Source: Glycomyces terrestris (lineage in GTDB: Bacteria; Actinomycetota; Actinomycetes; Mycobacteriales; Micromonosporaceae). From it: a stretch of DNA of 64,000 nt. The DNA is taken from positions 124,001 through 188,000 of the forward strand of contig NZ_RSEB01000001.1 of NCBI RefSeq assembly GCF_003933745.1. Reading direction: 5' to 3'. A program made the translations under genes and the position numbers. Below, piece after piece: positions 1 to 64,000 of this stretch; position 1 is the stretch's first letter, and each line of letters opens with the position of its first letter. The notes beneath the pieces are model-generated. The model did not search any database and was not told the DNA's origin. It saw only the letters and a program-made list of their open reading frames with translations.

Positions 1-379
1 TGACGATCGCGCCGGTGAGGTTCACGGTGGCGCCGTAGTCGTTGGCGCCGAGGGCGCCGGTCTGGTCGGTGACGTCGCCCGCGGTGGTCATGAACTTGAT
101 GAGCGCCGCGCCGGCGATGCCGCCGACGAACTGGGCGATCCAGTAGCCGACCGCGGTCCCGATGTCGACGCGGCCGGTCACCAGTGCGCCGAGCGTGACC
201 GCGGGGTTGACGTGGCAGCCCGAGATGGGGCCGATCGCGTAGGCCAGGGCGAACAGGACGAGGCCGAAGGCGAACGCGACGCCGGTGAAGCCGATCCCCT
301 CGATGCCGTACACGGCCGCGCCCACGGCGAAGAACACCAGGCAGAAGGTCCCGACCAGCTCGGCCCAGATCGCGCGCAT
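1..379 (-). CDS. Aquaporin / MIP-family channel, N-terminal part (gene runs off the window)
   Basis: This is an integral-membrane water or small-solute channel of the MIP family. About 126 codons are visible, starting at an ATG that reads MRAIWAELVGTFCLVFFAVG, the usual first transmembrane helix with the conserved glutamate. The first half-helix carries the hallmark NPA motif in the context SGCHVNPAVT, near residue 65. The second NPA motif lies beyond the left edge, so the gene is incomplete here. The context SGxHxNPAVTxG is more typical of AqpZ-type water channels than of GlpF glycerol facilitators, but selectivity cannot be judged without the second half. It is transcribed away from the fructan locus and separated by about 100 bases from the next gene, so a link to that locus is not implied. 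Confidence 0.9.
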   Translation of the reverse strand, partial: MRAIWAELVGTFCLVFFAVGAAVYGIEGIGFTGVAFAFGLVLFALAYAIGPISGCHVNPAVTLGALVTGRVDIGTAVGYWIAQFVGGIAGAALIKFMTTAGDVTDQTGALGANDYGATVNLTGAIV

Positions 380-485
380 CACGTCCCCCTCGAACGACCG
401 TCACATCCGTGTGATCCACAGAGGATCGCAGGGCCGACCGTGCTGTGCGGGTGTTTCGGCCATTTTCAGCCGATGGACGGGTCGG

Positions 486-1961
486 TCAGGTGCGGTCCGC
501 GCGGCGTCCCGATCGGGCCGCCGCGAGCAGCGCGGCGCCGACCAGCAGCGCCGCGGCCGCGGCGGCCGCGGGGGACGGCAGGTCCGCGCCGGTCACGGGG
601 AGCAGCGGCCGGGCCGCGCCGGTGCCCTGTGGCAGGGCATCGTCGCCGCCGTCGTCACCGGGCGCCGGGGTGTCCCCCGGCGGATCGGGGCACAGGCCGG
701 TGTCGCGGACGACGAAGTCCTGCCCGGTGATCGGCGCCTGGTCGGCGGACTCGACCTCGATGGTCCGCGTCAGGGCCTGCTCCGTCTGCTCGGGCGGGGT
801 GGCCGTGATGGTGTGCTCGCCGATCTCGGCGCGGTCGAACAGGTAGCGGCCTTCGGAGTCGGTCGTGGTCGCGACCTCGGTGCCGTCGGCGGCGGTGAGG
901 GTCACGGGGACGCCGCCGAGCGGGATGCCGCACTCGGTGGCGACGCTGCCGCCGACCGCGACGGGCTCGATGTCGCGGACGGTGAAGTCCACCGCGGACG
1001 GGCAGGTCGACAGGTCGGTGGTGGTGCGGCGCGCGCCTTCGACGATCATGCCGTCCGGGGCGATGACCTCCAGGTCGTACTCGGTTCCCATGGTGTAGGC
1101 GGGGAACGCGTACGCGCCGGTCGCGTCGGTCTGGGCCGACTCGAGCTTGGCGCCCGCGGCGTCGAAGAGGTTGACGGTCGCCCCGGCCACGCCGGCACCG
1201 GTGTTCTCGTCCGTCACGGTGCCGGTGAGGTCGCAGGCCATGGAGGCGAACCAGGTCTGGTAGACCGGGAAGCCCGAGCGGCGGGTGAAGACGAACGTGA
1301 GCTCCGACAGCGGCACGGTCGGCTCGAACCAGGCCGAGGCGCCGGACCGGTCGGCCGCGTCGGCGCGGCCGGTGAGCGTCATCGCCGACGCGTCCCAGGT
1401 CGGCGACTCGTCGTCCACGTTGGAGCACGACGGTCCGCCGGGGGCCTCGCTGGAGCAGTAGTTGAACGCGCCCTGGAACCCGATCTCGGCGGCGGTGACG
1501 GCGTCGCCGTCGACGTCCTCCGCCTCGATCCGCACCGCGTCGGCGTCGATGTCGCCGAGCACGAACGCGAAGAACCCCACCGGGGTCGGGCCGTCGAACC
1601 GGTACGTCGTGGTCGACGGCGACGCGGCGTTGTCCGCTGCGGGCCGGAGGTTCAGGTACGGCTCGCCGCGGCTCGACCCGTATTTCGCGCCGACCGGCGT
1701 GCCCTCGGACAGCCAGGTGCTCGACCCGGAGATCTCGCCGACGCCGCTGCCGCTGCGCGAATCGGTGGTGAACGACGCCTGGAGTCCCGGCGCGGTCCCG
1801 ATCGTCACCGCGCCCGTGTACGCCCCGGACGACCCGCCCCAGTCGCTCCAGTCGGCCCACGCGCCGGCGGACGTCTGCGCCTGCGCGGCCGCGGGAGGCG
1901 CCTGGCCGAGGGCGAGCGCGACGAGCATGAACACGGTGACGGTCAGTCCTCTTGCGAACAC
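486..1961 (-). CDS. Secreted LPXTG-anchored surface protein with repeated Cna-B/SdrD-like domains
   Basis: The protein has 491 residues. It begins at a GTG, with a signal peptide ending about residue 27 (...LGQAPPAAAQA). A roughly 210-residue acidic region follows, rich in Asp, Ser and Thr, with several Cys. Two tandem carboxypeptidase-regulatory/Cna-B-like beta-sandwich repeats come next, recognisable by G-x-P-V-x-L/V-x-D-x-x-G and GxYxF patterns (for example TDSEGRYLFDRAEIGEH near residue 370). The C-terminus is LPVTG, a hydrophobic stretch and an Arg-rich tail, which is a sortase sorting signal. It should therefore be covalently wall-anchored. The N-terminal region may bind a ligand, but I do not recognise a catalytic fold. 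It lies 115 bases downstream of the GH32-like/GH91 gene on the same strand and could be the last gene of the fructan operon. No strong terminator is visible in the gap. Confidence 0.75.
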   Translation of the reverse strand: MFARGLTVTVFMLVALALGQAPPAAAQAQTSAGAWADWSDWGGSSGAYTGAVTIGTAPGLQASFTTDSRSGSGVGEISGSSTWLSEGTPVGAKYGSSRGEPYLNLRPAADNAASPSTTTYRFDGPTPVGFFAFVLGDIDADAVRIEAEDVDGDAVTAAEIGFQGAFNYCSSEAPGGPSCSNVDDESPTWDASAMTLTGRADAADRSGASAWFEPTVPLSELTFVFTRRSGFPVYQTWFASMACDLTGTVTDENTGAGVAGATVNLFDAAGAKLESAQTDATGAYAFPAYTMGTEYDLEVIAPDGMIVEGARRTTTDLSTCPSAVDFTVRDIEPVAVGGSVATECGIPLGGVPVTLTAADGTEVATTTDSEGRYLFDRAEIGEHTITATPPEQTEQALTRTIEVESADQAPITGQDFVVRDTGLCPDPPGDTPAPGDDGGDDALPQGTGAARPLLPVTGADLPSPAAAAAAALLVGAALLAAARSGRRADRT

Positions 1962-2076
1962 AGTCGGGAAGCCTATCGGCTGCGCGCCCGATCGTCGGGC
2001 AGTTCGCCGCGCGAGTCGCGGACCGAGGGGTTCGCCTCCGCTCGGGATCGCGGACGGCGGCCCGTTCCGGGGGTTC

Positions 2077-4398
2077 TCACGCCTCGGCGTCCTCCCCGGG
2101 GACGGCGGGGCTCGGCCGGACGGCGTTCGCCGCGGGGTCCGCGTCGACCTGGCGTTCGGTCCCCGAGTCGAGGATCGTGTTCCGCCTGGACTCCGGGTCG
2201 ACCAGGACGGTGGTGACGGCGAGGCGCGCCGCGGCGTCGGTCGAGAGTAGGGCGTCGACCTGCGCCGCGTACGCGGAGGCGCCCGCCTCGCCGCGGGCCT
2301 GCATCGACACGACGTGGTTGGCGGCGACGTAGTTCCGCTCCCCCGCCTTGAGGCGGATGACGACGGGCGCCGCGCCCGCGGGGCGGACCCTGGCGGGGTC
2401 GACGATCGCGGAGAAGTGGTTCCCGATGACGGAGTTGCCGCTGCCGCTGACGGCGAGCAGCCCGAAGTCGTCGTCCAGGCCGTTGTCGACGCCGAAGAAG
2501 GGGGCCCAGGGTTCGTGGTCGCGCAGGAAGTGGTTCGAGCCGATCAGGTTCTCCGAGCTCGCCTCCAGCACGACCATCCCGGGGTAGAAGGAGTGGAGCC
2601 GGTTGCCGGTGACGCTCGACCTCGTGACGCCGTCGAGGCGGATGCTGCTCGCGCCGCGGGGGAAGACGTTGTTCGCGGTGATCAGGAGTCCGCCGTGGTG
2701 CTCCGCGTAGATCGAGTGGCCGTTGCAGCCGGCCCCGATCAGGTTGTCGGTGATCTTGGAGGCCTGGCCCCAGCCGCGCAGTTCGATGCAGCTGCCGCAT
2801 TCGGCGATGAAGTTGTCGTGGATCGAGAGCGCGTCGGCGTTGTGGACGGTGAGCGCGTGCTCGAGGTAGACGAAGCCCATGCCGTTGACGCGGAAGGAGT
2901 CGTTGGCGTCCGCGACGTAGATGCCGGTCTTGCCGTTGACGTAGGTGTTCTCCGGGTGGAGGCCCGAGCCGTCCGAGGCGAAGTGGAGTCCGTCGATGCA
3001 GAAGTCCGCGAACTCGACCGAGCTGATCCGCGGGTGGCCGCTTCGCGCGACGAGGAAGGCCGCGCCCGCGCGCTCGTCGTCTCCCGGGGGCAGGTCGACG
3101 AGGACGCGGCTGCCGCCGGGCCAGAGTTCGTGCAGGTCCGGCCATTCGTCCTCGGGCACGTTGAAGCGGATGCTCGACGAGGTGAAGCCGTGGCCGGCGC
3201 CCTCGATCCGCAGGAAGCTGAGGTCGATGAGGACCTGCGTGCGGAGGCGGTAGTCGCCGGGCGGCAGGTGGATCACCGCGCCGGGCTTGCCGCCGTCGCG
3301 GGCGTCGGCGTCCTTCTGGCGGCTCTTGATGTCGGCGATGATGCTGTTGAGCACCTCGCCGACGTCCTCGGCCGCGTCGCCGACGGGCCACTGCGTGACG
3401 TCGTAGTGGTTGGCGGGCATGGCGGTCCGCGTTCGCGCCGGTGCCTCGGACGGGGCGGTCCAGTCGACGGTGAGCCGGCCGTCGACCCATCGGACCGGTC
3501 GCGGGTCGGTGATCTCGCCGATCCAGTTCCCGTGGCCGTCCTCGTTGCGGAACGCCAGGAAGCGCCACTCCCCCGCCCGGTCCTGCACCAGGCGGCCGAC
3601 GTAGAGGCGCTCGTCGGTGATGCGGTACGCCTCCTCCAGTCGGAACGGCCCGGTCGGGGCGTCGATGGGGAAGGCCCACACGCCGCCCGCGGGGTCGCGG
3701 TCGCGGCGGCCCTGGGCGAGTTCGGGGCCGAGGCAGGAGAACAGGCCGACCGGGGTGCCGTCGACGACGGCGGTCTGGACCACTTCGACGTGCCCGAAGC
3801 CGGCGCCCGGCTCGGACAGCGGGGGCCGGACGGTCCAGTGGACGAGGTCCGGGGAGGTCGCGTGCCCGATCACGCCCCGGTCGTCGGGCGCGCCGCGGTT
3901 CGCGCGCGCGGTGGTCAGCATGTGCCAGCCGTCCTCGGCGCGGAACACCCACGGGTCGCGCCACGCCTGGTCCGGCCACTGCCGGGTCGCGGCCGTCTCG
4001 TACCAGCGGGGGTCCGGTTCGAGCACCTGCCGCTCGGGCTCGCGGCGCCAGGTGAAGAGGTCGTCGGAGACGACCGAGCTGATCCGCTGCGCGAGCCCGT
4101 CCTCGGCGCGGCTGACCGCCGTGTAGAACATCCGCCACCGGCCGTCGTCGCCGCGGACGACGGAGCCCGTCCAGGTCGCGAGGTCGTCGAAGGCGGGGGC
4201 GTCGTCGGGGATCACGGCGTCGGCGTGCTCGGTCCAGGTCGTCAGGTCGGTGGAGGTGGCGTGTCCGATCGAGGCGCGCCAGTGCCGCCGGTCGGGGTCG
4301 AGGAGCGCCCGGGGCGCCTTGAGGAAGTACAGGTGGTAGCGGTCGCCGTCGTCGGCGATCCAGAAGTCCCACACCCACGATGCGGCGAGTCGGAGCAT
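2077..4398 (-). CDS. Cytosolic fusion: GH32/GH43-like five-bladed domain + GH91 (difructose-anhydride / inulin fructotransferase) beta-helix
   Basis: The protein has 773 residues and no signal peptide. Residues 1-325 look like a clan GH-J (GH32/68-like) propeller: WDFW near Asp11 in the place of the WMNDPNG nucleophile motif, WRDPW at 147-150 as the RDP transition-state motif, and HVEVVQ with Glu205 as candidate acid/base. Residues 331-755 are a GH91 right-handed beta-helix, from HYDVTQWP through GFTSSSIRFNV to FIAECGSCIEL. The Asp/Glu pair that I recall as catalytic in GH91 (11 residues apart) is kept as Asp522 and Glu533. GH91 enzymes either convert inulin to difructose anhydride or hydrolyse the anhydride. 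Intracellular location and the ABC importer upstream favour the hydrolase. The start lies one base after the lacI stop, with AAAGG upstream, so the two genes are tightly coupled. The family assignment of the first domain is less certain than that of GH91. Confidence 0.85.
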   Translation of the reverse strand: MLRLAASWVWDFWIADDGDRYHLYFLKAPRALLDPDRRHWRASIGHATSTDLTTWTEHADAVIPDDAPAFDDLATWTGSVVRGDDGRWRMFYTAVSRAEDGLAQRISSVVSDDLFTWRREPERQVLEPDPRWYETAATRQWPDQAWRDPWVFRAEDGWHMLTTARANRGAPDDRGVIGHATSPDLVHWTVRPPLSEPGAGFGHVEVVQTAVVDGTPVGLFSCLGPELAQGRRDRDPAGGVWAFPIDAPTGPFRLEEAYRITDERLYVGRLVQDRAGEWRFLAFRNEDGHGNWIGEITDPRPVRWVDGRLTVDWTAPSEAPARTRTAMPANHYDVTQWPVGDAAEDVGEVLNSIIADIKSRQKDADARDGGKPGAVIHLPPGDYRLRTQVLIDLSFLRIEGAGHGFTSSSIRFNVPEDEWPDLHELWPGGSRVLVDLPPGDDERAGAAFLVARSGHPRISSVEFADFCIDGLHFASDGSGLHPENTYVNGKTGIYVADANDSFRVNGMGFVYLEHALTVHNADALSIHDNFIAECGSCIELRGWGQASKITDNLIGAGCNGHSIYAEHHGGLLITANNVFPRGASSIRLDGVTRSSVTGNRLHSFYPGMVVLEASSENLIGSNHFLRDHEPWAPFFGVDNGLDDDFGLLAVSGSGNSVIGNHFSAIVDPARVRPAGAAPVVIRLKAGERNYVAANHVVSMQARGEAGASAYAAQVDALLSTDAAARLAVTTVLVDPESRRNTILDSGTERQVDADPAANAVRPSPAVPGEDAEA

Positions 4399-4399
4399 G

Positions 4400-5455
4400 T
4401 CAGGCCTTTCGGGGTTCTCGGGGGGCGGCGACGGAGCCGCGGGTGACCAGGGGGCAGTGGAGGCGGGTCGGGCCGTCGGGGAGGCGCTTGTGGTCGGCGT
4501 CCCCGCTGAGCAGGTGCACGAGCATCTCGACGGCCCACTCGCCCATCTCGTAGTGCGGCAGCGCCACCGTGGTGAGGCCGGGGAAGAGGTTCGCGGCGAT
4601 GAGCTCCTGGTTGTCGAAGCCCACGATGGACAGGTCGCGCGGGATGTCGAGGCCGAGCTCGGCCGCGGCCTGGTAGGCGCCCATCGCCATCCGGTCGTTG
4701 TAGCAGAACAGGGCGGTCGGCCGGTCGTCCCCGGCGAGGACCTCCCGGGCGAGCGCGTGGCCGGGCCGGGTCTCGGAGGGCGCCTGGAGGATCAGCCGGT
4801 CCTCGGCCACAATGCCGTGCCGGTGCAGCACCTGCTTGTAGCCGACGAGGCGCTCGTGGGTGGCGGGCACGTCGTCGACGTTGTTGAGGAAGCCGATGCG
4901 CCGGTGGCCGGCCTCGACGAGGTGGGTGACGGCGGCGACCGCGCCGCCCACCTCGTCGGGGACGACCGCCGGGAGGAGGCCGTCCCGGTCGGTCGCGTCG
5001 ATCAGCACCGCCGGCACGTCCCGCAGGTTCGCGGGCACGGACACCTCGCGGTGGTACATCGTGGCGTAGAGGACGGCCTCGACCTGCCGGTCGATGAGCG
5101 TCTGGACGTCGTCCCGGTGCGAGCCGCCGCTGGATTCGCGCTCGGCGTTGACGATGACGAGGGTCAGGTCGTGGGCGCGCGCCGCGTCCTGCGCGCCGAG
5201 GATGATCCGGCCCGCGTGCGGGGTCGTCGCGATCTCCTCGCTCAGCAGCCCGATCAGCCCGGACCGGTTGGTGCGCAGGGCGCGCGCCGCCCGGTTGGGA
5301 CCGTAGCCGAGCTGGGCCGCCGCCGCGCGGACCCGCGCGCGGGTCTCCGCGGAGACGCGGGTCTGCGGCGTGTCGTTGAGGACGTGCGACACCGTGGTGA
5401 TGGAGACGCCGGCCAGCCGGGCCACGTCTCGGATGCCCACTCCGTTCACCGCCAT
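4400..5455 (-). CDS. LacI-family transcriptional regulator of the fructan locus
   Basis: The protein has 351 residues. The N-terminal helix-turn-helix GIRDVARLAGVSITTVSHVL (residues 6-26) and hinge are followed by a periplasmic-binding-protein-like sugar-sensing domain, the standard LacI/GalR layout and length. It sits inside the minus-strand operon, 37 bases after the second permease gene and one base before the GH32-like/GH91 gene. It probably senses the imported sugar (difructose anhydride or a breakdown product) and acts on the palindromes between the solute-binding-protein gene and the divergent GH91 gene. The assignment to LacI is secure. The effector and the operators are inferred from position. 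Confidence 0.92.
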   Translation of the reverse strand: MAVNGVGIRDVARLAGVSITTVSHVLNDTPQTRVSAETRARVRAAAAQLGYGPNRAARALRTNRSGLIGLLSEEIATTPHAGRIILGAQDAARAHDLTLVIVNAERESSGGSHRDDVQTLIDRQVEAVLYATMYHREVSVPANLRDVPAVLIDATDRDGLLPAVVPDEVGGAVAAVTHLVEAGHRRIGFLNNVDDVPATHERLVGYKQVLHRHGIVAEDRLILQAPSETRPGHALAREVLAGDDRPTALFCYNDRMAMGAYQAAAELGLDIPRDLSIVGFDNQELIAANLFPGLTTVALPHYEMGEWAVEMLVHLLSGDADHKRLPDGPTRLHCPLVTRGSVAAPREPRKA

Positions 5456-5492
5456 TGCCGTCTCCTGTCTGCTCGCATCCGGTTGCCTCCGT

Positions 5493-6332
5493 TCATCCTT
5501 TCACCGCGCCGAGGGTCAGGCCCGCGACGATGTGGCGCTGGAGCGTGAGGGTGAGCAGGATGACCGGGATCGAGTAGACGGCGGCGAGCGCCGTCATCGC
5601 GCCCCAGTCGAGCCCGAACTGCGTCTGGAAGTTCGCGATCACGATGGGGGTCGTCTGCGCGCGCACCGAGGTGAGCAGCAGGGCGAACAGGAACTCGTTC
5701 CACGAGGCGAGGAACGTGAAGATCGCCGTCACCGCCAGGCCGCCGGAGACCACCGGCAGGACGACCCTCCACAGTGCTCCGATCCGGGAGGCGCCGTCCA
5801 TCTTGGCGGCCTCCTCGATCTCGTCGGGGACGGCCTCGAAGAAGCTCGCCATGAGCCAGATCGAGAGCGGCAGCGAGATCGTCGTGTGGGCGATCGCGAG
5901 CGCGAAGGAGGTGTCGTTGATCCCCAAGGCGCGCATGGTCTCCACGAGCGGGGCGCCGACCGCGATCGTCGGCACCATCCGGGTGACGAGCGCCGCGAGC
6001 ACGAACACCCGCCCGCTGGGGGTGCGGTACCTGGTGACCGCGTAGGCCGCCGGCACCGCGAGGACGAGCGAGATCAGCGTGCTGAGCACGGCGGTCATGA
6101 CGCTGTTGACGAGCGCCGGGACGACGCCCTCCTTCGAGAGGGCCGCCGTGTAGTTCTCCAGCGTCCAGACGTCCGGGACGACCGACGGGGGCACGGCGAT
6201 CGCCTCGCTCGGGGGCTTGAAGGAGGTGAGCAGGAGGTAGGCGAACGGGAAGCCGTACAGCACCAGGATCACGGCGAGGAGGACGAGGAGGATCGCCTTC
6301 GTCGATCGGCGGCGGGTCTCGATGCCGTTCAT
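5493..6332 (-). CDS. ABC sugar transporter permease, MalG-like
   Basis: This 279-residue inner-membrane permease has six predicted transmembrane helices. The cytoplasmic EAA loop reads EEAAKMDGASRIGALWRVVLP, matching the EAA-3-G-9-I-x-LP signature that docks the ATPase. The ATG start overlaps the stop of the preceding permease by four bases (ATGA), so the two are translationally coupled and should form a heterodimer. This is the carbohydrate-uptake class 1 layout. No ATPase gene is present in this operon, which fits the many actinobacterial sugar importers that share an MsiK-type ATPase encoded elsewhere. The substrate is inferred from the GH91 neighbours to be difructose anhydride or fructo-oligosaccharide. 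Confidence 0.9.
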   Translation of the reverse strand: MNGIETRRRSTKAILLVLLAVILVLYGFPFAYLLLTSFKPPSEAIAVPPSVVPDVWTLENYTAALSKEGVVPALVNSVMTAVLSTLISLVLAVPAAYAVTRYRTPSGRVFVLAALVTRMVPTIAVGAPLVETMRALGINDTSFALAIAHTTISLPLSIWLMASFFEAVPDEIEEAAKMDGASRIGALWRVVLPVVSGGLAVTAIFTFLASWNEFLFALLLTSVRAQTTPIVIANFQTQFGLDWGAMTALAAVYSIPVILLTLTLQRHIVAGLTLGAVKG

Positions 6333-7216
6333 CGGGCCTCCCCCGGCCGCCAGATCGCGGCGACGGCGACGGACGCGACGAGGAGCATCCCGATCAGGTA
6401 GATCGTGCCCATCGCGCTCGCGAGGCCGATGTCGCCGTAGCGGGTCATGGTGCGGTAGATGAGCAGGCTGAGCGTGGTCGTGCTCTCCTGCGGGCCGCCG
6501 TTGGTCTGGATGAGGATGATGTCGAACGCGCGGGCCGCGTCGATGCCGCGGACGATGAGCGCGACGGCCATCACCGGGCGCAGCAGCGGGAGGATCACCC
6601 GGAACAGCATCGTGGGGAAGCGCGCGCCGTCGATGCGGGCGGCCTCCAGGATCTCGCCGGGGATGGTCTGGAGGCCGGCGAAGAGTACGAGGGTGATGAA
6701 CGACGTCGTCAGCCAGACGTCCGGGAGGGCGACGGCGAACAGCGCGATCGCCGGGTCGCTCAGCCAGCCGACCTGGTCCGCGCTCTGGAGGACGCCGGCC
6801 CGGACGAGGAGCTCGTTGACGATCCCGAAGTTGTCGATGAGCAGGAAGCGCCACAGCAGCCCGGCCACGACGGGCGCGATCATGAGCGGGTACATGAAGA
6901 TCGTGCGGAACACCGTCGAGCGCCGGCCGAGCGCGGCGAAGATCAGCGCGACGGCGAGTCCGAGCGCGAACTCGAGCACCACGACGACGACCGTGTAGAC
7001 GACGGTGCGGGCGGACGCGCCCTGGAACGACGCCGAGGCGAACGCGTCGATGAAGTTCTGGAGGCCGACCGGGGTGCGGGGCCCGCCCGCGATCGGCGAG
7101 ATGTCGTAGAAGGCGTTCGAGACGAACCGGACGAGCGGCCAGAGCACGAAGGCCGCGAGGAAGAGGGCTGCCGGCGCCATGAGCAGCAGGGCGAACCGGC
7201 GATCGGTGACACGCAC
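6329..7216 (-). CDS. ABC sugar transporter permease, MalF-like
   Basis: This 295-residue membrane permease begins at a GTG (MRVTDRRFALLLMAPAALFL). It has about six transmembrane segments, and an EAA loop near residue 205 reads LEAARIDGARFPTMLFRVILP. It pairs with the MalG-like partner that overlaps its stop codon by four bases. A strong hairpin at 7242-7273 separates it from the solute-binding-protein gene upstream, a common way to keep permease levels below those of the binding protein. The family is certain. Substrate specificity is taken from the locus, not from the protein itself. Confidence 0.9.
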   Translation of the reverse strand: MRVTDRRFALLLMAPAALFLAAFVLWPLVRFVSNAFYDISPIAGGPRTPVGLQNFIDAFASASFQGASARTVVYTVVVVVLEFALGLAVALIFAALGRRSTVFRTIFMYPLMIAPVVAGLLWRFLLIDNFGIVNELLVRAGVLQSADQVGWLSDPAIALFAVALPDVWLTTSFITLVLFAGLQTIPGEILEAARIDGARFPTMLFRVILPLLRPVMAVALIVRGIDAARAFDIILIQTNGGPQESTTTLSLLIYRTMTRYGDIGLASAMGTIYLIGMLLVASVAVAAIWRPGEAR

Positions 7217-7241
7217 AGTGGATGGTCCTTCTGGTCGGTGG

Positions 7242-7273
7242 GGCGGCCGGCGGCTGCGGTGCCGCCGGCCGCC
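7242..7273 (-). terminator. Intra-operon hairpin between binding-protein and permease genes
   Basis: Two perfect 13-base arms (7242-7254 and 7261-7273) with a six-base loop lie right after the stop of the solute-binding-protein gene and before the first permease. No T-run follows, as is normal in very GC-rich genomes. It may act as a partial terminator or an RNA-stabilising 3' stem that raises the binding protein over the permeases. Confidence 0.6.
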
Positions 7274-7279
7274 GGGCGG

Positions 7280-8578
7280 CTAGCGGAGGATCGCCTCGAT
7301 CTGCGCTTCCGCCTCCTTCAGCAGGGCGGCGTTGTCCGCCCCCGGTTCGACGGCCTTCTGGAGCATGGGCGTGAGCACGGTGTCGACGATCTCCTGCCAC
7401 TGCGGCGTCGCCGGGCGGGCGCGGGTGGCCGGGGCGTTGAGCGTCTCGAGGAGGGCGGGGTAGTGCTCCCTGCCGGCGACGTCGGCCTGCGACTCGAACG
7501 CCGAGACGCGCGCGGCCAGGCCCAGCGAGGTGTCGATCGAGAGCTCGTTGTGCTCGTAGGCGAAGGCGATGAAGTCCTTCGCGAGCTCCTGCTTCGCGCC
7601 CGCCGCGGGCACCGAGAGGTACCAGGCGCCGGGGACGCCCGCGACGCCGCCGTCGCCCGCGATCATGGGGGCGACGCCGATCCGGCCGGCGACGGGCGAG
7701 TCGTCGGGGGTCTGGGTGTAGGCGTGGCCCCAGAACCGCATCATGGCGAGCTGGCCCTGGTAGAAGAGGTTCTGCGCTCCGGCCCAGTCCAGCTGCGCCG
7801 CTCCGGCGGGGGCGTACGGCAGGAGGCTCGTGTAGTAGTCGAGGGCCGCCAGGTGCTCGGCGTCGTCGATGGTGACCTCGCCGCGCTCCGGGTCGAGGAC
7901 CATGTGCTCCTCGCCGGTCTGGGAGACGGTGGCGAGCCACTCGGTCTCGACGGCGCCCTTGACGTCGGTGCCGTAGAGGTCGGTCTGGCCGTCGCCGTCG
8001 GTGTCGCGCGTGAAGAACTCCGCGGCGTCGCGGTACTGCTCCCAGGTCGTGGGCGGCGCGAGCGGGTAGCCGTACCTCGCCTCGAAGTCGGCCTGGTGCT
8101 GCGGGTCCTCGAACAGGTCGGTGCGGTAGTAGAGGATCTCGGCGTTGGTGAAGATCGGCATGCCGACGTACGCGCCGCCGACCTGCGCCTCGGACACGAG
8201 GCCCGGGAACAGGTCGGCCTTCACGTCGTCGGTGAACAGGTCGTCGAGGGGGGCGACGCCGTCGGCGAACGCGCTCAACCAGATCGCGTCGAGCGCGGCG
8301 ACGTCGAAGGAGACGCTGCCCGAGCCGAGCTCGGTCTGGACGCGGTCGTAGAGGCCGTCGTAGGGAAGTTCGACGAGGGTGACGGCGGTTCCCGTCTCCT
8401 GCTCGTAGAGGTCGGCGATCGGCTCCAGTTCCGCCAGTCCGCCGCCCTCCACGACGACGGTGAGCTCGTCCGCGGCGGGGTCGCCGCCGGCGCCGCAGCC
8501 GGAGAGCGCGAGCGCGGCCGCCGTCGCGGCGGCGAGTGCGGCGGCCGGGACACGACCGCGGGTCCTGCGAAGCGTCAT
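7280..8578 (-). CDS. Extracellular sugar-binding lipoprotein of an ABC importer
   Basis: The protein has 432 residues. Its lipoprotein signal ends in the lipobox LALSGC, with Cys near residue 29, followed by the alpha/beta fold of family 1 extracellular solute-binding proteins (LTVVVEGGGLAELEPIADLYEQETG onward). GGAG about eight bases before the ATG supports the start. It is the first gene of the operon and is read away from the operator-rich divergent promoter. It should capture the sugar outside the membrane and hand it to the two permeases. The GH91 genes on both sides make difructose anhydride or inulin-derived oligosaccharides the best guess for the ligand. Confidence 0.92.
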   Translation of the reverse strand: MTLRRTRGRVPAAALAAATAAALALSGCGAGGDPAADELTVVVEGGGLAELEPIADLYEQETGTAVTLVELPYDGLYDRVQTELGSGSVSFDVAALDAIWLSAFADGVAPLDDLFTDDVKADLFPGLVSEAQVGGAYVGMPIFTNAEILYYRTDLFEDPQHQADFEARYGYPLAPPTTWEQYRDAAEFFTRDTDGDGQTDLYGTDVKGAVETEWLATVSQTGEEHMVLDPERGEVTIDDAEHLAALDYYTSLLPYAPAGAAQLDWAGAQNLFYQGQLAMMRFWGHAYTQTPDDSPVAGRIGVAPMIAGDGGVAGVPGAWYLSVPAAGAKQELAKDFIAFAYEHNELSIDTSLGLAARVSAFESQADVAGREHYPALLETLNAPATRARPATPQWQEIVDTVLTPMLQKAVEPGADNAALLKEAEAQIEAILR

Positions 8579-8641
8579 GACTTCGACTCCATTCTTGTAG
8601 CAGCTCTGCTACGCGTGAGGGGTCACCGTCGGGGCCGGTGA

Positions 8642-8666
8642 CAAAACGTTTTGACAAAACGTCTTG
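8642..8666. promoter_or_regulatory. Tandem LacI-type operators on the ABC-operon side
   Basis: CAAAACGTTTTG at 8642-8653 is a perfect 12-base palindrome with the central CG typical of LacI/GalR sites. One base later CAAAACGTCTTG (8655-8666) repeats it with one change. They lie about 65-90 bases before the start of the binding-protein gene. A further inverted repeat, GTAGCAG-CT-CTGCTAC (8597-8612), sits in its 5' leader. The LacI protein encoded in the operon is the obvious ligand. Confidence 0.7.
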
Positions 8667-8723
8667 GCACGAGTGTGCGACCCCGGCTCGGCGGCTGTCA
8701 ATGCCAAACACTGAAAAAATCCC

Positions 8724-8801
8724 GCCAAAATCGTTTGGCGCATTGACCTGCCCGAACGGGCGGTCCTAGCATCGGTCAGCACGGTGCCAAATCCATTTGG
8801 C
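8724..8801 (+). promoter_or_regulatory. Promoter of the GH91 gene flanked by two palindromic operators
   Basis: TTGACC (8743-8748) and TAGCAT (8767-8772), 18 bases apart, form a sigma-70-like promoter reading towards the GH91 gene. GCCAAAATCGTTTGGC (8724-8739) lies just before the -35 box. GCCAAATCCATTTGGC (8786-8801) lies just after the expected transcription start. Both share the arms GCCAAA-N4-TTTGGC. A half-site GCCAAAC begins at 8703. A repressor bound at both sites would block transcription. Confidence 0.7.
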
Positions 8802-8829
8802 CCCAGCCCTTCGACGGAGACGGAGCACC

Positions 8830-9006
8830 ATGAGCCCCTCCCCCGCCGGCGCCGGCCGCCGGACCCTCCTCCTCGCCGCCGGCGCCGCCGCGGTCCTCGC
8901 GGGACTCGGCGCGCCCCGGCCCGCCCGCGCCGAACCGCCGGCGGCCCCCGCGCAGGAGGCCGCAGCCGAGGACCGGCCGCACCGCACCCTCCTCGGCGTC
9001 ATCTGA
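8830..9006 (+). CDS. 58-residue ORF that is essentially a Tat-like signal peptide, in frame with the downstream GH91 gene
   Basis: The start ATG at 8830 follows GGAGACGGAG. The product has a twin arginine (AGRRTLLLAAG), a hydrophobic core and an AxA-type site (PARAEPPAA). About 23 residues remain before the TGA at 9004-9006. Secreted GH91 enzymes normally carry exactly such a leader fused to the YDVTTW catalytic domain. Here the catalytic ORF starts at 9055 in the same reading frame, and no other stop lies between. This therefore looks like the signal peptide of the enzyme detached by one TGA. It could be a nonsense mutation, a sequencing error, or a separately translated leader. It is too short to have its own enzymatic role. 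Confidence 0.55.
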   Translation: MSPSPAGAGRRTLLLAAGAAAVLAGLGAPRPARAEPPAAPAQEAAAEDRPHRTLLGVI

Positions 9007-9054
9007 CCCGCCCACCCACGCACAGCATCGACCTCGACGAAGCGGGAGACCACC

Positions 9055-10266
9055 ATGCCCTCGACCATCTACGACGTGACCACCTGGACCATCCCCGGCA
9101 GCCCCGGCACGACCGCGTACACCGACATCGGCGCCGTCGTGAACAGCATCATCGCCGACATCAAGGCGAACCAGCCGAATCAGGCGTCGAAACCGGGCGC
9201 CGTCGTCTACATCCCGCCGGGCGACTACTCGCTGAAGACCCGCATCGTCATCGACGTCAGCTACCTCCAGATCAAGGGGTCCGGCCACGGGTTCACCTCG
9301 TCGAGCATCCGCTACAACAGCGGCGACACCTCCGGCTGGTGGGAGATCTGGCCGGGCGGCAGCCGCATCAAGGTCGAGAACACCGACGGGAAGTCGGAGG
9401 CGATCCTCATCGACCGGGGCGGGTCGCCGCGCCTGAGCTCGATCGAACTGGTCGACTTCTGCCTCGACGGCCTCTCGTTCACCCCGAACCAGAACAGCTA
9501 CCGCAACGGCAAGATCGGCGTGCGCTCCACAAGCGACACCGACTCGCTCCGCATCACCGGCCTGGGCCTGGTCTACCTCGAACGCGGCGTCGTGCTCACC
9601 GGCGTCGACGCGTTGCAGCTCAACGGCAACTTCATCGCCGAGTGCGGCAGCTGCGTCGAACTCGTGGGCTCGGGGCAGGCCACGATGGTCAACGACAACC
9701 ACTTCGGCGCCGGGCCGGCGGGCTTCTCGCTCTTCGCCGAGGGGCACTTCGGGCTCCTCGTGTCGGGCAACAACGTCTTCCCGCGCGGCAAGAGCTCGGT
9801 GCACCTGAAGAACTGCAACGACAGCACCGTCTCGGCCAACCGGCTCCACTCGTTCTCGTCCGGCATGGTGACCCTCGAAGGCGACTGCCGCAACAACCTC
9901 GTCGGCGCGAACCACTTCCTGCGCAACCGCGAGTCGTTCGGGCCGTTCCAGGGCGTGCCGCTGACGACCGACGACCTGTTCGGCCTGGTCCACATCAACG
10001 GCAGCGGCAACACCGTCACGGGCAACCACTTCACCTACGACGTGCCCTCCGCCTCCATCACCCCGTCCGGGGCGGTGCCCACGCTCGTCCTGGTGAAGTC
10101 CGGCAGCGGCAACTACCTGGCGATGAACCACCACGTCGCGAACGTCGGCGTCCGCTCGGCCGTCCTCGACGGCAGCACCACGAACACGAAGGTCCTCGAC
10201 TCCGGAACCGCCGCCGAATTCCAGGCCCTCGGAGCGGCCACCTACGGCTTCCGCGCGACGCCGTGA
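9055..10266 (+). CDS. GH91 inulin fructotransferase (difructose-anhydride forming)
   Basis: The protein has 403 residues. It is a right-handed parallel beta-helix whose sequence follows known inulin fructotransferases closely: YDVTTWTI, PGDYSLKT, GHGFTSSSI, NSYRNGKIG, GFSLFAEGH and GNNVFPRGKSSV. Asp185 (VDAL) and Glu196 (FIAEC) sit 11 residues apart, matching the catalytic pair I recall for the Bacillus enzyme. These enzymes release difructose anhydride from the reducing-side end of inulin and leave a shorter chain. The ORF as called lacks a signal peptide; a matching one lies directly upstream behind a TGA. GGGAG stands seven bases before the ATG, so independent initiation is possible. DFA-III versus DFA-I product cannot be told by eye; the overall pattern is closest to DFA-III-forming enzymes I remember. 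Confidence 0.88.
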   Translation: MPSTIYDVTTWTIPGSPGTTAYTDIGAVVNSIIADIKANQPNQASKPGAVVYIPPGDYSLKTRIVIDVSYLQIKGSGHGFTSSSIRYNSGDTSGWWEIWPGGSRIKVENTDGKSEAILIDRGGSPRLSSIELVDFCLDGLSFTPNQNSYRNGKIGVRSTSDTDSLRITGLGLVYLERGVVLTGVDALQLNGNFIAECGSCVELVGSGQATMVNDNHFGAGPAGFSLFAEGHFGLLVSGNNVFPRGKSSVHLKNCNDSTVSANRLHSFSSGMVTLEGDCRNNLVGANHFLRNRESFGPFQGVPLTTDDLFGLVHINGSGNTVTGNHFTYDVPSASITPSGAVPTLVLVKSGSGNYLAMNHHVANVGVRSAVLDGSTTNTKVLDSGTAAEFQALGAATYGFRATP

Positions 10267-10327
10267 TCCGCGAAGGGCTCCGTCTCGATTCCGGCCGGCC
10301 GGAGGCGGTCAGGTGCGGCGGGGAGAC

Positions 10328-10816
10328 TCAGGCGAGGTCTGCGGCGACCCGCAGCGCGTCCGCCACCTGCTCGGGACGGCAGCGGCGGAGCCCTTCCTCC
10401 AAGGCTACCCATTCCCAGCGGTCGTGCTCGGGGTCCACGAGCTCCACCGGTGTGCCCCAGGGGACGTCCAGGAGGAACCTGGCCCACTCCCCCGCCTCGC
10501 CCGGGAACGGGCGGAGCGTCGCCCCGAACGCGGCGACGTCCGGCCCGGCCTCCTCGGACAGCTCGCGCCGCGCCGCCTGGCCGACCCCCTCGCCGGGCAG
10601 GCGGGCCCCGGCCGGCGGCGTCCACGCCCAGTCGCCCTCGTAATCCGGGCCCTGATGGGCCCGGTGCAGGAGGAGGTACCGCGTTCCGTCGGGCGAAGCC
10701 GCGCGGACCACCACCGTGACGCCGAACGGCGGCTCCTGACTGATCGGCAGGCCGTCATGGGTGGTCTGGAGTTCCGCAGGGGATTCGGCGATGTCGTCGG
10801 CGACCATGGCGATCAT
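10328..10816 (-). CDS. NUDIX hydrolase
   Basis: The protein has 162 residues. The full Nudix box is present from GARLPGEG through RRELSEEAGPD (about residues 76-98) and fits G-x5-E-x7-REUxEExGU exactly. It should bind Mg and hydrolyse a nucleoside diphosphate linked to another group. The substrate cannot be named. The gene is convergent with the GH91 gene, with about 60 bases between the stops, and ends the minus-strand pair started by the ATP-grasp gene 24 bases upstream. Confidence 0.9.
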   Translation of the reverse strand: MIAMVADDIAESPAELQTTHDGLPISQEPPFGVTVVVRAASPDGTRYLLLHRAHQGPDYEGDWAWTPPAGARLPGEGVGQAARRELSEEAGPDVAAFGATLRPFPGEAGEWARFLLDVPWGTPVELVDPEHDRWEWVALEEGLRRCRPEQVADALRVAADLA

Positions 10817-10840
10817 CCTCGCGGAGAACCGGTCCCGCCG

Positions 10841-11713
10841 TCAAGCGGGGGGTCGGGCGGCGGTGAGCGCCTTGATCAGCGGGCCGATGTCGGTGCCCGA
10901 GGGGAAGTCGCTGACCTGGCCGTCGCCGACCTCGATGACGCGCCAGACGCCGTCGGAGCGGCGCGCGAGGTCGGTCGTGACGAACCGGCACCCGAGCGCC
11001 GCCACGGCGCGGTCGAGGCCGGTGAGGTCGGGGCTGACGCGGACCTGCGGCGTGTCGGGATGGGCGGTGGTCTGGACCGGTTCGCCGTCGAGCCACCACA
11101 CCCGGGCCTGCCGGGTCGCGCCCGTCGCGGCGGCGAAGTCCTCGAACGCGCGCAGGACCACGCCGCCGTACAGGTCGGCGCCTTGCAGTTCCATGAACCG
11201 GTTGACCACGCGCAGGCGCTGCTCGGTGTCGCCCAGGTCGGGGATGTGGCAGGCGGTGTCCCAGGCGTCCTTGCGGGACTTCACGAAGTCCTTGACGATC
11301 GCCGCCTCCGCACCGAGCTCGGCGGCGGCCCGGGCCAGCCAGTCCTCGACCGCGGCGAGGTCGGCGGTGTGGACGCTCGCGGGGGTGTGCCCGGCGAAGA
11401 CCGGATACCAGCCGGGGAGCTCGTGCGCCCGGGCGTAGGCGCTCGCGGTGGTGAGGAGGAGGCAGCCGCGGTCGGCAAGCGCCGCTTCGAGATCGGCGTA
11501 CCGGGAGGCGGTGAGCATCCAGCCGCGGTACCACGCCGGCCCGAGGCCGGCGGGGACGCGCCGCACCGCGTCCTCGACGTCGCCGCGCACGAGGGCGTCG
11601 TGGTCGATGACGGCGACGGTCGCGGCGTGCTCGCCGTCCCTGGCGAAGTGGGGATCGGGCCGCCGCGACCGGGCGGACGCGAGCGGGTCGGAGCACAGCA
11701 GCAGCGCGGTCAC
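10841..11713 (-). CDS. ATP-grasp domain protein (R2K-like clade)
   Basis: The protein has 290 residues and begins at GTG 11713, chosen because GAGGAGG stands five bases upstream. A longer frame exists but would place the start in the divergent promoter region. The C-terminal half has ATP-grasp features: VKDFVKSRKDAW (Lys-containing nucleotide loop), a central GVVLRAFEDF strand and VIEVGDGQVSDFPSG at the end, where metal and phosphate ligands usually lie. The N-terminal half, with YRGWML and GCLLLTTASAYARAHELPGWYPVF, resembles ATP-grasp proteins of the R2K group reported from phage and peptide-modification contexts. It likely ligates a carboxylate to an amine. No partner gene is evident apart from the NUDIX gene. 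Confidence 0.75.
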   Translation of the reverse strand: MTALLLCSDPLASARSRRPDPHFARDGEHAATVAVIDHDALVRGDVEDAVRRVPAGLGPAWYRGWMLTASRYADLEAALADRGCLLLTTASAYARAHELPGWYPVFAGHTPASVHTADLAAVEDWLARAAAELGAEAAIVKDFVKSRKDAWDTACHIPDLGDTEQRLRVVNRFMELQGADLYGGVVLRAFEDFAAATGATRQARVWWLDGEPVQTTAHPDTPQVRVSPDLTGLDRAVAALGCRFVTTDLARRSDGVWRVIEVGDGQVSDFPSGTDIGPLIKALTAARPPA

Positions 11714-11981
11714 GGGAGCCTCCTCGAACTCGGATCCCATGATGACCGGCGCCCGCTCGGAGCCGGACCCGGGCGGCGAAGCGGTCGTGGCATGTGATCG
11801 CGCGGTCGGCCCAGGCCGCGGCGCCGGAGGTGGGGACAGCCCCACCGCGGCACTGGGGCGGCCAGGGCGGGCGGATGTCGGGTTGGCAGGATGGCGCGCG
11901 ACCGGGGTGCGCCCTGAAACTCGTTGTGACAGTTGGATTCTGCGAGAACCCTTCCTTCCCGATGAGACACAGGCGGCGATT

Positions 11982-13211
11982 GTGGCCCACCCACCCAGAG
12001 ACGATTCCGACACCGTCCTCCTGCCGCGAGGCGGTCCCAACGGCCCGAGTGCGCCGCGCTCGGCGACCCCGCCCGCTCAGGCCCGGAGGGTGCTCGCGCC
12101 CGATCTGGCCCGCGGGTTCATGCTGCTGCTCATCGCCGTGGCCTACGCCCCGGTCTACACGACCAGCGGTGAAGCCGGCGGGTACGGCCGGCGTCCCGGC
12201 GGCTCGTTCCTCGATCAGGTCGTGAGCTTCGCGTCGACCCTGGTGGTGGAGAACCGGGCCTTCCCCATGTTCGGCGTGCTGTTCGGCTACGGCCTCGTCA
12301 TGCTGGTCGAAGGCGGCCGCCGCAAGGGGCTGAGCGAGCAGGAGAGCCGCGGCGTCCTGCGCCGGCGCAGCCTGTGGCTGCTGGTGTTCGGCACCGTCCA
12401 CACCCTGCTGGCCTACACCGGCGAGATCCTGGCGGCGTACGGCGTGGCCGGCCTGACCATCGGCCTGCTCGTCTTCAAGCCGCACCTCAGGCTCGGCAGG
12501 GTCCTGGCGATCCTCGCCCCGTGCTACCTCGTCGCCTCGGCGATCATGATGACCGTCCTGGTCAACGACGACGGCACGCTGGTCCAACCCGGTTACGCGA
12601 CAGGCGAGGACTGGGTCCTGCGGCTGATCGGCGTCGTCGCCGGGCCGATCGGCAACACGCTGCTGTTCCCGATGTTCGTCTTCGTGGTCATCGGCATCTG
12701 GGCCGCGCGCAAGCGCCTGCTCGACCGGCCCGCCGACAACGTGCCGCTGCTCAAGCGCCTGGCCCTCGTCGGCATCTCGGTGTCGGTGGCAGGAGCGCTG
12801 CCCCTGGCGCTGGCCGGAGCCGGCGCGTTCGCGACCGGCGACCTCGCCTACGGCGTCCTGAACATGATCCAGGAGCTCACCGGCGTCTTCGCGGGCATCG
12901 GCTACGCGGCCCTGTTCGGTCTGCTGGGCCTGCGCCTCGCGGGCCGCGAGGGCCCGGGCACCCGCCTGCTGGCCGCCGCCGGGCAGCGTTCGCTCAGCGT
13001 CTACCTGTTCATCTCGCTGGCGATCGCCCTGGTGATGAACCACGACCTCATCGGCGTCGGCGACGCGGTCGGCAAGGCCGGTGCGGTCGGGGTAGCGGTG
13101 GCGATCTGGGCCGTCGCCGTCCTGGCGGCCCGCGTGCTCGACGCCGAAGGCAGGCAGGGCCCCGCCGAGGTCCTCCTCCGCCGCCTCGTCTACAGGGGAG
13201 CGCGCCGCTGA
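11982..13211 (+). CDS. DUF418-domain multi-pass membrane protein
   Basis: About 409 residues with around ten hydrophobic helices. The N-terminal ARRVLAPDLARGFMLLLIAVAYAP matches the R-x-x-x-x-D-x-x-R-G-x-x-L opening of DUF418 proteins, and the C-terminal half (LAAAGQRSLSVYLFISL) matches the DUF418 core. The start was set at GTG 11982, preceded by AGGCGG. The open frame extends further upstream, but that part overlaps the divergent ATP-grasp gene. The function of DUF418 proteins is unknown; they are distant relatives of acyltransferase-3-type membrane proteins. No operon partner is visible. Confidence 0.82.
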   Translation: MAHPPRDDSDTVLLPRGGPNGPSAPRSATPPAQARRVLAPDLARGFMLLLIAVAYAPVYTTSGEAGGYGRRPGGSFLDQVVSFASTLVVENRAFPMFGVLFGYGLVMLVEGGRRKGLSEQESRGVLRRRSLWLLVFGTVHTLLAYTGEILAAYGVAGLTIGLLVFKPHLRLGRVLAILAPCYLVASAIMMTVLVNDDGTLVQPGYATGEDWVLRLIGVVAGPIGNTLLFPMFVFVVIGIWAARKRLLDRPADNVPLLKRLALVGISVSVAGALPLALAGAGAFATGDLAYGVLNMIQELTGVFAGIGYAALFGLLGLRLAGREGPGTRLLAAAGQRSLSVYLFISLAIALVMNHDLIGVGDAVGKAGAVGVAVAIWAVAVLAARVLDAEGRQGPAEVLLRRLVYRGARR

Positions 13212-13235
13212 GGCGATCGAACCTCGTTCTCGACG

Positions 13236-13263
13236 GGCGCCGGGGCCGGCCGGTCCCGGCGCC
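13236..13263. terminator. Hairpin between the convergent DUF418 and ECF41 genes
   Basis: Arms GGCGCCGGG (13236-13244) and CCCGGCGCC (13255-13263) enclose a ten-base loop that is itself self-complementary. It lies 24 bases after the DUF418 stop and 33 bases beyond the ECF41 stop, so it can serve both strands. Confidence 0.5.
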
Positions 13264-13296
13264 GCCGCCGCAGCGGGCAGCGCCGGCCTCCGGCGT

Positions 13297-14193
13297 TCAG
13301 CGCACCGTCAGCGGCGTGGTGCTGGTGACGTGGGTGAGCTTCTCGGGGTTGCGGACGTAGTAGACGCCGGTGATCCGTCCGTCCTCGATGCGGGCGGCCA
13401 TGACGCCGTCGAGCTCCCCGTCCAGGTGGACGATCAGGGCCGGCGCGCCGTTGACGGAGGTGACGTCGGCCGTGAGGGTGCCATCGAGCTTGGCGAGCCC
13501 GCCGAAGAACATGCGGGCGGCCTTGTCGGCGCCCACCACCGGGCGGAGCGTGGCGTGCTTGAAGCCGCCGCCGTCGCCCACGATCACCACGTCGGGCGCG
13601 AGGACCTCCAGCAGCCCCTGGAAGTCGCCGGTCTCCAGCGCGGACTTCATGGACGCCAGCGCCGCCCGGGTCTCGGCGTCGGAGACCGGTCCGCGCGGGC
13701 GGCGGGCCTCGACGTGGCGGCGGGCGCGGTAGGCGATCTGCCGGACCGCCTCGGGGCTCTTGCCGACGGCGGCCGCGATCTCGTCGTACCCGAAGTCGAA
13801 GGCCTCCCGCAGGACGAACACGGCCCGTTCGGTGGGCGCGAGCGTCTCCAGCACGAGCATGAGGGCCATCGAGACGCTCTCGGCGAGGGCGACGTCGTCG
13901 GCGACGTCGGGGGCGGTGAGCACCGGCTCGGGCAGCCAGGGCCCCACGTACGCCTCCTTGCGGCGCTGCATGGCGCGCAGCCGGTTGAGGGCCTGGCGGG
14001 TGGTGATGCGCACAAGGTAGGCGCGGGGGTCGCGCACCCGGTCGAGGTCGACCTCGACCCAGCGCAGCCAGGTCTCCTGGAGGACGTCCTCGGCGTCGGC
14101 GGCCGACCCGAGCATCTCGTAGGCGACGGTGAACAGCAAGTTCCGGTGGGCGACGAAGGCCTCGGTCGCGGTGTCGGCGGTCGGATCGCTCAC
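13297..14193 (-). CDS. ECF41-family sigma factor with SnoaL-like C-terminal domain (module 1)
   Basis: The protein has 298 residues. Region 2 (LLFTVAYEMLGSAADAEDVLQETWLRW) and region 4 (ERAVFVLREAFDFGYDEIAAAVGKSPEAVRQIAYRARRH) are clear. The ECF41 marks are the linker motif WLPEP and a roughly 120-residue C-terminal SnoaL-like domain ending in YYVRNPEKL. In this family the C-terminal extension modulates sigma activity, and there is no classical anti-sigma factor. The gene lies downstream of the FAD oxidoreductase gene on the same strand, separated by a hairpin. That pairing is typical: ECF41 factors usually drive one adjacent carboxymuconolactone decarboxylase, oxidoreductase or epimerase gene. 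Confidence 0.92.
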   Translation of the reverse strand: MSDPTADTATEAFVAHRNLLFTVAYEMLGSAADAEDVLQETWLRWVEVDLDRVRDPRAYLVRITTRQALNRLRAMQRRKEAYVGPWLPEPVLTAPDVADDVALAESVSMALMLVLETLAPTERAVFVLREAFDFGYDEIAAAVGKSPEAVRQIAYRARRHVEARRPRGPVSDAETRAALASMKSALETGDFQGLLEVLAPDVVIVGDGGGFKHATLRPVVGADKAARMFFGGLAKLDGTLTADVTSVNGAPALIVHLDGELDGVMAARIEDGRITGVYYVRNPEKLTHVTSTTPLTVR

Positions 14194-14212
14194 GGCGGTG
14201 CTCCTTTCGGGC

Positions 14213-14248
14213 GGGCGCGCGCCGCACGGTACCGCGCGGCGCGCGCCC
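14213..14248 (-). terminator. Hairpin between the oxidoreductase and ECF41 genes of module 1
   Basis: Perfect 13-base arms (14213-14225 and 14236-14248) are separated by ten bases. It lies directly after the oxidoreductase stop and 20 bases before the sigma-gene start, overlapping the region where the sigma gene would need its own promoter. It could limit read-through from the sigma-dependent oxidoreductase transcript into the sigma gene. Confidence 0.55.
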
Positions 14249-14271
14249 TGGTTTCCTGGAGGTGCGGGCGG

Positions 14272-15459
14272 TCAGGCGGCCTGGGAGGCCGCGTGGTCGA
14301 GTTCGGCGAGGAGCTTGGGCCGCAGGGCGTCCTTCGGCTTCCACTCGAACCGGCCGGGTTCGCGCGCCTCCCGCGCCAGCCGCTCGATGACGTGCGGGTA
14401 GGACATCTCCTTGAGTCTGGACCCGAAGCGCCCGCCGATGTACAAGGACGTGGCCGTGCCGTCGGCGGAGAGGAACTGCATGGTGGCGTTCCGCTGGCCC
14501 AGGCTCGTGCAGACCGCGGGGAGGCCGATGTCGATGGTCGCGGGCTCCTCTCCGGCGATCCGGGCCAGGACGGTGTCGGCGGCGTGGGCCCCGAGCGGGA
14601 ACGCCGCCTGGCTGCACATGCGCAGCGCCAGGCCGGAGGGTGCCGCGGAGTCCCCGGCCGCGACGATCCGCCGGTCGTCCACGCTGGTCAGCGTCTCGTC
14701 GGTGACGAGTCGGCCCGCTCCGTCGGTGCGCAGGCCGCTGCGGGCGGCGAGGTCGGGCACGCCGAAGCCGGCGGTCCACACCGTCACCGCGCTGGCGAGC
14801 TCGCGGCCGTCGCCGAGCCGGACGGCGTCCCCGGTCACCTCGACCGCTCGCGCGTCGGGTCCCTCGATGACGGTGACGCCGAGCCTCGCGAGCCCCTTGG
14901 CGACCGAGCGGCGGGCGCGCGGGTGCAGGTACGGGGCGAAGGCCGCCCCGCACACGAGCGTGACCGGGCGGCCGGCCTCGGCGATCTCGGCGGCCACCTC
15001 GATGCCGGTGGGTCCGGAGCCGACGACGGTGACCGGCCGGGACGCGGCCGTGTCGTCGAGGGCGGTGCGCAGGACGAGCGCCTCCTCGAGCGTGTCCATG
15101 GTGTAGGCGTGCTCGGCCGCCCCCGGGGTCTTCGGCTCGGGGCTGCCGCTGCCGACGGCGTAGACGAGGTAGTCGTAGGCGAGCGCAGCGCCCGAGCGGA
15201 GCGCGACGGTGCGCGGGCCGGGGTCGATCGCGGTCGCGGCGTCGACCAGCAGCCGCACGTCCGGGTTGAGGACGGCCGCGAAGTCGAGGACCGCCTCGCC
15301 GGATCGGGCGGCGAGGCGGTGGAGCCGCATCCGCTCGACGAAGTCCTTGCGGGGGTTGACGATCGTGACGTTCAGGTCCGATCGCCGCATGAGTCGGTTC
15401 GCGGCCATGACGCCGGCGTAGCCGCCGCCGAGGACGACGACTCGGGTGTTCCCGTTCAT
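14272..15459 (-). CDS. FAD-dependent NAD(P)H oxidoreductase, NDH-2-like (ECF41 target, module 1)
   Basis: The protein has 395 residues. The N-terminal Rossmann motif VVVLGGGYAGVMAANRL binds FAD. A second dinucleotide fold, VTVVGSGPTGIEVAAEI (near residue 155), binds NAD(P)H. VDDRRIVAAGDSAAP near residue 290 is the C-terminal FAD contact. This is the pyridine nucleotide-disulfide oxidoreductase / NDH-2 layout. The start at 15459 is supported by AAGGAGA. A longer frame exists but runs over the promoter. The gene follows an ECF41-like promoter and is followed by the sigma gene. The electron acceptor is unknown. Confidence 0.9.
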   Translation of the reverse strand: MNGNTRVVVLGGGYAGVMAANRLMRRSDLNVTIVNPRKDFVERMRLHRLAARSGEAVLDFAAVLNPDVRLLVDAATAIDPGPRTVALRSGAALAYDYLVYAVGSGSPEPKTPGAAEHAYTMDTLEEALVLRTALDDTAASRPVTVVGSGPTGIEVAAEIAEAGRPVTLVCGAAFAPYLHPRARRSVAKGLARLGVTVIEGPDARAVEVTGDAVRLGDGRELASAVTVWTAGFGVPDLAARSGLRTDGAGRLVTDETLTSVDDRRIVAAGDSAAPSGLALRMCSQAAFPLGAHAADTVLARIAGEEPATIDIGLPAVCTSLGQRNATMQFLSADGTATSLYIGGRFGSRLKEMSYPHVIERLAREAREPGRFEWKPKDALRPKLLAELDHAASQAA

Positions 15460-15492
15460 GGTGTCTCCTTCGGTTTCGTGGGTCGGGCATGA

Positions 15493-15519
15493 GACACCGG
15501 CGGGCCGGGGTTCGTAACA
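15493..15519 (-). promoter_or_regulatory. ECF41-type promoter of the module-1 oxidoreductase
   Basis: Read on the minus strand, TGTTACG (15519-15513) and TGTC (15496-15493) are 16 bases apart, close to the ECF41 consensus TGTCACA and CGTC. The -10 element lies 33 bases before the start codon. The second module has the matching arrangement at 17484-17511. Confidence 0.6.
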
Positions 15520-15590
15520 CCGAGTGACGCAGGCCATAGGAGGGCGCGGCGCGGGGGGCCGGCGCGCCCGCGGCGGCCCTTGCGCAGTAC

Positions 15591-15622
15591 GGCGGCCGCT
15601 CCCGGTGCCGGGAGCGGCCGCC
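15591..15622 (-). terminator. Terminator of the pectate lyase gene
   Basis: Fifteen-base arms (15591-15605 and 15608-15622) meet with only two bases between them. The stem stands 27 bases beyond the stop of the minus-strand pectate lyase gene. Confidence 0.7.
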
Positions 15623-15649
15623 TTGCACCTGACTCGGGTCGCGGTGGGG

Positions 15650-17308
15650 CTACAGGTCGACCACTGCCCCTCCGATGGTCACGACGAGCGTGCCGCTGGC
15701 GTTGAAGCTCCAGCTGAGGCTGCCGCCGTACGCGGAGCAGCGGGAGCCGTTCGTGCCGGTGTCCCACTGGTTCGAGCCGTCGGCGTTGCCGACGATGCGG
15801 TCGTTCGAGCCGCTGTCGCAGGAGGTGTTGCCGCGGAAGACGGAGCTGCCGGCGTCGAAGTTGAAGTTGCGCTCGCCGTTGCGGATGCTCAGGTTGTTCG
15901 AGATCGTCATGGAGCCGGGGTTCGAGTTGTACGTGAACCCGTGCTTGCCGTTCTCGAAGGCGATGGTGCGCACCACGGTGTGGTTGACGGCGATGTTCTC
16001 GCCGCCGAGTTTGAAGCCGTTGCGGTCGCCGTTGCCGGCCTGGCCGCCGTTGGAGAGCGTGCCGTTGTCGTACGCGAGCGAGTCCTCGATAGTGACCGGG
16101 CCGATGGGGCCGGTGTCGCCCTTGGTGTACAGGTCCCAGCCGTCGTCGATGTTGTTGTGGGCGACGCAGAAGCGGAAGACGTTGCCGGGCCCGGAGGTGA
16201 GCTTGGCGGCGAAGCCGTCCGCGTCCTCGCCGTCGGAGTCGACGTTGTCGTGCGACTCGGAGCTGAGGATGAGGTTGTGCGCGGGCCATTCGCTGGAGGG
16301 CGCGCCCGCGGTGTACCGGGCGATCTGGAGGCCGGTGTCGGCGTTGTGGCGGGTGACGACCCGCTCGACGACGTTGTTGCTGCCGCCGACCAGGATGCCG
16401 TTGTCGCCGGCGTGCTCGACGACGAAGCCCTTGAAGTGCCACCAGTCGCCGCCGAGGGCGATGCCGCGGTTCGCGGCGTTCTCGGCCTGGGCCGAGAAGT
16501 TGAGCACCGGCTTCTCCGTGCCGTAGGCGAACAGCTCGGTGCGGTCGCCCGAGACGCCGTCCTTGCCCGGCGGGATGTCGATCGTGCTCGACAGGTTGTA
16601 GGTGCCGCCGCGCAGGTAGATGGTGCCGCCCGCGGTGATGCGGCTGACGGCCGCGGCGAGCGTGGTCGGATTCGTGATGGAGCCGTCGGCGCTCGCGCTG
16701 CCGTTGGGGGCGACGTAGAGCGCGTCGGCGGAGGGCGGCGGCGTGGTGCCGGGGTCGACCGGGGTCGTGGGCTCCTCGCTCGGGGGCTCGCTGGTGCCGC
16801 CGCCGTCGGGGGTGCCGGCGTAGGTCTCGAACTCGGCGATCCGCGGCGTGCCGGAGGCGCTGGAGATGACGAAGTCGATCTTAGTGAGCGAGGTCGCCGC
16901 GAAGGTGATGGTGCCCGCGCCCGTGCCGGAGGCGAGCACGGACCCGTTGTCGTGGTTGACGACCTGCCAGTTGCCGATGGCGCCGCTGCCGGAGGCGGTC
17001 TTGATGATGATCGTGGACACGGTCTTCGCCGAGCTCCACTTGACGGAGACGCGCCCGGTGGTGCCCGAGGGCGACCAGTAGGTGTTCGCGTTGCCGTCGA
17101 TGACGTTGCCGTAGCTGGTGCCCGAGGCCTTGCTGGAGCCGTCGGCACCCGCGCCGAGGCTGAGGTTGGCGCCGAGCGCCTGGGCCGAGTAGGACGGGGC
17201 GTCGGCGCTCTCGGCCGCGGCCATGGTCATCGACATGGCGGTGCCGGCGATCACCACCGCCGCGGCGGCCAGGGCCGCGCCGATCCTGAGTCGTGCTGAG
17301 CGTTGCAT
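15650..17308 (-). CDS. Secreted pectate lyase-like enzyme, PL9 type, with N-terminal carbohydrate-binding-like domain
   Basis: The protein has 552 residues. A signal peptide reads MQRSARLRIGAALAAAAVVI and ends before AAAESADA. A discoidin/F5/8-type-like domain follows (about residues 40-165, with VIDGNANTYWSP and ending AEFETYAG), then a Pro/Thr/Glu linker and a right-handed beta-helix from LYVAPNGSASADGS to the end. The catalytic region carries the PL9 signature DADGFAAKLTSGPGNVF and NNIDDGWDLYTK, where Asp residues bind calcium and a Lys abstracts the proton. It should cleave pectate outside the cell. The start at 17308 follows GGAGG 12 bases upstream. It is a single-gene unit with its own promoter and terminator, lodged between the two ECF41 modules. 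Confidence 0.88.
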   Translation of the reverse strand: MQRSARLRIGAALAAAAVVIAGTAMSMTMAAAESADAPSYSAQALGANLSLGAGADGSSKASGTSYGNVIDGNANTYWSPSGTTGRVSVKWSSAKTVSTIIIKTASGSGAIGNWQVVNHDNGSVLASGTGAGTITFAATSLTKIDFVISSASGTPRIAEFETYAGTPDGGGTSEPPSEEPTTPVDPGTTPPPSADALYVAPNGSASADGSITNPTTLAAAVSRITAGGTIYLRGGTYNLSSTIDIPPGKDGVSGDRTELFAYGTEKPVLNFSAQAENAANRGIALGGDWWHFKGFVVEHAGDNGILVGGSNNVVERVVTRHNADTGLQIARYTAGAPSSEWPAHNLILSSESHDNVDSDGEDADGFAAKLTSGPGNVFRFCVAHNNIDDGWDLYTKGDTGPIGPVTIEDSLAYDNGTLSNGGQAGNGDRNGFKLGGENIAVNHTVVRTIAFENGKHGFTYNSNPGSMTISNNLSIRNGERNFNFDAGSSVFRGNTSCDSGSNDRIVGNADGSNQWDTGTNGSRCSAYGGSLSWSFNASGTLVVTIGGAVVDL

Positions 17309-17334
17309 GGGTGGACTGCCTCCGGTGGGGTTGA

Positions 17335-17382
17335 CATTGAGGTATTTCAATGAATCTAAGGCAAGGGCTTTCAAGGAGTCAA
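17335..17382 (-). promoter_or_regulatory. Promoter of the pectate lyase gene with an inverted repeat
   Basis: On the minus strand TTGACT (17382-17377) and TTAGAT (17359-17354) are 17 bases apart, a good housekeeping-type promoter. Immediately downstream CATTGA (17335-17340) and TCAATG (17347-17352) form an inverted repeat with a six-base gap, where a repressor would block initiation. The stretch is strikingly AT-rich for this genome. Confidence 0.6.
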
Positions 17383-17483
17383 TGGAAAGAGTGCAACCGA
17401 TTGCCTAAATTTTTTCGGCCCCGCCCGGCACGACCCGGAGCCGGCCGCCGATCCGCAGCCGTGCCATGACTTGGGTCACGGCC

Positions 17484-17511
17484 TGTCACATCCGAAGCGC
17501 CCACCGGTGTC
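17484..17511 (+). promoter_or_regulatory. ECF41-type promoter of the module-2 oxidoreductase
   Basis: TGTCACA (17484-17490) matches the ECF41 -35 consensus exactly. TGTC (17508-17511) follows after 17 bases, and the last spacer bases (CCGG) are the same as in module 1. The -10 element ends only eight bases before the ATG at 17520, so the transcript would be leaderless or nearly so if this spacing is right. Confidence 0.6.
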
Positions 17512-17519
17512 ACGGGGGC

Positions 17520-18698
17520 ATGACCAATCAGCTGACACCCGAGAAGATCGTCGTGGTCGGCGGGGGCTACGCCGGAGTCGCCGCGGCCAACCGCGTGCGG
17601 CAGCTCGACGACGTCGAGGTCGTGCTCGTCAACCCGCGCCCGCAGTTCGTCGAGCGCATCCGGCTGCACCAGCTCGCGGCCGGCACCGGGAACGCCGTCC
17701 ACGACTTCACCGACCTGCTCGGCGACGGCGTCCGGCTCGTCGTCGACAAGGCCGAGCGCATCGACGCCGGCGCCCGGGTCGTACGGCTGGCGTCCGGCGG
17801 GGCCGTCGAGTACGACTACCTGGTGTACGCGGTGGGCAGTGTCGGAGCGGCCCCCGATGCGGTGCCCGGCGCGGCCGAGTTCGGTTTCGACGTCACCGAG
17901 CTCGAGTCCGCGCGGCGACTCCGGAGCGCGCTCCGCGCCCTGCCGCCGGACTCCCCCGTCACGGTGGTCGGCGGCGGACTCACCGGCGTCGAGATCGCCG
18001 CCGAACTCGCCGACCGGGGGCACGGGGTCGCGCTGGTGTGCGGCCGGTCCCTCGCGCCGTACCTCAGCGAACCGGGGCGCCGGTACCTGCGCAAGTGGAT
18101 GGACCGGCACGGCGTCGTCGTCATCGAGGGCGAGCACGTCGCCGAGGTCCGCGCCGACGAGGTCCGGCTCTCCGGCGGCGGACGGCGCGCCAGCGCGCTG
18201 ACGGTCTGGACGGCCGGCTTCGCCGTGCCCGGACTGGCCGCCGTGAGCGGGCTGCGCACCGATGAGCTGGGCAGGCTCCTCACCGACGAGACCCTCACGA
18301 GTGTCGACGACGACCGGATCGTGGCCGCCGGCGACTGCGCGGCGCCGTCGGGGCGGCCGCTGCGGATGAGCGGCTACGCGGCGGTGCCGTTGGGCGCCAG
18401 GGCGGCCGACACGGTGCTGAGCCGCATCGCGGGCACCGAGCCCCGGGTGATCGACCTGGCCTTCACCGGCGCGTGCGTCAGTCTCGGCCGGCGCGACGGC
18501 ATCCGGCAGCTGGGCCGCGGCGACGACAGCATGCTGGACTTCTACGTCGGGGGCCGTCTGGGCGCGGTGATCAAGGAACTGACCTGCCGGATCGGGACGG
18601 GGAAGCTGCGGCTCGAGGCGCGCCGGCCCGGGACGCTCAGCTGGCCCCGGGGAGGGCCGCGCCCGGTCGCCGCGGCGCCGTCGCACGGGAGCGTCTGA
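17520..18698 (+). CDS. FAD-dependent NAD(P)H oxidoreductase, NDH-2-like (ECF41 target, module 2)
   Basis: The protein has 392 residues and is a clear paralogue of the module-1 enzyme. VVVGGGYAGVAAANRVR is the FAD Rossmann motif, VTVVGGGLTGVEIAAELAD the NAD(P)H fold, and VDDDRIVAAGDCAAPSG the C-terminal FAD contact. Shared signatures such as ERIRLHQLA and RRDGIRQ confirm common descent. ATG 17520 begins just after the ECF41-like promoter. Its stop is immediately followed by the GTG of the sigma gene, so both are coupled. Physiological substrate unknown; a quinone or dye reductase role is possible. Confidence 0.9.
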   Translation: MTNQLTPEKIVVVGGGYAGVAAANRVRQLDDVEVVLVNPRPQFVERIRLHQLAAGTGNAVHDFTDLLGDGVRLVVDKAERIDAGARVVRLASGGAVEYDYLVYAVGSVGAAPDAVPGAAEFGFDVTELESARRLRSALRALPPDSPVTVVGGGLTGVEIAAELADRGHGVALVCGRSLAPYLSEPGRRYLRKWMDRHGVVVIEGEHVAEVRADEVRLSGGGRRASALTVWTAGFAVPGLAAVSGLRTDELGRLLTDETLTSVDDDRIVAAGDCAAPSGRPLRMSGYAAVPLGARAADTVLSRIAGTEPRVIDLAFTGACVSLGRRDGIRQLGRGDDSMLDFYVGGRLGAVIKELTCRIGTGKLRLEARRPGTLSWPRGGPRPVAAAPSHGSV

Positions 18699-19595
18699 GT
18701 GGACGCCGGCGACCACGCCGAGCGGTTCACCCTGCTGCGGCCCTTGCTGTTCACGATCGCGTACGAGATCCTGGGCTCGGCCACCGAAGCCGACGACGTC
18801 CTCCAGGAGAGCTACCTGCGGTGGTCGCAAGTGGATCTCGACCAGGTCCGCGACACCAAGTCGTACCTGGCCAAGCTCGTGACGCGGCAGGCGCTCAACG
18901 CGCTCCGGGCCGGCTCGCGCCGCCGCGAGGACTACGTCGGGCCGTGGCTGCCCGAGCCGATCCTGGTCGACGATCACGACGCCGCGCAGGACGTCGTCCT
19001 CGCCGAATCGGTGTCGATGGCGATGCTCGTGGTGCTCGAATCGCTCTCCCCCGACGAGCGGGCCGTGTTCGTCCTGCGTGAGGTGTTCGGCTTCGAGCAC
19101 CAGGACATCGCTGCGGCCGTGGGCAAGTCGGTGGCGGCCGTGCGCCAGGTCGCGCGCCGCGCCCGGCAGCACGTGCACGCGCGCCGCAAGCGCTTCGCGC
19201 CGCCCGACGCGGCGGTGACCGCGCGCGTCACCGAGCAGTTCATGTCCGCGGCCGCGACCGGCGACCTCGAAGGGCTCCTCGCCCTGCTCGCCCCGGACGC
19301 CGTCTGGACCGCCGACAGCGGCGGCAAGACCACCGCCTCGCGCCGTCCGCTGGTCGGCGCGGAGCGGATCGCGGCCCTCGTCATCGGGCTCTTCCACCGG
19401 AGCCTGCCGACGGACCTGCGGTTCGAGACGGTCGCGTGCAACGCCGCGCCCGCGGTCGCCGCGTTCGTCGACGGGCGCCTCACCGGCGTCTTCCTGCTCA
19501 CGACCGCGGACGGGAAGGTCACCGACCTGTACGCGATCCGCAACCCCGACAAGCTCCTCGCCATGACCGGCGCCAAGCGGATCAGCCGCCGCTGA
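18699..19595 (+). CDS. ECF41-family sigma factor with SnoaL-like C-terminal domain (module 2)
   Basis: The protein has 298 residues, the same length as the module-1 factor. It has region 2 (LLFTIAYEILGSATEADDVLQESYLRW), the ECF41 linker WLPEP, region 4 (ERAVFVLREVFGFEHQDIAAAVGKSVAAVRQVARRARQH) and a SnoaL-like tail ending LYAIRNPDKL. It starts at a GTG directly abutting the oxidoreductase stop, so here sigma factor and target form one transcript, unlike module 1 where a hairpin intervenes. It probably recognises the TGTCACA promoter upstream of its partner. Confidence 0.92.
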   Translation: MDAGDHAERFTLLRPLLFTIAYEILGSATEADDVLQESYLRWSQVDLDQVRDTKSYLAKLVTRQALNALRAGSRRREDYVGPWLPEPILVDDHDAAQDVVLAESVSMAMLVVLESLSPDERAVFVLREVFGFEHQDIAAAVGKSVAAVRQVARRARQHVHARRKRFAPPDAAVTARVTEQFMSAAATGDLEGLLALLAPDAVWTADSGGKTTASRRPLVGAERIAALVIGLFHRSLPTDLRFETVACNAAPAVAAFVDGRLTGVFLLTTADGKVTDLYAIRNPDKLLAMTGAKRISRR

Positions 19596-19709
19596 CCTCC
19601 GCGCCGCGAGAGGCGTCTCCGCGCCGGGCGGCATCCGGCGCCGCCGATCGGCGTGCGCGCCGGTCCGCTTCCGCACACCCAGCCGCAAGACCGTTCACAA
19701 GGAGGACTC

Positions 19710-20354
19710 ATGCACACGACCGACCGCGACCCGACCGCGATCCGCACCGGCGATCCGGCCGCTGGAAGCGGCGGCCCCGACCGGATCCGCTCGATCGTCT
19801 TCTGGGCGGCCACAATGGTGATCGTCGGCGAACTGGCCGCCGGATCGGTGTGGAGCCTCGCGCTCATCGACTGGATCCAGCTCCAGGCGGCCCACCTCGG
19901 CTACCCCCACTACTTCCCGTACGTGCTGGGCACGGCGCAGGTGGGCGCCGCGGTCGCGATCATGGCGCCGCGGTTGCCGCTGGTCAAGGAATGGGCGTAC
20001 GCGGGGGTGACCTTCCTGTGGACGGGCGCGGTGGTCTCCCACCTGACGCTCGGCGACGGGCCGAAGACCTGGGTGCCGCCGCTCGTGTTCGCCGTGCTGG
20101 GCGTGGTCTCGTGGGCGCTGCGGCCCGCCGACCGCCGGTTCCCCGAGACGCGCCTGCCGCGGCGGGGCGTGGCGCGCGAGGCGGGGCTCATGCGCTCCTG
20201 GGAGACCCGCCCGCGCGCCTGGGCGCTCCCGGTCGCCGTCCTCGTCGTCATGTTCGCCGTCTCCATCGCCGTGCTGCCCGCGGCGGACGCGATCACCCGT
20301 GAATGGGCCGTCGAGTACGGCTGGATCACCGAGTACGGCTGGATCGTGGAATGA
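19710..20354 (+). CDS. DoxX-like membrane protein
   Basis: The protein has 214 residues. ATG 19710 is preceded by AAGGAGG. After about 30 polar residues there are four or five transmembrane segments with the DoxX-like pattern (WIQLQAAHLGYPHYFPYVLGTAQVGAAVAIM and LTLGDGPKTWVPPLVFAVLGVVSW). The last 13 residues contain two near-identical hexads, EYGWIT and EYGWIV. DoxX-family proteins are membrane partners of oxidoreductases in redox homeostasis. It lies 114 bases after the second ECF41 gene on the same strand, so it may belong to that regulon. That link is an inference from order only. Confidence 0.78.
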   Translation: MHTTDRDPTAIRTGDPAAGSGGPDRIRSIVFWAATMVIVGELAAGSVWSLALIDWIQLQAAHLGYPHYFPYVLGTAQVGAAVAIMAPRLPLVKEWAYAGVTFLWTGAVVSHLTLGDGPKTWVPPLVFAVLGVVSWALRPADRRFPETRLPRRGVAREAGLMRSWETRPRAWALPVAVLVVMFAVSIAVLPAADAITREWAVEYGWITEYGWIVE

Positions 20355-20385
20355 ACCGATGCGCTTGGGGCGCAATGGATTGATT

Positions 20386-20430
20386 CGCATTCGGTGGGCG
20401 CGCCGGTGATCGCCGCGCCCACCGAATGCG
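20386..20430 (+). terminator. Strong terminator after the module-2/DoxX-like unit
   Basis: Perfect 17-base arms (20386-20402 and 20414-20430) enclose an 11-base loop, 32 bases after the DoxX-like stop. It separates that unit from the small-peptide gene. Confidence 0.75.
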
Positions 20431-20508
20431 GGTCCCGGCATCGCGGTGCGGTGCCACCGAAGCCGCCCGCCCGGTCCGGGCGGGCCCGACCGAAGAAAGT
20501 GAGATCGC

Positions 20509-20673
20509 ATGTTCAGCACCTTGAAGCGGCGCCTCGTCACCGCGGCCGCGGCCGGTCTGCTGGCCCTGACCGCCCTCGCCGCTCCGGCGCAGGCCGACCA
20601 CGCGAGCGCGGGCGTCGACGACGTCCGGGCCGCTCGCACGCCGGTCACGCTGGGCGACGGCGGCTGGCCGTAG
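20509..20673 (+). CDS. Small secreted peptide (54 residues)
   Basis: ATG 20509, preceded by AAAGTGAG, opens a frame to TAG 20671-20673. The product starts MFSTLKRRLVTAAAAGLLAL, a textbook signal peptide, with cleavage expected after APAQA near residue 27-28. That leaves a mature peptide of about 27 residues, DHASAGVDDVRAARTPVTLG followed by DGGWP, with no Cys. A 17-base-stem terminator precedes the gene by about 80 bases and another with a 17-base stem follows its stop by seven bases, so it looks like an independent transcription unit. A further ten-base-arm hairpin (20465-20485) lies in the leader. I do not recognise the family. A signalling or immunity-type peptide is possible but unproven. 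Confidence 0.6.
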   Translation: MFSTLKRRLVTAAAAGLLALTALAAPAQADHASAGVDDVRAARTPVTLGDGGWP

Positions 20674-20679
20674 CCGAAC

Positions 20680-20716
20680 GGCGGGACGGTGGCCGCGGTG
20701 CGGCCACCGTCCCGCC
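20680..20716 (+). terminator. Terminator of the small-peptide gene
   Basis: Perfect 17-base arms (20680-20696 and 20700-20716) surround a three-base loop. The stem begins seven bases after the TAG stop of the 54-residue peptide gene. It can also serve the convergent serine-hydrolase gene that ends at 20783. Confidence 0.75.
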
Positions 20717-20782
20717 TCGCCGTCGCGGGCGTCGCGAACGGGAGGCGGTGCCGCATGCGGGGCCGCCGCGCGTCCGTACCGG

Positions 20783-21952
20783 TCAGGACCGGCACAGGCC
20801 GGCGGTGAGGAGGCCGCCGAGGGCCTGGCCGAAGGCGGCCGGGTCGTGGTGGCCGTGCTTGTCGTCGATGCTCCAGGAGACCGTGATCTGGCGGTCGCCG
20901 TCGAGGGAGTGGAAGGTCTGGGTCTGATGGCCTATGCCGTCGCCGACGTGTCCGATGAAGACCTCCTCCGGGTCGCCGGGGCAGCCGAGGGCGATGCCGC
21001 CGAGGCCGAGTCCGTACTGGAAGCCCTCGCCGGTGTCGGTGAACCGCACGGCCTCCGCGAGCTGGTCCGCGGTGAGGAGGGTGCCGTCGGTGAGGGCGTC
21101 GTAGAAGTCGTTCACGTCGCGCACGGTCGAGACGACGCCGCCGGACGCGCCGAGCTGCGAGTTGGCGACGTCGGTGGCGTCGAAGTAGGGGTCCGCGGGG
21201 TCGCCGGTGGTGAGGTACGGGACGGCGTGCGGGCCGCGGAAGCCGGTGGTGTGCGGGCGCGGCAGGTAGGTGCGGTCGAGGCCGGCGGGTTCGAAGACGC
21301 GCTCGTCGAGGGCGCGGCCGAGGCTGCGGCCGGTGTGCTCCTCGATGAGCAGGCCCAGGACGGTGTAGCCGGTGTTGGCGTACGCCCAGCCGTCGCCGGG
21401 GTCGAACAGGAGCGGTTCCCGCGTGGCGAGGTCGATGAGTTCCTCGGGCTCGTAATGGGTCCGGTAGCCCTCGCGGACCTCGGTGAGGTCGCCCTCGGCG
21501 AGGCCGGGGTACGCGATCGGCACCCAGTCGCGCAGGCCGGAGGTGTGCTGGAGAAGCTGGCGGATGGTCGGATCCTCCTCGTACGGCAGGAGTCCGGGGA
21601 GGTGGTCGCCGACGGGGTCGTCGAGGTCGAGCGCGCCTTCCCCGTCGAGTTGGAGGACGACGGCGGCGATCATGGACTTGGTGACGCTGCCGATGCGGAC
21701 CCGGTCGCCGGGCCGCGCCGGCCGCGCGTCGTCCTCGATGCCGCGGAGTCCGGCGGCCTCGCGCCAGACGTCGCCGCCGTCGCGGACTTCGACGAGGACG
21801 GAGCCGTCGGTGAGGGCGGCGAAGTCGGCGAGCCGCTCCGCCAGGAGGGCGTCGTCGAGCCGGTCGCGGGCGGTGACCGGGGCCGCCGCGGCGAACGCGC
21901 CGGCGAGGCCGAGCGCCGCGACCGCGGCGACGGGGATCATGCGTCGGTTCAT
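20783..21952 (-). CDS. Secreted serine hydrolase, beta-lactamase class C / D-alanyl-D-alanine carboxypeptidase type
   Basis: The protein has 389 residues. A signal peptide (MNRRMIPVAAVAALGLAGAF) is followed by the serine beta-lactamase-like fold. The nucleophile motif SxxK is SVTKSM near residue 93, the second motif YAN is in GWAYANTGY near residue 178, and a late HVGDGIGHQTQ supplies the third (HxG) motif. Such enzymes act on D-Ala-D-Ala peptides or small esters outside the cell. The start was placed at 21952 for the best n-region; the frame is open further upstream. No functional partner adjoins it. Confidence 0.88.
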   Translation of the reverse strand: MNRRMIPVAAVAALGLAGAFAAAAPVTARDRLDDALLAERLADFAALTDGSVLVEVRDGGDVWREAAGLRGIEDDARPARPGDRVRIGSVTKSMIAAVVLQLDGEGALDLDDPVGDHLPGLLPYEEDPTIRQLLQHTSGLRDWVPIAYPGLAEGDLTEVREGYRTHYEPEELIDLATREPLLFDPGDGWAYANTGYTVLGLLIEEHTGRSLGRALDERVFEPAGLDRTYLPRPHTTGFRGPHAVPYLTTGDPADPYFDATDVANSQLGASGGVVSTVRDVNDFYDALTDGTLLTADQLAEAVRFTDTGEGFQYGLGLGGIALGCPGDPEEVFIGHVGDGIGHQTQTFHSLDGDRQITVSWSIDDKHGHHDPAAFGQALGGLLTAGLCRS

Positions 21953-22118
21953 TCTTCGAACCGTATGGCGCGCAGCGGCTTCCGACGATCCGGCAAGCCA
22001 CCGCACCGAGGGTACGGCCTGCCCTACCCGAGCGGCCCCACCCGGCCGGACGATGCCCGCGGGCGTTCGGCGGGCCGGTCTGCCCGGGCTCGCCCTCGAC
22101 GACCGCGCCGCACCGGTC

Positions 22119-22140
22119 GGCGAAGCTCCGGCGAAGCTCC
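22119..22140. repeat. Two tandem copies of an 11-base unit
   Basis: GGCGAAGCTCC occurs twice head to tail in the 216-base gap between the sulfotransferase and serine-hydrolase genes. It may be a slippage product. No larger array is seen. Confidence 0.6.
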
Positions 22141-22168
22141 TTGAGTTCGGACGCCGCCTCCGCCGCCG

Positions 22169-23068
22169 CTACAGGCCGTCCCGGTGCAGCCAGGCCGCGA
22201 TCTCCGGGGTGGTGAGCGCGGCGATGCGGGCCCGGTAGCGTTCCAGGTCCGCGTCGTCGAGGAGTTCCTTCCACTGACCGCTCGCCCCCTTGTTGAAGAA
22301 CATGGCGCGGTCCCGCCACAGGGTGTTCTCGGGGGCGAGGGTCGCGGCCCTGCCGCGGACCTCGGCGAAGGTGGCGGCGCGGACGAGGTCCGGCCAGACC
22401 GCTTCGTCCACGGTGGTGCCGAGCGCGGCCGCGAGCGCGCGCATCTGTCCATCGAGGTCGGTCTTCAGGTCGTCGAAGTGCAGCAGCACGATGTTGGGCT
22501 CGTCGCGGCGCTCCCAGAAGCCTTCCAGGTGGCGGAGCATCGCGCCGAGGCCGATGAGGTTGTCCTCGGCGTCGACCCAGTCCCAGAAGCGCTCGTACGG
22601 CGTCGGCGCGGGCGGCGCCATCGCCGGGAGCGCCCCCGCGTCGGGGCCGAGGGCGGCGGCGCGGAGCCGCATCGCCTTCTCCATGTCCATGTTGAGGAGG
22701 TGGTTGTCGATGGAGACGCCCACGTCGCGGGGGTCGCGTCCGATGCTGATGTAGGTGACGCGGTCGTCCTGGGGCAGGCCGTCGAGGGGAGTGTGCGACT
22801 TGATGAAGCGGCGGTGGTCCTGCGCCTCGAGGTGCGCGAGCATCTCGGCGTGGGGGCGGAAGAGCGCGTCGACCCAGACGGTGAGGTCGTCGAGCGGGGC
22901 CGGCAGTTCGGGCCGCCCGAACACGAGGAGGCCGCAGATGATCTGCGTCCAGGTGGTGCCGCATTTGGCGGGGGTCGAGATGACGATGTCGCCTTCGCGG
23001 AGTTCGACGCCCTCCCAGCGGGCGTTGTCCATGAAGAGGTTCTGGTAGCGGACGGGGGGTGCAGTCAC
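22169..23068 (-). CDS. Sulfotransferase family protein
   Basis: The protein has 299 residues and is cytosolic. The PAPS 5'-phosphosulfate loop STPAKCGTTWTQ (residues 31-42) and the 3'-phosphate-binding segment YISIGRDPRDVGVS near residue 110 are both intact. His in RRFIKSHTPLD is the likely catalytic base. This is the Sulfotransfer_1 layout of cytosolic sulfotransferases acting on small hydroxylated or amine acceptors. The acceptor cannot be predicted. It stands alone, divergent from the RraA-like gene with about 250 bases between. Confidence 0.92.
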   Translation of the reverse strand: MTAPPVRYQNLFMDNARWEGVELREGDIVISTPAKCGTTWTQIICGLLVFGRPELPAPLDDLTVWVDALFRPHAEMLAHLEAQDHRRFIKSHTPLDGLPQDDRVTYISIGRDPRDVGVSIDNHLLNMDMEKAMRLRAAALGPDAGALPAMAPPAPTPYERFWDWVDAEDNLIGLGAMLRHLEGFWERRDEPNIVLLHFDDLKTDLDGQMRALAAALGTTVDEAVWPDLVRAATFAEVRGRAATLAPENTLWRDRAMFFNKGASGQWKELLDDADLERYRARIAALTTPEIAAWLHRDGL

Positions 23069-23317
23069 GGTGGTCCTCCTTGCCCGAGAGCGCGATCGGC
23101 GCGCCTGGCGTCCCGGATGGATGGTCGCCCTCCCACGCTACGAGTGACGCGGCGATCACGCAAGGAGATGATCTTGGGCGGCGGGGCCGGACGGTGTCGC
23201 CCGGCTCCGCGCCGCCCTCGGGGCCCGGGCGGGACCGGGTCCGCACCCGGCCGGAGGGAGGGCGAGAATGGCCCGGCGGCGTCCGCCGATCCGCGGACCC
23301 GGGCGAGGAGGACCCCG

Positions 23318-24022
23318 ATGGAAGCACTCGAACTGCGGCGCGCCTACCGCGACCTGACGACCGCGCACGTCGCCGACGCCCTCATCCGGCTCGGCCTGCC
23401 CGTGCGCTCGGCCCCGGCCGGCGTCCTCCCCCTCTGGGAGGGCGCGCACCTCGTCGGCCGCGCCCTGCCCGCGCGGCACTACGGCTCCGTGGACGTCTTC
23501 CTCGAGGCGATCGACCGGGCCGAGCCGGGAGACGTGCTCGTCGTGGACAACGCGGCTCGCGAGGACGAATCCTGCGTCGGCGACCTCGCCGCCCACGAGG
23601 CCGCCGCGGCCGGCCTCGCCGGGATCGCGATCTGGGGATACCACCGCGACACCGCCGACCTGCGCCGGATCCGCCTCCCCGTCTTCAGCCGCGGCGCCCT
23701 GCCGGCCGGCCCGCAGCGCCTCGACGAGCGGGAGCCCGACGCTCTCGCCTGGGCCGCGTTCGGGCCGCACCGGATCACGGCCGCGGACTTCGTCGTCGGC
23801 GACGACGACGGCCTCGTGTTCGCGCCCCTCGACCACGCCGCGGCCATCGCCGACGCCGCCGCCGTGATCCGCGATGTCGAACGCCGCCAAGCGGACCGGC
23901 TCCGGCAGGGCGCGACCCTGCGCGAACAGGTGCGCTTCGCCGAGTACCTCGCCGCCAGGGACCGGGACGGCACCACCTTCCGGCAGCACCTCCGCGCCAT
24001 CGGCGGCGCGATCGAGGAGTGA
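23318..24022 (+). CDS. RraA-like / HMG-aldolase-type protein
   Basis: The protein has 234 residues. ATG 23318 is preceded by GAGGAGG. The RraA/4-hydroxy-4-methyl-2-oxoglutarate aldolase fold is seen from TAHVADALIRLGLPVRSAP to GDVLVVDNAAREDESCVGDLAAHEA, and the expected G-x-x-x-R-D-x-x-x motif region is present as AIWGYHRDTADLRRIRLPVFSRG. In this family a Gly-Asp-Arg-Asp pattern binds the metal and pyruvate-like substrate; here the Arg-Asp of YHRDT is kept. It may be an aldolase or decarboxylase of an oxo-acid. It is convergent with the ABC-2 operon, 12 bases apart. Confidence 0.82.
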   Translation: MEALELRRAYRDLTTAHVADALIRLGLPVRSAPAGVLPLWEGAHLVGRALPARHYGSVDVFLEAIDRAEPGDVLVVDNAAREDESCVGDLAAHEAAAAGLAGIAIWGYHRDTADLRRIRLPVFSRGALPAGPQRLDEREPDALAWAAFGPHRITAADFVVGDDDGLVFAPLDHAAAIADAAAVIRDVERRQADRLRQGATLREQVRFAEYLAARDRDGTTFRQHLRAIGGAIEE

Positions 24023-24034
24023 CCGCCGCGGGAC

Positions 24035-24802
24035 TCAGCGGTCGAGTTGCAGGCGCCGCCATGCCGCGGCCGCCGCAGCCGCCCACGCGAGCGCGAAGGC
24101 GGGGACCAGCAGCAGCTGGAAGCCGTTGACCGCGGCGGGATCCAGGGCCCACAGCGCTGGCGCGGAGATCGGCAGCCAGGAGCCGCCGGCCGGCGCGGCG
24201 ACCACGGTGACCTGTGCGGTGACGATGAGGGCCACGGCGACGGCGACGCCCGGCAGGGGGCCGCGGCCGAGGGTCGCGGCCCACGCTGCCGGCGTCGCGA
24301 TCAGGCCGGAGCAGACCGCGAGGACGAACAGCCGCGCCAGCGCCCCCGCCGCGCCGGCGCCGATCGGTCCGAGCCCGGTGGCGAGCCCGGCGCCGAGCAG
24401 GAGCAGGGTCAGCAGCGTCGCGACCGCGATCGTCCAGATCAGATGGACGACCAGCTTCGCGGCGACCAGGGCCGTGCGGGACACCGGGAGGGCGAACAGG
24501 CCGTTGACGGTGCCGTCGGTGAACTCGCGGCCGAAACTCCACGCGAGCGTGACGCCGAAGGCCAGCAGCGCCCCCGCCCCCACGACCTGCGTCGCGATCG
24601 CGGCCAGCAGCTCCCACCCGGTGGCCGCGGCGGCAGGGCCGAGCTTCGCGACGATCTGCTCGTCCCCGGCGCGCACCGCCGCCGCCAGGGACGCGGCGAG
24701 CACCGCGGTGCCGAGCGCCAGGAAGGCGCCGCCGAAGCGGAGGACGGCGGCGGCCGCGGCCTTGCGGGCCTCGGTCGCGAAGGCGGCGGGGAAACCGGTC
24801 AC
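24035..24802 (-). CDS. ABC-2 type transporter permease
   Basis: About 255 residues and six transmembrane helices, starting at GTG 24802. The GTG overlaps the stop of the ATPase gene by four bases (GTGA), so the two are translationally coupled. EFTDGTVNGLFALPVSRTALVAAKL is the typical membrane-proximal loop of ABC-2 permeases. With the ATPase it should form an exporter; the cargo is unknown. The helices are extremely Ala- and Leu-rich. It is the last gene of a TetR-ATPase-permease operon. Confidence 0.85.
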   Translation of the reverse strand: MTGFPAAFATEARKAAAAAVLRFGGAFLALGTAVLAASLAAAVRAGDEQIVAKLGPAAAATGWELLAAIATQVVGAGALLAFGVTLAWSFGREFTDGTVNGLFALPVSRTALVAAKLVVHLIWTIAVATLLTLLLLGAGLATGLGPIGAGAAGALARLFVLAVCSGLIATPAAWAATLGRGPLPGVAVAVALIVTAQVTVVAAPAGGSWLPISAPALWALDPAAVNGFQLLLVPAFALAWAAAAAAAWRRLQLDR

Positions 24803-25530
24803 CGCGCCTCCCCGCGCCGCTCGTCGTCGGCCAGGACGAGGGCGAAGAAGGCCCGTTCGAGGTCGGCGCCGCCGGGTTCGAGGCCGCCGACGATGCGGCC
24901 GCGGTTCATCACCGAGATCCGGTCGGCGATGCGCGCGACCTCGTCCAGGTGGTGGCTGGAGACGAGGACCCCGGCGCCGCCCGCGGCGAGGCGGAGCAGG
25001 GCCTCGCGCAAGGCGATCACGCCGGCGGGGTCGAGGCCGTCGGTCGGCTCGTCGAGCACGGCCAGGTCCGGGCCGGCGATGAGCGCGGCGGCCAGGCCCA
25101 GGCGCTGGCGGTTGCCCTTGGAGAGCTTCGCGGCCCTGACCGGGCCGTAGCGTCCGAGGGACCACGATCCGAGCGCCGCCTCGACGCGGGCGGCGACCGC
25201 CGCGGGCGGCAGGCCGCGGAGGCGGGCGGCGACGCGCAGGTTGGCCCGCACGCTCAGGTCGGCGTAGGCGAAGGGGCGGTCGATGAGGTGCCCGACCCGG
25301 GCCCAGTTCGGGGCCGGGAGGCGGGCGACGGGGACGCCGCCGATGCGCACGCCGCCGCCGTCGAGGCGGACCATGCCGAGGGCGGCGCGCATGAGCGTGG
25401 TCTTGCCTGCGCCGTTGAGGCCAAGAAGGGCGTGGACCTCGCCGGGGGCGACGCGCAGGGACGCGCCCAGGACCCCGGTGCCGGGGCCGTAGGCGCGGAC
25501 GGCGTCGGTGATCTCCAGGCGGTTAGGCAT
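24799..25530 (-). CDS. ABC transporter ATP-binding protein
   Basis: The protein has 243 residues. Walker A is GLNGAGKTT near residue 39, the signature is LSKGNRQRLGLA near 134, Walker B is LAVLDEPTDGLDP near 158, and the switch His is in SSHHLDE. The signature departs from LSGGQ (Lys and Asn in place of Gly and Gln), a variant seen in CcmA-type subfamilies of ABC-2 exporters. Its start overlaps the TetR stop by eight bases and its stop overlaps the permease start, so expression should follow the regulator. Confidence 0.93.
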   Translation of the reverse strand: MPNRLEITDAVRAYGPGTGVLGASLRVAPGEVHALLGLNGAGKTTLMRAALGMVRLDGGGVRIGGVPVARLPAPNWARVGHLIDRPFAYADLSVRANLRVAARLRGLPPAAVAARVEAALGSWSLGRYGPVRAAKLSKGNRQRLGLAAALIAGPDLAVLDEPTDGLDPAGVIALREALLRLAAGGAGVLVSSHHLDEVARIADRISVMNRGRIVGGLEPGGADLERAFFALVLADDERRGEAR

Positions 25531-26074
25531 CGGCCGGGTCCAAGGTGTCCAGTGCCCGCCCGATCACGTCGGGCAGGGTCGCGCGCTCGTCCTCGGCCCA
25601 GGTGTACAGCGCGGCGGTGACGGCGGCGAGCACGGCCGCGGCGGCGGCGCGGGCGGCGAGCGGGTCGGCGCCGCCCGCGGTCAGGCGGTCGCCCACTGCC
25701 CGGGCGGTGGCCTCGTTCTGCACGGCGGCGGCGCCGCGCAGGGCCGGTGTGGCCGCGACGATGCGCACGCGGCGCCGCGCGGTCGCCAGGTCCGCCTCGG
25801 ACAGGCCGGCCAGGGCGGTCCGCAGGCCGCGCACGGCCCGGGCCAGCGGCGGTTCCGTTCGGGGCCGGGCGGCGACCGCGGCCGCGATGACCGGGTCGAA
25901 GGGGTCGGTGAGGACCGCCTGCTCCTTGCTGCCGAAGTGGCGGAAGAAGGTCATCTCGGTGACGCCGGCGGCGCGCGCGATCTGGGCGACGCTGGTGGCC
26001 GCGAAGCCCTGCGCCTCGAACAGGTCGAGGGCGCAGGCGCTCAGGCGCTCCCGGGTCCGGTCTCGTTTCCCCAC
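25523..26074 (-). CDS. TetR-family regulator of the ABC-2 exporter operon
   Basis: The protein has 183 residues, starting at GTG 26074. The N-terminal helix-turn-helix reads FAATSVAQIARAAGVTEMTFFRHFGSKEQ (residues 24-52), the TetR signature. The C-terminal ligand-binding domain is Ala-rich. It is the first gene of the operon, and a palindrome (26079-26099) lies five bases before its start codon, so autorepression of itself and the transporter is likely. The ligand may be the exported compound. Confidence 0.92.
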   Translation of the reverse strand: MGKRDRTRERLSACALDLFEAQGFAATSVAQIARAAGVTEMTFFRHFGSKEQAVLTDPFDPVIAAAVAARPRTEPPLARAVRGLRTALAGLSEADLATARRRVRIVAATPALRGAAAVQNEATARAVGDRLTAGGADPLAARAAAAAVLAAVTAALYTWAEDERATLPDVIGRALDTLDPADA

Positions 26075-26078
26075 CCTG

Positions 26079-26099
26079 GAATGTTAGCAACTAACATTC
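26079..26099. promoter_or_regulatory. TetR operator
   Basis: Arms GAATGTTAG (26079-26087) and CTAACATTC (26091-26099) are perfect nine-base inverted repeats around CAA. The site is AT-rich and sits immediately upstream of the tetR GTG, so a bound repressor would overlap the transcription start. Confidence 0.75.
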
Positions 26100-26115
26100 G
26101 GTTGGCGCCACCGGC

Positions 26116-26799
26116 TCAGAACGTCTTGGGCAGCGTCAGGATGACGACCGCCGCGCCGATGAACGTGGCGAACGCGGCGCCGGAGAGGAGCCACTGCGAG
26201 CGGCGGGTGCGCGTGCGGCCGGCCACGCCCGCGAAGAACAGGGCGAGGGCGAGGATCACGGCCATGAACACGTAGTTGTCCGACCGTTGGTTGTCCTCGT
26301 GGGCTTCGGCGGTGGCCGCCTCGGCCTTGGCGACGAGGTCGGCCGCGAGCGCCTCGGACTCGAGCCGGTACTCCGGCATCTCGAACGGGGTGGCGGGCGC
26401 GTTCGGGTTCACCATCGGCTGCGTGGCGACCCAGGCGTCGACGGCCGGTTTGAACTCGGGCCGGAACCGCTCGTAGAGGAAACCGGAGACCTCGTCCGGG
26501 TTCGGCGCGTAGTCGCCCGCGGGGCGCGGGGTGGTGCCCGCGATGATCTCCTCCTGGAGGGCTCCGATCCAGGAGGTGAAGGCCACCAGGTCCTTGAGGC
26601 GGTCCTGCCCGGCGTCGGTGGCGGCCTTCGCGGACTCGGTGCGGGCCGCCCCGGCCTCGGCGAACGAGATGGCCTGGAGGCCGCTCCACTTCGCGCTCTG
26701 GAAGCCGGCCCACGCGGTGCCGACCGCCGCGAGGGCCATGACGATGGTGAGCGCGAGGTCCAACCAGCCGGGCAGGCGCGGTTCGGCGTCGTCGTTCAT
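26116..26799 (-). CDS. Membrane protein, DUF4337-like
   Basis: The protein has 227 residues. One transmembrane helix near residues 12-30 (LALTIVMALAAVGTAWAGFQSAKWSG) is followed by a long soluble, helix-rich middle region with many Glu and Ala, then two C-terminal helices (VFMAVILALALFFAGVAG and WLLSGAAFATFIGAAVVIL). WAGFQSAKWSGLQA after the first helix resembles DUF4337 proteins. Function unknown. GGGAGG precedes the ATG. It is read towards the TetR gene promoter, and nothing links it to that operon. Confidence 0.65.
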   Translation of the reverse strand: MNDDAEPRLPGWLDLALTIVMALAAVGTAWAGFQSAKWSGLQAISFAEAGAARTESAKAATDAGQDRLKDLVAFTSWIGALQEEIIAGTTPRPAGDYAPNPDEVSGFLYERFRPEFKPAVDAWVATQPMVNPNAPATPFEMPEYRLESEALAADLVAKAEAATAEAHEDNQRSDNYVFMAVILALALFFAGVAGRTRTRRSQWLLSGAAFATFIGAAVVILTLPKTF

Positions 26800-26932
26800 C
26801 GGGGCCCTCCCTCGCAAGCGTCCTCCGGTCGCACCCGACGTTAGCGGCGTCCGCGGCGGCGCAGGCCCGAATCGGAGTCGGCGGCGCCGCCGTAGCGTCC
26901 GCGGCGGCCGACCAGCCGTTCGCTGACGGCGG

Positions 26933-26958
26933 GGCGCCGGGGCTCGCGCCCCGGCGCC
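26933..26958 (-). terminator. Terminator of the alpha/beta hydrolase gene
   Basis: Perfect 11-base arms (26933-26943 and 26948-26958) with a four-base loop lie 50 bases beyond the stop of the minus-strand hydrolase gene. Confidence 0.65.
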
Positions 26959-27008
26959 GCCGGTCTCACTGCGCGGCGCGGGAGGCCCGGGCTTCCCGTG
27001 CCGCGGTC

Positions 27009-27815
27009 TCAGCGCCGGGCGGCGACGACGTCGCGGACGGCGTCGGCGACCGCCTTGTAGTCCTTGCGCAGGATCAGGTCGTGGTTGCTGGCGACCTTCG
27101 CGAAGACCTCGATGTTCGGGTTGCGCTCGACGACCTCGCCCAGGGCGGCGCGGATCAGCTCCTGTTCGTCGCCCTTGCTGCCGAAGGAGGCGCCGGAGGC
27201 GAGCACGTACCGGGTGGGCACGGTGATGGCGTCGAGGACGGGCCCCAGGTCGGCCTTGCGGGAGATCCGGCCGAGCTCGATGTTGCACTCGGCCTGCTGC
27301 GCGGCGCTGAGCTTCGGGGTGAGGCCGGTGGGGCGCAGCAGCGTCGTGATCGGGGCGAGGCGCTTGAACAGCTTGCGGATGCGGGCCTCCATGGCGTCGT
27401 CGAGCCAGTCGTGCGGCTGGGCGCCGTCGACGGGGACGGCGCCGATGCACCGGTCGGGGTTGCGGCTGGCCCAGTGCGCGGCCACGAAGGCGCCGTAGGA
27501 CCAGCCGGCGATGACGACCGGCCCGGTGACGCCGCGCGCGGCCAGGACGGCGTCGACGTCGCGGACGCACGCTTCGAAGGAGTAGTCGGCGGACTTCCCG
27601 GACTTCCTGCCGCGGGAGCGCTCGTCGAAGTTGATGTGGCGGAAGCCGGTGCCGAGCTCCTCGACGACGTGCTTCCAGTAGCCGAGGGTGGCGAACTGGC
27701 CGTTGCAGTAGATGATCGGGATGCCGTCGCCGCCGGTGTCGGTGACGTAGAGGGCGGTGTCGTCGACCGGCACCATGCCGGTCCAGGTGTCCTGGTTCGC
27801 GTTGCGGTTCGTCAT
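27009..27815 (-). CDS. Alpha/beta-fold hydrolase
   Basis: The protein has 268 residues and is cytosolic. The nucleophile elbow is GWSYGA (Ser near residue 103), the oxyanion-side strand is IIYCNGQFATLGYW, and the His is in VASNHDLI near residue 247. The acid is probably the Asp in the strand before it. This is the standard catalytic triad order of small esterases and lipid or epoxide hydrolases. The substrate is unknown. It lies downstream of the WYL regulator on the same strand, 86 bases apart, and could be a second target. Confidence 0.88.
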   Translation of the reverse strand: MTNRNANQDTWTGMVPVDDTALYVTDTGGDGIPIIYCNGQFATLGYWKHVVEELGTGFRHINFDERSRGRKSGKSADYSFEACVRDVDAVLAARGVTGPVVIAGWSYGAFVAAHWASRNPDRCIGAVPVDGAQPHDWLDDAMEARIRKLFKRLAPITTLLRPTGLTPKLSAAQQAECNIELGRISRKADLGPVLDAITVPTRYVLASGASFGSKGDEQELIRAALGEVVERNPNIEVFAKVASNHDLILRKDYKAVADAVRDVVAARR

Positions 27816-27901
27816 GCCCTGAACTCTCGCGGAGGCCGCTGACAAGCCGCTGACAGGGCGCTGACCTCGCGAGGGCCGCTCGTCGTTGGCGGTGCCCGGT
27901 C

Positions 27902-28831
27902 TCACCGGTAGTGGTCGAGGATCTGCTGGGCGAGCGCCTTGACGCGTTCGCGGGCTTCGGGCGGGCCGGTGACGGTGGCGGAGTCGGCGAACGGCAGGAG
28001 CTGGCGCACGTCCTCGAGGACGCGGCAGCGCAGGACGCCCGGGGCCGTGCCGTCCGGTTCGGGCTCGCCGAGCGTCAGGCGCGAGCCGAGGAGGCGCTGC
28101 GCCCGCTCCACCTGGTGGCCCTGAATGCGAAGGCGCACTTCGAGGTCGCCGCCGGTCTCCCAGCCGGAGGTCAGTTCGGCGGCGACCTCGGCGAGGCGCA
28201 CGCCGGGGCGCAGGCGCCGCGGCGTGCGCAGCGGCTCCCACCGGTCGATCTTCAGCAGGTTGAGGAGCCGGGGTGCGCCGGCCTCGTCGGCGACGAGGTA
28301 CCAGCGGCCGCCTTTCGCCAAGAGCCCGTATGGGTCCACGGTCCGCCACCGCATCGACCCCGTCCGTTCATAGTGGACCTTGAGTCGCACCCCGCGGCGC
28401 AGGTCGCCGATCAGCGCGGCAGGGGAGACGCCGGCGGGCTCGGGGCCGAACCACGGCCGGTTGTCGCTGACGACGAGGTCGCCGACGGCGATCAGGCCGT
28501 CGCCGGAGCCCGCTCCGGCGACCTTGCGGCGGGCGCGGTCGCTGACCGCTTCGACGCCGAGGCGGCGCCGCTGCTCGTCGTCGAGTCCGGTGAGCGCCAG
28601 GTGCTCGCGTTCGGGCGGCGTCAGGCGGCTCGTGTCGAGGGCGCCGCCGGGGAGCATCGAGACGCCGCCGTAGTGGCCGCGGCGCGCGAGCACCGGGAAG
28701 CCGGCGTCCTGGAGCCAGCGCAGGTCGCGCATGACGGTCCGCTCGGACACGCCGGTCGCGGCGGCGAGCGCGGCAACGGTCGTGTCCGACCGCAGCGCGA
28801 GGAGGAGGGAGAAGCACCTGTCGGGAGTCAC
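27902..28831 (-). CDS. WYL-domain transcriptional regulator (YafY/DeoR type)
   Basis: The protein has 309 residues. The N-terminal winged helix (SLLLALRSDTTVAALAAATG, then VSERTVMRDLRWL) is followed by the WYL domain, where VDPYGLLAKGGRWYLVADE carries the core, and a WCX C-terminal extension (LEVRLRI...). GTG 28831 was chosen because the family starts about eight residues before the first helix. The ribosome site is not convincing, so the start is the weak point. It is divergent from the glyoxalase gene, with an inverted repeat between, as expected for a regulator of that gene. Confidence 0.88.
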   Translation of the reverse strand: MTPDRCFSLLLALRSDTTVAALAAATGVSERTVMRDLRWLQDAGFPVLARRGHYGGVSMLPGGALDTSRLTPPEREHLALTGLDDEQRRRLGVEAVSDRARRKVAGAGSGDGLIAVGDLVVSDNRPWFGPEPAGVSPAALIGDLRRGVRLKVHYERTGSMRWRTVDPYGLLAKGGRWYLVADEAGAPRLLNLLKIDRWEPLRTPRRLRPGVRLAEVAAELTSGWETGGDLEVRLRIQGHQVERAQRLLGSRLTLGEPEPDGTAPGVLRCRVLEDVRQLLPFADSATVTGPPEARERVKALAQQILDHYR

Positions 28832-28849
28832 CTCCCCATGGTCGCAGAG

Positions 28850-28872
28850 AACCTGACAGGTTCCGTCAGGTT
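28850..28872. promoter_or_regulatory. Operator between the WYL regulator and the glyoxalase gene
   Basis: AACCTGAC (28850-28857) and GTCAGGTT (28865-28872) are perfect eight-base arms around a seven-base gap. The gap and arms also contain the direct repeat CAGGTT. It sits about 40 bases before the glyoxalase ATG and 20 bases before the regulator start. Confidence 0.7.
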
Positions 28873-28913
28873 TCGCGACTACCGTTGCGCCACCGACGGA
28901 AAGGAGGGCAGTC

Positions 28914-29285
28914 ATGCCCGCACCGAATCTCTTCATCGTCTACGTCAGCGACGCGCCCGCGGCGGCCCGCTTCTACGGGGACCTGTTCGGCATGAAACCG
29001 GTCTTCGAGGCGCCGTCCTATGTCTCGTTCGACCTCGGCGGCGGCGTCGGCCTCTCGCTGTGGAGCCGCTCGGGCGTGGATCTCGCCGCGGACCCGGTGC
29101 GCACCAGCGAGGTGTGCCTCGCCGTGGACCGGGACGGCGCGCCCGCTGCGGTCGACGCGCTGTGCGAGGAGTGGCGCGGCAAGGGCGTGCGGATCGTCGA
29201 CGAACCGCGCGACGAGGGCTTCGGCCGCACGTTCGTGGCGGCCGACCCCGACGGCAACCGCATCCGGGTCGCGCCGCTCGACTGA
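28914..29285 (+). CDS. Glyoxalase/VOC-family protein
   Basis: The protein has 123 residues. It shows the beta-alpha-beta-beta-beta vicinal-oxygen-chelate fold, with FIVYVSDAPAAARFYGDLFGM at the start and TFVAADPDGNRIRVAPL at the end, the usual VOC termini. It may isomerise or dioxygenate a small substrate, or sequester a drug as bleomycin-resistance proteins do. AAGGAGG precedes the ATG. The neighbouring WYL regulator and shared operator suggest substrate-inducible expression. Confidence 0.9.
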   Translation: MPAPNLFIVYVSDAPAAARFYGDLFGMKPVFEAPSYVSFDLGGGVGLSLWSRSGVDLAADPVRTSEVCLAVDRDGAPAAVDALCEEWRGKGVRIVDEPRDEGFGRTFVAADPDGNRIRVAPLD

Positions 29286-29292
29286 CGGGTCA

Positions 29293-29316
29293 GGGCGGCG
29301 GCCCGGGCCGCCGCCC
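29293..29316 (+). terminator. Palindromic terminator after the glyoxalase gene
   Basis: A perfect 24-base GC palindrome (12-base arms) begins eight bases after the stop codon. Confidence 0.6.
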
Positions 29317-29381
29317 TCGCGGCCGCGGCGGTTCGGCGGAACCGGGCATCGGTGTCGGACCGGCGCGGCACACTCGACGGC

Positions 29382-30029
29382 ATGCTCACCGACTACCTCC
29401 CGGTCTACCGCATCCGCCTGCGCACCGAACGGCTCGAACTGCGGCTGCCGGACTTCGGCGATCTCGCCGCGCTCGCCGACCAGGCCGCCGCCGGCGTCCA
29501 CGACGACGACTTCCAGCCCTTCGAGAACGCCTGGACCGAAGCGGAGCCCCGCACGCGCGGGCGCACGGCGCTCCTGTGGAACCTGCGGCTCATCGCCTCG
29601 ATCACCCCCGAACGCTGGTGCCTGCCGTTCGTGGCGGTCCGCGACGGCCAGGTCATCGGCAAGCAGGACCTCGCCGGCAGGCTGTACGGCGTCACCCGCG
29701 AGGCCACCACGTCCTCGTGGCTGGGCCGGGCGCACCACGGCCAGGGCCTGGGCACCGAGATGCGCGCCGCCGTGCTCGCCCTCCTCTTCGACGGCCTCGG
29801 GGCCGACTACGCGCTCTCCGACTCGCTCGAGGGCAACGCCGCCTCCGCGGCCGTCTCCCGCAGACTCGGCTACCGCCCCGACGGCATCGACCACCAGGTC
29901 TGCAAGGGCGAACGCGCCACCAGCCTCCGCTGGCGCCTCACCCGCGAGGACTGGGCCGCCCACCGGCGGCACGAGGTCCGCATCGAGGGCCTTGACGCCG
30001 ACGCCCGCGCCATGCTCGGCCTCGAATGA
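29382..30029 (+). CDS. GNAT-family N-acetyltransferase (RimJ/RimL type)
   Basis: The protein has 215 residues. RLRTERLELRLPDFGDLAALAD is the typical start of the RimJ/RimL/SSAT-like subgroup. The acetyl-CoA loop is GRAHHGQGLGTEMRAAVL near residue 118, followed by DYALSDSLEGNAASAAVSRRLGY, the N-x-x-S-x-x-V-x-x-x-x-G-Y motif. It would acetylate an amine of unknown identity, perhaps a ribosomal protein or small molecule. It is a single gene ending in a convergent terminator shared with the MFS gene. Confidence 0.9.
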   Translation: MLTDYLPVYRIRLRTERLELRLPDFGDLAALADQAAAGVHDDDFQPFENAWTEAEPRTRGRTALLWNLRLIASITPERWCLPFVAVRDGQVIGKQDLAGRLYGVTREATTSSWLGRAHHGQGLGTEMRAAVLALLFDGLGADYALSDSLEGNAASAAVSRRLGYRPDGIDHQVCKGERATSLRWRLTREDWAAHRRHEVRIEGLDADARAMLGLE

Positions 30030-30097
30030 CGGACCTGAGCTCGGCGGCTCGGCCCGGATGGCGAAGGCCGCCAAGGCGATCGGTTCAAGGGCGCTCG

Positions 30098-30126
30098 CGG
30101 GTCCCGCGGCGGTGCCGCGGGACCCG
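30098..30126. terminator. Bidirectional terminator between GNAT and MFS genes
   Basis: Perfect 13-base arms (30098-30110 and 30114-30126) with a three-base loop lie between two convergent stops, eight bases from the MFS stop codon. Confidence 0.75.
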
Positions 30127-30133
30127 GTGGGGC

Positions 30134-31552
30134 TCAGTGGACCGGGTGGCCGGCCGCGGCGGGCGCGGCCGCGCGGCGGGGCGTCAGGACCGCCGCGACG
30201 AGCGCGCCGGCGGCGGCCGCGACCGCGGCGACGGTGAACCCGTCGGTGAAACCGCCCAGCGTGTCGCCGATGAGGCTGGCGGCCGCGACGCTGGAGACGA
30301 CCGCGGCGCCGATCGAGGCGCCGAACTCGTGGAAGGTGCTGACGATGCCGGAGGCGACGCCGGCCTCGTGCGGGGCGACCTGGCCCAGGGCGGTGGCCGA
30401 GGCGACCACGAAGAGGGCGCCGGTACCGGCCCCGGCGACGGCCACGCCGACCGCCACGGCGACCGCGTTCATCCACAGTGCAGGGACGGCGAGGCCCGCG
30501 GCGGCGACGAGGAGGCCGATCACGGCCGGCGGACGGCCGCCGGTGCGGGCGAGGACCCTGCCGGTGGCGTTGGCGCCGAGCATGGTCGCGACCGCCACGG
30601 GCAGGAACAGGAGCCCGGTCCGCAGGGCCCCGTAGCCGAGCGCGTGCTGGAAGTAGAAGGTGCCCAGGAAGAATCCGGCGATCATGAGCGCCGTCGCCAT
30701 GAGGATCAGGAAGGTGCCGGTCGCCACCGGGCGGCGCACGAGCAGCGCCAGGTCCACCAGCGGCGAGCGGGCGGCCCGCTGCCACAGGGCGAACAGGCCG
30801 TAGCCGACGAGGGCGGCGAGCACGAGCAGTCCGGTCGCGGCCGTGAACCATCCGCGGTCGCCGGCGCCGATGAGGGCGTAGATGAGCACCGCCGAGGAGG
30901 CCGTCACCAGCAGCGCGCCGAGCACGTCGAGGCGGGCGCGTGAGGCGGCCGGGACGCGCCGCGGCAGCATGATCGCGAGCGCGACCGCGAGGACCACGCC
31001 GATCGGGACGTTGACGTAGAAGACCCAGGACCAGCCCGGACCGGCGGTGAGCAGGCCGCCCAGGAGCAGGCCGAGGGCCGCTCCCCCGCCGCCGAGGGCG
31101 GACCACACGCCGAGGGCCTTGTGCCGCTCGGCGCCGTCGAACAGGGTCACGACCAGCGACAGCGCCGCCGGGGACATGAGCGCGGCGCCCACGCCCTGGG
31201 CGATGCGGCCGCCGAGGAGCATCTCGGTGGAGTCGGCGAGGCCGGCCGTCAGCGAGGCGGCGGTGAACAGGATCAGGCCGGTGAGGACGACGCGCTTGGC
31301 GCCGGCGAGGTCCGCGATGCGGCCGCCGAGGAGCATGAGGCCGCCGAAGGCCAGGGTGTAGGCGCTGACGGCCCAGGTGAGCGCTTCGCGGCTGAGGCCG
31401 AGCGCGGTGTCGATGTGCGGCAGGGCGATCGCCACGACCGTGACGTCGACGATGAGCATGAGCTGGGCAGCGCCGAGGAGCGCGAGCAGGCGCCACCGCA
31501 GGGGGTGCGGCTCCGGGGCCGTCTCGGTGCCGTGGGGTTCGTGGTCGGTCAT
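30134..31552 (-). CDS. MFS drug-efflux transporter, DHA2 (EmrB/QacA) family
   Basis: The protein has 472 residues and 14 predicted transmembrane helices. LMLIVDVTVVAIALPHIDTAL in helix 1 is the DHA2 motif D1. GGRIADLAGAKRVVLTGLILF matches motif A, and GPGWSWVFYVNVPIGVVLAV is motif C/D2 of this family. It should export a toxic compound by proton antiport. The divergent TetR gene and two matched palindromes between them indicate derepression by a drug-like ligand. Confidence 0.92.
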   Translation of the reverse strand: MTDHEPHGTETAPEPHPLRWRLLALLGAAQLMLIVDVTVVAIALPHIDTALGLSREALTWAVSAYTLAFGGLMLLGGRIADLAGAKRVVLTGLILFTAASLTAGLADSTEMLLGGRIAQGVGAALMSPAALSLVVTLFDGAERHKALGVWSALGGGGAALGLLLGGLLTAGPGWSWVFYVNVPIGVVLAVALAIMLPRRVPAASRARLDVLGALLVTASSAVLIYALIGAGDRGWFTAATGLLVLAALVGYGLFALWQRAARSPLVDLALLVRRPVATGTFLILMATALMIAGFFLGTFYFQHALGYGALRTGLLFLPVAVATMLGANATGRVLARTGGRPPAVIGLLVAAAGLAVPALWMNAVAVAVGVAVAGAGTGALFVVASATALGQVAPHEAGVASGIVSTFHEFGASIGAAVVSSVAAASLIGDTLGGFTDGFTVAAVAAAAGALVAAVLTPRRAAAPAAAGHPVH

Positions 31553-31569
31553 GGCCGTCCTCCGGTTAA

Positions 31570-31627
31570 GTCGTATGTTGAAGTACGAGTTATAACCGCG
31601 AGCTTAACTCGTATATTCCCGTACGAG
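31570..31627. promoter_or_regulatory. Pair of matched operators between MFS and TetR genes
   Basis: Two 20-base sites share the pattern (G/C)TCGTA-N8-TACGAG: 31570-31589 and 31608-31627. Flanking TTAA and TTATAA bases are also similar. Their spacing of 38 bases puts them on nearly the same helix face, and each covers one of the two divergent start regions. Confidence 0.75.
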
Positions 31628-31640
31628 ATAAACTGGGGGC

Positions 31641-32231
31641 ATGGTTTCGCAGACCCGACCGCGCCGCCGCGCCGACGCCGAACGCAGCATCGCCCGCATC
31701 GTGGCCGCCGCCCGCACCTGCTTGAGCGAGCACCCCGACGCCACCATCGAGGCGATCGCCGCCGAAGCCGGCGTCGGCCGCATGACCCTCTACGGCCACT
31801 TCAAGACCCGCGCCGACCTCGTGGAGGCCGCGCTCTCGGCCGCGCTCGAAGCGGGTGAGGCGACGCTCGCGACCGTGGACCTGTCGGGCGACCCCGGGGC
31901 GGCCCTGGACCGGCTGCTGGCGTCGAGCTGGTCGCTGGTGGCCGAGTCGGCCGCGCTGCTCGAAGCGGCGCAGGGCGTCCTGCCGAGCGGCCGCCTGCGC
32001 GAACTGCACGCCGAGCCGGCCAAGCGCGTCGAAGACCTCCTGCGCCGCGGTCAGCGCGACGGCGTCTTCCGCTCCGACCTGCCGCTCCCGTGGCTGGTGA
32101 GCGTCGTGCAGTACGTCCTGCACGGCGCGGCCGAGCAGCTCCGGGCCGGAAACCTCACCGAGGAGAACGTCGCCGAGGTCGCGGTCGCCACCGTCCGGTC
32201 GGTCCTGGACCAGCCCCCTGCGGAGTCCTGA
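31641..32231 (+). CDS. TetR-family regulator of the MFS exporter
   Basis: The protein has 196 residues. The helix-turn-helix reads ATIEAIAAEAGVGRMTLYGHFKTRADLV (about residues 35-62). A ligand domain of the TetR C-terminal type follows, with SSWSLVAESAALLEAAQGVLP. GGGGG precedes the ATG. It is divergent from the MFS efflux gene and the two palindromes lie between them, the classic drug-pump arrangement. Confidence 0.92.
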   Translation: MVSQTRPRRRADAERSIARIVAAARTCLSEHPDATIEAIAAEAGVGRMTLYGHFKTRADLVEAALSAALEAGEATLATVDLSGDPGAALDRLLASSWSLVAESAALLEAAQGVLPSGRLRELHAEPAKRVEDLLRRGQRDGVFRSDLPLPWLVSVVQYVLHGAAEQLRAGNLTEENVAEVAVATVRSVLDQPPAES

Positions 32232-32248
32232 GGGAGGCTCCCTGCGCC

Positions 32249-33145
32249 TCAGCCGGCGATGACCGCCACGAGGGTGTCGGTGAGCTCGGCGGCGAGGCGG
32301 CCGTCAGGGTCGAGGTCGGGGTCGAAGACCGTGATCTCGAAGCCGGCGCAGTGTTCGGAGGCCAGGAGCGGGGCCAGCAGGGCGCGGAGCTCGGCGTGGG
32401 AGAGGCCGCCGGGGTTCGGGGAGTCGACGGCGGGCATGACCGCGGCGTCGAGGACGTCGGCGTCGAGGTGCACCCAGAACCCGTCGACGCCGTTCCGGGC
32501 GAAGCGCGCCAGCGCGGCCGCGGCCGCGGCGGCCGGGCCGTCCTCGCGCACGCGGGCGAGCGGGCGCACCAGGGCCCCGCGGGCGTCGAGCTCGGCGGTG
32601 TGCTCGTCGTCGTCGCGGATGCCGAGCACGGCCGCGTCCTCGATGTCGATGTAGGGCCGCAGGCCGTCGATGTCGGTGGCGAGCGCCTGGCCGTGCCCGG
32701 TGACCAGGGCGAGGTCCTCTCCGGCGGCGGCGCCGACGCCCGGGGAGTTGTCCGGGTGGCGGAAGTCGGAGTGGCCGTCGACGAACGCGACGCCGTAGCG
32801 GCCGCGGCGGCGCAGCGCGAGGGCGGCGCCGAGGAGGATGCTGCAATCGCCGCCGAGGACGACCGGGAAGCGCCCGCCGTCGAGAAGCGATCCGAGCCGG
32901 TCGGCGAGGCGGCGGGTGTAGGCGGCGATGCCGTCGGCGTTGAACAGGCCGTCGCCGGGCTCCCAGTCGCCGCGGTCGTACCGCGGCGGCGTGGCGTACC
33001 CGGCGTCCTCGGCGCCGATCCGGTCGAGGATTCCCTGGTCGCGCAGGGCTCCGGCGAGCTTGTAGCAACCGGGGACGACACCGGGCGCGGGCGGGCGGAG
33101 GCCCAGGTTCGACGGGGCGTCCAGAAGGGCGGTTCGGCGCTGCAT
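32249..33145 (-). CDS. Arginase/agmatinase-family protein
   Basis: The protein has 298 residues. The binuclear-metal motifs are GGDCSI near residue 97, DGHSDF near 121 and HLDADVLD near 222. The second and third motifs are complete. In the first, the usual His of GGDH is Cys, which would change one Mn ligand. Such Cys variants exist in uncharacterised members, so the enzyme may use another metal or substrate than arginine. The active-site loop DNSPGVGAAAGEDLALVTGHG fits a ureohydrolase-like hydrolase. No arginine-pathway neighbours are present. Confidence 0.85.
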   Translation of the reverse strand: MQRRTALLDAPSNLGLRPPAPGVVPGCYKLAGALRDQGILDRIGAEDAGYATPPRYDRGDWEPGDGLFNADGIAAYTRRLADRLGSLLDGGRFPVVLGGDCSILLGAALALRRRGRYGVAFVDGHSDFRHPDNSPGVGAAAGEDLALVTGHGQALATDIDGLRPYIDIEDAAVLGIRDDDEHTAELDARGALVRPLARVREDGPAAAAAAALARFARNGVDGFWVHLDADVLDAAVMPAVDSPNPGGLSHAELRALLAPLLASEHCAGFEITVFDPDLDPDGRLAAELTDTLVAVIAG

Positions 33146-33284
33146 CTCCGGACCCTACCTTCGATGGCCTGGCGGGGATTCGACCGCGGTCAGATCGGAG
33201 CGGCGACGCCGAACCGGGCGCCGGACGACCGCCCGCCGGATCGCCGATCCGACCTCGCCGGCCGGGTCCGTACAGTCGTGATGG

Positions 33285-33767
33285 ATGGCGGCATCCGAGC
33301 ACTCCTTGAATCACCTCCGCAGCGGGCAGATCTGCACCGGGAGGGTGGTCGCGATCGCGAGTTTCGGCGTGACGTTCGTGGACGTCGGCGGTGTCACTGC
33401 GATGATCAACATCCCCGAGCTCTCCTGGAGGCGGGTCAGGCACCCGTCGGAGGTCGTGGCCGTCGGCCGGGAGGTCACCGCCCTGATCCTCGACGTCGAT
33501 GAGCGGCGGCAGCGCGTGACGCTCTCCTTGAAAGCGCTGCAACCGGATCCGATGGCGGCACTCGTGACCCGGGTCGGCGAGGTCGTCACCGGCCCCGTGA
33601 CGAGAGCGGCGCCGATCGGCGTGTTCGTCCGGGTCGAGGATCGGCCCGACGGCTTCGAAGGGCTGGTGCCCGGCGCCGCATTCGAGGTCGGCGACGTCCT
33701 GTCGGTGGTCCTCGTCGAGGTGGACCCGGCGCGGCGGCGGATCCTGCTGGCGCTGCCGCCGGGCTGA
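33285..33767 (+). CDS. Two-domain S1 RNA-binding protein
   Basis: The protein has 160 residues. The first S1 OB-fold runs from LRSGQICTGRVVAIASFGVTFVDVGGVTAMINIPELSW to VTLSLKALQ (residues 11-85). A second, more divergent S1 domain runs from VGEVVTGPVTRAAPIGVFVRVED to RRRILLALPPG (residues 97-160). It should bind RNA, perhaps at the ribosome. It resembles the short S1-domain proteins of actinomycetes that stand alone. ATG 33285 has no clear ribosome site, and an alternative ATG lies four bases earlier in another frame. It is convergent with the MATE gene. Confidence 0.82.
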   Translation: MAASEHSLNHLRSGQICTGRVVAIASFGVTFVDVGGVTAMINIPELSWRRVRHPSEVVAVGREVTALILDVDERRQRVTLSLKALQPDPMAALVTRVGEVVTGPVTRAAPIGVFVRVEDRPDGFEGLVPGAAFEVGDVLSVVLVEVDPARRRILLALPPG

Positions 33768-33781
33768 ACCTCGCGGCGCGG

Positions 33782-35128
33782 TCAGGGCGCGTCCGGCATA
33801 CCGCGGGTCGCTTTGCGGCGCTTCAGGAGTGCGAGTGCCGTCGCTGCGGCGGCGAGGTCGCCGAGGGCGAGGCCGGTCCAGACGCCCGCCGGGCCGAGCG
33901 GACTGAGGGCGAGGACGGCGGGGATCTTGAGGGCGATCAGGGTGCCGATGGAGATCACGTAGGACGGCAGGGGCGCGCCGACGGCCTGGAAGTACGCCGA
34001 GACCAGGAGCGGGACGCCGGAGGCGGCGATGCCGATCGCGATGAGCCGCAGCGCGGTCGCGGCCTGCGGGTCGGGGCCGCCGAGGAGGGCGGTGGTGATC
34101 GGGCCGGCGAGGGCCGCGGTGAGGGCGGCCGCGGCGGCGCTGTAGGCGAGGGTGGTGCGCAGGGCGAGGGTGCGGGCGCGGCGGACGCGGTCGGGGCGGC
34201 CGCGGCCGGTGTTGAAGCCGACGATGGGCTGCATGCCCATGCTGATGCCCTGCTGGGGCATGGTGGCGAAGGTCTGGACCCGGGCGGCGGCGGCGTAGGC
34301 GGTGACGGCCGCGGCGGCGCCGAGGCCGGCCAGGAGGTTGTTGACCAGGAGCGCCAGCGCCGTGGCGCCGAGGCCGGCGAGCATCGAGGGCGATCCGAGG
34401 GCGAGCAGGGCGCGGAGGGAGGGGCCGTGCGGTCGCAAGTGGACGGCCCGGATGCGGTAGGGGCGGTCGCGTCGGGCGAAGAAGAACCACAGGCTCATCG
34501 CGGCGGAGACGGCCTGGCCGCCGACCGTGCCGAGGGCCGCGCCCCGCACGCCCAGGTCGAAGCCGGAGATGAGGATCGGGTCGAGCGTGATCTGGACGAG
34601 CACCGGTGCGACCCACAGCATCGTGGCGTACCGCAGGCGGCCTTCGGCGCGCACCAGGCTGGAGAAGCCGGTGCCCACGACGGTGGAGGCGAGGATGACG
34701 ACGGCGTATTCGCGCGCGTAGCCGCGCAGCTCGCCTTCGGCCCCGAGGACGGTCAGCAGCGGTTCGAGGCAGGCCAGTCCCGCCGCGGCGATGGCCGCGG
34801 CGCCGGTCCAGAAGACGAGGAAGGCGCTGCCGGCGGCGCGGGCGGCCGCGGTGGTGTCGCCGGCGCCGAGGGCCCGGGAGACCAGGGAGGCCCCGCCGGC
34901 GCCGACCGTGGTGGCGAGGGCGCCGAGCACGAGCAGGACCGGGGCGACGAGGTTGACCGCGCCCATCGCGGTCGGCCCCACGCCGTGGGCGACGAACGCG
35001 GCGTTGGTGAGCGCGTAGATCCCGTAGACGCCGACGGACATGGTCGCCTGCGCGGTGCCGCGCCAGAGCAGGCGGCCCACGGGCGCGGTGGCGAGCGCGT
35101 CGACGCCTTCGAGGGCCTTGGCGGGCAT
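33782..35128 (-). CDS. MATE-family multidrug exporter
   Basis: The protein has 448 residues and about 12 transmembrane helices in two homologous bundles. GAGGASLVSRALGAGDTTAAARAAGSAF and QGISMGMQPIVGFNTGRGRPDRVRRA are the two equivalent MATE segments. It should export cationic compounds by Na or H antiport. Its start lies four bases after the stop of the aminoglycoside-phosphotransferase-like gene, so the two are in one transcript. The pairing suggests a shared detoxification task, but substrates are unknown. Confidence 0.9.
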   Translation of the reverse strand: MPAKALEGVDALATAPVGRLLWRGTAQATMSVGVYGIYALTNAAFVAHGVGPTAMGAVNLVAPVLLVLGALATTVGAGGASLVSRALGAGDTTAAARAAGSAFLVFWTGAAAIAAAGLACLEPLLTVLGAEGELRGYAREYAVVILASTVVGTGFSSLVRAEGRLRYATMLWVAPVLVQITLDPILISGFDLGVRGAALGTVGGQAVSAAMSLWFFFARRDRPYRIRAVHLRPHGPSLRALLALGSPSMLAGLGATALALLVNNLLAGLGAAAAVTAYAAAARVQTFATMPQQGISMGMQPIVGFNTGRGRPDRVRRARTLALRTTLAYSAAAAALTAALAGPITTALLGGPDPQAATALRLIAIGIAASGVPLLVSAYFQAVGAPLPSYVISIGTLIALKIPAVLALSPLGPAGVWTGLALGDLAAAATALALLKRRKATRGMPDAP

Positions 35129-35132
35129 GGGG

Positions 35133-36122
35133 TCAGGCTCGGGGACGGGGTCCGAAGAGGGCCATGAGGTCGGCCAGTCGCGCTCGGGCCCAGTCGTACT
35201 GGGTGGGTTCGGTGTGGCCGCGGTAGTCGGTCTCGATGACCATGATGAGCAGCAGGTAGAGGTTGTAGAGGCGGCGGCGCACGCGTTCGGTGGGGGTGAG
35301 GGGGCCGCGGCCCCAGCCGCGCGCGAAGGCCGCGGGGTCGCCGAGGGCGGGCGGGTCGCCGCCGCAGAACCCGGCCCTCATGAGCGGGTCGCCCCAGAAG
35401 GCGCGCTCGTGGTCGATGACGCAGACGATGCGCCCGGCCTCGGCCATCGCGTTGCTGGGCCACAGGTCCCATTCGACGAATCGCGGTTCGGCGACCTCGT
35501 CGAGGCTGCCTTCGTGCTCGGAGAGGACGGCGCGGACCGTGTCGTAGTCGAAGCCGAGGTCGACGCCGCGGCGTTCGCCGTCGGCGAGGACGTCGGCGGC
35601 CATGGCCGTGAACGCGGCCCGCCAGGTCGGGAACCGGGGGTCGAGGAGCGGCCCGAAGCCGGGGCCGGTGATGGTGCTGAGTTCGGCGTTGAGCGCCCCG
35701 AGCTGCTCCCAGTACGCTGCGATCTCGGCTGCCGAGAGCGTCTCCTTGACGATGCCGAGGTTGTCGGCGTCGATGTAGGGCATGAAGAAGTAGGGCGCGC
35801 CGCAGAGTCCGCGGTCGGCGTCGGCGAAGAGGATGTCGGGGACGGGGACGCCGGTGTGCTCGCGGATGAGGGCGAGCGCGGCCAGCTCGGTGTCCATCGC
35901 GTCGCGTTCGTAGGTCATGACCTCGACGTCCGGCGGCGGCGCGATCTTGAGGACGACCTGCCGGCCGTCGGCGAGGCGGAGGCGGTAGGCGACGTTGAAC
36001 CAGCCGTGCCCGAGCTCGGCGGCGAAATCGCCGCCGGCGGGGACCTGGGCCGGCCCGAACGCCTTGGCGATCATCGCGCGGAGGGTCTCGGGGGTCTGGC
36101 GGTTCTTGGTGATGCTCTCCAT
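35133..36122 (-). CDS. Aminoglycoside phosphotransferase-like (APH/ChoK) kinase
   Basis: The protein has 329 residues. The kinase-like fold shows a VVLKIAPPP strand with the ATP-binding Lys. The catalytic-loop region is VEWDLWPSNAMAEAGRIVCVIDHERAFWGDP near residue 225, where the usual HGDLxxxN is WDLWPSN and the metal-binding D is in VIDHE. His replaced by Glu-Trp (VEWD) is a noticeable departure at the catalytic loop, but Asp and Asn are kept. It may phosphorylate a sugar, amine or antibiotic. It is coupled to the MATE exporter and read from just downstream of the MarR terminator. Confidence 0.82.
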   Translation of the reverse strand: MESITKNRQTPETLRAMIAKAFGPAQVPAGGDFAAELGHGWFNVAYRLRLADGRQVVLKIAPPPDVEVMTYERDAMDTELAALALIREHTGVPVPDILFADADRGLCGAPYFFMPYIDADNLGIVKETLSAAEIAAYWEQLGALNAELSTITGPGFGPLLDPRFPTWRAAFTAMAADVLADGERRGVDLGFDYDTVRAVLSEHEGSLDEVAEPRFVEWDLWPSNAMAEAGRIVCVIDHERAFWGDPLMRAGFCGGDPPALGDPAAFARGWGRGPLTPTERVRRRLYNLYLLLIMVIETDYRGHTEPTQYDWARARLADLMALFGPRPRA

Positions 36123-36167
36123 CTGGAGATTCCTTCGCTTGCGGGGGCGGGGGTTTCGGGCGCCGGG

Positions 36168-36202
36168 GCTCACGGCGGCCGGGCCGGGGCCGGGCCGTGA
36201 GC
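36168..36202 (-). terminator. Terminator of the MarR gene
   Basis: GCTCACGGC (36168-36176) and GCCGTGAGC (36194-36202) pair around a 17-base GC-rich loop, 16 bases beyond the MarR stop codon. Confidence 0.55.
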
Positions 36203-36217
36203 ACGGACGCCGCCGGT

Positions 36218-36712
36218 CTAGGCGAGGTCGACCGGGCGGACGCGGAGCTTCTCCGCGATGCGGGCGAGGGCGGCGTGGTCGTCGGCGTCGAGGCGGTCGA
36301 GGGCGGCCTCGCGCACGGCGCGCACGTGCACGGGCGCGGCGGCGACCACGGCCGCGAACCCGGCGTCGGTGAGCGCCGCGAGGGTGTACCGGCCGTCGGC
36401 GGGGTCGGGGAACCGCTCCAGCCAGCCGCGCTGTTCGAACCGCTTGGCCACGTTGGAGAGCCGCGAGAGCGACCCGTTCGCGAGGAACGCGAGCTCGCTC
36501 ATGCGCAGGCGGCGGTCCGGGGCCTCGGAGACGTGGCTGAGGACCAGGTACTCGAACAGGCTCATCCCGCACTCGCGCTGGAGCGGCGCCTCGAGCCGCT
36601 CGGGCAGGAGGTAGACCAGGGAGACGAGGCCGGTCCAGGCCTCCTTCTCGGCGGGGTCGAGCCACCGCACCGGGCCGGCGTCGCGGCCCTCGGCGTCCGC
36701 AGTCGTGGGCAT
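36218..36712 (-). CDS. MarR-family regulator
   Basis: The protein has 164 residues. It has dimerisation helices at both ends and a winged helix in the middle: LRMSELAFLANGSLSRLSNVAKRFEQRGWLER, then DPADGRYTLAALTDAG with the wing DGRY in place of DxRxxxxxLT. It is divergent from the RidA-like gene, and a very large inverted repeat fills the intergenic region. Autorepression and control of the RidA gene are therefore likely. The ligand may be a phenolic or the reactive imine that RidA removes. Confidence 0.92.
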   Translation of the reverse strand: MPTTADAEGRDAGPVRWLDPAEKEAWTGLVSLVYLLPERLEAPLQRECGMSLFEYLVLSHVSEAPDRRLRMSELAFLANGSLSRLSNVAKRFEQRGWLERFPDPADGRYTLAALTDAGFAAVVAAAPVHVRAVREAALDRLDADDHAALARIAEKLRVRPVDLA

Positions 36713-36734
36713 GGCGGCAGTCTACCGAGCCCCC

Positions 36735-36789
36735 ATTGACTTCACGCTTGAAGTGAATGTGCTAGGTTCACTTCAAGCGTGAAGTCAAT
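36735..36789. promoter_or_regulatory. Double MarR operator: two perfect 23-base inverted arms
   Basis: Bases 36735-36757 and 36767-36789 are exact reverse complements with nine bases between. Each arm itself holds a palindrome, ACTTCA-N4-TGAAGT, so there are two dyad sites facing each other, about 32 bases apart centre to centre. On the minus strand TTGACT and TAGCAC, 18 bases apart, form a promoter for the marR gene within the repeat. The right arm ends 14 bases before the RidA ATG. Confidence 0.85.
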
Positions 36790-36803
36790 CGGAAGGAAAC
36801 GCC

Positions 36804-37217
36804 ATGGACGAGCCCCAGTTCTTCATCACCGCCGGAGCCGGCGAGAAGCTCCACGCGCTCGGATACAGCCAGGCCGTGCGCATCGGCGACCGCGTCGAGA
36901 TCTCCGGCCAGGGCGGCTGGAACGACGACCTCGAGTTCCCCGAGGACCTGGAGGAGGAGATCGTGCGCGCCTTCGACAACGTCGAGCGCGTGCTGGCCGA
37001 CGCCGGGGCCACCTGGGCCGACGTGGTCCACGTGAACTCCTACCACCTGCCCGACGACCCCGCCTACATCGGCGCCCGGCCCACCGAGGTCATGACCGAG
37101 CAGTTCCGCAAGCGCATGAACGGCCGCGCCCCGATCTGGACCCAGCTCGGCGTCGCCGCCCTCGGCGCCCCGGCCATGCGCGTCGAGATCCGCGTGACCG
37201 CGATCGTCCGCGACTAG
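36804..37217 (+). CDS. RidA/YjgF/UK114-family protein
   Basis: The protein has 137 residues. The chorismate-mutase-like trimeric fold is recognisable: LGYSQAVRIGDRVEISGQGG at the start, a middle helix ENVxxxLADAGA-type segment (FDNVERVLADAGATWADVVHVNSYH), and a C-terminal IWTQLGVAALGAPAMRVEIRVTAIV strand. RidA enzymes hydrolyse reactive imines and enamines. The conserved substrate-binding Arg is probably Arg131 in MRVEIRVTA. GGAAGGAAA precedes the ATG. The divergent MarR gene and the operator indicate inducible expression. Confidence 0.9.
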   Translation: MDEPQFFITAGAGEKLHALGYSQAVRIGDRVEISGQGGWNDDLEFPEDLEEEIVRAFDNVERVLADAGATWADVVHVNSYHLPDDPAYIGARPTEVMTEQFRKRMNGRAPIWTQLGVAALGAPAMRVEIRVTAIVRD

Positions 37218-37270
37218 CGGTTAGCGTGGTCCAGTCCGCGCGACGGCCGCCGGTCAGAGCTTCCGCGAAG

Positions 37271-37286
37271 CCGAACAACTGTTCGG
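37271..37286. repeat. Inverted repeat between RidA and DHFR-like genes
   Basis: CCGAACA and TGTTCGG flank AC. It lies 53 bases after the RidA stop and about 90 bases before the next ATG. It could be a weak terminator stem or an operator; I cannot decide. Confidence 0.45.
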
Positions 37287-37374
37287 TTCGGACCGCTGAA
37301 TCGGCGGCCGCCGTCTCGTCATGATCATGAGCCCGCGCCCCGCGACCGGGGCCCTGACATCGAAGGAGCGACCC

Positions 37375-38016
37375 ATGGGTCGAGTACGTGTGGATCTGAA
37401 CATCTCGCTGGACGGGTACGCCTCGACCACCGACCAGACGCCGGAGGACCCCTTCGGCAGGGACTGGGGGCGGCTCACGGCGGCGTACGCCGGGACCCGG
37501 ACCTTCCGCGAGCGGGTGCTCGGCCAGCCCGGCAAGGGCACGACCGGCCTCGACGACGAGTACGCCGCCGCCTACTTCGAGGGCATCGGGGCCGAGGTGA
37601 TGGGCGCGGGCATGTTCGGGCTGCACGAGCACCCGAACGACCCGGAGTGGCAGGGCTGGTGGGGCCCGAACCCGCCGTTCGGCGTGCCGGTGTTCGTGCT
37701 CACCCACGAGGAGCGGCCGTCGCTGGAGATGGAGGGCGGCACGGTGTTCCACTTCGTGCAGTCCTCGCTCGAGGACGCCGTCGCGGCGGCGCGGAAGGCG
37801 GCCGGGGACCTGGACGTGCGCGTGGGCGGCGGCGTGACGACGGCGCGGGCGGCACTGGCGGCGGGCCTGGTGGACCGCCTGCACGTGGCGATCGCGCCGA
37901 TCCTCCTCGGGCGCGGACAGAACCTGTGGGCGGACCTGCGCGAGTTCGAGCAGGGGTACGAGGTCCGCAGCGAGGTGGCCCCGAGCGGCACGATCCACGT
38001 GACGTTCTCGCGCTGA
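37375..38016 (+). CDS. Dihydrofolate-reductase-like (RibD C-terminal) reductase
   Basis: The protein has 213 residues and is cytosolic. RVDLNISLDGYASTTDQTPEDPFG is the usual start of DHFR/RibD-C family proteins, and DLDVRVGGGVTTARAALAAGLVDRLHVAIAPILLGRGQNLW carries the NADPH-binding GGG and the family's C-terminal PxLLGxG. These proteins reduce small pterin- or flavin-precursor-like compounds; many members have no known substrate. AAGGAG precedes ATG 37375. No folate or riboflavin genes are nearby. Confidence 0.88.
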   Translation: MGRVRVDLNISLDGYASTTDQTPEDPFGRDWGRLTAAYAGTRTFRERVLGQPGKGTTGLDDEYAAAYFEGIGAEVMGAGMFGLHEHPNDPEWQGWWGPNPPFGVPVFVLTHEERPSLEMEGGTVFHFVQSSLEDAVAAARKAAGDLDVRVGGGVTTARAALAAGLVDRLHVAIAPILLGRGQNLWADLREFEQGYEVRSEVAPSGTIHVTFSR

Positions 38017-38064
38017 GGCCCGCGCTCGGCCGGCCGCCCCGCCGCGAAAGATCTGACGATTCCA

Positions 38065-38211
38065 TTGACATTTTCGAATATGCAGATGGATCATAGTTTC
38101 ATTGCACGATCCAACAAACGTCTCATCGGGAGAGGCCGCCTCGGCCCGGCGCACACGCGCCGGCAACCCGGACGGGCCTCCGAACGTCAACGGCGACAGG
38201 TATATTCGAAA
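38065..38211 (+). promoter_or_regulatory. Upstream region of the GH5 gene with a widely spaced inverted repeat
   Basis: This AT-rich stretch begins with a perfect -35-like TTGACA (38065-38070), followed directly by TTTCGAATAT (38072-38081). The exact reverse complement ATATTCGAAA recurs at 38202-38211, 14 bases before the GTG. The two sites are 130 bases apart and could be bridged by one regulator. A -10 box at standard spacing is not obvious. Confidence 0.45.
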
Positions 38212-38224
38212 TGAGGTAGCGCTC

Positions 38225-39829
38225 GTGGGCGCAGCAAAGGGAAGGTTCAGGGCCGCGCTCGCGGCCGTGTTCTTGGCGGTGGCGGTCGGCGTGTCGGTGA
38301 CGAGCTGGACGCCGCAGGCGTCGGCCGACACGATGACACAGCTCAACGCCTCGCAGATCACCGCCGACATGGGCGCGGGATGGAACCTGGGGAACAGCCT
38401 GGAGGCCAATGCGAACGGCATCCCCAGTGAGACCGCGTGGAACAACCCGACCGTGACCCAGGCGCTGATCGACCGCGTCCAGGCGGCCGGATTCGACACC
38501 ATCCGCATCCCGGTGTCCTATCTGAACTACATCGGCTCCGGGCCCGACTACACGATCAACACCGCCTGGCTGAACCGCGTCCAGCAGGTCGTCGACTACG
38601 CCTACGACCGCGGCATGTACGTCGTGATCAACATGCACGGCGACGGCTTCAAGAGCACCAACGGCTCCTGGCTCATCTGCGACGCCGCCGACCAGACGAC
38701 GATCAAGACCAAGTACCAGAAGGCCTGGCAGCAGATCGCCACCCGGTTCCGCGACTACGACCAGCACCTGATCTTCGAGTCCATGAACGAGGAGTTCGAC
38801 GGGCAGTACGGCGCCCCCACGCAGCCCTGCTACTCGAACATCAACGCCTACAACCAGATCTTCGTCGACACCGTGCGTCAGACCGGCGGGAACAACACCT
38901 CGCGGTGGCTGCTCGTCCCCGGTTGGAACACCAACATCGACTACACCACCGGAAACTACGGGTTCGCGATCCCGACCGACAACCACCGCTCCCCCACCGT
39001 CCCCAGCAGCGAGCGCCGCATCATGATCTCGGTCCACTACTACGACCCGTGGGACTTCGCCGGCACCGAGAACGGGACCATCACCCAGTGGGGCCCGAAC
39101 GCCGCCGACGCCTCCAGGACCTCCACCTGGGGCCAGGAGGACCACCTGGACGCGCAGCTGAAGAAGACCTACGACGCGTTCGTCTCGAAGGGGTACCCGG
39201 TCGTCGTCGGCGAGTACGGCGCGATCGACAAGTCCTCGCACGACCCGGTCAACACCCAGTCCCGACAGGACTTCGCGCGCCTCATGGCCGCCACGGCCAA
39301 GAAGTACGGCGCGGTCCCGGTCTACTGGGACAACGGCTGGAACGGCCAGTACGGGTTCGGGCTGTTCAACCGGTCCAACAACACCGTGACCCAGCAGGGC
39401 ATCATCGACGCCATCTTGACCGGCCTCGGCGGCGGCCAGCCCTCCGGCTCGACCGCGATCGCCGGCGCCGCCTCGAACCGCTGCCTCGACATCCCCAACG
39501 CCTCCACGGCCAACGGGACCCAGGCGCAGCTGTGGGACTGCAACCAGGGCGCCAACCAGCTGTTCACCCGCACCGCCGCCGGCGAGCTGCGGGTCAGCGG
39601 CAAGTGCCTCGAAGCGGCGGGCTGGGGCACCGCCAACGGCACCCGGGCCGCGATCTGGGACTGCCACGGCGGCAACAACCAGAAATGGACCGTGAACGCG
39701 AACGGCACCATCACGAACGTCCACAACGGACTCTGTCTCGACGCCAGCGGCGCCGCCACCGCGAACGGCACGCGGATCATCCTGTGGTCGTGCAGCGGCG
39801 CCGCCAACCAGCGCTGGACCTTCCGGTAG
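38225..39829 (+). CDS. Secreted GH5 endoglucanase (cellulase) with C-terminal ricin/CBM13 module
   Basis: The protein has 534 residues, starting at GTG 38225 after GAGG. The signal peptide ends near PQASA (residue 34). The GH5 TIM barrel spans about residues 38-395: GWNLGNSLEA at the start, acid/base Glu189 in SMNEEF and nucleophile Glu330 in VVVGEYGA. The product should hydrolyse beta-1,4-glucan. A ricin-type beta-trefoil (residues 405-534) with three QxW-like repeats ending NQxW(T)F binds sugars. That module is close to a duplicate of the one on the esterase at 49.2 kb. A terminator follows. The frame is open upstream of the GTG, but that part is not protein-like. Confidence 0.93.
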   Translation: MGAAKGRFRAALAAVFLAVAVGVSVTSWTPQASADTMTQLNASQITADMGAGWNLGNSLEANANGIPSETAWNNPTVTQALIDRVQAAGFDTIRIPVSYLNYIGSGPDYTINTAWLNRVQQVVDYAYDRGMYVVINMHGDGFKSTNGSWLICDAADQTTIKTKYQKAWQQIATRFRDYDQHLIFESMNEEFDGQYGAPTQPCYSNINAYNQIFVDTVRQTGGNNTSRWLLVPGWNTNIDYTTGNYGFAIPTDNHRSPTVPSSERRIMISVHYYDPWDFAGTENGTITQWGPNAADASRTSTWGQEDHLDAQLKKTYDAFVSKGYPVVVGEYGAIDKSSHDPVNTQSRQDFARLMAATAKKYGAVPVYWDNGWNGQYGFGLFNRSNNTVTQQGIIDAILTGLGGGQPSGSTAIAGAASNRCLDIPNASTANGTQAQLWDCNQGANQLFTRTAAGELRVSGKCLEAAGWGTANGTRAAIWDCHGGNNQKWTVNANGTITNVHNGLCLDASGAATANGTRIILWSCSGAANQRWTFR

Positions 39830-39857
39830 ACCCGGCGGCGTAGGAAGACCTGGGGAG

Positions 39858-39884
39858 GGGCGGCACCGGACCGCGGTGCCGCCC
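39858..39884 (+). terminator. Terminator of the GH5 cellulase gene
   Basis: Eleven-base arms (39858-39868 and 39874-39884) surround a five-base loop, 28 bases after the stop codon. Confidence 0.7.
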
Positions 39885-39983
39885 TTCGCAGAAAGCACGC
39901 GAGACCCACGCGGGACCGGCGGCCGGTCCAGCCTGGCGGGATTCGAGTTGTCCTCCGGGCCGTGCCGCCCGTACGCTCCCGGC

Positions 39984-40451
39984 ATGACCGACCCCCGCCT
40001 CTCCCCCGCCGGCCCGGCCGACGCCGGGGAGATCCTCACGCTCTCCCGCGGCGCCTACGTCTCCGAGGCCCAGCTGTACGGCGACCCGTTCCTGCCGCCC
40101 CTGACGGAGACGCTCGCGGAGGTCGCCCGGGCCATCGAGGACGAGCACGTGCTCAAGGCCGTCGCGGACCGGCGCATCGTCGCCACCGGCAGGGCCCGCC
40201 AGGACGGCCGCACGCTCCACTTGGGACGCATCGCCGTCGCCCCCGACATGCAGGGCCGCGGCCTCGGCTCCCGGATCATCGCCGCCCTCGAAGCGCTCGC
40301 GGCCCCGGGCACCGAGGCGTTCGCGCTGTTCACCGGCGCGAAGAGCGAACCGAACCTGCGCCTCTACCAGCGCCTCGGCTACCGCGAGACCCACCGGACC
40401 GCGGGCCGCCCGGGCGTCGAGCTGGTCCACCTCGCCAAGCCGGCGGCCTGA
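39984..40451 (+). CDS. GNAT-family N-acetyltransferase
   Basis: The protein has 155 residues. LHLGRIAVAPDMQGRGLGSRIIAALEALA near residue 75 is the acetyl-CoA pyrophosphate loop (V-x-P-x-x-Q-G-x-G-x-G). KSEPNLRLYQRLGYRETHR near 112 is the following N-x-x-L-Y-x-x-x-G-Y motif. It would acetylate an unknown amine. It stands alone, convergent with the alpha/beta hydrolase with 21 bases between. Confidence 0.92.
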   Translation: MTDPRLSPAGPADAGEILTLSRGAYVSEAQLYGDPFLPPLTETLAEVARAIEDEHVLKAVADRRIVATGRARQDGRTLHLGRIAVAPDMQGRGLGSRIIAALEALAAPGTEAFALFTGAKSEPNLRLYQRLGYRETHRTAGRPGVELVHLAKPAA

Positions 40452-40472
40452 ACCGGCCCCCGGGCCCGAACC

Positions 40473-41306
40473 TCAGCGGTCGGCCCGTTCCGCGTGCTCC
40501 TCGACGCGGTCGAGCCACTCGTCCAGGAAGGCGTCGAGCAGGACCGGCTGCTCGAGTTGGAGGTTGTGGCCGGCCCGGTCGAGGACGGCGAAGGTCGCGC
40601 GCGGGTAATGCTCGAGCAGCGCATAGACATCGGCGTAGCCGGTGTTGTCGTCCTGTCGACCGGTGACGATCAGCGCGGGCCGCTCGAACGGCGCTCCTGA
40701 CTCGGGCGCGGTGCTCAGCTCGTACCGCCGCGCCACCCGCACCAGCCCCTCGTCGTCGGCCAGCGCCAGCCCGGGGGCGATCTCCTCGCGGAAGCGGCGG
40801 TACGTCTCCGGGGACTGCACGACCGCGAGGTCGCCGTACGAGGCGGCGTCCGCCGGCGGCAGGGTGGCCATGAAGTCGGGGTCGGGGGCGATCACGGTGT
40901 GCGGCGGGAGGGTCCGCTTGGAGTGGCGGGCCTCCTTGCCGATCGGGCACACCAGGCCGAGGCCGAGCACCTGCTCGGGGCGTGCGCAGGCGACGGCGCG
41001 GGCGAGGTAGCCGCCGTAGGATTCGCCGACGACGATGAACGGCGCGTCGCCGATCATGTGGTCCACGAAGCCCTGGACGGCTTCGAGCATGTCGTCCGAG
41101 CCCCGGTACTTCTCGGTGATCTCGGTCTGCCCCATGCCGGGGAGGTCCGGGTAGAGGCGGCGGTAGGTGCGCGCCTCGGGGCGCGCGGCGGCGCGGCGGG
41201 CGAAGAACGGCTCCAGGAAGCCGGTCATGAGGCGGTGGTCGGGGGTCCAGCCGTGGATCGCGAGGACGGGAGTCCCGCGCCCGTGCGCGACGTAGTGCAT
41301 TGGCAT
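40473..41306 (-). CDS. Alpha/beta-fold hydrolase (esterase or peptidase-like)
   Basis: The protein has 277 residues. VLAIHGWTPDHRLM gives the HG oxyanion motif, VGESYGGYLA the nucleophile elbow (Ser near residue 96), VTGRQDDNTGY the acid region, and LDRAGHNLQLEQP the catalytic His near residue 250. It resembles proline-iminopeptidase and epoxide-hydrolase relatives. ATG 41306 was preferred to the ATG two codons later. No operon partner is visible. Confidence 0.9.
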   Translation of the reverse strand: MPMHYVAHGRGTPVLAIHGWTPDHRLMTGFLEPFFARRAAARPEARTYRRLYPDLPGMGQTEITEKYRGSDDMLEAVQGFVDHMIGDAPFIVVGESYGGYLARAVACARPEQVLGLGLVCPIGKEARHSKRTLPPHTVIAPDPDFMATLPPADAASYGDLAVVQSPETYRRFREEIAPGLALADDEGLVRVARRYELSTAPESGAPFERPALIVTGRQDDNTGYADVYALLEHYPRATFAVLDRAGHNLQLEQPVLLDAFLDEWLDRVEEHAERADR

Positions 41307-41468
41307 GGCCGCAACCTTAGATCCTCGCTTCCAGTGCGCCGCGTCGTCGGCCTCCTCCGTCCGCGCAGTCCGGTGCTCGTCGGCGCGTCCTGCGCCAGCG
41401 CGACGCCAGATCCGCGCCAGCGCCCGGTGACAGCCTGGGGCGAGAAGTTCACCGACACAGGAGGAAGC

Positions 41469-41870
41469 ATGAAATCGCACCTCGTCAAGGGACTCGGGGC
41501 GCTCGTCGCCGTCGCCGGGCTGGCGCTCGTCGCCGCCGCTCCGGCGCAGGGCGTCGAGGTCTCGCCGCTGGCCTCGGCCTGCATCACCTCGCTGACCGTC
41601 CACGAATCGGAGGACTGGGGCGCGGACGGCGACGAGCCGTTCCTCCGGACCAACACGGGCACCTGGTCCGCACCGGGATCGATGGACAACGGCTCGACCG
41701 CGGCGGTCAACCGGACCGTCGACACGGGCACCACTGTGGAGGCGTGGGACTCCGACTCGCCTGACCCGAACGACTTCATCGGCAGCGACACCGTCGGCTC
41801 CGGCGGCACGCTGACGTTCCGCGGCGACGACGCGCACTACACCGCCGCCTACCGCGCCGGCGCCTGCTAG
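41469..41870 (+). CDS. Small secreted protein of unknown function
   Basis: The protein has 133 residues. A signal peptide (MKSHLVKGLGALVAVAGLAL, cleavage after APAQG) leads into an acidic domain of about 105 residues with only two Cys, near residues 38 and 133, likely joined by a disulfide. SLTVHESEDWGADGDEPFLR and a late GTLTFRGDDAHYTAAYRAGAC suggest a single beta-sandwich. Similar small exported proteins occur in actinomycetes without assigned function. GGAGGAAG precedes the ATG, and a very strong terminator follows, so it is a single-gene unit. Confidence 0.78.
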   Translation: MKSHLVKGLGALVAVAGLALVAAAPAQGVEVSPLASACITSLTVHESEDWGADGDEPFLRTNTGTWSAPGSMDNGSTAAVNRTVDTGTTVEAWDSDSPDPNDFIGSDTVGSGGTLTFRGDDAHYTAAYRAGAC

Positions 41871-41882
41871 GCACCGGCGTTC

Positions 41883-41917
41883 GCGAGGGCCGGGTCCGAT
41901 TCGGACCCGGCCCTCGC
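41883..41917 (+). terminator. Strong terminator after the small secreted protein gene
   Basis: Seventeen-base arms (41883-41899 and 41901-41917) are perfect reverse complements around one base. It begins 13 bases after the stop codon. Confidence 0.8.
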
Positions 41918-42039
41918 AGTGTGCGTTCCCCATGACTCCCTTGATGGTCGGGGTCTGTCCTCCGCCGGGTCGCGGCGGTCCGGTCGCCCGCCGGCGCGGC
42001 GCCTTGGTGCCATCTGCGAGAACTGTGAAGGTGGCGCGC

Positions 42040-42068
42040 TTGCGGCATGATGGAGTGGATTGCGGCAT
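42040..42068 (+). promoter_or_regulatory. Direct repeats before the SARP-fusion gene
   Basis: TTGCGGCAT occurs at 42040-42048 and again at 42060-42068, exactly 20 bases apart. SARP regulators bind short direct repeats on one helix face near the -35 region, so these may be an autoregulatory site 30-60 bases before the start codon. Confidence 0.45.
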
Positions 42069-42099
42069 TTGCGAGCGCTGGGCGCGTCTGGAGGATGTG

Positions 42100-45000
42100 G
42101 TGGAGTTCAGGGTGCTCGGACCGGTGGAGCTTGCCGACCAGGGCCGGGTGGTCCCGGTCGACGCCGCCAAGCAGCGCGAGCTGCTGGCGCTGCTGCTCCT
42201 CCGTCCGAACCGGACGGTCGGCCGCGACTGGCTGATGGATCAGCTGTGGCGGGGCGACCCGCCTCCGGCGGGCAGGACCACGTTGCAGGCGTACGTGTAT
42301 CGGTTGCGTCGGCTGCTTCGGGGAGCGGGGGGTTCTGACGCCCTGGTCAGCCGTCCCGGGGGCTATCTGCTGGCGGTGCCGGAGGGGGCCTTGGACGCCG
42401 AGCGGTTCGGGCGCTCGGCGGCGGCGGGGCGGGAGGCGCTGGACGCGGGGCGCTTCGACGACGCGGTGGACGCCCTGCGAGCGGGTGTCGGGCTCTGGCG
42501 GGGTCCGGCGTTCGCCGACATCGACCTGGCGGCGGTCCGCGACCACGCCCGCGCGCTCGAAGACCAACGGCTGGAAGCCATCGAGCTGTGCCTGACAGCG
42601 GAGCTGGCGGCCGGGCGCCATGCCGTCGCCGTGGTGGAGCTGGATGCGCTCGTCGAGGCGCATCCGCTTCGGGAGCGCCTGTGGGAGCTGCTGCTGCTCG
42701 CCCTGCACCGGTGCGGACGGCGCGCCGAAGCGCTCGCGGCGTACCGGCGCCTGCACCGGTTGCTCGACGACGAGCTCGGCATCCAGCCGTCGGCGCCGGT
42801 GCGGCGGCTCCAGCGGCAGATCCTGTCCGGCGACACCGCATGGGAGGCGACGGCGCCGCAGCGCACCGGGCGCGAGGAGGCGCAGCCGGTCCGGGCCCGG
42901 CCGCCCGCCTCGGACCCGGTGCCCCGGCAGCTGCCCGCGGGCGTCGGCGGTTTCACCGGCCGCGAGGCCCGACTCTCCGAATTGGACGAGCTGCTCGCCT
43001 CCAGCGGCGATCGGCCTCCCGGCGCGGTGGTCGTCGGGGTGATCTCCGGAATGGCGGGCGTGGGGAAGACGGCGCTGGCGGTGCACTGGGCGCACCAGGT
43101 GACCGATCACTTCCCGGACGGGCAGTTGTACGTCAACCTGCGCGGCTTCGACCCCGACGGCCCGCCGCTGCCGCCGGAGGCGGCGCTTCGCGGGTTCCTG
43201 GACGCGCTCGGCGTCCCGCCCGAGCGCATCCCTCCCACCGCTGAGGCCCAGATCGGCCTGTACCGCAGCGCGGTGGCCGACAAGCGGCTCCTCCTGCTGC
43301 TGGACAACGCGTTCGCGGCCGACCAGGTCCGGCCGCTGCTTCCGGCCGGGAGCGGCAGTCTCGTCCTGGTCACCAGCCGCGACAGGCTCTCCAGCCTCAT
43401 CGCGGTCGAGCACGCGCGCCCGGTGCCGCTGCACCCGCTCACCGACGACGAGGCGCGGCAGTTCCTCACCCGCCGGCTCGGCGACGCGCGCACCGCCGCC
43501 GAGCCGGACGCCGTGCAGGCCATCGTCGACGCTTGCGCCCGCCTGCCGCTGGCGCTCGCCGTCGCGACCACGAAGGCGGCCACCGGCACCGATCGGCCGC
43601 TGTTCGCCCTGGCCGCCGCACTCCAGGACACGCACACCAGCCTCGACTCGCTGGCCGGCGACGATCCGACCGCCGACGTGCGGGCGGTCTTCTCCTGGTC
43701 ATACCGGAGCCTCGGCGAGGAGGCGGCCCGGCTGTTCAGGCTGCTGGGCCTGCACCACGGACCCGACATCTCGGCGGCCGCCGTAGCGAGCCTGGCAGCG
43801 CTCGCTCCGGGACGGGCCCGGCGACTCCTCGCCGAACTGGCCCGCGCGCACCTGGTCTCGGAGACCGCCCCCGGCCGCTACGCGCTTCACGACCTGTTGC
43901 GCGCCTACGCGATCGAGCTCTCCGCGACCGTCGACTCGCGCGAGAAGCGGAACGCGGCCGCGTTCCGACTCCTCAGCCACTACGTCCACACCGCGCACGC
44001 CGCCGACCGCCTCGTCTACCCCGGCACCCCCGACGTCGCGGTGTCGCTGCCCGCTCCGGCCCCGGGGGTCGCTCCCGAGCCGCTCGCCGACCGGGCGGCC
44101 GCGATGGACTGGTTCGAGGCCGAGTACGCCTCCATCGCCGCGGTCGCGCTCCACGCCCGCGGCGTCTTCGACGCCCAGGTCTGGCAGCTGGCGTGGTCGC
44201 TTCACCACTTCCTCTCCTTGCGGGGCAGGGTGTTCGAACTGACCGACGTGCAGCACCTGGCCCTGTCCGCGGCGCAGCGGACGGGGGACGCGGCCGCGCA
44301 GGCCCACGCGCACCGCGTCCTGGCGTGGTGCGGCACCAGGCTCGGGCGCCTGGACGACAGCCGCTCGCACCTGACCCGCGCACTGGACCTGTCGGCGCAG
44401 GCCGGCGACCTGGCGGGCGAAGCGGCCGCGCACCGCAACCTCAGCCATCTCGCGCAGCGCAGCGGCGACGCCGTCGGGGCGCTCGCGCACTCGCACCAGG
44501 CCCTGGCGCTCTACCGGAAGGCGCAGGACCGGTTCGGCGAGGCGCGGGCCCTGAACTCGATCGGGTGGTACCACGCCCAGCTCGGCGAGCACGAGGACGC
44601 GCGCCGGTGCTGCGAGGAGGCGCTGCGCCTGTGCCTGGAGCTCGACTACACCTCGCTGGCCGCCAGCGAGTGCGGGATGCGAACGATCGTGATCACGGGA
44701 GGCACCGACGGGATGGGCGCCGCGCTGGCGCGCCACTACCTGGCGGCCGGCGACCGCGTCGTGGTGATCGGCAGGAGCCGCGCCAAGTTCGAGGCCCTGA
44801 CCGCTGCGGCGGGCGAGGCGGCCGCGCGGGCGGAGTTCATCGCGGCGGACCTGTCCTTGCTGGCCGACAACCGCCGGGTGGTCGAGCACCTGCTGGCGAA
44901 CCACGAGCGCATCGACGCCCTGGTGCTCGCCGCGTCCTTCGTCAGGCAGCGGCGGACCGTCACCGCCGAGGGCCGCGAAGCGTCGTGGGCGCTGTTCTTC

Positions 45001-45489
45001 CTCGGGAAGTACCTCCTGGTGACCGGCCTCGCGCCGCTCCTTCGGGCGTCCGGGAGGCCGGTCGTGGTGAACACCGCGGTGCCCGGCGCGCCCGCGGACG
45101 CGATCGACTTCGACGACCTCGAGATGACCGAGGGGTTCACGTTCAAGCGCTCCAACGCGCAGCAGCGGCGCGCCAACGAGCTGCTCGGCATCCTCGCCAC
45201 CGCCGACGACCCGAACCTGGCCTACGTGACCTGGGGACCGACCCGGCTGGTCCGCACCAGCTTCGCCGGGGACGTCGGCAAGGCCATGGCGATCGCAGCG
45301 GCAGTGCTCGGGCGGCTCCTGGGGCAGTCCCCGGACGCCGCGGTCCGCCCGATCGTCGCCCTCATCGACGACCCCGCTCCGGGCCGGGCCGCCTACCGGG
45401 GAGCCGCGGCGCTGGCCCTGACGGCCGGGGACCGCGACGACGAGGACGCCGCGCGCCTGGCGGCGGTGCTCCAAGACGACCTCCGGTGA
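42100..45489 (+). CDS. Fusion of a SARP/NB-ARC/TPR (AfsR-type) regulator with a short-chain dehydrogenase
   Basis: The protein has 1129 residues, starting at GTG 42100 after GGAGG. Residues 1-95 are the winged-helix DNA-binding domain (VEFRVLGPVELADQGRVVPV), and 95-240 the bacterial transcriptional activation domain. About 285-560 is an NB-ARC ATPase with P-loop GMAGVGKTAL. About 700-855 are TPR helices (AHRNLSHLAQRSGDAVGALA). The TPR array then stops short, and at Met860 a short-chain dehydrogenase begins (RTIVITGGTDGMGAALARHY). Its cofactor motif TGGTDGMG is intact, but the usual YxxxK catalytic pair is not evident (SNAQQRRANELL at that place). AfsR-type proteins are antibiotic-pathway activators and normally end with further TPRs. 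The frame is continuous through the junction. It may be a deletion-made chimera or a true fusion. Confidence 0.85.
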   Translation: MEFRVLGPVELADQGRVVPVDAAKQRELLALLLLRPNRTVGRDWLMDQLWRGDPPPAGRTTLQAYVYRLRRLLRGAGGSDALVSRPGGYLLAVPEGALDAERFGRSAAAGREALDAGRFDDAVDALRAGVGLWRGPAFADIDLAAVRDHARALEDQRLEAIELCLTAELAAGRHAVAVVELDALVEAHPLRERLWELLLLALHRCGRRAEALAAYRRLHRLLDDELGIQPSAPVRRLQRQILSGDTAWEATAPQRTGREEAQPVRARPPASDPVPRQLPAGVGGFTGREARLSELDELLASSGDRPPGAVVVGVISGMAGVGKTALAVHWAHQVTDHFPDGQLYVNLRGFDPDGPPLPPEAALRGFLDALGVPPERIPPTAEAQIGLYRSAVADKRLLLLLDNAFAADQVRPLLPAGSGSLVLVTSRDRLSSLIAVEHARPVPLHPLTDDEARQFLTRRLGDARTAAEPDAVQAIVDACARLPLALAVATTKAATGTDRPLFALAAALQDTHTSLDSLAGDDPTADVRAVFSWSYRSLGEEAARLFRLLGLHHGPDISAAAVASLAALAPGRARRLLAELARAHLVSETAPGRYALHDLLRAYAIELSATVDSREKRNAAAFRLLSHYVHTAHAADRLVYPGTPDVAVSLPAPAPGVAPEPLADRAAAMDWFEAEYASIAAVALHARGVFDAQVWQLAWSLHHFLSLRGRVFELTDVQHLALSAAQRTGDAAAQAHAHRVLAWCGTRLGRLDDSRSHLTRALDLSAQAGDLAGEAAAHRNLSHLAQRSGDAVGALAHSHQALALYRKAQDRFGEARALNSIGWYHAQLGEHEDARRCCEEALRLCLELDYTSLAASECGMRTIVITGGTDGMGAALARHYLAAGDRVVVIGRSRAKFEALTAAAGEAAARAEFIAADLSLLADNRRVVEHLLANHERIDALVLAASFVRQRRTVTAEGREASWALFFLGKYLLVTGLAPLLRASGRPVVVNTAVPGAPADAIDFDDLEMTEGFTFKRSNAQQRRANELLGILATADDPNLAYVTWGPTRLVRTSFAGDVGKAMAIAAAVLGRLLGQSPDAAVRPIVALIDDPAPGRAAYRGAAALALTAGDRDDEDAARLAAVLQDDLR

Positions 45490-45500
45490 CGCAGCTCGAT

Positions 45501-45526
45501 GAGGCCGGCGCGCGGGCGCCGGCCTC
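45501..45526. terminator. Bidirectional terminator between the SARP fusion and MFS genes
   Basis: Ten-base perfect arms (45501-45510 and 45517-45526) with a six-base loop lie 11 bases after the fusion gene's stop and 13 bases before the MFS stop on the other strand. Confidence 0.7.
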
Positions 45527-45539
45527 GGCTCCGTTCGGC

Positions 45540-47075
45540 CTAGTCCGCGGCCGGGGCGCGCCGCGGGCCCCGCAGGACGACGTACGCCAGCAGGAGCGCC
45601 ATCACGACCACGCCGGTCCACATCGCCTGGCGCCAGCCGTGGACGAAGGACTCCTGGGCGGCCTGGACCAGCGCCGCGGACTCGGGCGTGCCGTCGGCGT
45701 TCGCGAGCGCCCCGGCGACGCCCCTGCGCGCGTCCTCGGCGGCGGCGGCCGGGACGTCCGCGAGGCGCGCTTCGATCGCCCGGCCGTACCCGGCGGTGAG
45801 GACGGCGCCGAGCAGCGCGATGCCGAGGGCCGAACCGAGTTCTCTGGTGACGTCGTTGAGCGCGGACGCGACGCCCTGCCGCTCGCGCGGGAGCGACGAG
45901 GTGATGGCCTCAGTGGACGGCGTCATCGACAGGCCCATGCCGAGCCCCATGACCGCCATGCCCGGCAGGACCGCCGGGTAGCCGCCTTCGACGGAGACGA
46001 GGAGCGCCAGGAGCGCGAGTCCCGAGGCGCCCAGGGCGATGCCGGCGGCCATGGTCGAGCGGGCGCCGATGCGCGCGGCGAGTCGCGGCGCGAGGCCCGA
46101 GGCGGCCATCATCACGACCGCCATCGGCATGAACGCGAGCGTGGAGACCAGCCCTGACCAGCCGAGCACGGTCTGGAAGTACGGGAAGAGGACCACGAAG
46201 ATCCCGGCCTGCACACCGAACACGACGAGGAGCACCACCGAACCCGCGGCGAGGCCGCGCCTCCCGAACAGCCGCACGTCGAGCAGCGGGGCCGGATGAC
46301 GCAGCTCCCACGCGGCGAACCCGATCGCGCCGAGGACGCCGGCCAGGAGGCACACCAGCGTCGCCGGGTCGGTCCAACCCCGTTCCGGCCCTTCGTGGAG
46401 GACGAGGATGAAGCCGACGACCGCGATCACGGACGCCAGCGAGCCGACCAGGTCGAACCGGTGGGCCGCCGCCTCCCGGGAGTTCGGGACGGCCCGGAGC
46501 GCCACCGCGGCGGCGGCGACGACGAGGCCGACCGGCAGCACGAAGAGCCAGCGCCAGTCCGCAACGTCGGTGAGGACGGCCGAGACGTACATCCCGAGGA
46601 TGCCGCCGCCGCCCGCGACGGCGGTCCACACCCCGATGCCCTTGGCGCGCTCCGCCTCCGGGAAGGTCGCGGTGATGACGGAGAGGGTGACGGGCATGAT
46701 CATCGCCGCGCCGACGCCGGAGAGGAACCGCGCGGCGAGCATGACCTCGGTGGTGGGCGCCAGGCCCGCCGCGGCGCTCGCGGCGCCGAAGACGGCCAGG
46801 CCCGCGAACAGGACCGGCTTGCGGCCCCAGCGGTCGCCGGCCGCGCCGAGCGGGAGCAGGAGCGCGGCCAGGGTGACGGTGTAGAGGTTGATCATCCACA
46901 GGATCTCGCCCTGCGAGGCGTGGAAGGCGACGGCGAGCTGCGGCTGGGCGACGTTCAGGCCGGACACCGAGGCGATGACCGCCATGAGCGCCAGGCAGAC
47001 GCCGGTGAGGACGGCGCGGCGGCGGCGCGGGTCGTGGATGACCGCGTCGGTCGGCGCGGTGGGGATCGTGGTCAT
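45540..47075 (-). CDS. MFS drug-efflux transporter, DHA2 (EmrB/QacA) family
   Basis: The protein has 511 residues and 14 predicted transmembrane helices. WMINLYTVTLAALLLPLGAAGDRWGRKPVLFAGLAVF contains motif A (GxxxDRxGRK). RWLFVLPVGLVVAAAAVAL and PSTEAITSSLPRERQGVASALNDVTRELGSALGIALLGAVL are family-typical. AAAGGAAACC precedes the ATG. It lies 43 bases after the methyltransferase gene on the same strand, suggesting one transcript that could modify and export a compound. Confidence 0.92.
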   Translation of the reverse strand: MTTIPTAPTDAVIHDPRRRRAVLTGVCLALMAVIASVSGLNVAQPQLAVAFHASQGEILWMINLYTVTLAALLLPLGAAGDRWGRKPVLFAGLAVFGAASAAAGLAPTTEVMLAARFLSGVGAAMIMPVTLSVITATFPEAERAKGIGVWTAVAGGGGILGMYVSAVLTDVADWRWLFVLPVGLVVAAAAVALRAVPNSREAAAHRFDLVGSLASVIAVVGFILVLHEGPERGWTDPATLVCLLAGVLGAIGFAAWELRHPAPLLDVRLFGRRGLAAGSVVLLVVFGVQAGIFVVLFPYFQTVLGWSGLVSTLAFMPMAVVMMAASGLAPRLAARIGARSTMAAGIALGASGLALLALLVSVEGGYPAVLPGMAVMGLGMGLSMTPSTEAITSSLPRERQGVASALNDVTRELGSALGIALLGAVLTAGYGRAIEARLADVPAAAAEDARRGVAGALANADGTPESAALVQAAQESFVHGWRQAMWTGVVVMALLLAYVVLRGPRRAPAAD

Positions 47076-47118
47076 GGTTTCCTTTCGGGGCGTTGAGGTT
47101 CGGTGGACTCAAATGGGG

Positions 47119-47736
47119 TCAGCGGGGGCGTGCGGCGCGGACGACGGCGTCGCGCAGGACATGGCGGTGGCCGCCGGGGCCGTCGACGGTGCGCGTGTGC
47201 TCCTCGGCGGTCTCGATGCGCAGGGGTGCGACGCTCGCGGTGAGGTCCGCGAGGGTCACGAGGGCCGGCGCCGGATGGTCGGCGCGGGCCGTATCGGTGT
47301 GGAGGTGGCCCACGATGAGGAGCGTGCCGCCGGGGGCGACCCAGTCGGCGAGGCGGCGGTAGAAGTCGCGGTGCGGCATCGCAGGGTGCGCGTAGGCCGT
47401 GGTGACGAGGTCGAACCGGCGTCCCGGTTCCCAGGTCGTCAGGTCCGCCTCGACCCACTCCACGCTGCCGGGGTGCGGCAGGGCCGCGGCGCGCTCGGCG
47501 GCCAGGCGCAGGGCGCGGGCGGCGATGTCGACGCCGGTCACCCGCCAGCCGCGCGCGGCCAGCCAGAGGGCCTCGGTCCCCGTCCCGCAGCCGGCGTCGA
47601 GCGCCGTGCCCGGCGCGAGGCCGGCCGTCTCGCGGGCGAGGTGGGGATGCGGTGCGCGCTCCCCCGGCCCGCGGCGCTGCGACCAGTGCCGGTCCCAGTA
47701 GTCCTGGTCGAACTCGTGCCTCGGCGCGTCGTGCAT
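47119..47736 (-). CDS. Class I SAM-dependent methyltransferase
   Basis: The protein has 205 residues. Motif I is ALDAGCGTGTEALWLA near residue 47, then VTGVDIAARALRLA with the acidic residue that holds the ribose, and FDLVTTAYAHP as motif II. FDQDYWDRHW at the N-terminus is common in small-molecule methyltransferases of the thiopurine type. The acceptor is unknown. It heads a unit with the MFS exporter and is divergent from an XRE-cupin regulator, so the three genes may form one resistance or small-molecule module. Confidence 0.88.
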   Translation of the reverse strand: MHDAPRHEFDQDYWDRHWSQRRGPGERAPHPHLARETAGLAPGTALDAGCGTGTEALWLAARGWRVTGVDIAARALRLAAERAAALPHPGSVEWVEADLTTWEPGRRFDLVTTAYAHPAMPHRDFYRRLADWVAPGGTLLIVGHLHTDTARADHPAPALVTLADLTASVAPLRIETAEEHTRTVDGPGGHRHVLRDAVVRAARPR

Positions 47737-47794
47737 GTCGGGTCCCTTCGCTCGCTTCGTGCCGGTCGATCGTGGCGGATCGGCGGTCAGAAGT

Positions 47795-47818
47795 GCAAAC
47801 GTTGTTGCCGAATGGCAA
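47795..47818. promoter_or_regulatory. Inverted half-sites between methyltransferase and XRE-cupin genes
   Basis: TTGCC-GAAT-GGCAA (47805-47818) is a perfect five-base inverted repeat. An overlapping GCAA-N6-TTGC (47795-47808) uses the same half-site. The cluster ends nine bases before the regulator's ATG and is the likely operator of the XRE-cupin protein. Confidence 0.5.
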
Positions 47819-47827
47819 AATCGGGGG

Positions 47828-48439
47828 ATGGAATCGAACCTCGACCGCACGCTCGACGCCGTCGGCCCGCGCCTCAAGCGGCTGCGGCTCCGCCGGGAGA
47901 TCACGCTCGCCGACCTCGCCGCGCAGACGGGGATCTCCGCCAGCACCCTGTCCCGGCTCGAATCGGGGCTGCGCAGGCCGACGCTGGAGCAGTTGCTGCC
48001 GCTCGCGCGCGTCCACGGCGTGACGCTCGACGAGCTCGTGGACGCGCCGCCGACCGGCGACCCGCGCGTGAACCTGCGGCCGGTCGCGTGCGAGAACGGC
48101 GCGGTGGTCCTGCCGCTCACCCGCAGGCCCGGCGGCATCCAGGCGTACAAGTTCATCCTGCCGACCGGGGACGACGCGGCGGTGCCGCAGCTGCGGACCC
48201 ACGAGGGCTTCGACTGGGCCTACGTGCTCAACGGCACGCTGCGCCTCGTGCTCGGCGAGCACGACCTCCGGCTCAGACCCGGCGAGGCCGCGGAGTTCGA
48301 CACCCGCACCCCGCACTGGTTCGGCGCGACCGGCGCCGGACCGGTCGAGTACCTCAGCCTCATCGGCAGGCAGGGCGAACGCGCCCACATCCGCGCCCGG
48401 TCCGAACCGGGCGGCCGCGCCGACGGCCCGCGCCGGTGA
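47828..48439 (+). CDS. XRE-family regulator with C-terminal cupin domain
   Basis: The protein has 203 residues. The helix-turn-helix is LKRLRLRREITLADLAAQTG, then ISASTLSRLESGLRRPTLEQLL (residues 16-57). The cupin runs from GIQAYKFILPTGDDAAVPQLRTHEGFDWAYVLNGTLRLVL to AAEFDTRTPHWFGATG (about 102-178). The single His in RTHEGFDW and the later HWF may bind metal or a small ligand. This SinR/PuuR-like architecture usually senses a small metabolite. It is divergent from the methyltransferase-MFS unit, with inverted half-sites between. Confidence 0.92.
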   Translation: MESNLDRTLDAVGPRLKRLRLRREITLADLAAQTGISASTLSRLESGLRRPTLEQLLPLARVHGVTLDELVDAPPTGDPRVNLRPVACENGAVVLPLTRRPGGIQAYKFILPTGDDAAVPQLRTHEGFDWAYVLNGTLRLVLGEHDLRLRPGEAAEFDTRTPHWFGATGAGPVEYLSLIGRQGERAHIRARSEPGGRADGPRR

Positions 48440-48497
48440 GCATGGCCGGCACGGGTTCCGAAGCGGCGGGTCCGGGCCCCGCAACTATGCTCAGGAC

Positions 48498-49133
48498 ATG
48501 GCACTCATCTACCGAGCCACCGTGAGCCCCACCAAACTCGAACTGCTGGCCGCCTGGCTTCCCGGCCGCCCCTGGCACGCCGGCCCGGCCGGCGACCTCG
48601 AACAGGTCGCCGCGTACCGCTTCGACGACCCGGCCGGCGAGGTCGGCGTCGAGACGCTGCTGGTCCGCTCCGGCGGCGGGCCCGTGTACCAGGTGCCGCT
48701 CACCTACCGGGCCGCGCCACTCGCGGGCGCGGACGCGTGGCTGGTCGGCACCACCCAGCACTCGGTGCTCGGCGAGCGCTGGGTCTACGACGCCGCGGGC
48801 GACCCGGTCTACGCCGCGACGCTCGCCGGCGCGATCATCGCGAACACCGGCCAGGCCGAACAGCTCGTCCTCGTCGACGGCGACCGGCTCGAACCGCGCG
48901 AGCTGCCCATGGGCATCGGCAGCACCGCCTCGCCGAACGGCAGCGCGCCCGAGGTGCACCGGATCGAACGCGTCGAGGACGGCGACCCCGCGGAGATCGT
49001 CACCGACGCCGTCACGCTGTCGGTGGTCCGCAACCTCGACAAGGGCCCCGAACTCACCGGACCGGCCCTGACCGGCACCTGGCCCGGCCGACCCGAACCG
49101 GTCCGCCTCGCCGCCGCCTCGCTCCGGGACTGA
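48498..49133 (+). CDS. Maltokinase N-terminal-cap-like domain protein
   Basis: The protein has 211 residues and is cytosolic. YRATVSPTKLELLAAWLPGRPWHAG near the start and VYQVPLTYRAAPLAGADAWLVGTTQHSVLGERWVYDAAGDPVYAATL in the middle match the alpha/beta cap domain that precedes the kinase fold of maltokinases and the CG0192-like stand-alone proteins of actinomycetes. There is no kinase domain, so it is not a maltokinase itself. The role is unknown. It is a single gene ending in a strong convergent terminator. Confidence 0.75.
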   Translation: MALIYRATVSPTKLELLAAWLPGRPWHAGPAGDLEQVAAYRFDDPAGEVGVETLLVRSGGGPVYQVPLTYRAAPLAGADAWLVGTTQHSVLGERWVYDAAGDPVYAATLAGAIIANTGQAEQLVLVDGDRLEPRELPMGIGSTASPNGSAPEVHRIERVEDGDPAEIVTDAVTLSVVRNLDKGPELTGPALTGTWPGRPEPVRLAAASLRD

Positions 49134-49156
49134 GCCCGGACCGAACATCAGCGAAC

Positions 49157-49188
49157 GCGGGCCCGGCGCTCAACTGCGCCGGGCCCGC
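49157..49188. terminator. Bidirectional terminator between the cap-domain and esterase genes
   Basis: Perfect 13-base arms (49157-49169 and 49176-49188) with a six-base loop lie between two convergent stops, 11 bases from the esterase stop. Confidence 0.8.
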
Positions 49189-49198
49189 CTCCGTGCGG

Positions 49199-50515
49199 CT
49201 AGCGGAGGCTCCACCGCTGGTTGGCGGTGCCGCTGCAGGCCCAGAGGATGAGCCGCGTGCCGTTGGCGGTGGCGCCGCCCGTCGCGTCGAGGCAGAGTCC
49301 GTTGTGGACGTTGGTGACGGTGCCGTTCGCGTTGACGTTCCAGCGCTGGTTCGCGTTGCCCGTGCAGTCCCAGATCACGGCCTGAGTGCCGTTGGCCGTG
49401 CCCCAGCCGTACGCTTCGAGGCACTTGCCGCCCACGCGCAGCTCGCCGGACGCGGTGCGGGTGAAGGACTGGTTCGCGCCGCCGTTGCAGTCCCACAGCA
49501 CTGCCTGGGTGCCGTTCGCCGTCGAGCCGGCCGGGATGTCGACGCAGCGGTTCGAAGCGGTGCCCACGATCGCGGAGGCGCCCTGACCGGTCAGGCCGAA
49601 GAAGCGCAGGGTCTCGATCTCGCGCACCGGCAGGCCGTGGTCGACGCCGGCCATGCTGATCGCCTCGACCGGGGCCTGGCCGCCGGTGCCGCCGTAGCGG
49701 GTGCGGGTCCAGTTCGGCTCCGGGGTGTCGGTGTAGTCGGCGGTCTGGTCGGTGCCGTTGACGTTGGTCCACTGGTCGATCTGCTCTTGGAAGTTCGGAT
49801 AGCGGAGCACGTCGTCCTCGGTGCCGAACCAGACCTGCATGCGCGGCCAGGGCCCCGCGTACCCGGGGTTGGCGCTGCGCACGGCGTCGCCCCACTGCTG
49901 CGGGGTGCGGTTGATCTGCCCTTGCGCGCATTCGGAGTTCCACTCCGAGCCGTTGGTGGTGGCGAAGCAGGTGAACGGGACGCCGGCGTAGGTCGACCCG
50001 GCCCTGAAGACCTCGGGGTGGGCCCCGAGCAGGACGTTGGTCATCATCGCGCCGGAGGAGACGCCCGTAGCGAAGACCCGGTTCCGGTCGGCCCCGTAGT
50101 TCGCGATGACGTACTCGACCATGGACTTGATGCTGACCGAGTCGCCGCCGGTGCCCGAGAGCGACGCCTGGGAGGCGACGTCGAAGCACTTGCTCTCGCG
50201 CGTCACCGACGGGTAGACGACGATGTAGCCGTACTGCTCGGCGAGCGCCCGGTACTGCGTGGCGTTGTAGAAGTCGGCGGCGGAACCGCCGCACCAGTGG
50301 TTCGCGACCACGATCGCCGGGTTCGCGGCGACGTTGTCGGGCCGGTAGACGTACATCTGGAGGTTGCCGGGATTGCTCCCGAAGTTCGTGATCTGCGTGA
50401 GCTGGGCGGCGTGGGCCGCCTTGGGGGCCGCGAAGACCGCCAGCGCCGCGGCGAGCGCGAGGACGATCACGACGACCGCCGCCGCGCCGCGGCGCCATGG
50501 GATGAGCGTGGGCAA
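49199..50515 (-). CDS. Secreted PHB-depolymerase/CE1-type esterase with C-terminal ricin/CBM13 module
   Basis: The protein has 438 residues. A signal peptide or anchor (WRRGAAAVVVIVLALAAALAVFAAPKAAHAA) precedes an alpha/beta-hydrolase domain of the Esterase_PHB/CE1 type, about residues 38-310. The nucleophile elbow is GVSSGAMM (Ser near 149), and ISMAGVDHGLPV supplies the His. VVANHWCGGSAADFYN is the oxyanion segment. CE1 members remove acetyl or feruloyl groups from xylan. The C-terminal beta-trefoil (about 315-438) is nearly the same as that of the GH5 cellulase. The enzyme probably acts on plant cell-wall polysaccharide, consistent with a CebR-like box in its promoter. Confidence 0.9.
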   Translation of the reverse strand: MPTLIPWRRGAAAVVVIVLALAAALAVFAAPKAAHAAQLTQITNFGSNPGNLQMYVYRPDNVAANPAIVVANHWCGGSAADFYNATQYRALAEQYGYIVVYPSVTRESKCFDVASQASLSGTGGDSVSIKSMVEYVIANYGADRNRVFATGVSSGAMMTNVLLGAHPEVFRAGSTYAGVPFTCFATTNGSEWNSECAQGQINRTPQQWGDAVRSANPGYAGPWPRMQVWFGTEDDVLRYPNFQEQIDQWTNVNGTDQTADYTDTPEPNWTRTRYGGTGGQAPVEAISMAGVDHGLPVREIETLRFFGLTGQGASAIVGTASNRCVDIPAGSTANGTQAVLWDCNGGANQSFTRTASGELRVGGKCLEAYGWGTANGTQAVIWDCTGNANQRWNVNANGTVTNVHNGLCLDATGGATANGTRLILWACSGTANQRWSLR

Positions 50516-50995
50516 GGGTTCGCGCCTTTCCTCGAACGGCTTGGCGATGCGCGAGTCCGGCGCTGGGGCGGACCCAACACATCGAGAGATATAGATTCCC
50601 GGAATTCTGCCTCGTACAGTACGGAGCGCTCCTTCTGTTTGTCAACCAACGGAACTAATACTTTCTCGGCGGGTCGCTCGTCGGCGCCACTCCGCCGGGG
50701 CCGACGGCGAAGCCGGCTGCCGAGGGTACCGATGGAACAGTGGCAAGACCGCCGCCGCGCCTGATTCGGCCGTCGAGGGCCTGCGAGTTCGACCGAGTCG
50801 CGGGCGGCACGCTCCGCTCTCTAGACTATGTTGCGTTGACCAACTAAGTCGCCATGCCGAGAGGGCCCGCCCCGTGACCGCGTCCCGAGTGTCCGCCGCC
50901 GCGCGCCCGGTCCGCTTCGCCACGCGCCTGGACCACGCCGCCGACCGCGCCGGACTCGAACCTCGGCACACCCCAGAGCACCCAAGGGAGTACCC
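50516..50995. promoter_or_regulatory. 480-base divergent regulatory region between esterase and GH42 genes
   Basis: On the minus strand TGTCAA read as TTGACA (50645-50640) and TACTGT (50621-50616), 18 bases apart, form the esterase promoter. GGAGCGCTCC (50623-50632), the core of the CebR cellobiose-repressor box, lies inside its spacer. Towards the GH42 gene there is GTTGACCAAC (near 50832), a GTTG-N2-CAAC dyad, and a related CAACCAAC stands at 50643-50650. A 41-codon frame (50874-50999) overlaps the GH42 start, but nothing else supports it. The rest holds no recognisable gene. Confidence 0.5.
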
Positions 50996-53023
50996 GTGAA
51001 CGACCGACCGCGCAACGACCTCGCTTCACCGGCACCGGGCACGCAGGCCACCGGGCTGCTCGTCGGCGCCAACTACCACCCCCACGACTCCGACCCCGCG
51101 ACCTGGCGGCGCGACGCCGCGATGATGCGCGAGGCCGGCATCACCGTGGTGCGGCTGGGGCACCTCGCGTGGGACACCTTCGAGCCGACCGACGGCGAGT
51201 TCGCCTTCGAGTGGTTCGACGAGGTCATGGACCTCATGCACGAGCACGGCATCGGCGTCATCCTCGACATCGCGGTCCGGCCCGCGCCCCTGTGGCTCCA
51301 CCGCAAGCACCCCTCGATCGACGTGGTCGACCCGAACGGCAACCGGCTCTACGCGAACCACCGGTACATGGACGACGTCGGCGACCCCGGCTTCCGCGCC
51401 CACGCGAAGCGCTTCGCCGAACGGCTCGTGCGCCGCTACGCCGCGCATCCCGCGCTGGCCGCGTTCGGCATCGACAACGAGCCCGGCGACGGCCCGATCT
51501 CCTACTCCGAGACCGTGAGGGAGCGGTTCGTCGACTGGCTGCGCGCCAAGTACGAGACGCCCGCGGCACTGAACCGGGCATGGGCCGGGCAGCGGTGGTC
51601 GCGCCGGATCGGCGACTTCGAGGACGTCGGCCTGCCGACGCCCGGCAACGGGGGCGCCGCGCCCGAGCGCGTCCTGGACTTCCGGCGGTTCGTCTCCGAC
51701 GAGGTCGACGCCTACCTGACCGAGCTGCTCGACGTGGTCGAGACGCACGCGCCGGGCGCGCTGACCACAACGAACATGTGGTACTACAGTCCACTGCGGC
51801 ACTTCGACTTCGCCCCGATCGCCTACACCGGGCGCCTGAACCGCGCCGGGAACGGCTTCTATCCCGGCAACTCGATCCTTGACGGCGACGGGCTGCGCCA
51901 TGCCCTGTTCGGCATGGCCCGCATCCAGTACGAGAACACGAACCCGTTCTGGTGCACCGAGTTCACCACGATGACCGCCACCCCCGGCTCGATCCGCAAG
52001 TCCGCCTACGCCTCCCTCATGCTCGGCAACCAGCTCGTGTGCGGCTGGACCTGGCAGACCATGCACGCGGGCGAGGAGCAGTTCCTCCAAGGCATGGTCG
52101 ACTGGGACGGCCGGCCGAACCGCAAGCTCGACGAGTACCGCCGCATCGCCGAGGAGTTCGCCAAGATCGGCTCGCACTTCCCCTACCGTCCCGAAGCCGA
52201 GATCGCCGTCGCGCTCGACTTCCCGAGCCAGATCGCCTCCGCGGCCTTCCCCGAACGCCATGACGCACAGGCGCAGACCGCGTTCGAGGCCGTCCTGGAC
52301 CGCAACCTCGACGCCCGCATCGTCGACCTGTCGCGGAGCGCCCTCGACTACAAGCTCCTCATCGTCCCCGGCGTGCTCGTGCTCGACGAGGAGGCCGCGG
52401 CGAGGATCCGCTCGTTCGTCGAGCGCGGCGGCACCGCGATCATGACCTCCTACTCGGCGACCCTCGACGCTGACGGCCAGGCGTTCGACACGACCAGGCC
52501 GGGCCGGCTGGCCGACGTGTTCGGCATCCGCGTCGGCTCCTACGAGGAACCGCAGTTCCTCAACGAGCTCGCGCGCGGGCGCACCGGCGACCACGGCGTC
52601 GACCTGGTGGTCGGCGGCGAGCGGATCGCCCTCACCACACCCCGGTTCGACGTCGTCGAGCCCGGCAGCGCCGAGGTCCTCGGCACCACGGCCGGGCTCG
52701 ACCGGGACCACCCGGTCGTCACGGTGAACGAATACGGCGCCGGACGCGCGGTCTACCTGGGAGTCCCGGCGCGCCGCGAGGTGCTGGACGCGGTGCTCGA
52801 CGCCGAGATCGATCGGCTCGGCATCCGCCGCGGTCCGGCCGTGCCCGCCGGCGTGATGGCGCGCCGGATCGACGGCGACCACGTCCTGTACCTCAACCTC
52901 GACGGCGAGCCGAAACCGATCGAGCTGCCCGGCAAGGCCGTGAGCCTGCTCAACGGCAACGGCTACGACGGGGGCTTCACGCTCGGCGCGTTCGACGCCG
53001 AGTTCGTCGAGACCAATTCCTGA
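50996..53023 (+). CDS. GH42 beta-galactosidase
   Basis: The protein has 675 residues and no signal peptide. The A domain (TIM barrel) runs from LLVGANYHPHDSDPATWRRD, with acid/base Glu162 in GIDNEPGD and nucleophile Glu322 in WCTEFTTM. A trimerisation domain (about 400-610, ALDYKLLIVPGVLVLDEEAAARIRSFVERGG) and a small C-terminal beta domain follow. Length and order are normal for GH42. It should release terminal beta-galactose, or act on beta-galacto-oligosaccharides or arabinogalactan fragments, in the cytosol. GTG 50996 is preceded by AAGGGAG. A terminator follows. No transporter adjoins, so uptake must be provided elsewhere. Confidence 0.95.
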   Translation: MNDRPRNDLASPAPGTQATGLLVGANYHPHDSDPATWRRDAAMMREAGITVVRLGHLAWDTFEPTDGEFAFEWFDEVMDLMHEHGIGVILDIAVRPAPLWLHRKHPSIDVVDPNGNRLYANHRYMDDVGDPGFRAHAKRFAERLVRRYAAHPALAAFGIDNEPGDGPISYSETVRERFVDWLRAKYETPAALNRAWAGQRWSRRIGDFEDVGLPTPGNGGAAPERVLDFRRFVSDEVDAYLTELLDVVETHAPGALTTTNMWYYSPLRHFDFAPIAYTGRLNRAGNGFYPGNSILDGDGLRHALFGMARIQYENTNPFWCTEFTTMTATPGSIRKSAYASLMLGNQLVCGWTWQTMHAGEEQFLQGMVDWDGRPNRKLDEYRRIAEEFAKIGSHFPYRPEAEIAVALDFPSQIASAAFPERHDAQAQTAFEAVLDRNLDARIVDLSRSALDYKLLIVPGVLVLDEEAAARIRSFVERGGTAIMTSYSATLDADGQAFDTTRPGRLADVFGIRVGSYEEPQFLNELARGRTGDHGVDLVVGGERIALTTPRFDVVEPGSAEVLGTTAGLDRDHPVVTVNEYGAGRAVYLGVPARREVLDAVLDAEIDRLGIRRGPAVPAGVMARRIDGDHVLYLNLDGEPKPIELPGKAVSLLNGNGYDGGFTLGAFDAEFVETNS

Positions 53024-53122
53024 GCGGTCTGATCGCGGCCGACGAGGGGCGGCCGGTCGGCGAGGCGGGCGAACCCGGTGCGGTGGAACGGGATCGGGCC
53101 CGCCGTGGCGGCTCGAACCGGT

Positions 53123-53154
53123 GCGGCGGCCCGCCTCGAGGGGCGGGCCGCCGC
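53123..53154. terminator. Bidirectional terminator between GH42 and the M15-like gene
   Basis: Perfect 13-base arms (53123-53135 and 53142-53154) with a six-base loop, nine bases from the stop of the convergent gene. Confidence 0.75.
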
Positions 53155-53162
53155 TGCCGGCG

Positions 53163-53993
53163 TCAGTACGCCTGGGTGCCGTACCCCTTGCGCATCGTGG
53201 CGAGGTTGTACGCCTGCCAGTGCGACGTCGAGTCGCCGATGTGGCCGCCCTTGCCGATCCGCTCCAGGACCTCGTGCACGTCCTGCTTGCTCTCGGCGTT
53301 CCAGGTCCCGGTGACCTCGGTGCCCTTGCCCCAGATGTACCGGCAGCTCGCCTGGAGGTGCTGGACCTGGGACTTGTCGTCGGAGTGGAAGGCGGGGGCC
53401 TCGGTGCCGGACAGCATGTTGTCGATGTGGACGGACCGCTTCTGATGGTCGCTGTACAGGTAGGTGCGGACCGACCGGAAGTGGTGGTGGAGTGAGGCCA
53501 CGGTCGCCCAGAACTTCCGGCGGGTGTCGGTGAGCGTGGAGCCGGTCTGGTGCTTCCAGGCTTCGCGGTCGCCCCAGAAGACCCGGGAGGGGCTGTCGGT
53601 GCCGACGCCGGCGTAGATGCGGGTCAGGTCGAAGGCCCGCCCCTGGTTGTGCGCGGCGATGCCGCTGCTGTCGCTGTGGACGCCGGAGGACCAGACGGTG
53701 AGGTCCATGCGGTACGGGGTGTTCTCGTACCAGAGCTGCAGCCAGGAGTTGAGCCGGTCGTGGAACGCGGGCCGGTAGCCGAAGGACTTCGGGTCACCGG
53801 TGGCCTCGCTGTACGTCCGCTGGCGCCAGATGCCGGGGTAGGTGGTGATGTCGCCGTGGGCCTGCGCGGCGGACGCGGGGAGCAGGGTCCCGGCCGCGGC
53901 GGCCGCCCCGCCGGCGGCGAGCGCGAGGAGGCGGCGGCGGTCGAAGCCGCCGGTCGGAACGGGTGACGGGGTGTTGCTGCCGGTCTCGAGCAT
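53163..53993 (-). CDS. Tat-exported M15/extensin-like putative peptidase
   Basis: The protein has 276 residues. The N-terminal FDRRRLLALAAGG with a hydrophobic core and ASAAQAHG is a Tat signal. The mature domain has SGIAAHNQGRAFDLTRIYAG near residue 110 and KRSVHIDNMLSG near 188, which look like the H-x(6)-D and H-x-D zinc ligands of M15/extensin-like DD-peptidases (SxHxxGxAxD and ExxHxD patterns, imperfectly kept). A peptidoglycan-cleaving role is therefore possible but not proven. It is followed within 6 kb by an amidase and an NlpC/P60 gene. Confidence 0.6.
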   Translation of the reverse strand: MLETGSNTPSPVPTGGFDRRRLLALAAGGAAAAAGTLLPASAAQAHGDITTYPGIWRQRTYSEATGDPKSFGYRPAFHDRLNSWLQLWYENTPYRMDLTVWSSGVHSDSSGIAAHNQGRAFDLTRIYAGVGTDSPSRVFWGDREAWKHQTGSTLTDTRRKFWATVASLHHHFRSVRTYLYSDHQKRSVHIDNMLSGTEAPAFHSDDKSQVQHLQASCRYIWGKGTEVTGTWNAESKQDVHEVLERIGKGGHIGDSTSHWQAYNLATMRKGYGTQAY

Positions 53994-54291
53994 GAGGAGG
54001 CGCCCTTCTCAGGAGTCTTGGGGTTCGGAGCCGGAGGGCTCGCGATTCGCGGGCTCCCCGGTGGGGGCCGGTGGCGGCGACCGCGCTGCGGCCGGACCGG
54101 CAGAGGCCATTCAAGCCGGGAACGGTGCCGCCGCCAAGGCGGAACGGCGGCGGGAGACCGGCAGGATCGCGGGGGCCGGGCCGCGGGCCGCGGCGCACGG
54201 GGCGGCCGTGCCGGTTCCGTGCGGAGTCCGTGCGGGGGCTCGCCAGGGTGGCGGGAGGTCCGCGGTGCGTCGATCGAGAAGGAGGGACCGC

Positions 54292-54771
54292 ATGGACGCC
54301 GATGTCGTCGAGCCTCGCGGCGTGCGGAGGGATGCCGGGGAGGGCCCCGAGCGCGGGTTCGGGGCGATGCCCGCGCCCGGGAAGGCCGCCGCGGTCCTGA
54401 TCTGGTGCCAGACCGGCCTGCTGGTCCTGTTCCTGGTGCTCGGCAGGGCGGGGGCGGCCCCGACTGAGTTGGCGCTGCCGGACGACCTCGCGATGTCGCT
54501 GCTCGCCGGGGCGTGGACGGTGCTGCACGGCTCCTTCGTCTTCGCGCTGTCGTTCGCCCTGTTCTGGGGGAGGAACTGGGTCCGGATCACGCTCGTGGGC
54601 TATTACACGCTGATGATGGTCAGGTCGGCGGCTGCGATGATCGCGGCGGACCTCAGCGGATCGAACTTCCGCGACCTCGCGCTCGGCGCGGTCATGGTGT
54701 GGCTGCTGCTGACCCCGGCCATGCGCGCCTGGTGCCGTCCCGTCCCACCGCGGCCCTCACTTCGCCGGTGA
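54292..54771 (+). CDS. Four-helix membrane protein of unknown function
   Basis: The protein has 159 residues. GAAGGAGGG precedes the ATG. About 30 polar residues are followed by four transmembrane helices (AVLIWCQTGLLVLFLVLG, SLLAGAWTVLHGSFVFALSFALFWG, VGYYTLMMVRSAAAMIAA, LALGAVMVWLLLTPAM). No motif is recognised. Its last 15 bases overlap the 3' end of the broken ECF41 gene on the other strand, so the two share no room for a terminator. Confidence 0.7.
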   Translation: MDADVVEPRGVRRDAGEGPERGFGAMPAPGKAAAVLIWCQTGLLVLFLVLGRAGAAPTELALPDDLAMSLLAGAWTVLHGSFVFALSFALFWGRNWVRITLVGYYTLMMVRSAAAMIAADLSGSNFRDLALGAVMVWLLLTPAMRAWCRPVPPRPSLRR

Positions 54772-55638
54772 ACGCCAGGCGGTGAGCTTGGCGGGGTTCC
54801 GCACGACCCAGAGGCGCCGGACCCGGTCCCCCGCGGTGGCGACCGCGATGACGGCCATGACGTCGCCGCTCCCGTCCCTCGCGAGCAGTCCCGTGCGGCC
54901 GTTGACGTCCGCGACCTCGACGGTCAAGGCGGGCGCCTTCTCGTGCACGCCGGCCAGCAGCGCCGCGACGCCGGCGGCGCCGACCACCGGGGCGGTCGGG
55001 GCGCTGACCAGTCCGCCGCCGTCGACCACGGCGGCGGCACCGGGGTCGAGGAGGGGCAGCAGCCGGTCCGGGTCGCCGTGCTGCCAGGCGTCCTTGAAGG
55101 CGGCCACGACGCGGGCGTGGACGGCCGGATCGACCTCGCGGCGCCGCCCCTCCCGGACGCGTCGCCTCGCAGCCGAGGCCAGCTGGCGGCAGGCGCCGGC
55201 GGAGCGGCCGACGATCGCGCCGATCTCGGCGAAGCGGTATCCGAAGACGTCGTGGAGCACGAACACGACCCGCTCCGCGGGGGTCATCGTCTCCAGCACG
55301 AGGAGCAGCGCGTAGCCGACCGTCTCCTCACGCGCGGCGAGCTCCGCCGGATCGCCGCGGTCCTCCGGCCCGCTCGCGGCGGCGAGCGCGCCCGGCGCGG
55401 GTTCGGGGAGCCATTCGCCGACGTACCGCTCGCGGCGGCGGCGCGCCGACCCGAGGACGTCCAGGCAGATGCGGCTCACGACCGTCACCCTTCAGGCGGC
55501 GGGCGACTCGACCGCCGCCCGGTCCGGCTCCGGGAGGGCGTACCAGCGGGCGTAGCCCTCCTGCACGGCGTCCTCGGCGTCGGCGAGGGAACCGAGCATC
55601 CGGTACGCGATGCCCAGCAGCAGCGTCCGGTCCTGCAT
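54757..55638 (-). pseudogene. ECF41-family sigma factor interrupted by one in-frame TGA
   Basis: From ATG 55638 (GGGAGGG upstream) the frame encodes region 2 (LLLGIAYRMLGSLADAEDAVQEGYARW), then ESPAA and TGA at 55494-55492. It continues in the same frame with RVTVVSRICLDVLGSARRRR, the ECF41 motif WLPEP, region 4 (ERVVFVLHDVFGYRFAEIGAIVGRSAGACRQLASAARRRV) and the SnoaL-like tail ending VVRNPAKL. Relatives have Trp at the stop position (AAW-L-T-x-V-x-R), so TGG to TGA is the simplest explanation. No frameshift is needed. The downstream part could start at GTG 55488 but would lack region 2. Without readthrough the gene is dead or makes fragments. Confidence 0.75.
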
Positions 55639-55816
55639 TCGCTCGTCCCTCCCCTGCGGCGCCGCCGATGCAACGCCCCCACCGTAGCGGCTTCGCGCTG
55701 CGGCAGGAGTGATGTGACCCACTGGGACGGGGCCGCGACCTGACACCGCGCCCCCGTGCCTCGTCATGTCGGTTGCGGGCGGTTCGAACGCCCCGAACAG
55801 ACAAGGAGCACCGGAA

Positions 55817-56125
55817 ATGTCAGCACAGGCCGTCACCTTCATCAGCGTCTTCGACGTGGCACCGGAACGGCAGGAGGAACTGGTCGAGGTCCTCACCGAG
55901 GGCGCCGAGTCGGTCATCAGCCGGCAGCCCGGGTTCGGCTCGATCGAGCTCTACCAGAGCCTCGACGGCACCCGGGTCGTCAACATCGCCCAGTGGGACT
56001 CCGTCGCCGACGCCGCGCGGACCCGCGAGCACCCGGAGGCCGTCGCCTACGCGGCTCGCGCGGCGGCGATCGCCGCCGCCTCGCCGTCGATGTACCGGCG
56101 CACGGTCACCGTGCCGCCGCGCTGA
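55817..56125 (+). CDS. Antibiotic-biosynthesis-monooxygenase (ABM) fold protein
   Basis: The protein has 102 residues, one ferredoxin-like domain. VTFISVFDVAPERQEELVEVLTEGAESVISRQPGFGSIELYQSLDGTRVVNIAQWDS is the ABM pattern. Such dimers carry out cofactor-free oxidation of quinone-like substrates or bind haem. AAGGAG precedes ATG 55817. It is divergent from the broken ECF41 gene, and ECF41 factors often control small monooxygenase or decarboxylase genes next to them. A weak TGACACC with CGTC 14 bases later (55741-55765) is the only promoter trace, with the wrong spacing. Confidence 0.88.
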   Translation: MSAQAVTFISVFDVAPERQEELVEVLTEGAESVISRQPGFGSIELYQSLDGTRVVNIAQWDSVADAARTREHPEAVAYAARAAAIAAASPSMYRRTVTVPPR

Positions 56126-56138
56126 CGCCGCCGGCACG

Positions 56139-56169
56139 GCGCCGACCCGTCAGGCTGGCGGGTCGGCGC
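56139..56169. terminator. Bidirectional terminator between ABM and epimerase genes
   Basis: Eleven-base arms (56139-56149 and 56159-56169) with a nine-base loop lie between two convergent stops. Confidence 0.65.
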
Positions 56170-56188
56170 GGGCCGCATGAGCGTGCTT

Positions 56189-57079
56189 TCACGCGTCGGC
56201 GGCCGGGTTCGGGTGCGCGGGGCGCCAGCCGAGTTCGCGGGTCGCCTTGTCATGGCTGACACGCAGGTTCGTGTCGATCATGAGGGCCCCGAGGTACGGG
56301 ACGGCGAGGCGGAGCAGCCGTCCCGGCAGCCGCATCGGGCTGCGCCCTCCCGCCGCCGCCATGGCGTCGCCGATCGCACCCCAGGTCGCCGGGACGCCGT
56401 CCACCAGGTTGTACGCGCCGGGGGCGCCGTGTTCGAGGGCGGCCGCGGTGCCGGCCGCGGCGTCCTCGGTGTGGATCCACGGCACGACGCCGCCGCCGTC
56501 GGCGGGGATCGGGATCGACCGTTTGCTCGCGGCCGGGTCGAACCAGGTGCCGGGACCGTAGAACAGGCCGTAGCGCAGCGCGATCCCGCCGACTCCTCGC
56601 GCCTGGTCCTCCGCCGAGTTGAGCCCGTCGAGCACGTGGTCGGTGAGGTTGCCGGCGTGCTCGCCGAAGGGGTCGTCCTCGGTCAGGACCCGGTCGCCGT
56701 GGTCGCGGTACCCGTAGCCGAGCGCCATGGACTGGGTCAGGAAGCGGGTGGCGCCGAGGATCTCGGCGGCGGCCAGGAGGTTCGCCGTCCCGGTCTTGCG
56801 GAGGGCGGTGCTCGGATCGCGCTCGTCCAGGGTCCGCTTGGGTTTGGCCAGCGCCGTCAGCTGGGAGACGACCGCATCGGCCTTCAGGCCCTCGACGGCC
56901 CGCAGCAGCCCCTCGCGGTCCATGGCGTCGCCCGGGACCGGGGTCGCGCCGAGTTCCCGCACGGTCTGCGCGGCGGCGTCGCTGCGCGCCAGGCCGAGCA
57001 CCTCGTGCCCGGACTCGATCAACGCCCGGGTCAGCGGGCGGCCGATGGCGCCGGTCGCGCCGGCGACGAGTACCTTCAT
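56189..57079 (-). CDS. NAD-dependent epimerase/dehydratase family protein
   Basis: The protein has 296 residues. The extended-SDR Rossmann motif VLVAGATGAIGRPLTRAL opens the protein. The middle has FLTQSMALGYGYRD, where Tyr of the YxxxK site would be sought but the pattern is not canonical, and IALRYGLFYGPGTW is the typical RxxxxYGPG element. It resembles atypical SDRs that reduce or isomerise sugars or lactones. ECF41 targets include such epimerases, and the broken sigma gene is 0.5 kb away, so it may once have been part of that regulon. Confidence 0.85.
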   Translation of the reverse strand: MKVLVAGATGAIGRPLTRALIESGHEVLGLARSDAAAQTVRELGATPVPGDAMDREGLLRAVEGLKADAVVSQLTALAKPKRTLDERDPSTALRKTGTANLLAAAEILGATRFLTQSMALGYGYRDHGDRVLTEDDPFGEHAGNLTDHVLDGLNSAEDQARGVGGIALRYGLFYGPGTWFDPAASKRSIPIPADGGGVVPWIHTEDAAAGTAAALEHGAPGAYNLVDGVPATWGAIGDAMAAAGGRSPMRLPGRLLRLAVPYLGALMIDTNLRVSHDKATRELGWRPAHPNPAADA

Positions 57080-57287
57080 GGACTTGCTCCTCGGTCGGGG
57101 GACGGACTCCGGCGCCGTTGCGCCGCAGCCGGTGCTGACGGATTCATATCATCCCGAGCGGACGCCGTCCCGCCGTCGGCCGCATCGACGGGCGATGCAG
57201 GAACCGTGTGGCACTCGTGGGCGGGTCGAGGACGCTCGACGTGATCGTCGAACCACGGCCGCTCGGCCGGAATTGGAGTCATCCCCC

Positions 57288-57950
57288 ATGGAACATCGAA
57301 ACGTCTCAAGGCGCGGCGCCCTCATCGCCGGAGCGGCGGGCCTGCTCGCCCTGCCGTTCGGCGGCGCCGCCGCGCAAGCCCAGGACGTCGGCGTCAACGC
57401 CGGCCCCAAGGTCTATCTGGACCCCGGTCACGGCGGCACCGACCCGGGGGCGACCCACTACGGCCTCCAGGAGAAGTGGCTGACGCTGTCCATCGCCCGC
57501 CATGCGCGCGACCACCTGCTCGCCCACGGCTACCAGGTCAGGATGTCCCGCAACTCGGACGTCTACCGCAGCCTCGAATACCGGACGAGCGACGCGAACG
57601 ACTGGGGCGCCTCGGTCTTCGTGAGCATCCACATCAACTCCAACGGCGGCACCGGCTTCGAGAGCTACCGCTCCCCCGGGGCCTCGGATCGGACCATGCG
57701 CCTCCAGAACGAGGTCCACTGGGGCGCCCTGAACCGGATGCGCCTGGCCGACTCCTCGATCGAGAACCGCGGCAAGAAGGAGGCGGCGTTCTACGTGCTG
57801 GTGAACACCCGCATGTCGGCGGTGCTCACGGAGAACCTGTTCATCGACACCGCTCAGGATGCGAACCTGCTGGACCGCGACGGGTTCCGCGAGAAGTGCG
57901 GCATCGGGCACGCGCTCGGCATCCGCCGCTTCTTCGGCGAGAACGTCTGA
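57288..57950 (+). CDS. Tat-exported N-acetylmuramoyl-L-alanine amidase (Amidase_3)
   Basis: The protein has 220 residues. NVSRRGALIAGAAGLLALPF is a Tat signal. The Amidase_3 zinc site is complete: His48 in LDPGHGG, Glu62 in YGLQEKWL and His115 in VSIHINS. The catalytic Glu182 lies in LTENLFID. It should cleave the amide between muramic acid and the stem peptide. There is no wall-binding domain. The gene is followed by one of the strongest hairpins in the window. Confidence 0.93.
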   Translation: MEHRNVSRRGALIAGAAGLLALPFGGAAAQAQDVGVNAGPKVYLDPGHGGTDPGATHYGLQEKWLTLSIARHARDHLLAHGYQVRMSRNSDVYRSLEYRTSDANDWGASVFVSIHINSNGGTGFESYRSPGASDRTMRLQNEVHWGALNRMRLADSSIENRGKKEAAFYVLVNTRMSAVLTENLFIDTAQDANLLDRDGFREKCGIGHALGIRRFFGENV

Positions 57951-57959
57951 GAGCGGGCC

Positions 57960-58003
57960 GAGACCCCCGCGCGGCGCTCGGAGGAGCGCCGCGCGGGGGT
58001 CTC
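57960..58003 (+). terminator. Very strong terminator of the amidase gene
   Basis: Perfect 20-base arms (57960-57979 and 57984-58003) with a four-base GGAG loop, nine bases after the stop codon. Confidence 0.9.
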
Positions 58004-58066
58004 GCGCGTCCCGGCGGCGGTCGGTCATGTCGGTTCCTCCCCGGGGTGAAGGCTCCCGAGCCGAGG

Positions 58067-58099
58067 CCGGCCCGCCGAGGACGACGCTCGGCGGGCCGG
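58067..58099 (-). terminator. Terminator of the NlpC/P60 gene
   Basis: Perfect 13-base arms (58067-58079 and 58087-58099) with a seven-base loop, 21 bases beyond the stop of the minus-strand peptidase gene. Confidence 0.75.
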
Positions 58100-58120
58100 T
58101 GCACGGGACAGGATTCGAGG

Positions 58121-58993
58121 TCAGACGGTCTCGACGCCGAGGATGCGGAAGACCCCCATGCGGTCGTCGCTGCCGTACTCGTTGTGGTAGCCGACGGGCA
58201 CGCCTTCCTGCTGCGCGTCGAAGACGTTGCCGTTCCCCGCGTAGAAGGCGACGTGGTCGACCACGCCGTCACCGCTGAAGTCGTAGAAGATCAGATCGCC
58301 CTGCATGGCGTCCGCATAGGACACCTGCTCGGCGTAGAACTTCGACTCCGCGGTGTGGCTGCGCACCCAGCTGTACATGTCGCGCGAGGCCCGCACCGAC
58401 CAGTCCGGGAAGAACGCGATCTGGTTGTAGGAGGCGTAGACGAGGCCCGAGCAGTCGTAGCCCGGTCCCGTGCCGCCCCAGACGTACGGGGCGCCCTGCT
58501 TGTCGAGGGCGTTCGAGTACGCCAGGGCGGTCCAGTTATAGATGTTCTTCTCCTTGGTGCAGTTGCTGCCCTCGCCTTCGGTGCCGTCCTTCACCTGGAT
58601 CCACAGGTGGTTGATGCCGCCGATGGCGCCAGGGTTCCAGTCCAGCTTCCGCGCGGAGACGGTGCCGCCGCCGGACAGGACGTAGTAGTTGTTGCCGGTG
58701 CCGAACTCCCAAGCCGAGGCGTCGTGCTGGTAGTCGTGCGCGTGGATGCGCAGGACCGGGCTCTTGCCGTTCTGGTCGGTGTCCGTCAGGCGCCACCAGA
58801 CGTTGATGACGCTCGGGGACTTCCACTTGATCTGGATCTTCGCTTCGGCGCCGCCGCACGAGATGGTCCACGATCCGCTCGGATTGTCGAGCTGGTCGGC
58901 CGCCGACGCGGACGGCACCGCGACCGTCATGCCGGCGACGAGCAGGCTCGCGACGGTCGCGAGCCAGATCGCCGCTCTCCGTACGATGTTCAT
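58121..58993 (-). CDS. Secreted NlpC/P60-type (C40) peptidase
   Basis: The protein has 290 residues. The signal peptide MNIVRRAAIWLATVASLLVA ends near SASAA. Residues 33-150 form an unassigned beta-rich domain with Cys46 and Cys145. The C40 domain has the nucleophile Cys181 in GYDCSGLVY and His247 in VVDHVAFY, with GNVFDAQ after it. It should cut peptidoglycan stem peptides or another amide. It is convergent with the amidase gene; each has its own terminator. Confidence 0.88.
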   Translation of the reverse strand: MNIVRRAAIWLATVASLLVAGMTVAVPSASAADQLDNPSGSWTISCGGAEAKIQIKWKSPSVINVWWRLTDTDQNGKSPVLRIHAHDYQHDASAWEFGTGNNYYVLSGGGTVSARKLDWNPGAIGGINHLWIQVKDGTEGEGSNCTKEKNIYNWTALAYSNALDKQGAPYVWGGTGPGYDCSGLVYASYNQIAFFPDWSVRASRDMYSWVRSHTAESKFYAEQVSYADAMQGDLIFYDFSGDGVVDHVAFYAGNGNVFDAQQEGVPVGYHNEYGSDDRMGVFRILGVETV

Positions 58994-59224
58994 GCAGTTC
59001 CTCTCGGAGGTTCCGGACGGGGTTGTTGGGGGCTGCGTCCGTCCGTACGCATCGTCATCGAGCATTTCCGGAGCGCGCACGGCCGGGGCACGGCTCGCGC
59101 ACGGGGAGTCCGTGCGGCGGCCGCCCTGAATCCGGCACTGCGGCCGCCGCAGCGGCATCGGGAGGAGAGGCGGGCTCGCGCGTCGGCAGTGCGACTGCCG
59201 CCCTTGGCAGCCCGTGAACGCGCG

Positions 59225-60088
59225 TCAGGAGCGGAGCACGGCGTCGGCGAGCCTCGCGGCGGCGCCGGGGGCGAGATCGAGGTACAGGCAGGGCTCGACC
59301 GCTTCGAGTTCGAGGAGGGTCGGCTCGGAGTCCGGGCCGGGCACGAGGTCGACCCGCGCGAAGGTCGGCACGCCGAACCGGTCGGCGACCTGCTCGACGA
59401 CCCGGTTCGCGAGCGCGATCTGGGCCGCGTCGGCCTGGCCGGCGGTCACCAGGTCCGGATCGAACATTGCTGCGGCGGCGACGATCGCGTCCGCGGCCTG
59501 CACCAAGGGGGCCGTCTCATTCGGACGGAGCACCGGCTTCTTGTGCAGCACGTGGGACAGCTCGCCGCCGAGGAAGACGAGTGCGGTCTCGCCCTCGGTG
59601 CCGATGCGGTGCAGGTAGGGCTGGATCATCGCCGTGCGGCCCGAGTCGGTGATGCGCCGCACCAGGGCGCGCGCCTGGTCGTGGTGGGAGGGACCGAACC
59701 GTCCGGTGTCGACGGCGCCGGCGGAGACCGTCGGCTTCACGACGACCTCGCCTTCGAACCGGGGAACGGCGTCGGTGGGCCCGACGAACTGCGTCGGGAC
59801 GGTCGGCGCGTCGATGTCGCTCAGATAGGTCTTGTCGGAGTTCCACTCGACCAGGGCGGGAGCGTTGAGCAGCCGCCCGGCCCCGACCGAGTGCGCCCAT
59901 CGCACGAACTCGGCCCGGGACGGCGTGTAGTCCCAGGTGCTGCGGATCAGGACGCGGTCGAAGCCGTGCCAGTCGACGTGGGGGTCGTTCCAGACGGCGT
60001 ACTCGCCGCCGAGGAGCGCGACCGCCTCGTGGTCGTCCTCGAACCCTTCGGGCAGGCCGGCGCAGGTCGCGATCGCGATGCGCGTCAC
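59225..60088 (-). CDS. ATP-grasp enzyme (RimK/glutathione-synthetase-like, DcsG-related)
   Basis: The protein has 287 residues and is cytosolic. The N-terminal RIAIATCAGLPEGFEDDHEAV and VLIRSTWDYTPSRAEFVRWA are typical of the ATP-grasp group that includes the cycloserine-synthesis enzyme DcsG. VVVKPTVSAGAVDTGRF carries the ATP-binding Lys and Gly-rich loop, and ARVDLVP and LLELEAVEPCLYLDLAP near the end hold the Mg ligands (Asp, Glu, Glu). It should join a carboxylate to an amine or cyclise one. No cycloserine genes are nearby, so the substrate is open. Confidence 0.85.
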   Translation of the reverse strand: MTRIAIATCAGLPEGFEDDHEAVALLGGEYAVWNDPHVDWHGFDRVLIRSTWDYTPSRAEFVRWAHSVGAGRLLNAPALVEWNSDKTYLSDIDAPTVPTQFVGPTDAVPRFEGEVVVKPTVSAGAVDTGRFGPSHHDQARALVRRITDSGRTAMIQPYLHRIGTEGETALVFLGGELSHVLHKKPVLRPNETAPLVQAADAIVAAAAMFDPDLVTAGQADAAQIALANRVVEQVADRFGVPTFARVDLVPGPDSEPTLLELEAVEPCLYLDLAPGAAARLADAVLRS

Positions 60089-60144
60089 CGTCCGCCTCCC
60101 GCCGGGTCGGCGGGTCCGTTCAGGGCGTGTTCATTCCACATTGC

Positions 60145-60636
60145 TCAGTGGTCCTTTCTGCGGCTGTTCCCGGGCGGCTGTGTTCCGGGCGACGACTCCG
60201 AATTCTCCGTCGCGGCGTCGGCGTCCGGCAACCCGGTCTGGGCCGCGGGGCGCGCCGCGCCAACGAGCATGAGGACGCCCGCGAGGACGAGGAGCAGGAG
60301 CGGCGACGGCCCGGAGGCGATCTCGCCGATGACCGTCCACAGCATCAGGATCCACGGGACGACCCGCGGTGCCGCGGCTCCGCGCAGTCCGAGCGAGAGG
60401 ACCGTGACGCCGAGCAGGAGCATCGGGATCCCGAAGCTGTAGTAGCTGTACCAGAACGCGCCGGTGACCGGCGTGAACTCGGTGACGTCGCGGTTCACCT
60501 GCTCCCAGAGGGCGCCGTCGAGCCAGGCGCCGCCGTGGCGCGGTGCGACCTGGAGCGGGGCGACGGCGGAGTGGACGATGCCGACCAGGGTGATGATGGC
60601 GCCGCCGGCGACGACGGGGCGGTTGCGGCGGGTCAT
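60145..60636 (-). CDS. Membrane protein, DUF6463-like, coupled to a TetR gene
   Basis: The protein has 163 residues with four transmembrane helices (VVAGGAIITLVGIVHSAVAP, FWYSYYSFGIPMLLLGVTVL, VVPWILMLWTVIGEIASGP, LLLLVLAGVLMLVG) and a charged tail. The ATG overlaps the stop of the TetR gene by four bases (ATGA). GIVHSAVAP in helix 1 and the WYSYYSFGIPMLLLG segment suggest DUF6463. The function is unknown. The TetR partner probably controls it. Confidence 0.75.
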   Translation of the reverse strand: MTRRNRPVVAGGAIITLVGIVHSAVAPLQVAPRHGGAWLDGALWEQVNRDVTEFTPVTGAFWYSYYSFGIPMLLLGVTVLSLGLRGAAAPRVVPWILMLWTVIGEIASGPSPLLLLVLAGVLMLVGAARPAAQTGLPDADAATENSESSPGTQPPGNSRRKDH

Positions 60637-61217
60637 GAGGCGCCGCCTTCCGCTCGACGCGCCGCGCGTCCGGCGGCGGCTTCGAGGTCGCTGATGAGCA
60701 TGTCGCACATGCGCACCTGGTCCGGCACGGGAATCGGCGGGACGAGGTGCATCGACCCGACGCCGACGAGGTAGATCAGTCGGGCGGTCTCGTCGGCGCG
60801 ATCGGTGTCGGCGATGGCGCGGCACTGGCGCCGCAGGTAGTCGAGCCGCTTCGCGTCGACTCGTGCGATGCACGACCGGGCCGCCTCGTCGTGGCTCGCC
60901 CAGATGCGCATCCGCGGCTCGACGGCCACGCTCACCTCGTCGGCCACGGAGGCGTCGATGAGCGCGCGCAGCTTCACCGCGCCGTCGTGGACCGGGAGCG
61001 ATTCGACGAGGTCGATGAACGCCTGCGTCTCCCGCTGCTCGAAGTGGTCCAGCAGGGCGGCATGGTATCCGGCCATGCCTTTGAAGTGGTGGTAGAAGGA
61101 GCCCTTGCTCAAGCCGAGCCGTTCGCTGAGGGCGTCGATCGTCACCGCCTTCACACCCGATTCCGCGAGCAGGGTCAAGCCTTCGTCGAGCCATCGCTCC
61201 TTCGACGCCGTGGGCAT
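60633..61217 (-). CDS. TetR-family regulator
   Basis: The protein has 194 residues. ATG 61217 was chosen because GGAGGT stands seven bases upstream; two ATGs further up are also in frame. The helix-turn-helix is VTIDALSERLGLSKGSFYHHFKGMAGY (about residues 24-50). It is the first gene of a two-gene unit with the four-helix membrane protein. A palindrome at 61241-61257 lies 24 bases upstream of its start and faces the divergent membrane gene at 61435 as well. Confidence 0.92.
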   Translation of the reverse strand: MPTASKERWLDEGLTLLAESGVKAVTIDALSERLGLSKGSFYHHFKGMAGYHAALLDHFEQRETQAFIDLVESLPVHDGAVKLRALIDASVADEVSVAVEPRMRIWASHDEAARSCIARVDAKRLDYLRRQCRAIADTDRADETARLIYLVGVGSMHLVPPIPVPDQVRMCDMLISDLEAAAGRAARRAEGGAS

Positions 61218-61240
61218 CGCGATCACCTCCATCATGACCG

Positions 61241-61257
61241 TACCATACCGTATGGTA
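61241..61257. promoter_or_regulatory. TetR operator
   Basis: TACCATA-CCG-TATGGTA is a perfect seven-base inverted repeat. TATGG and CCATAC echoes overlap it (to 61260). Its position between the tetR start and the divergent membrane-protein gene suggests joint control. Confidence 0.75.
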
Positions 61258-61434
61258 TGGTCTTGGGCAAGGGGCCGCTCCCGCGATCGAAGGCAGCGGC
61301 TCTCGACGTCGATCGAGTGCCGCGCTTCCGGCACCCGCCCCACGAGAACAGCACAGCGCCCCCGATCACCCCCGGCGGTACGACGTCGGCCCGGAACCGG
61401 CGGCCCTCGTGCACCTGAAGAAGGGACCGACCCC

Positions 61435-61857
61435 GTGTACGAACGAGCCGGCAGAATTCTGTATTGGACACTCGCCATCGCGGTGGCGGTGTCGGTGGTC
61501 CACTACATCGACAACTACGCGAACTACGACGACTACCCCGTCCCCCACGCCCACAGCCGGTTCCCGGTGCCGTCGGCGACGGTCGTCGGCGTCTCGTGGT
61601 TCGTGTTCACCGCGTTCGGCGCCGCCGCGGTCCTGCTCTGGCGACGGCGCGCGATCGCGTGGTCCGCGGCGGCGCTGGGCGTCTACTCGCTCTCCGGCCT
61701 GGTGGGCATCGTCCACTACCTGATGCCGGGCGCCACCGACATGGCCTGGTGGCGCCAGACCCACGTCATCCTCGACATCGCCTGCGGACTGGCCTTGCTG
61801 GCGTTCGCCGTCTGGGCGGGCGTCCGCCACGGCGAACTCGGTGAGACCCGGCGCTGA
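61435..61857 (+). CDS. Four-helix membrane protein
   Basis: The protein has 140 residues, starting at GTG 61435 after GAAGGGA. Four transmembrane helices are clear (ILYWTLAIAVAVSVVHYIDN, VVGVSWFVFTAFGAAAVLLW, WSAAALGVYSLSGLVGIVHYL, HVILDIACGLALLAFAVWAG). His and Tyr residues in and near helices 1 and 3 (VVHYIDNYANY, GIVHYLMPGATDM) are conspicuous. No domain is recognised. It is divergent from the TetR gene, about 220 bases apart, with the TetR operator near the other end. Confidence 0.75.
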   Translation: MYERAGRILYWTLAIAVAVSVVHYIDNYANYDDYPVPHAHSRFPVPSATVVGVSWFVFTAFGAAAVLLWRRRAIAWSAAALGVYSLSGLVGIVHYLMPGATDMAWWRQTHVILDIACGLALLAFAVWAGVRHGELGETRR

Positions 61858-61888
61858 GGCGCGCCCGGAACGTCGTTCGCGTGGGCCC

Positions 61889-63607
61889 CTAGCCCCGCAG
61901 CTCGGAGAGGTCGAACGCCGGCTCGGGCCGGTGCACGCCGGCGGGGCGGTAGCCGAGGGACTCGGCGACGCCCGCGAGATCGGCGAGGTACCAGAGCGTC
62001 GCGGCCCACATCTCCGTGCCCTGCAATCCGGGCCGGTGCTCCGCGGTCAGCGGCCCGCCGAGCGGGGCGACCCGGAAGGCGAAGCCCTCGTGCGGCTGCC
62101 AGCGCGCCATCGTCTCGGTCGCCAGCCGCTCGGCGAGCGCGGCGACCTCCGCCCTGCGGTGGGAGGTCTGCTTCGCGGTGATCCACAGTGGATGCGCGAT
62201 GTCGAGTGCGTTGCACGCGGTGGTGCGGCCGGGGCCGAAGTGCCGCTCGTCGCCCGCGTGGGCGAGGACGGCGTCGATGACCCGTTCGGGGTGGGGGACG
62301 GGGAGTCCGTACTGCGCGAAGGTGCCGCGGACGGCGCGGTAGTAGCCGTTGACGGCCTGGAGCATTCCGTCGGAGAGCCGCGGTTCGGTCCACATGCCGG
62401 TGTCGCGGCGGGCGTTGGTCAGCAGCCAGCCGAACATCGCGTCCGCCTGTTCGCGGGCGGTCCCGGCCGCGCCGGTGCGGAGGTTCCACAGCAGCGCGGT
62501 GCCGAGCGTGTCGACGCCCGCGCCCGCCGACCAGCCCATGTCCTTCCAGGGCTGGGCCTTCAGGAGTGCGATGACCTCGCCGGGGCTGAGCCGCTCCACC
62601 GCCCGGATCGGGTGCTCGAAGCGGCTGCCGAGCAGGTCGAGGGCGTAGCCGAGGCTGAGGACGTGGTAGTGCGCGGACCCGTCCTCGAACCCGGCGGGCG
62701 GGGGCGCGTGCCGGCCGTCGACGAGGAGCGGGGTGAGGCCGGTGGCCGGGTCCTGGTTCTGGCGCAGCCGTGCGATGTGCTGCTCGCGGGTGAGCTGTTC
62801 GGGGGGTTCGCCGGTGAGCAGCATCGACAGCTCGACCGCGTCGGCGTGCGCGCGCAGGGAGGGGCCCGAGCCGGGTGCGTCGACGTAGCGGCCGCGGCCG
62901 GTGCCGTCGGCGGCGAGTCCGTCGGGTTCCCAGCTGCGGGCGATGATGCCCGGGGCCTGTTCTCGGGCGGCGGCGCCGAAGTCGTGCAGCGCCGAGGCCA
63001 ACGCGTGCCGTGCGGACTTGCGGGGGGCCCGCCGGTCCCGGATGAGGCGGGCGGGGTTGCCGGCGACGATCGCCCAGTCGGGCACGTCGGCGGTGACGAC
63101 CGAGCCCGCGCCGATGACGGCGTGCGATCCGATGCTGACGCCGTCCACGATGACGACGTTCGAGCCGATCCACACGTCGTCGCCGATGCGGATGCCGGCC
63201 TCGACGCTCGCCTGGTGGTAGATCCTCCGGTCGGGGGCCATCCCGTGGTTGAAGCCGAGGATCGAGGTGTGGGCGCCGATGCGCACGCCCTCGCCGGTGG
63301 TGACGGTGCCGCGGATGACGGTGAACGGGTTGACCGTGCAGTCGTCGCCCATGTTGACGGTGCCGGTGATGTACGCGTGCGCCGCGACGTAGGAGTCCTT
63401 CCCGAGGGTGAACTCGGTCGGCTCGACCATCGCCAGTTCGGAGATGAAGGTGCGCTCGCCGATGGCGCCCTTGGCGCGCTTGAGGATGCCGGCTTGGCGG
63501 CGCAGCTGGTCCTCTTGCTGCTGGGGGGTGGCGTGCTGCCAGAACATCCAGCCGTTGTAGTCCAGGGCCAGGGGGTCGCGGGTGGTGTGGTCGGTGGGGT
63601 CGGACAT
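61889..63607 (-). CDS. Hexapeptide-repeat acyltransferase fused to a helical-toroid domain
   Basis: The protein has 572 residues and is cytosolic. Residues 50-215 are a left-handed beta-helix acyltransferase of the maltose/galactoside-acetyltransferase type: [37 protein letters not shown] with the catalytic His region, then [44 protein letters not shown]. Residues 235-560 are helix-rich with repeats such as [23 protein letters not shown] and [19 protein letters not shown], which resemble alpha/alpha-toroid folds. The combination is not one I know. The gene follows the 2-hydroxyacid dehydrogenase gene with 16 bases between. Confidence 0.75.
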
Positions 63608-63623
63608 CGGGGCGTCCTCTCGT

Positions 63624-64000
63624 TCAGGCCGAGCGTGCCAGGGTGCGGGGGTCGACGGGGAAGTGCAGTGGGGCGCCGCCGGCGACGCGGCGGACTTCGT
63701 CGAGGACGCCGGCGCCCAGGCGATGGAGCTCGCGGCCGACCGATCCGGCGAGGTGCGGGGTCACGATGACGTTCTCCATCCGGGCGAGGGCGCGCCCGCT
63801 CTCGCCGGGGTGGAGCAGGTCCAGGATCGCCTGGATGCGGCCGGTGGCCGCGACGCGCGCGAGGGCGTCCTGGTCGATGATCTCAGCGCGCGAGGTGTTG
63901 ATGAGCGTGGCCCCGGGCCGCATGGCGCTCAGCTCGTCCGCGCCGATCAGTCCCCGGGTCTGGGGGATCGAAGGCGCGTGGACGGTCACGACGTCGCTGT
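63624..64000 (-). CDS. D-isomer-specific 2-hydroxyacid dehydrogenase, C-terminal part (gene runs off the window)
   Basis: About 125 codons are visible; the start lies beyond the right edge. [46 protein letters not shown] is the NAD-binding-domain signature of this family, with the catalytic Arg in NTSRAEIID and the His in TPHLAGS near the end. The usual Glu partner position reads LDLLHP rather than DVFExEP, a small departure. It oxidises or reduces a 2-hydroxy acid. It is read into the acyltransferase-toroid gene, so the two probably share a transcript. Confidence 0.85.

Follow-up and report, generated by a model that had tools for sequence, protein, structure and literature searches.

We identified in the window, the whole 64,000-nucleotide stretch of DNA from the soil bacterium Glycomyces terrestris analysed here, a fused gene (2077..4398, minus strand; 773 aa) that joins a GH-J propeller to a GH91 DFA-III hydrolase. 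Its product probably serves a cluster for DFA-III utilisation as a bifunctional enzyme inside the cell: the GH91 domain would open DFA III and the propeller would split the resulting inulobiose. Domains, fold, catalytic residues, gene cluster, selection, distribution and phylogeny were obtained by computation, and we infer substrates, activity, location, the order of evolutionary events and the benefit of fusion. The gene is defined by its open reading frame together with Pfam and structure-chain matches. The frame is intact on the minus strand from an ATG at window position 4398 to position 2077, and the plus strand of this interval contains a stop in the corresponding frame. The original prediction of one polypeptide comprising a GH-J-like propeller and a GH91 beta-helix is borne out by a GH32N match of 61.1 bits and a DFA-IIIase match of 743 bits. 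Its remark that GH91 domains usually stand alone agrees with our survey of DFA-IIIase loci (the best 80 of 243 confirmed), in which a GH32-profile match occurred in only 2 of 80 frames, those of Glycomyces niveus (L033) and G. salinus (L034); a survey confined to these 80 may overlook fusions that are more distant. The architecture combines known reactions in a fused form, and among the matches listed from the open PMC literature none describes a GH91 domain joined to a GH32-type one. No plasmid-borne fusion was found either, as none of the 113 plasmid records that match the fused protein covers 80% of it. Seventy of these records are from Rhizobium, and 11 of the 15 plasmid matches listed, all to the GH91 half (for example NZ_CP071457.1 155065-156474), are named NosD domain-containing protein, a name that is probably misleading.

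The N-terminal half is a five-bladed propeller (residues 1-311; 3466..4398, minus strand), a putative inulobiose-splitting beta-fructofuranosidase recognised by profile and fold matches. Specifically, the Pfam GH32N match has an E value of 1.7e-16 (gathering score 22.1), and all 35 members of the propeller family match the GH32 N-terminal model at E 0.01 or better. For residues 1-325, on whose glycosidase fold the original prediction depended, the fold search gave glycosidase propellers, and levanases, invertases and sucrases are among the structural neighbours. WDFW, RDP and the glutamate of HVEVVQ lie in the predicted order of a fructan hydrolase, with D11, D148 and E205 at the predicted positions. 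The putative nucleophile D11 (codon 4366..4368, minus strand), located in WVWDFW, is placed by profile alignment onto the WDTW aspartate of the GH68 inulosucrase 7bj4. The putative transition-state stabiliser D148 of WRDP (3955..3957, minus strand) aligns with the RDP motifs of 7bj4 and of the GH32 endo-levanase BT1760. The putative acid/base E205 (3784..3786, minus strand) aligns with the ELER glutamate of 7bj4 and the YECP glutamate of BT1760 (residue 221 by count on the chain sequence, assumed identical with the author's E221 in the title of entry 6r3u), with the cysteine of the EC motif replaced (EV, in EVVQ). The five blades and the order Asp, Asp (RDP), Glu are those of clan GH-J. A MAFFT alignment that offered D16 as nucleophile through a six-column gap was set aside in favour of the profile search.

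The propeller departs further from canonical GH32 enzymes. In place of the GH32 nucleophile motif WMNDPNG, the family carries WDFW or WDSW, and WDMW in two members, which corresponds to the WDxW motif of GH68; WDSW occurs in many members. In addition, the Pfam profile search detected no GH32 C-terminal beta-sandwich model at E up to 1, and the propeller ends at about residue 311, followed by the linker and the GH91 domain. BT1760 has a C-terminal sandwich, unlike the window propeller. The Pfam GH68 model picks up 21 of the 35 propellers at E up to 0.01, and the window protein is not one of them. The GH43 match of the window protein lies below the curated cut-off of 32.2 (22.6 bits for the propeller alone, 18.7 for the whole protein); at E up to 0.01, GH43 also matches 32 of the 35 propellers, which their relatedness would lead one to expect. 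Both 7bj4 and BT1760 act on polymers and are only about 19-25% identical to the propeller. Judged from these features, the propeller appears to represent a short GH-J subgroup with a GH68-like WDxW nucleophile and no sandwich.

GH91 DFA-III hydrolases form oligomers with active sites at monomer interfaces, and the fused propeller might be a catalytically dead binding or structural module of such an oligomer. The departure from the GH32 motifs would fit this reading, but D11, R147-D148-P149 and E205 are invariant in 35 of 35 aligned members (R147-D148-P149 in both family alignments), and the catalytic motifs are present in all 46 separate propeller genes examined, a set that partly overlaps with the aligned 35. 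Moreover, the propeller dN/dS is low, and the propeller also exists as a separate gene within equivalent clusters. We therefore consider a dead module extremely improbable and regard the propeller as a putative enzyme.

The C-terminal half, residues 327-773 (2080..3420, minus strand), is a GH91 DFA-III hydrolase domain. The DFA-IIIase chains 5zl5 and 5zks match residues 328-766 at 743 and 742 bits, respectively, and Beta_helix_2 of the inulin fructotransferase model scores 40.8 bits against a cut-off of 30. The half is 74.5% identical (333/447) to the DFA-III hydrolase ortholog of P. aurescens TC1 and 50.8% identical (200/394) to the adjoining inulin fructotransferase of the same genome. DFA III is therefore the likely substrate, while DFA I, also named in the original prediction, is unlikely, and the half is likely of DFA-III hydrolase type, neither a DFA-I enzyme nor a fructotransferase. 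Both predicted catalytic acids are retained: D522 (codon 2833..2835, minus strand) and E533 (2800..2802, minus strand) align with D199 and E210 of the TC1 ortholog, numbered from the chosen Met. The catalytic acids of the A. aurescens enzyme are given as D207 and E218 in passages of PMC4640833; the offset is a constant 8 and the spacing is 11 in both.

The two halves are connected by a 15-residue linker (residues 312-326; 3421..3465, minus strand), delimited by comparison with relatives and by low pLDDT. The linker is 13 residues long in L033 and 16 in L034; its sequence varies, and the differences are whole codons. The fused frame is uninterrupted in G. niveus and open to about residue 687 in G. 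salinus, where it then breaks. The dN/dS values of the window protein against each of these two relatives are 0.19-0.25 for the propeller and 0.18-0.23 for the helix, so that both halves look to be under purifying selection. Since the same frame recurs in relatives and selection appears to act on both halves, an assembly slip in one genome is unlikely. Nor is the fusion likely to stem from a frameshift or an assembly artefact, given a frame common to three genomes and linker indels of whole codons.

At the junction, comparison with the relatives suggests that the DFA-III hydrolase once started at what is now an internal ATG (3418..3420, minus strand), and the old start codon thus seems to persist as an internal Met. 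A ribosome-binding-site-like AAGGAG before this ATG is retained in L034 (duplex -8.8) and weaker in L033 (-6.0), while the window value of -3.2 is near a background mean of -3.4 drawn from only 36 ATGs. Free DFA-III hydrolase may therefore also arise in L033 and L034.

The original prediction went further and proposed a two-step channel. Two consecutive reactions in one enzyme are plausible, while the channel itself is unsupported. The full-length model has a pLDDT of 79.8 and a pTM of 0.57, and residues 317-328 fall below pLDDT 50, and the model thus gives no basis for placing the two sites relative to each other. Direct passage of inulobiose from the GH91 domain into the active site of the propeller, with no release in between, would be in line with consecutive reactions within one chain and with a linker of 13-16 residues kept in frame in three genomes; yet the linker's low pLDDT and variable length and sequence, the whole-chain pTM, and the internal start with its RBS-like stretch in L033 and L034 all speak against it and make it highly improbable. 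Fixed stoichiometry and proximity are enough to explain a benefit of fusion, and we claim no direct channel.

The fused gene is the last of a minus-strand run, and its ATG lies 1 nt past the stop codon of a LacI-family regulator gene (4400..5455). The run further includes ABC sugar permeases B (5493..6323, start approximate) and A (6329..7216) and an ABC solute-binding protein (7280..8578), presumably a component of the DFA-III importer; all four genes were assigned by profile matches and lie on the minus strand. Divergent from this arm, a leaderless GH91 inulin fructotransferase-like enzyme, presumed to make the difructose anhydride, is encoded at 9055..10266 on the plus strand (profile match). 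A sequence scan located operator-like palindromes between the two arms, at 8638-8670, 8724-8739 and 8786-8801. Two exact GCCAAANNNNTTTGGC palindromes occur there, where 0.02 would be expected per whole window with one mismatch allowed, and L033, L034 and the Micrococcales MAG locus L035 show similar palindromes at the equivalent place. On the other side, an ORF at window 486-1961 (minus strand) has a hydrophobic N-terminal stretch and an LPVTG-hydrophobic-arginine end; inspected by eye, its product looks like a sortase-anchored surface protein, which adjoins the cluster and is probably outside it.

No signal peptide is visible on the fructotransferase at 9055, and directly before it lies a 58-residue Tat-signal-like micro-ORF (8830..9006, plus strand) with the tail RPHRTLLGVI-stop. 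When the tail was not part of the search, 15 distinct loci had small Tat-like ORFs ahead of the fructotransferase; in all 15, one ORF ends in (hydrophobic/Pro)-hydrophobic-Gly-hydrophobic-hydrophobic-stop, and four further ORFs are tail-less. A script requiring the tail found the micro-ORF in 21 of 26 fructotransferase loci, and the enzymes of the other five bear their own Tat-like signal; as a control, none of 79 DFA-IIIase starts is preceded by a tailed micro-ORF. This set omitted L063 and L084, whose frame runs off the locus, and the fragment L094; a tailed micro-ORF was recognised by eye in L063 (HRHLIGVL) and L084 (ARIVGML), giving 23 of 28 loci. Beside the window, the micro-ORF loci are L033, L035, L045, L048, L063, L066, L069, L074, L075, L083, L084, L086, L095, L101, L106, L189, L190 and L193-L197. 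TGA read-through joining the signal ORF to the fructotransferase was rejected, because the micro-ORF stands in frame 0, 1 or 2 relative to the enzyme in 6, 7 and 8 of the 21 loci; the use of all three frames and the differing codons argue for a gene of its own whose protein product is conserved. In the 5.24-Mb genome, the back-translated tail is found at this locus and nowhere else. The nearest NCBIfam model, TIGR02811 (formate-dehydrogenase-region TAT target), is weak (16.4 bits, cut-off 48.45, E 0.008). By analogy with hitchhiker cases and the MelC1 helper, our best guess is that the micro-ORF product may be a dedicated Tat escort carrying the leaderless fructotransferase. One paper contains both terms, inulin fructotransferase and twin-arginine, and its title and the start of its abstract concern Pectobacterium genomics. 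The micro-ORF may exceed the fusion in novelty.

In the proposed pathway, the divergently encoded GH91 fructotransferase would convert inulin to DFA III outside the cell, and the ABC system would import it. In the cytosol, the C-terminal GH91 domain would convert DFA III to inulobiose, and the propeller would then release two fructoses as a beta-fructofuranosidase of the retaining kind, in which D11 would act as nucleophile and E205 as acid/base. Inspection by eye revealed no signal peptide on the fusion protein. According to sections of PMC11538131, the DFA-IIIase reaction is reversible, with DFA-III:inulobiose at equilibrium ranging from 59:41 to 74:26, and addition of a beta-fructofuranosidase led to complete in vitro hydrolysis of DFA III to fructose. 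With a reversible first step whose equilibrium lies toward DFA III, a second activity supplied at a fixed 1:1 beside the first would pull the pathway forward.

A GH32-like gene lies within the flank of 76 of the 80 DFA-IIIase genes (best 80 of 243 loci): 63 loci have canonical GH32 only, 10 the propeller type only, 3 both and 4 neither. Canonical GH32 was called at >60 bits in flanks of at most 6 kb, with a profile made from 13 sequences taken from these loci. The two types thus replace each other (Fisher p 1.5e-7, a value that ignores kinship, the canonical group being largely Arthrobacter and kin). The three loci with both are L075 (171 bits, other strand), L101 (181 bits on the other strand, 77 at the edge) and L088 (267 and 83 bits). 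L076, whose propeller is split over two frames in a different gene order, was retained as a propeller locus at 239 bits. This Cellulosimicrobium contig (4254-9520) has its propeller, LacI and permease A genes each split over two matches, likely by sequencing indels or decay. In genome G537, 17 kb of the DFA-IIIase locus L184 gave no match to the propeller or to canonical GH32, and the propeller gene is located elsewhere (L167), without a DFA-IIIase.

The wider propeller family was examined in 47 loci, taken from 48 stretches of up to 19 kb chosen among the genome-search matches; several of them end at contig edges. Neighbour counts by tblastn with few queries, which miss distant kin, were ABC 39, LacI 38, PfkB 11, DUF2961 4 and DFA-IIIase 0. 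The GH172 DFA I synthase/hydrolase belongs to DUF2961, and its hydrolysis of DFA I likewise yields inulobiose (passages of PMC8605356). L135, L137, L138 and L139 are the only loci of the 47 with DUF2961 (by Pfam in L135 and L137) and the only ones with a match to the window's solute-binding protein. In these four clusters the propeller gene accompanies DUF2961 (GH172-type), an ABC importer, LacI and PfkB, and L135 additionally has an inulin fructotransferase. Such clusters are likely the DFA-I counterpart of the DFA-III cluster, and inulobiose as the shared product of GH91 and GH172 opening would be the strongest substrate pointer for the propeller, a hint drawn from gene neighbourhoods.

No PfkB match was obtained in 36 and no GH172 match in 43 of the 47 wider loci, so the whole family need not act on inulobiose, and the literature searched contained no activity data for any propeller-type protein. 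The fused propeller might be an active beta-fructofuranosidase that mainly hydrolyses some other imported fructoside (sucrose, levanbiose or longer FOS), the fusion merely keeping co-expression. The frequent ABC and LacI neighbours, the few GH172-type and no DFA-IIIase genes in the wider family, and the levanases, invertases and sucrases among the fold neighbours lend this some weight; against it, the fused propellers sit in a clade drawn purely from DFA-IIIase loci (13 of 13 rows), and no canonical GH32 was found in the flank of 10 of the 13 propeller loci. We consider this alternative unlikely and retain inulobiose as the presumed substrate.

The origin of the fusion can be followed in related clusters. 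In 10 loci (L035, L044, L048, L059, L075, L086, L088, L097, L101 and L111), the two domains are encoded by separate genes within one cluster, and the separate propellers are 60-80% identical to window residues 1-322. A PfkB kinase gene lies between propeller and DFA-IIIase in 8 of these loci, confirmed by Pfam in L035, L044, L048, L086, L097, L101 and L111 and seen as a PfkB-like tblastn match (44%) in L088; in L086 a fructotransferase gene also sits between them. In L059 just a 183-nt PfkB match remains, and in L075 there is none and the genes are about 50 nt apart. This series, from separate genes with a kinase through a kinase remnant and adjacent genes to the fusion, makes an unusually complete gene-fusion record. 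In the propeller tree, the fused propellers form one clade (support 100/100), nested in the clade of DFA-IIIase-locus propellers (100/99), which holds 8 further rows, mostly Micrococcales. The L035 cluster is 77-91% identical to the window cluster, gene by gene; together with the nesting, this suggests transfer from a Micrococcales-like donor, followed by kinase gene loss and fusion, a direction deduced from the tree and identities. Fusion in Glycomyces would have occurred by losing the fructokinase gene that elsewhere separates the two genes. An origin of the fused propeller by duplication of the genome's own copy, L003, was rejected, as the two are 51-52% identical and L003 falls far away in the tree, among genes of its own genus.

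The fused frame occurs in 3 of 22 Glycomyces genomes, including G404, where it breaks near residue 687; the remaining genomes of the 22 gave no DFA-IIIase match at E 1e-20. L033 presumably corresponds to genome G402 and L034 to G404. No further full-length fusion match was found in 397 genomes of the order and 394 of the class, sampled evenly with the best two candidates per genome scored. In addition to the frame break in L034, no inulin fructotransferase match was obtained in G404, the genome to which it presumably belongs; either the break is an assembly slip and the strain scavenges DFA III made by other cells, or the cluster is decaying.

Known DFA-IIIases, such as that of Paenarthrobacter aurescens and 5zks, which we take to be the Arthrobacter chlorophenolicus enzyme, resemble the C-terminal half, which retains both acids, but they are single proteins of about 445-470 residues. 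The Blautia DFA-III clusters likewise combine a GH91 DFA-IIIase, a GH32-type enzyme and an ABC importer in a route via inulobiose (PMC11538131, in part); there two genes are used, whereas the window has one fused gene with a short GH-J propeller in place of a full GH32. The separate-propeller DFA-III clusters are equivalent, but the propeller is its own gene, usually with PfkB before the DFA-IIIase. GH172 clusters of Bifidobacterium dentium and Streptomyces davawensis likewise open the anhydride to inulobiose inside the cell, with a GH32-type enzyme presumed next; they differ in the opening enzyme, DUF2961, and in the anhydride, DFA I (excerpts of PMC8605356). In 2015 the Arthrobacter enzyme that splits inulobiose was stated as not yet identified (PMC4640833, in part), and in 2024 a GH32 beta-fructofuranosidase was named for Arthrobacter and shown in Blautia (PMC11538131, in part). 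The 2024 results partly answer the question of the second step, except for clusters without canonical GH32.

We regard as evenly balanced the full proposal of a self-pulling two-step enzyme, in which a DFA-III hydrolase and a dedicated inulobiose hydrolase, cytosolic and from a new subgroup of short GH-J enzymes (GH68-like WDxW, no sandwich), were fused by fructokinase gene loss, and in which the subgroup would be the second enzyme of the DFA route in some actinobacteria, after GH91 or GH172 by lineage. DFA-III hydrolase alone stalls, with the equilibrium toward DFA III; a natural fusion would show evolution pulling such a step and would let a single protein take DFA III to fructose. Since the domains are separate genes in related bacteria, the fusion hints at the second-step enzyme there, a Rosetta-stone clue to the propellers that have genes of their own in Micrococcales DFA-III clusters.
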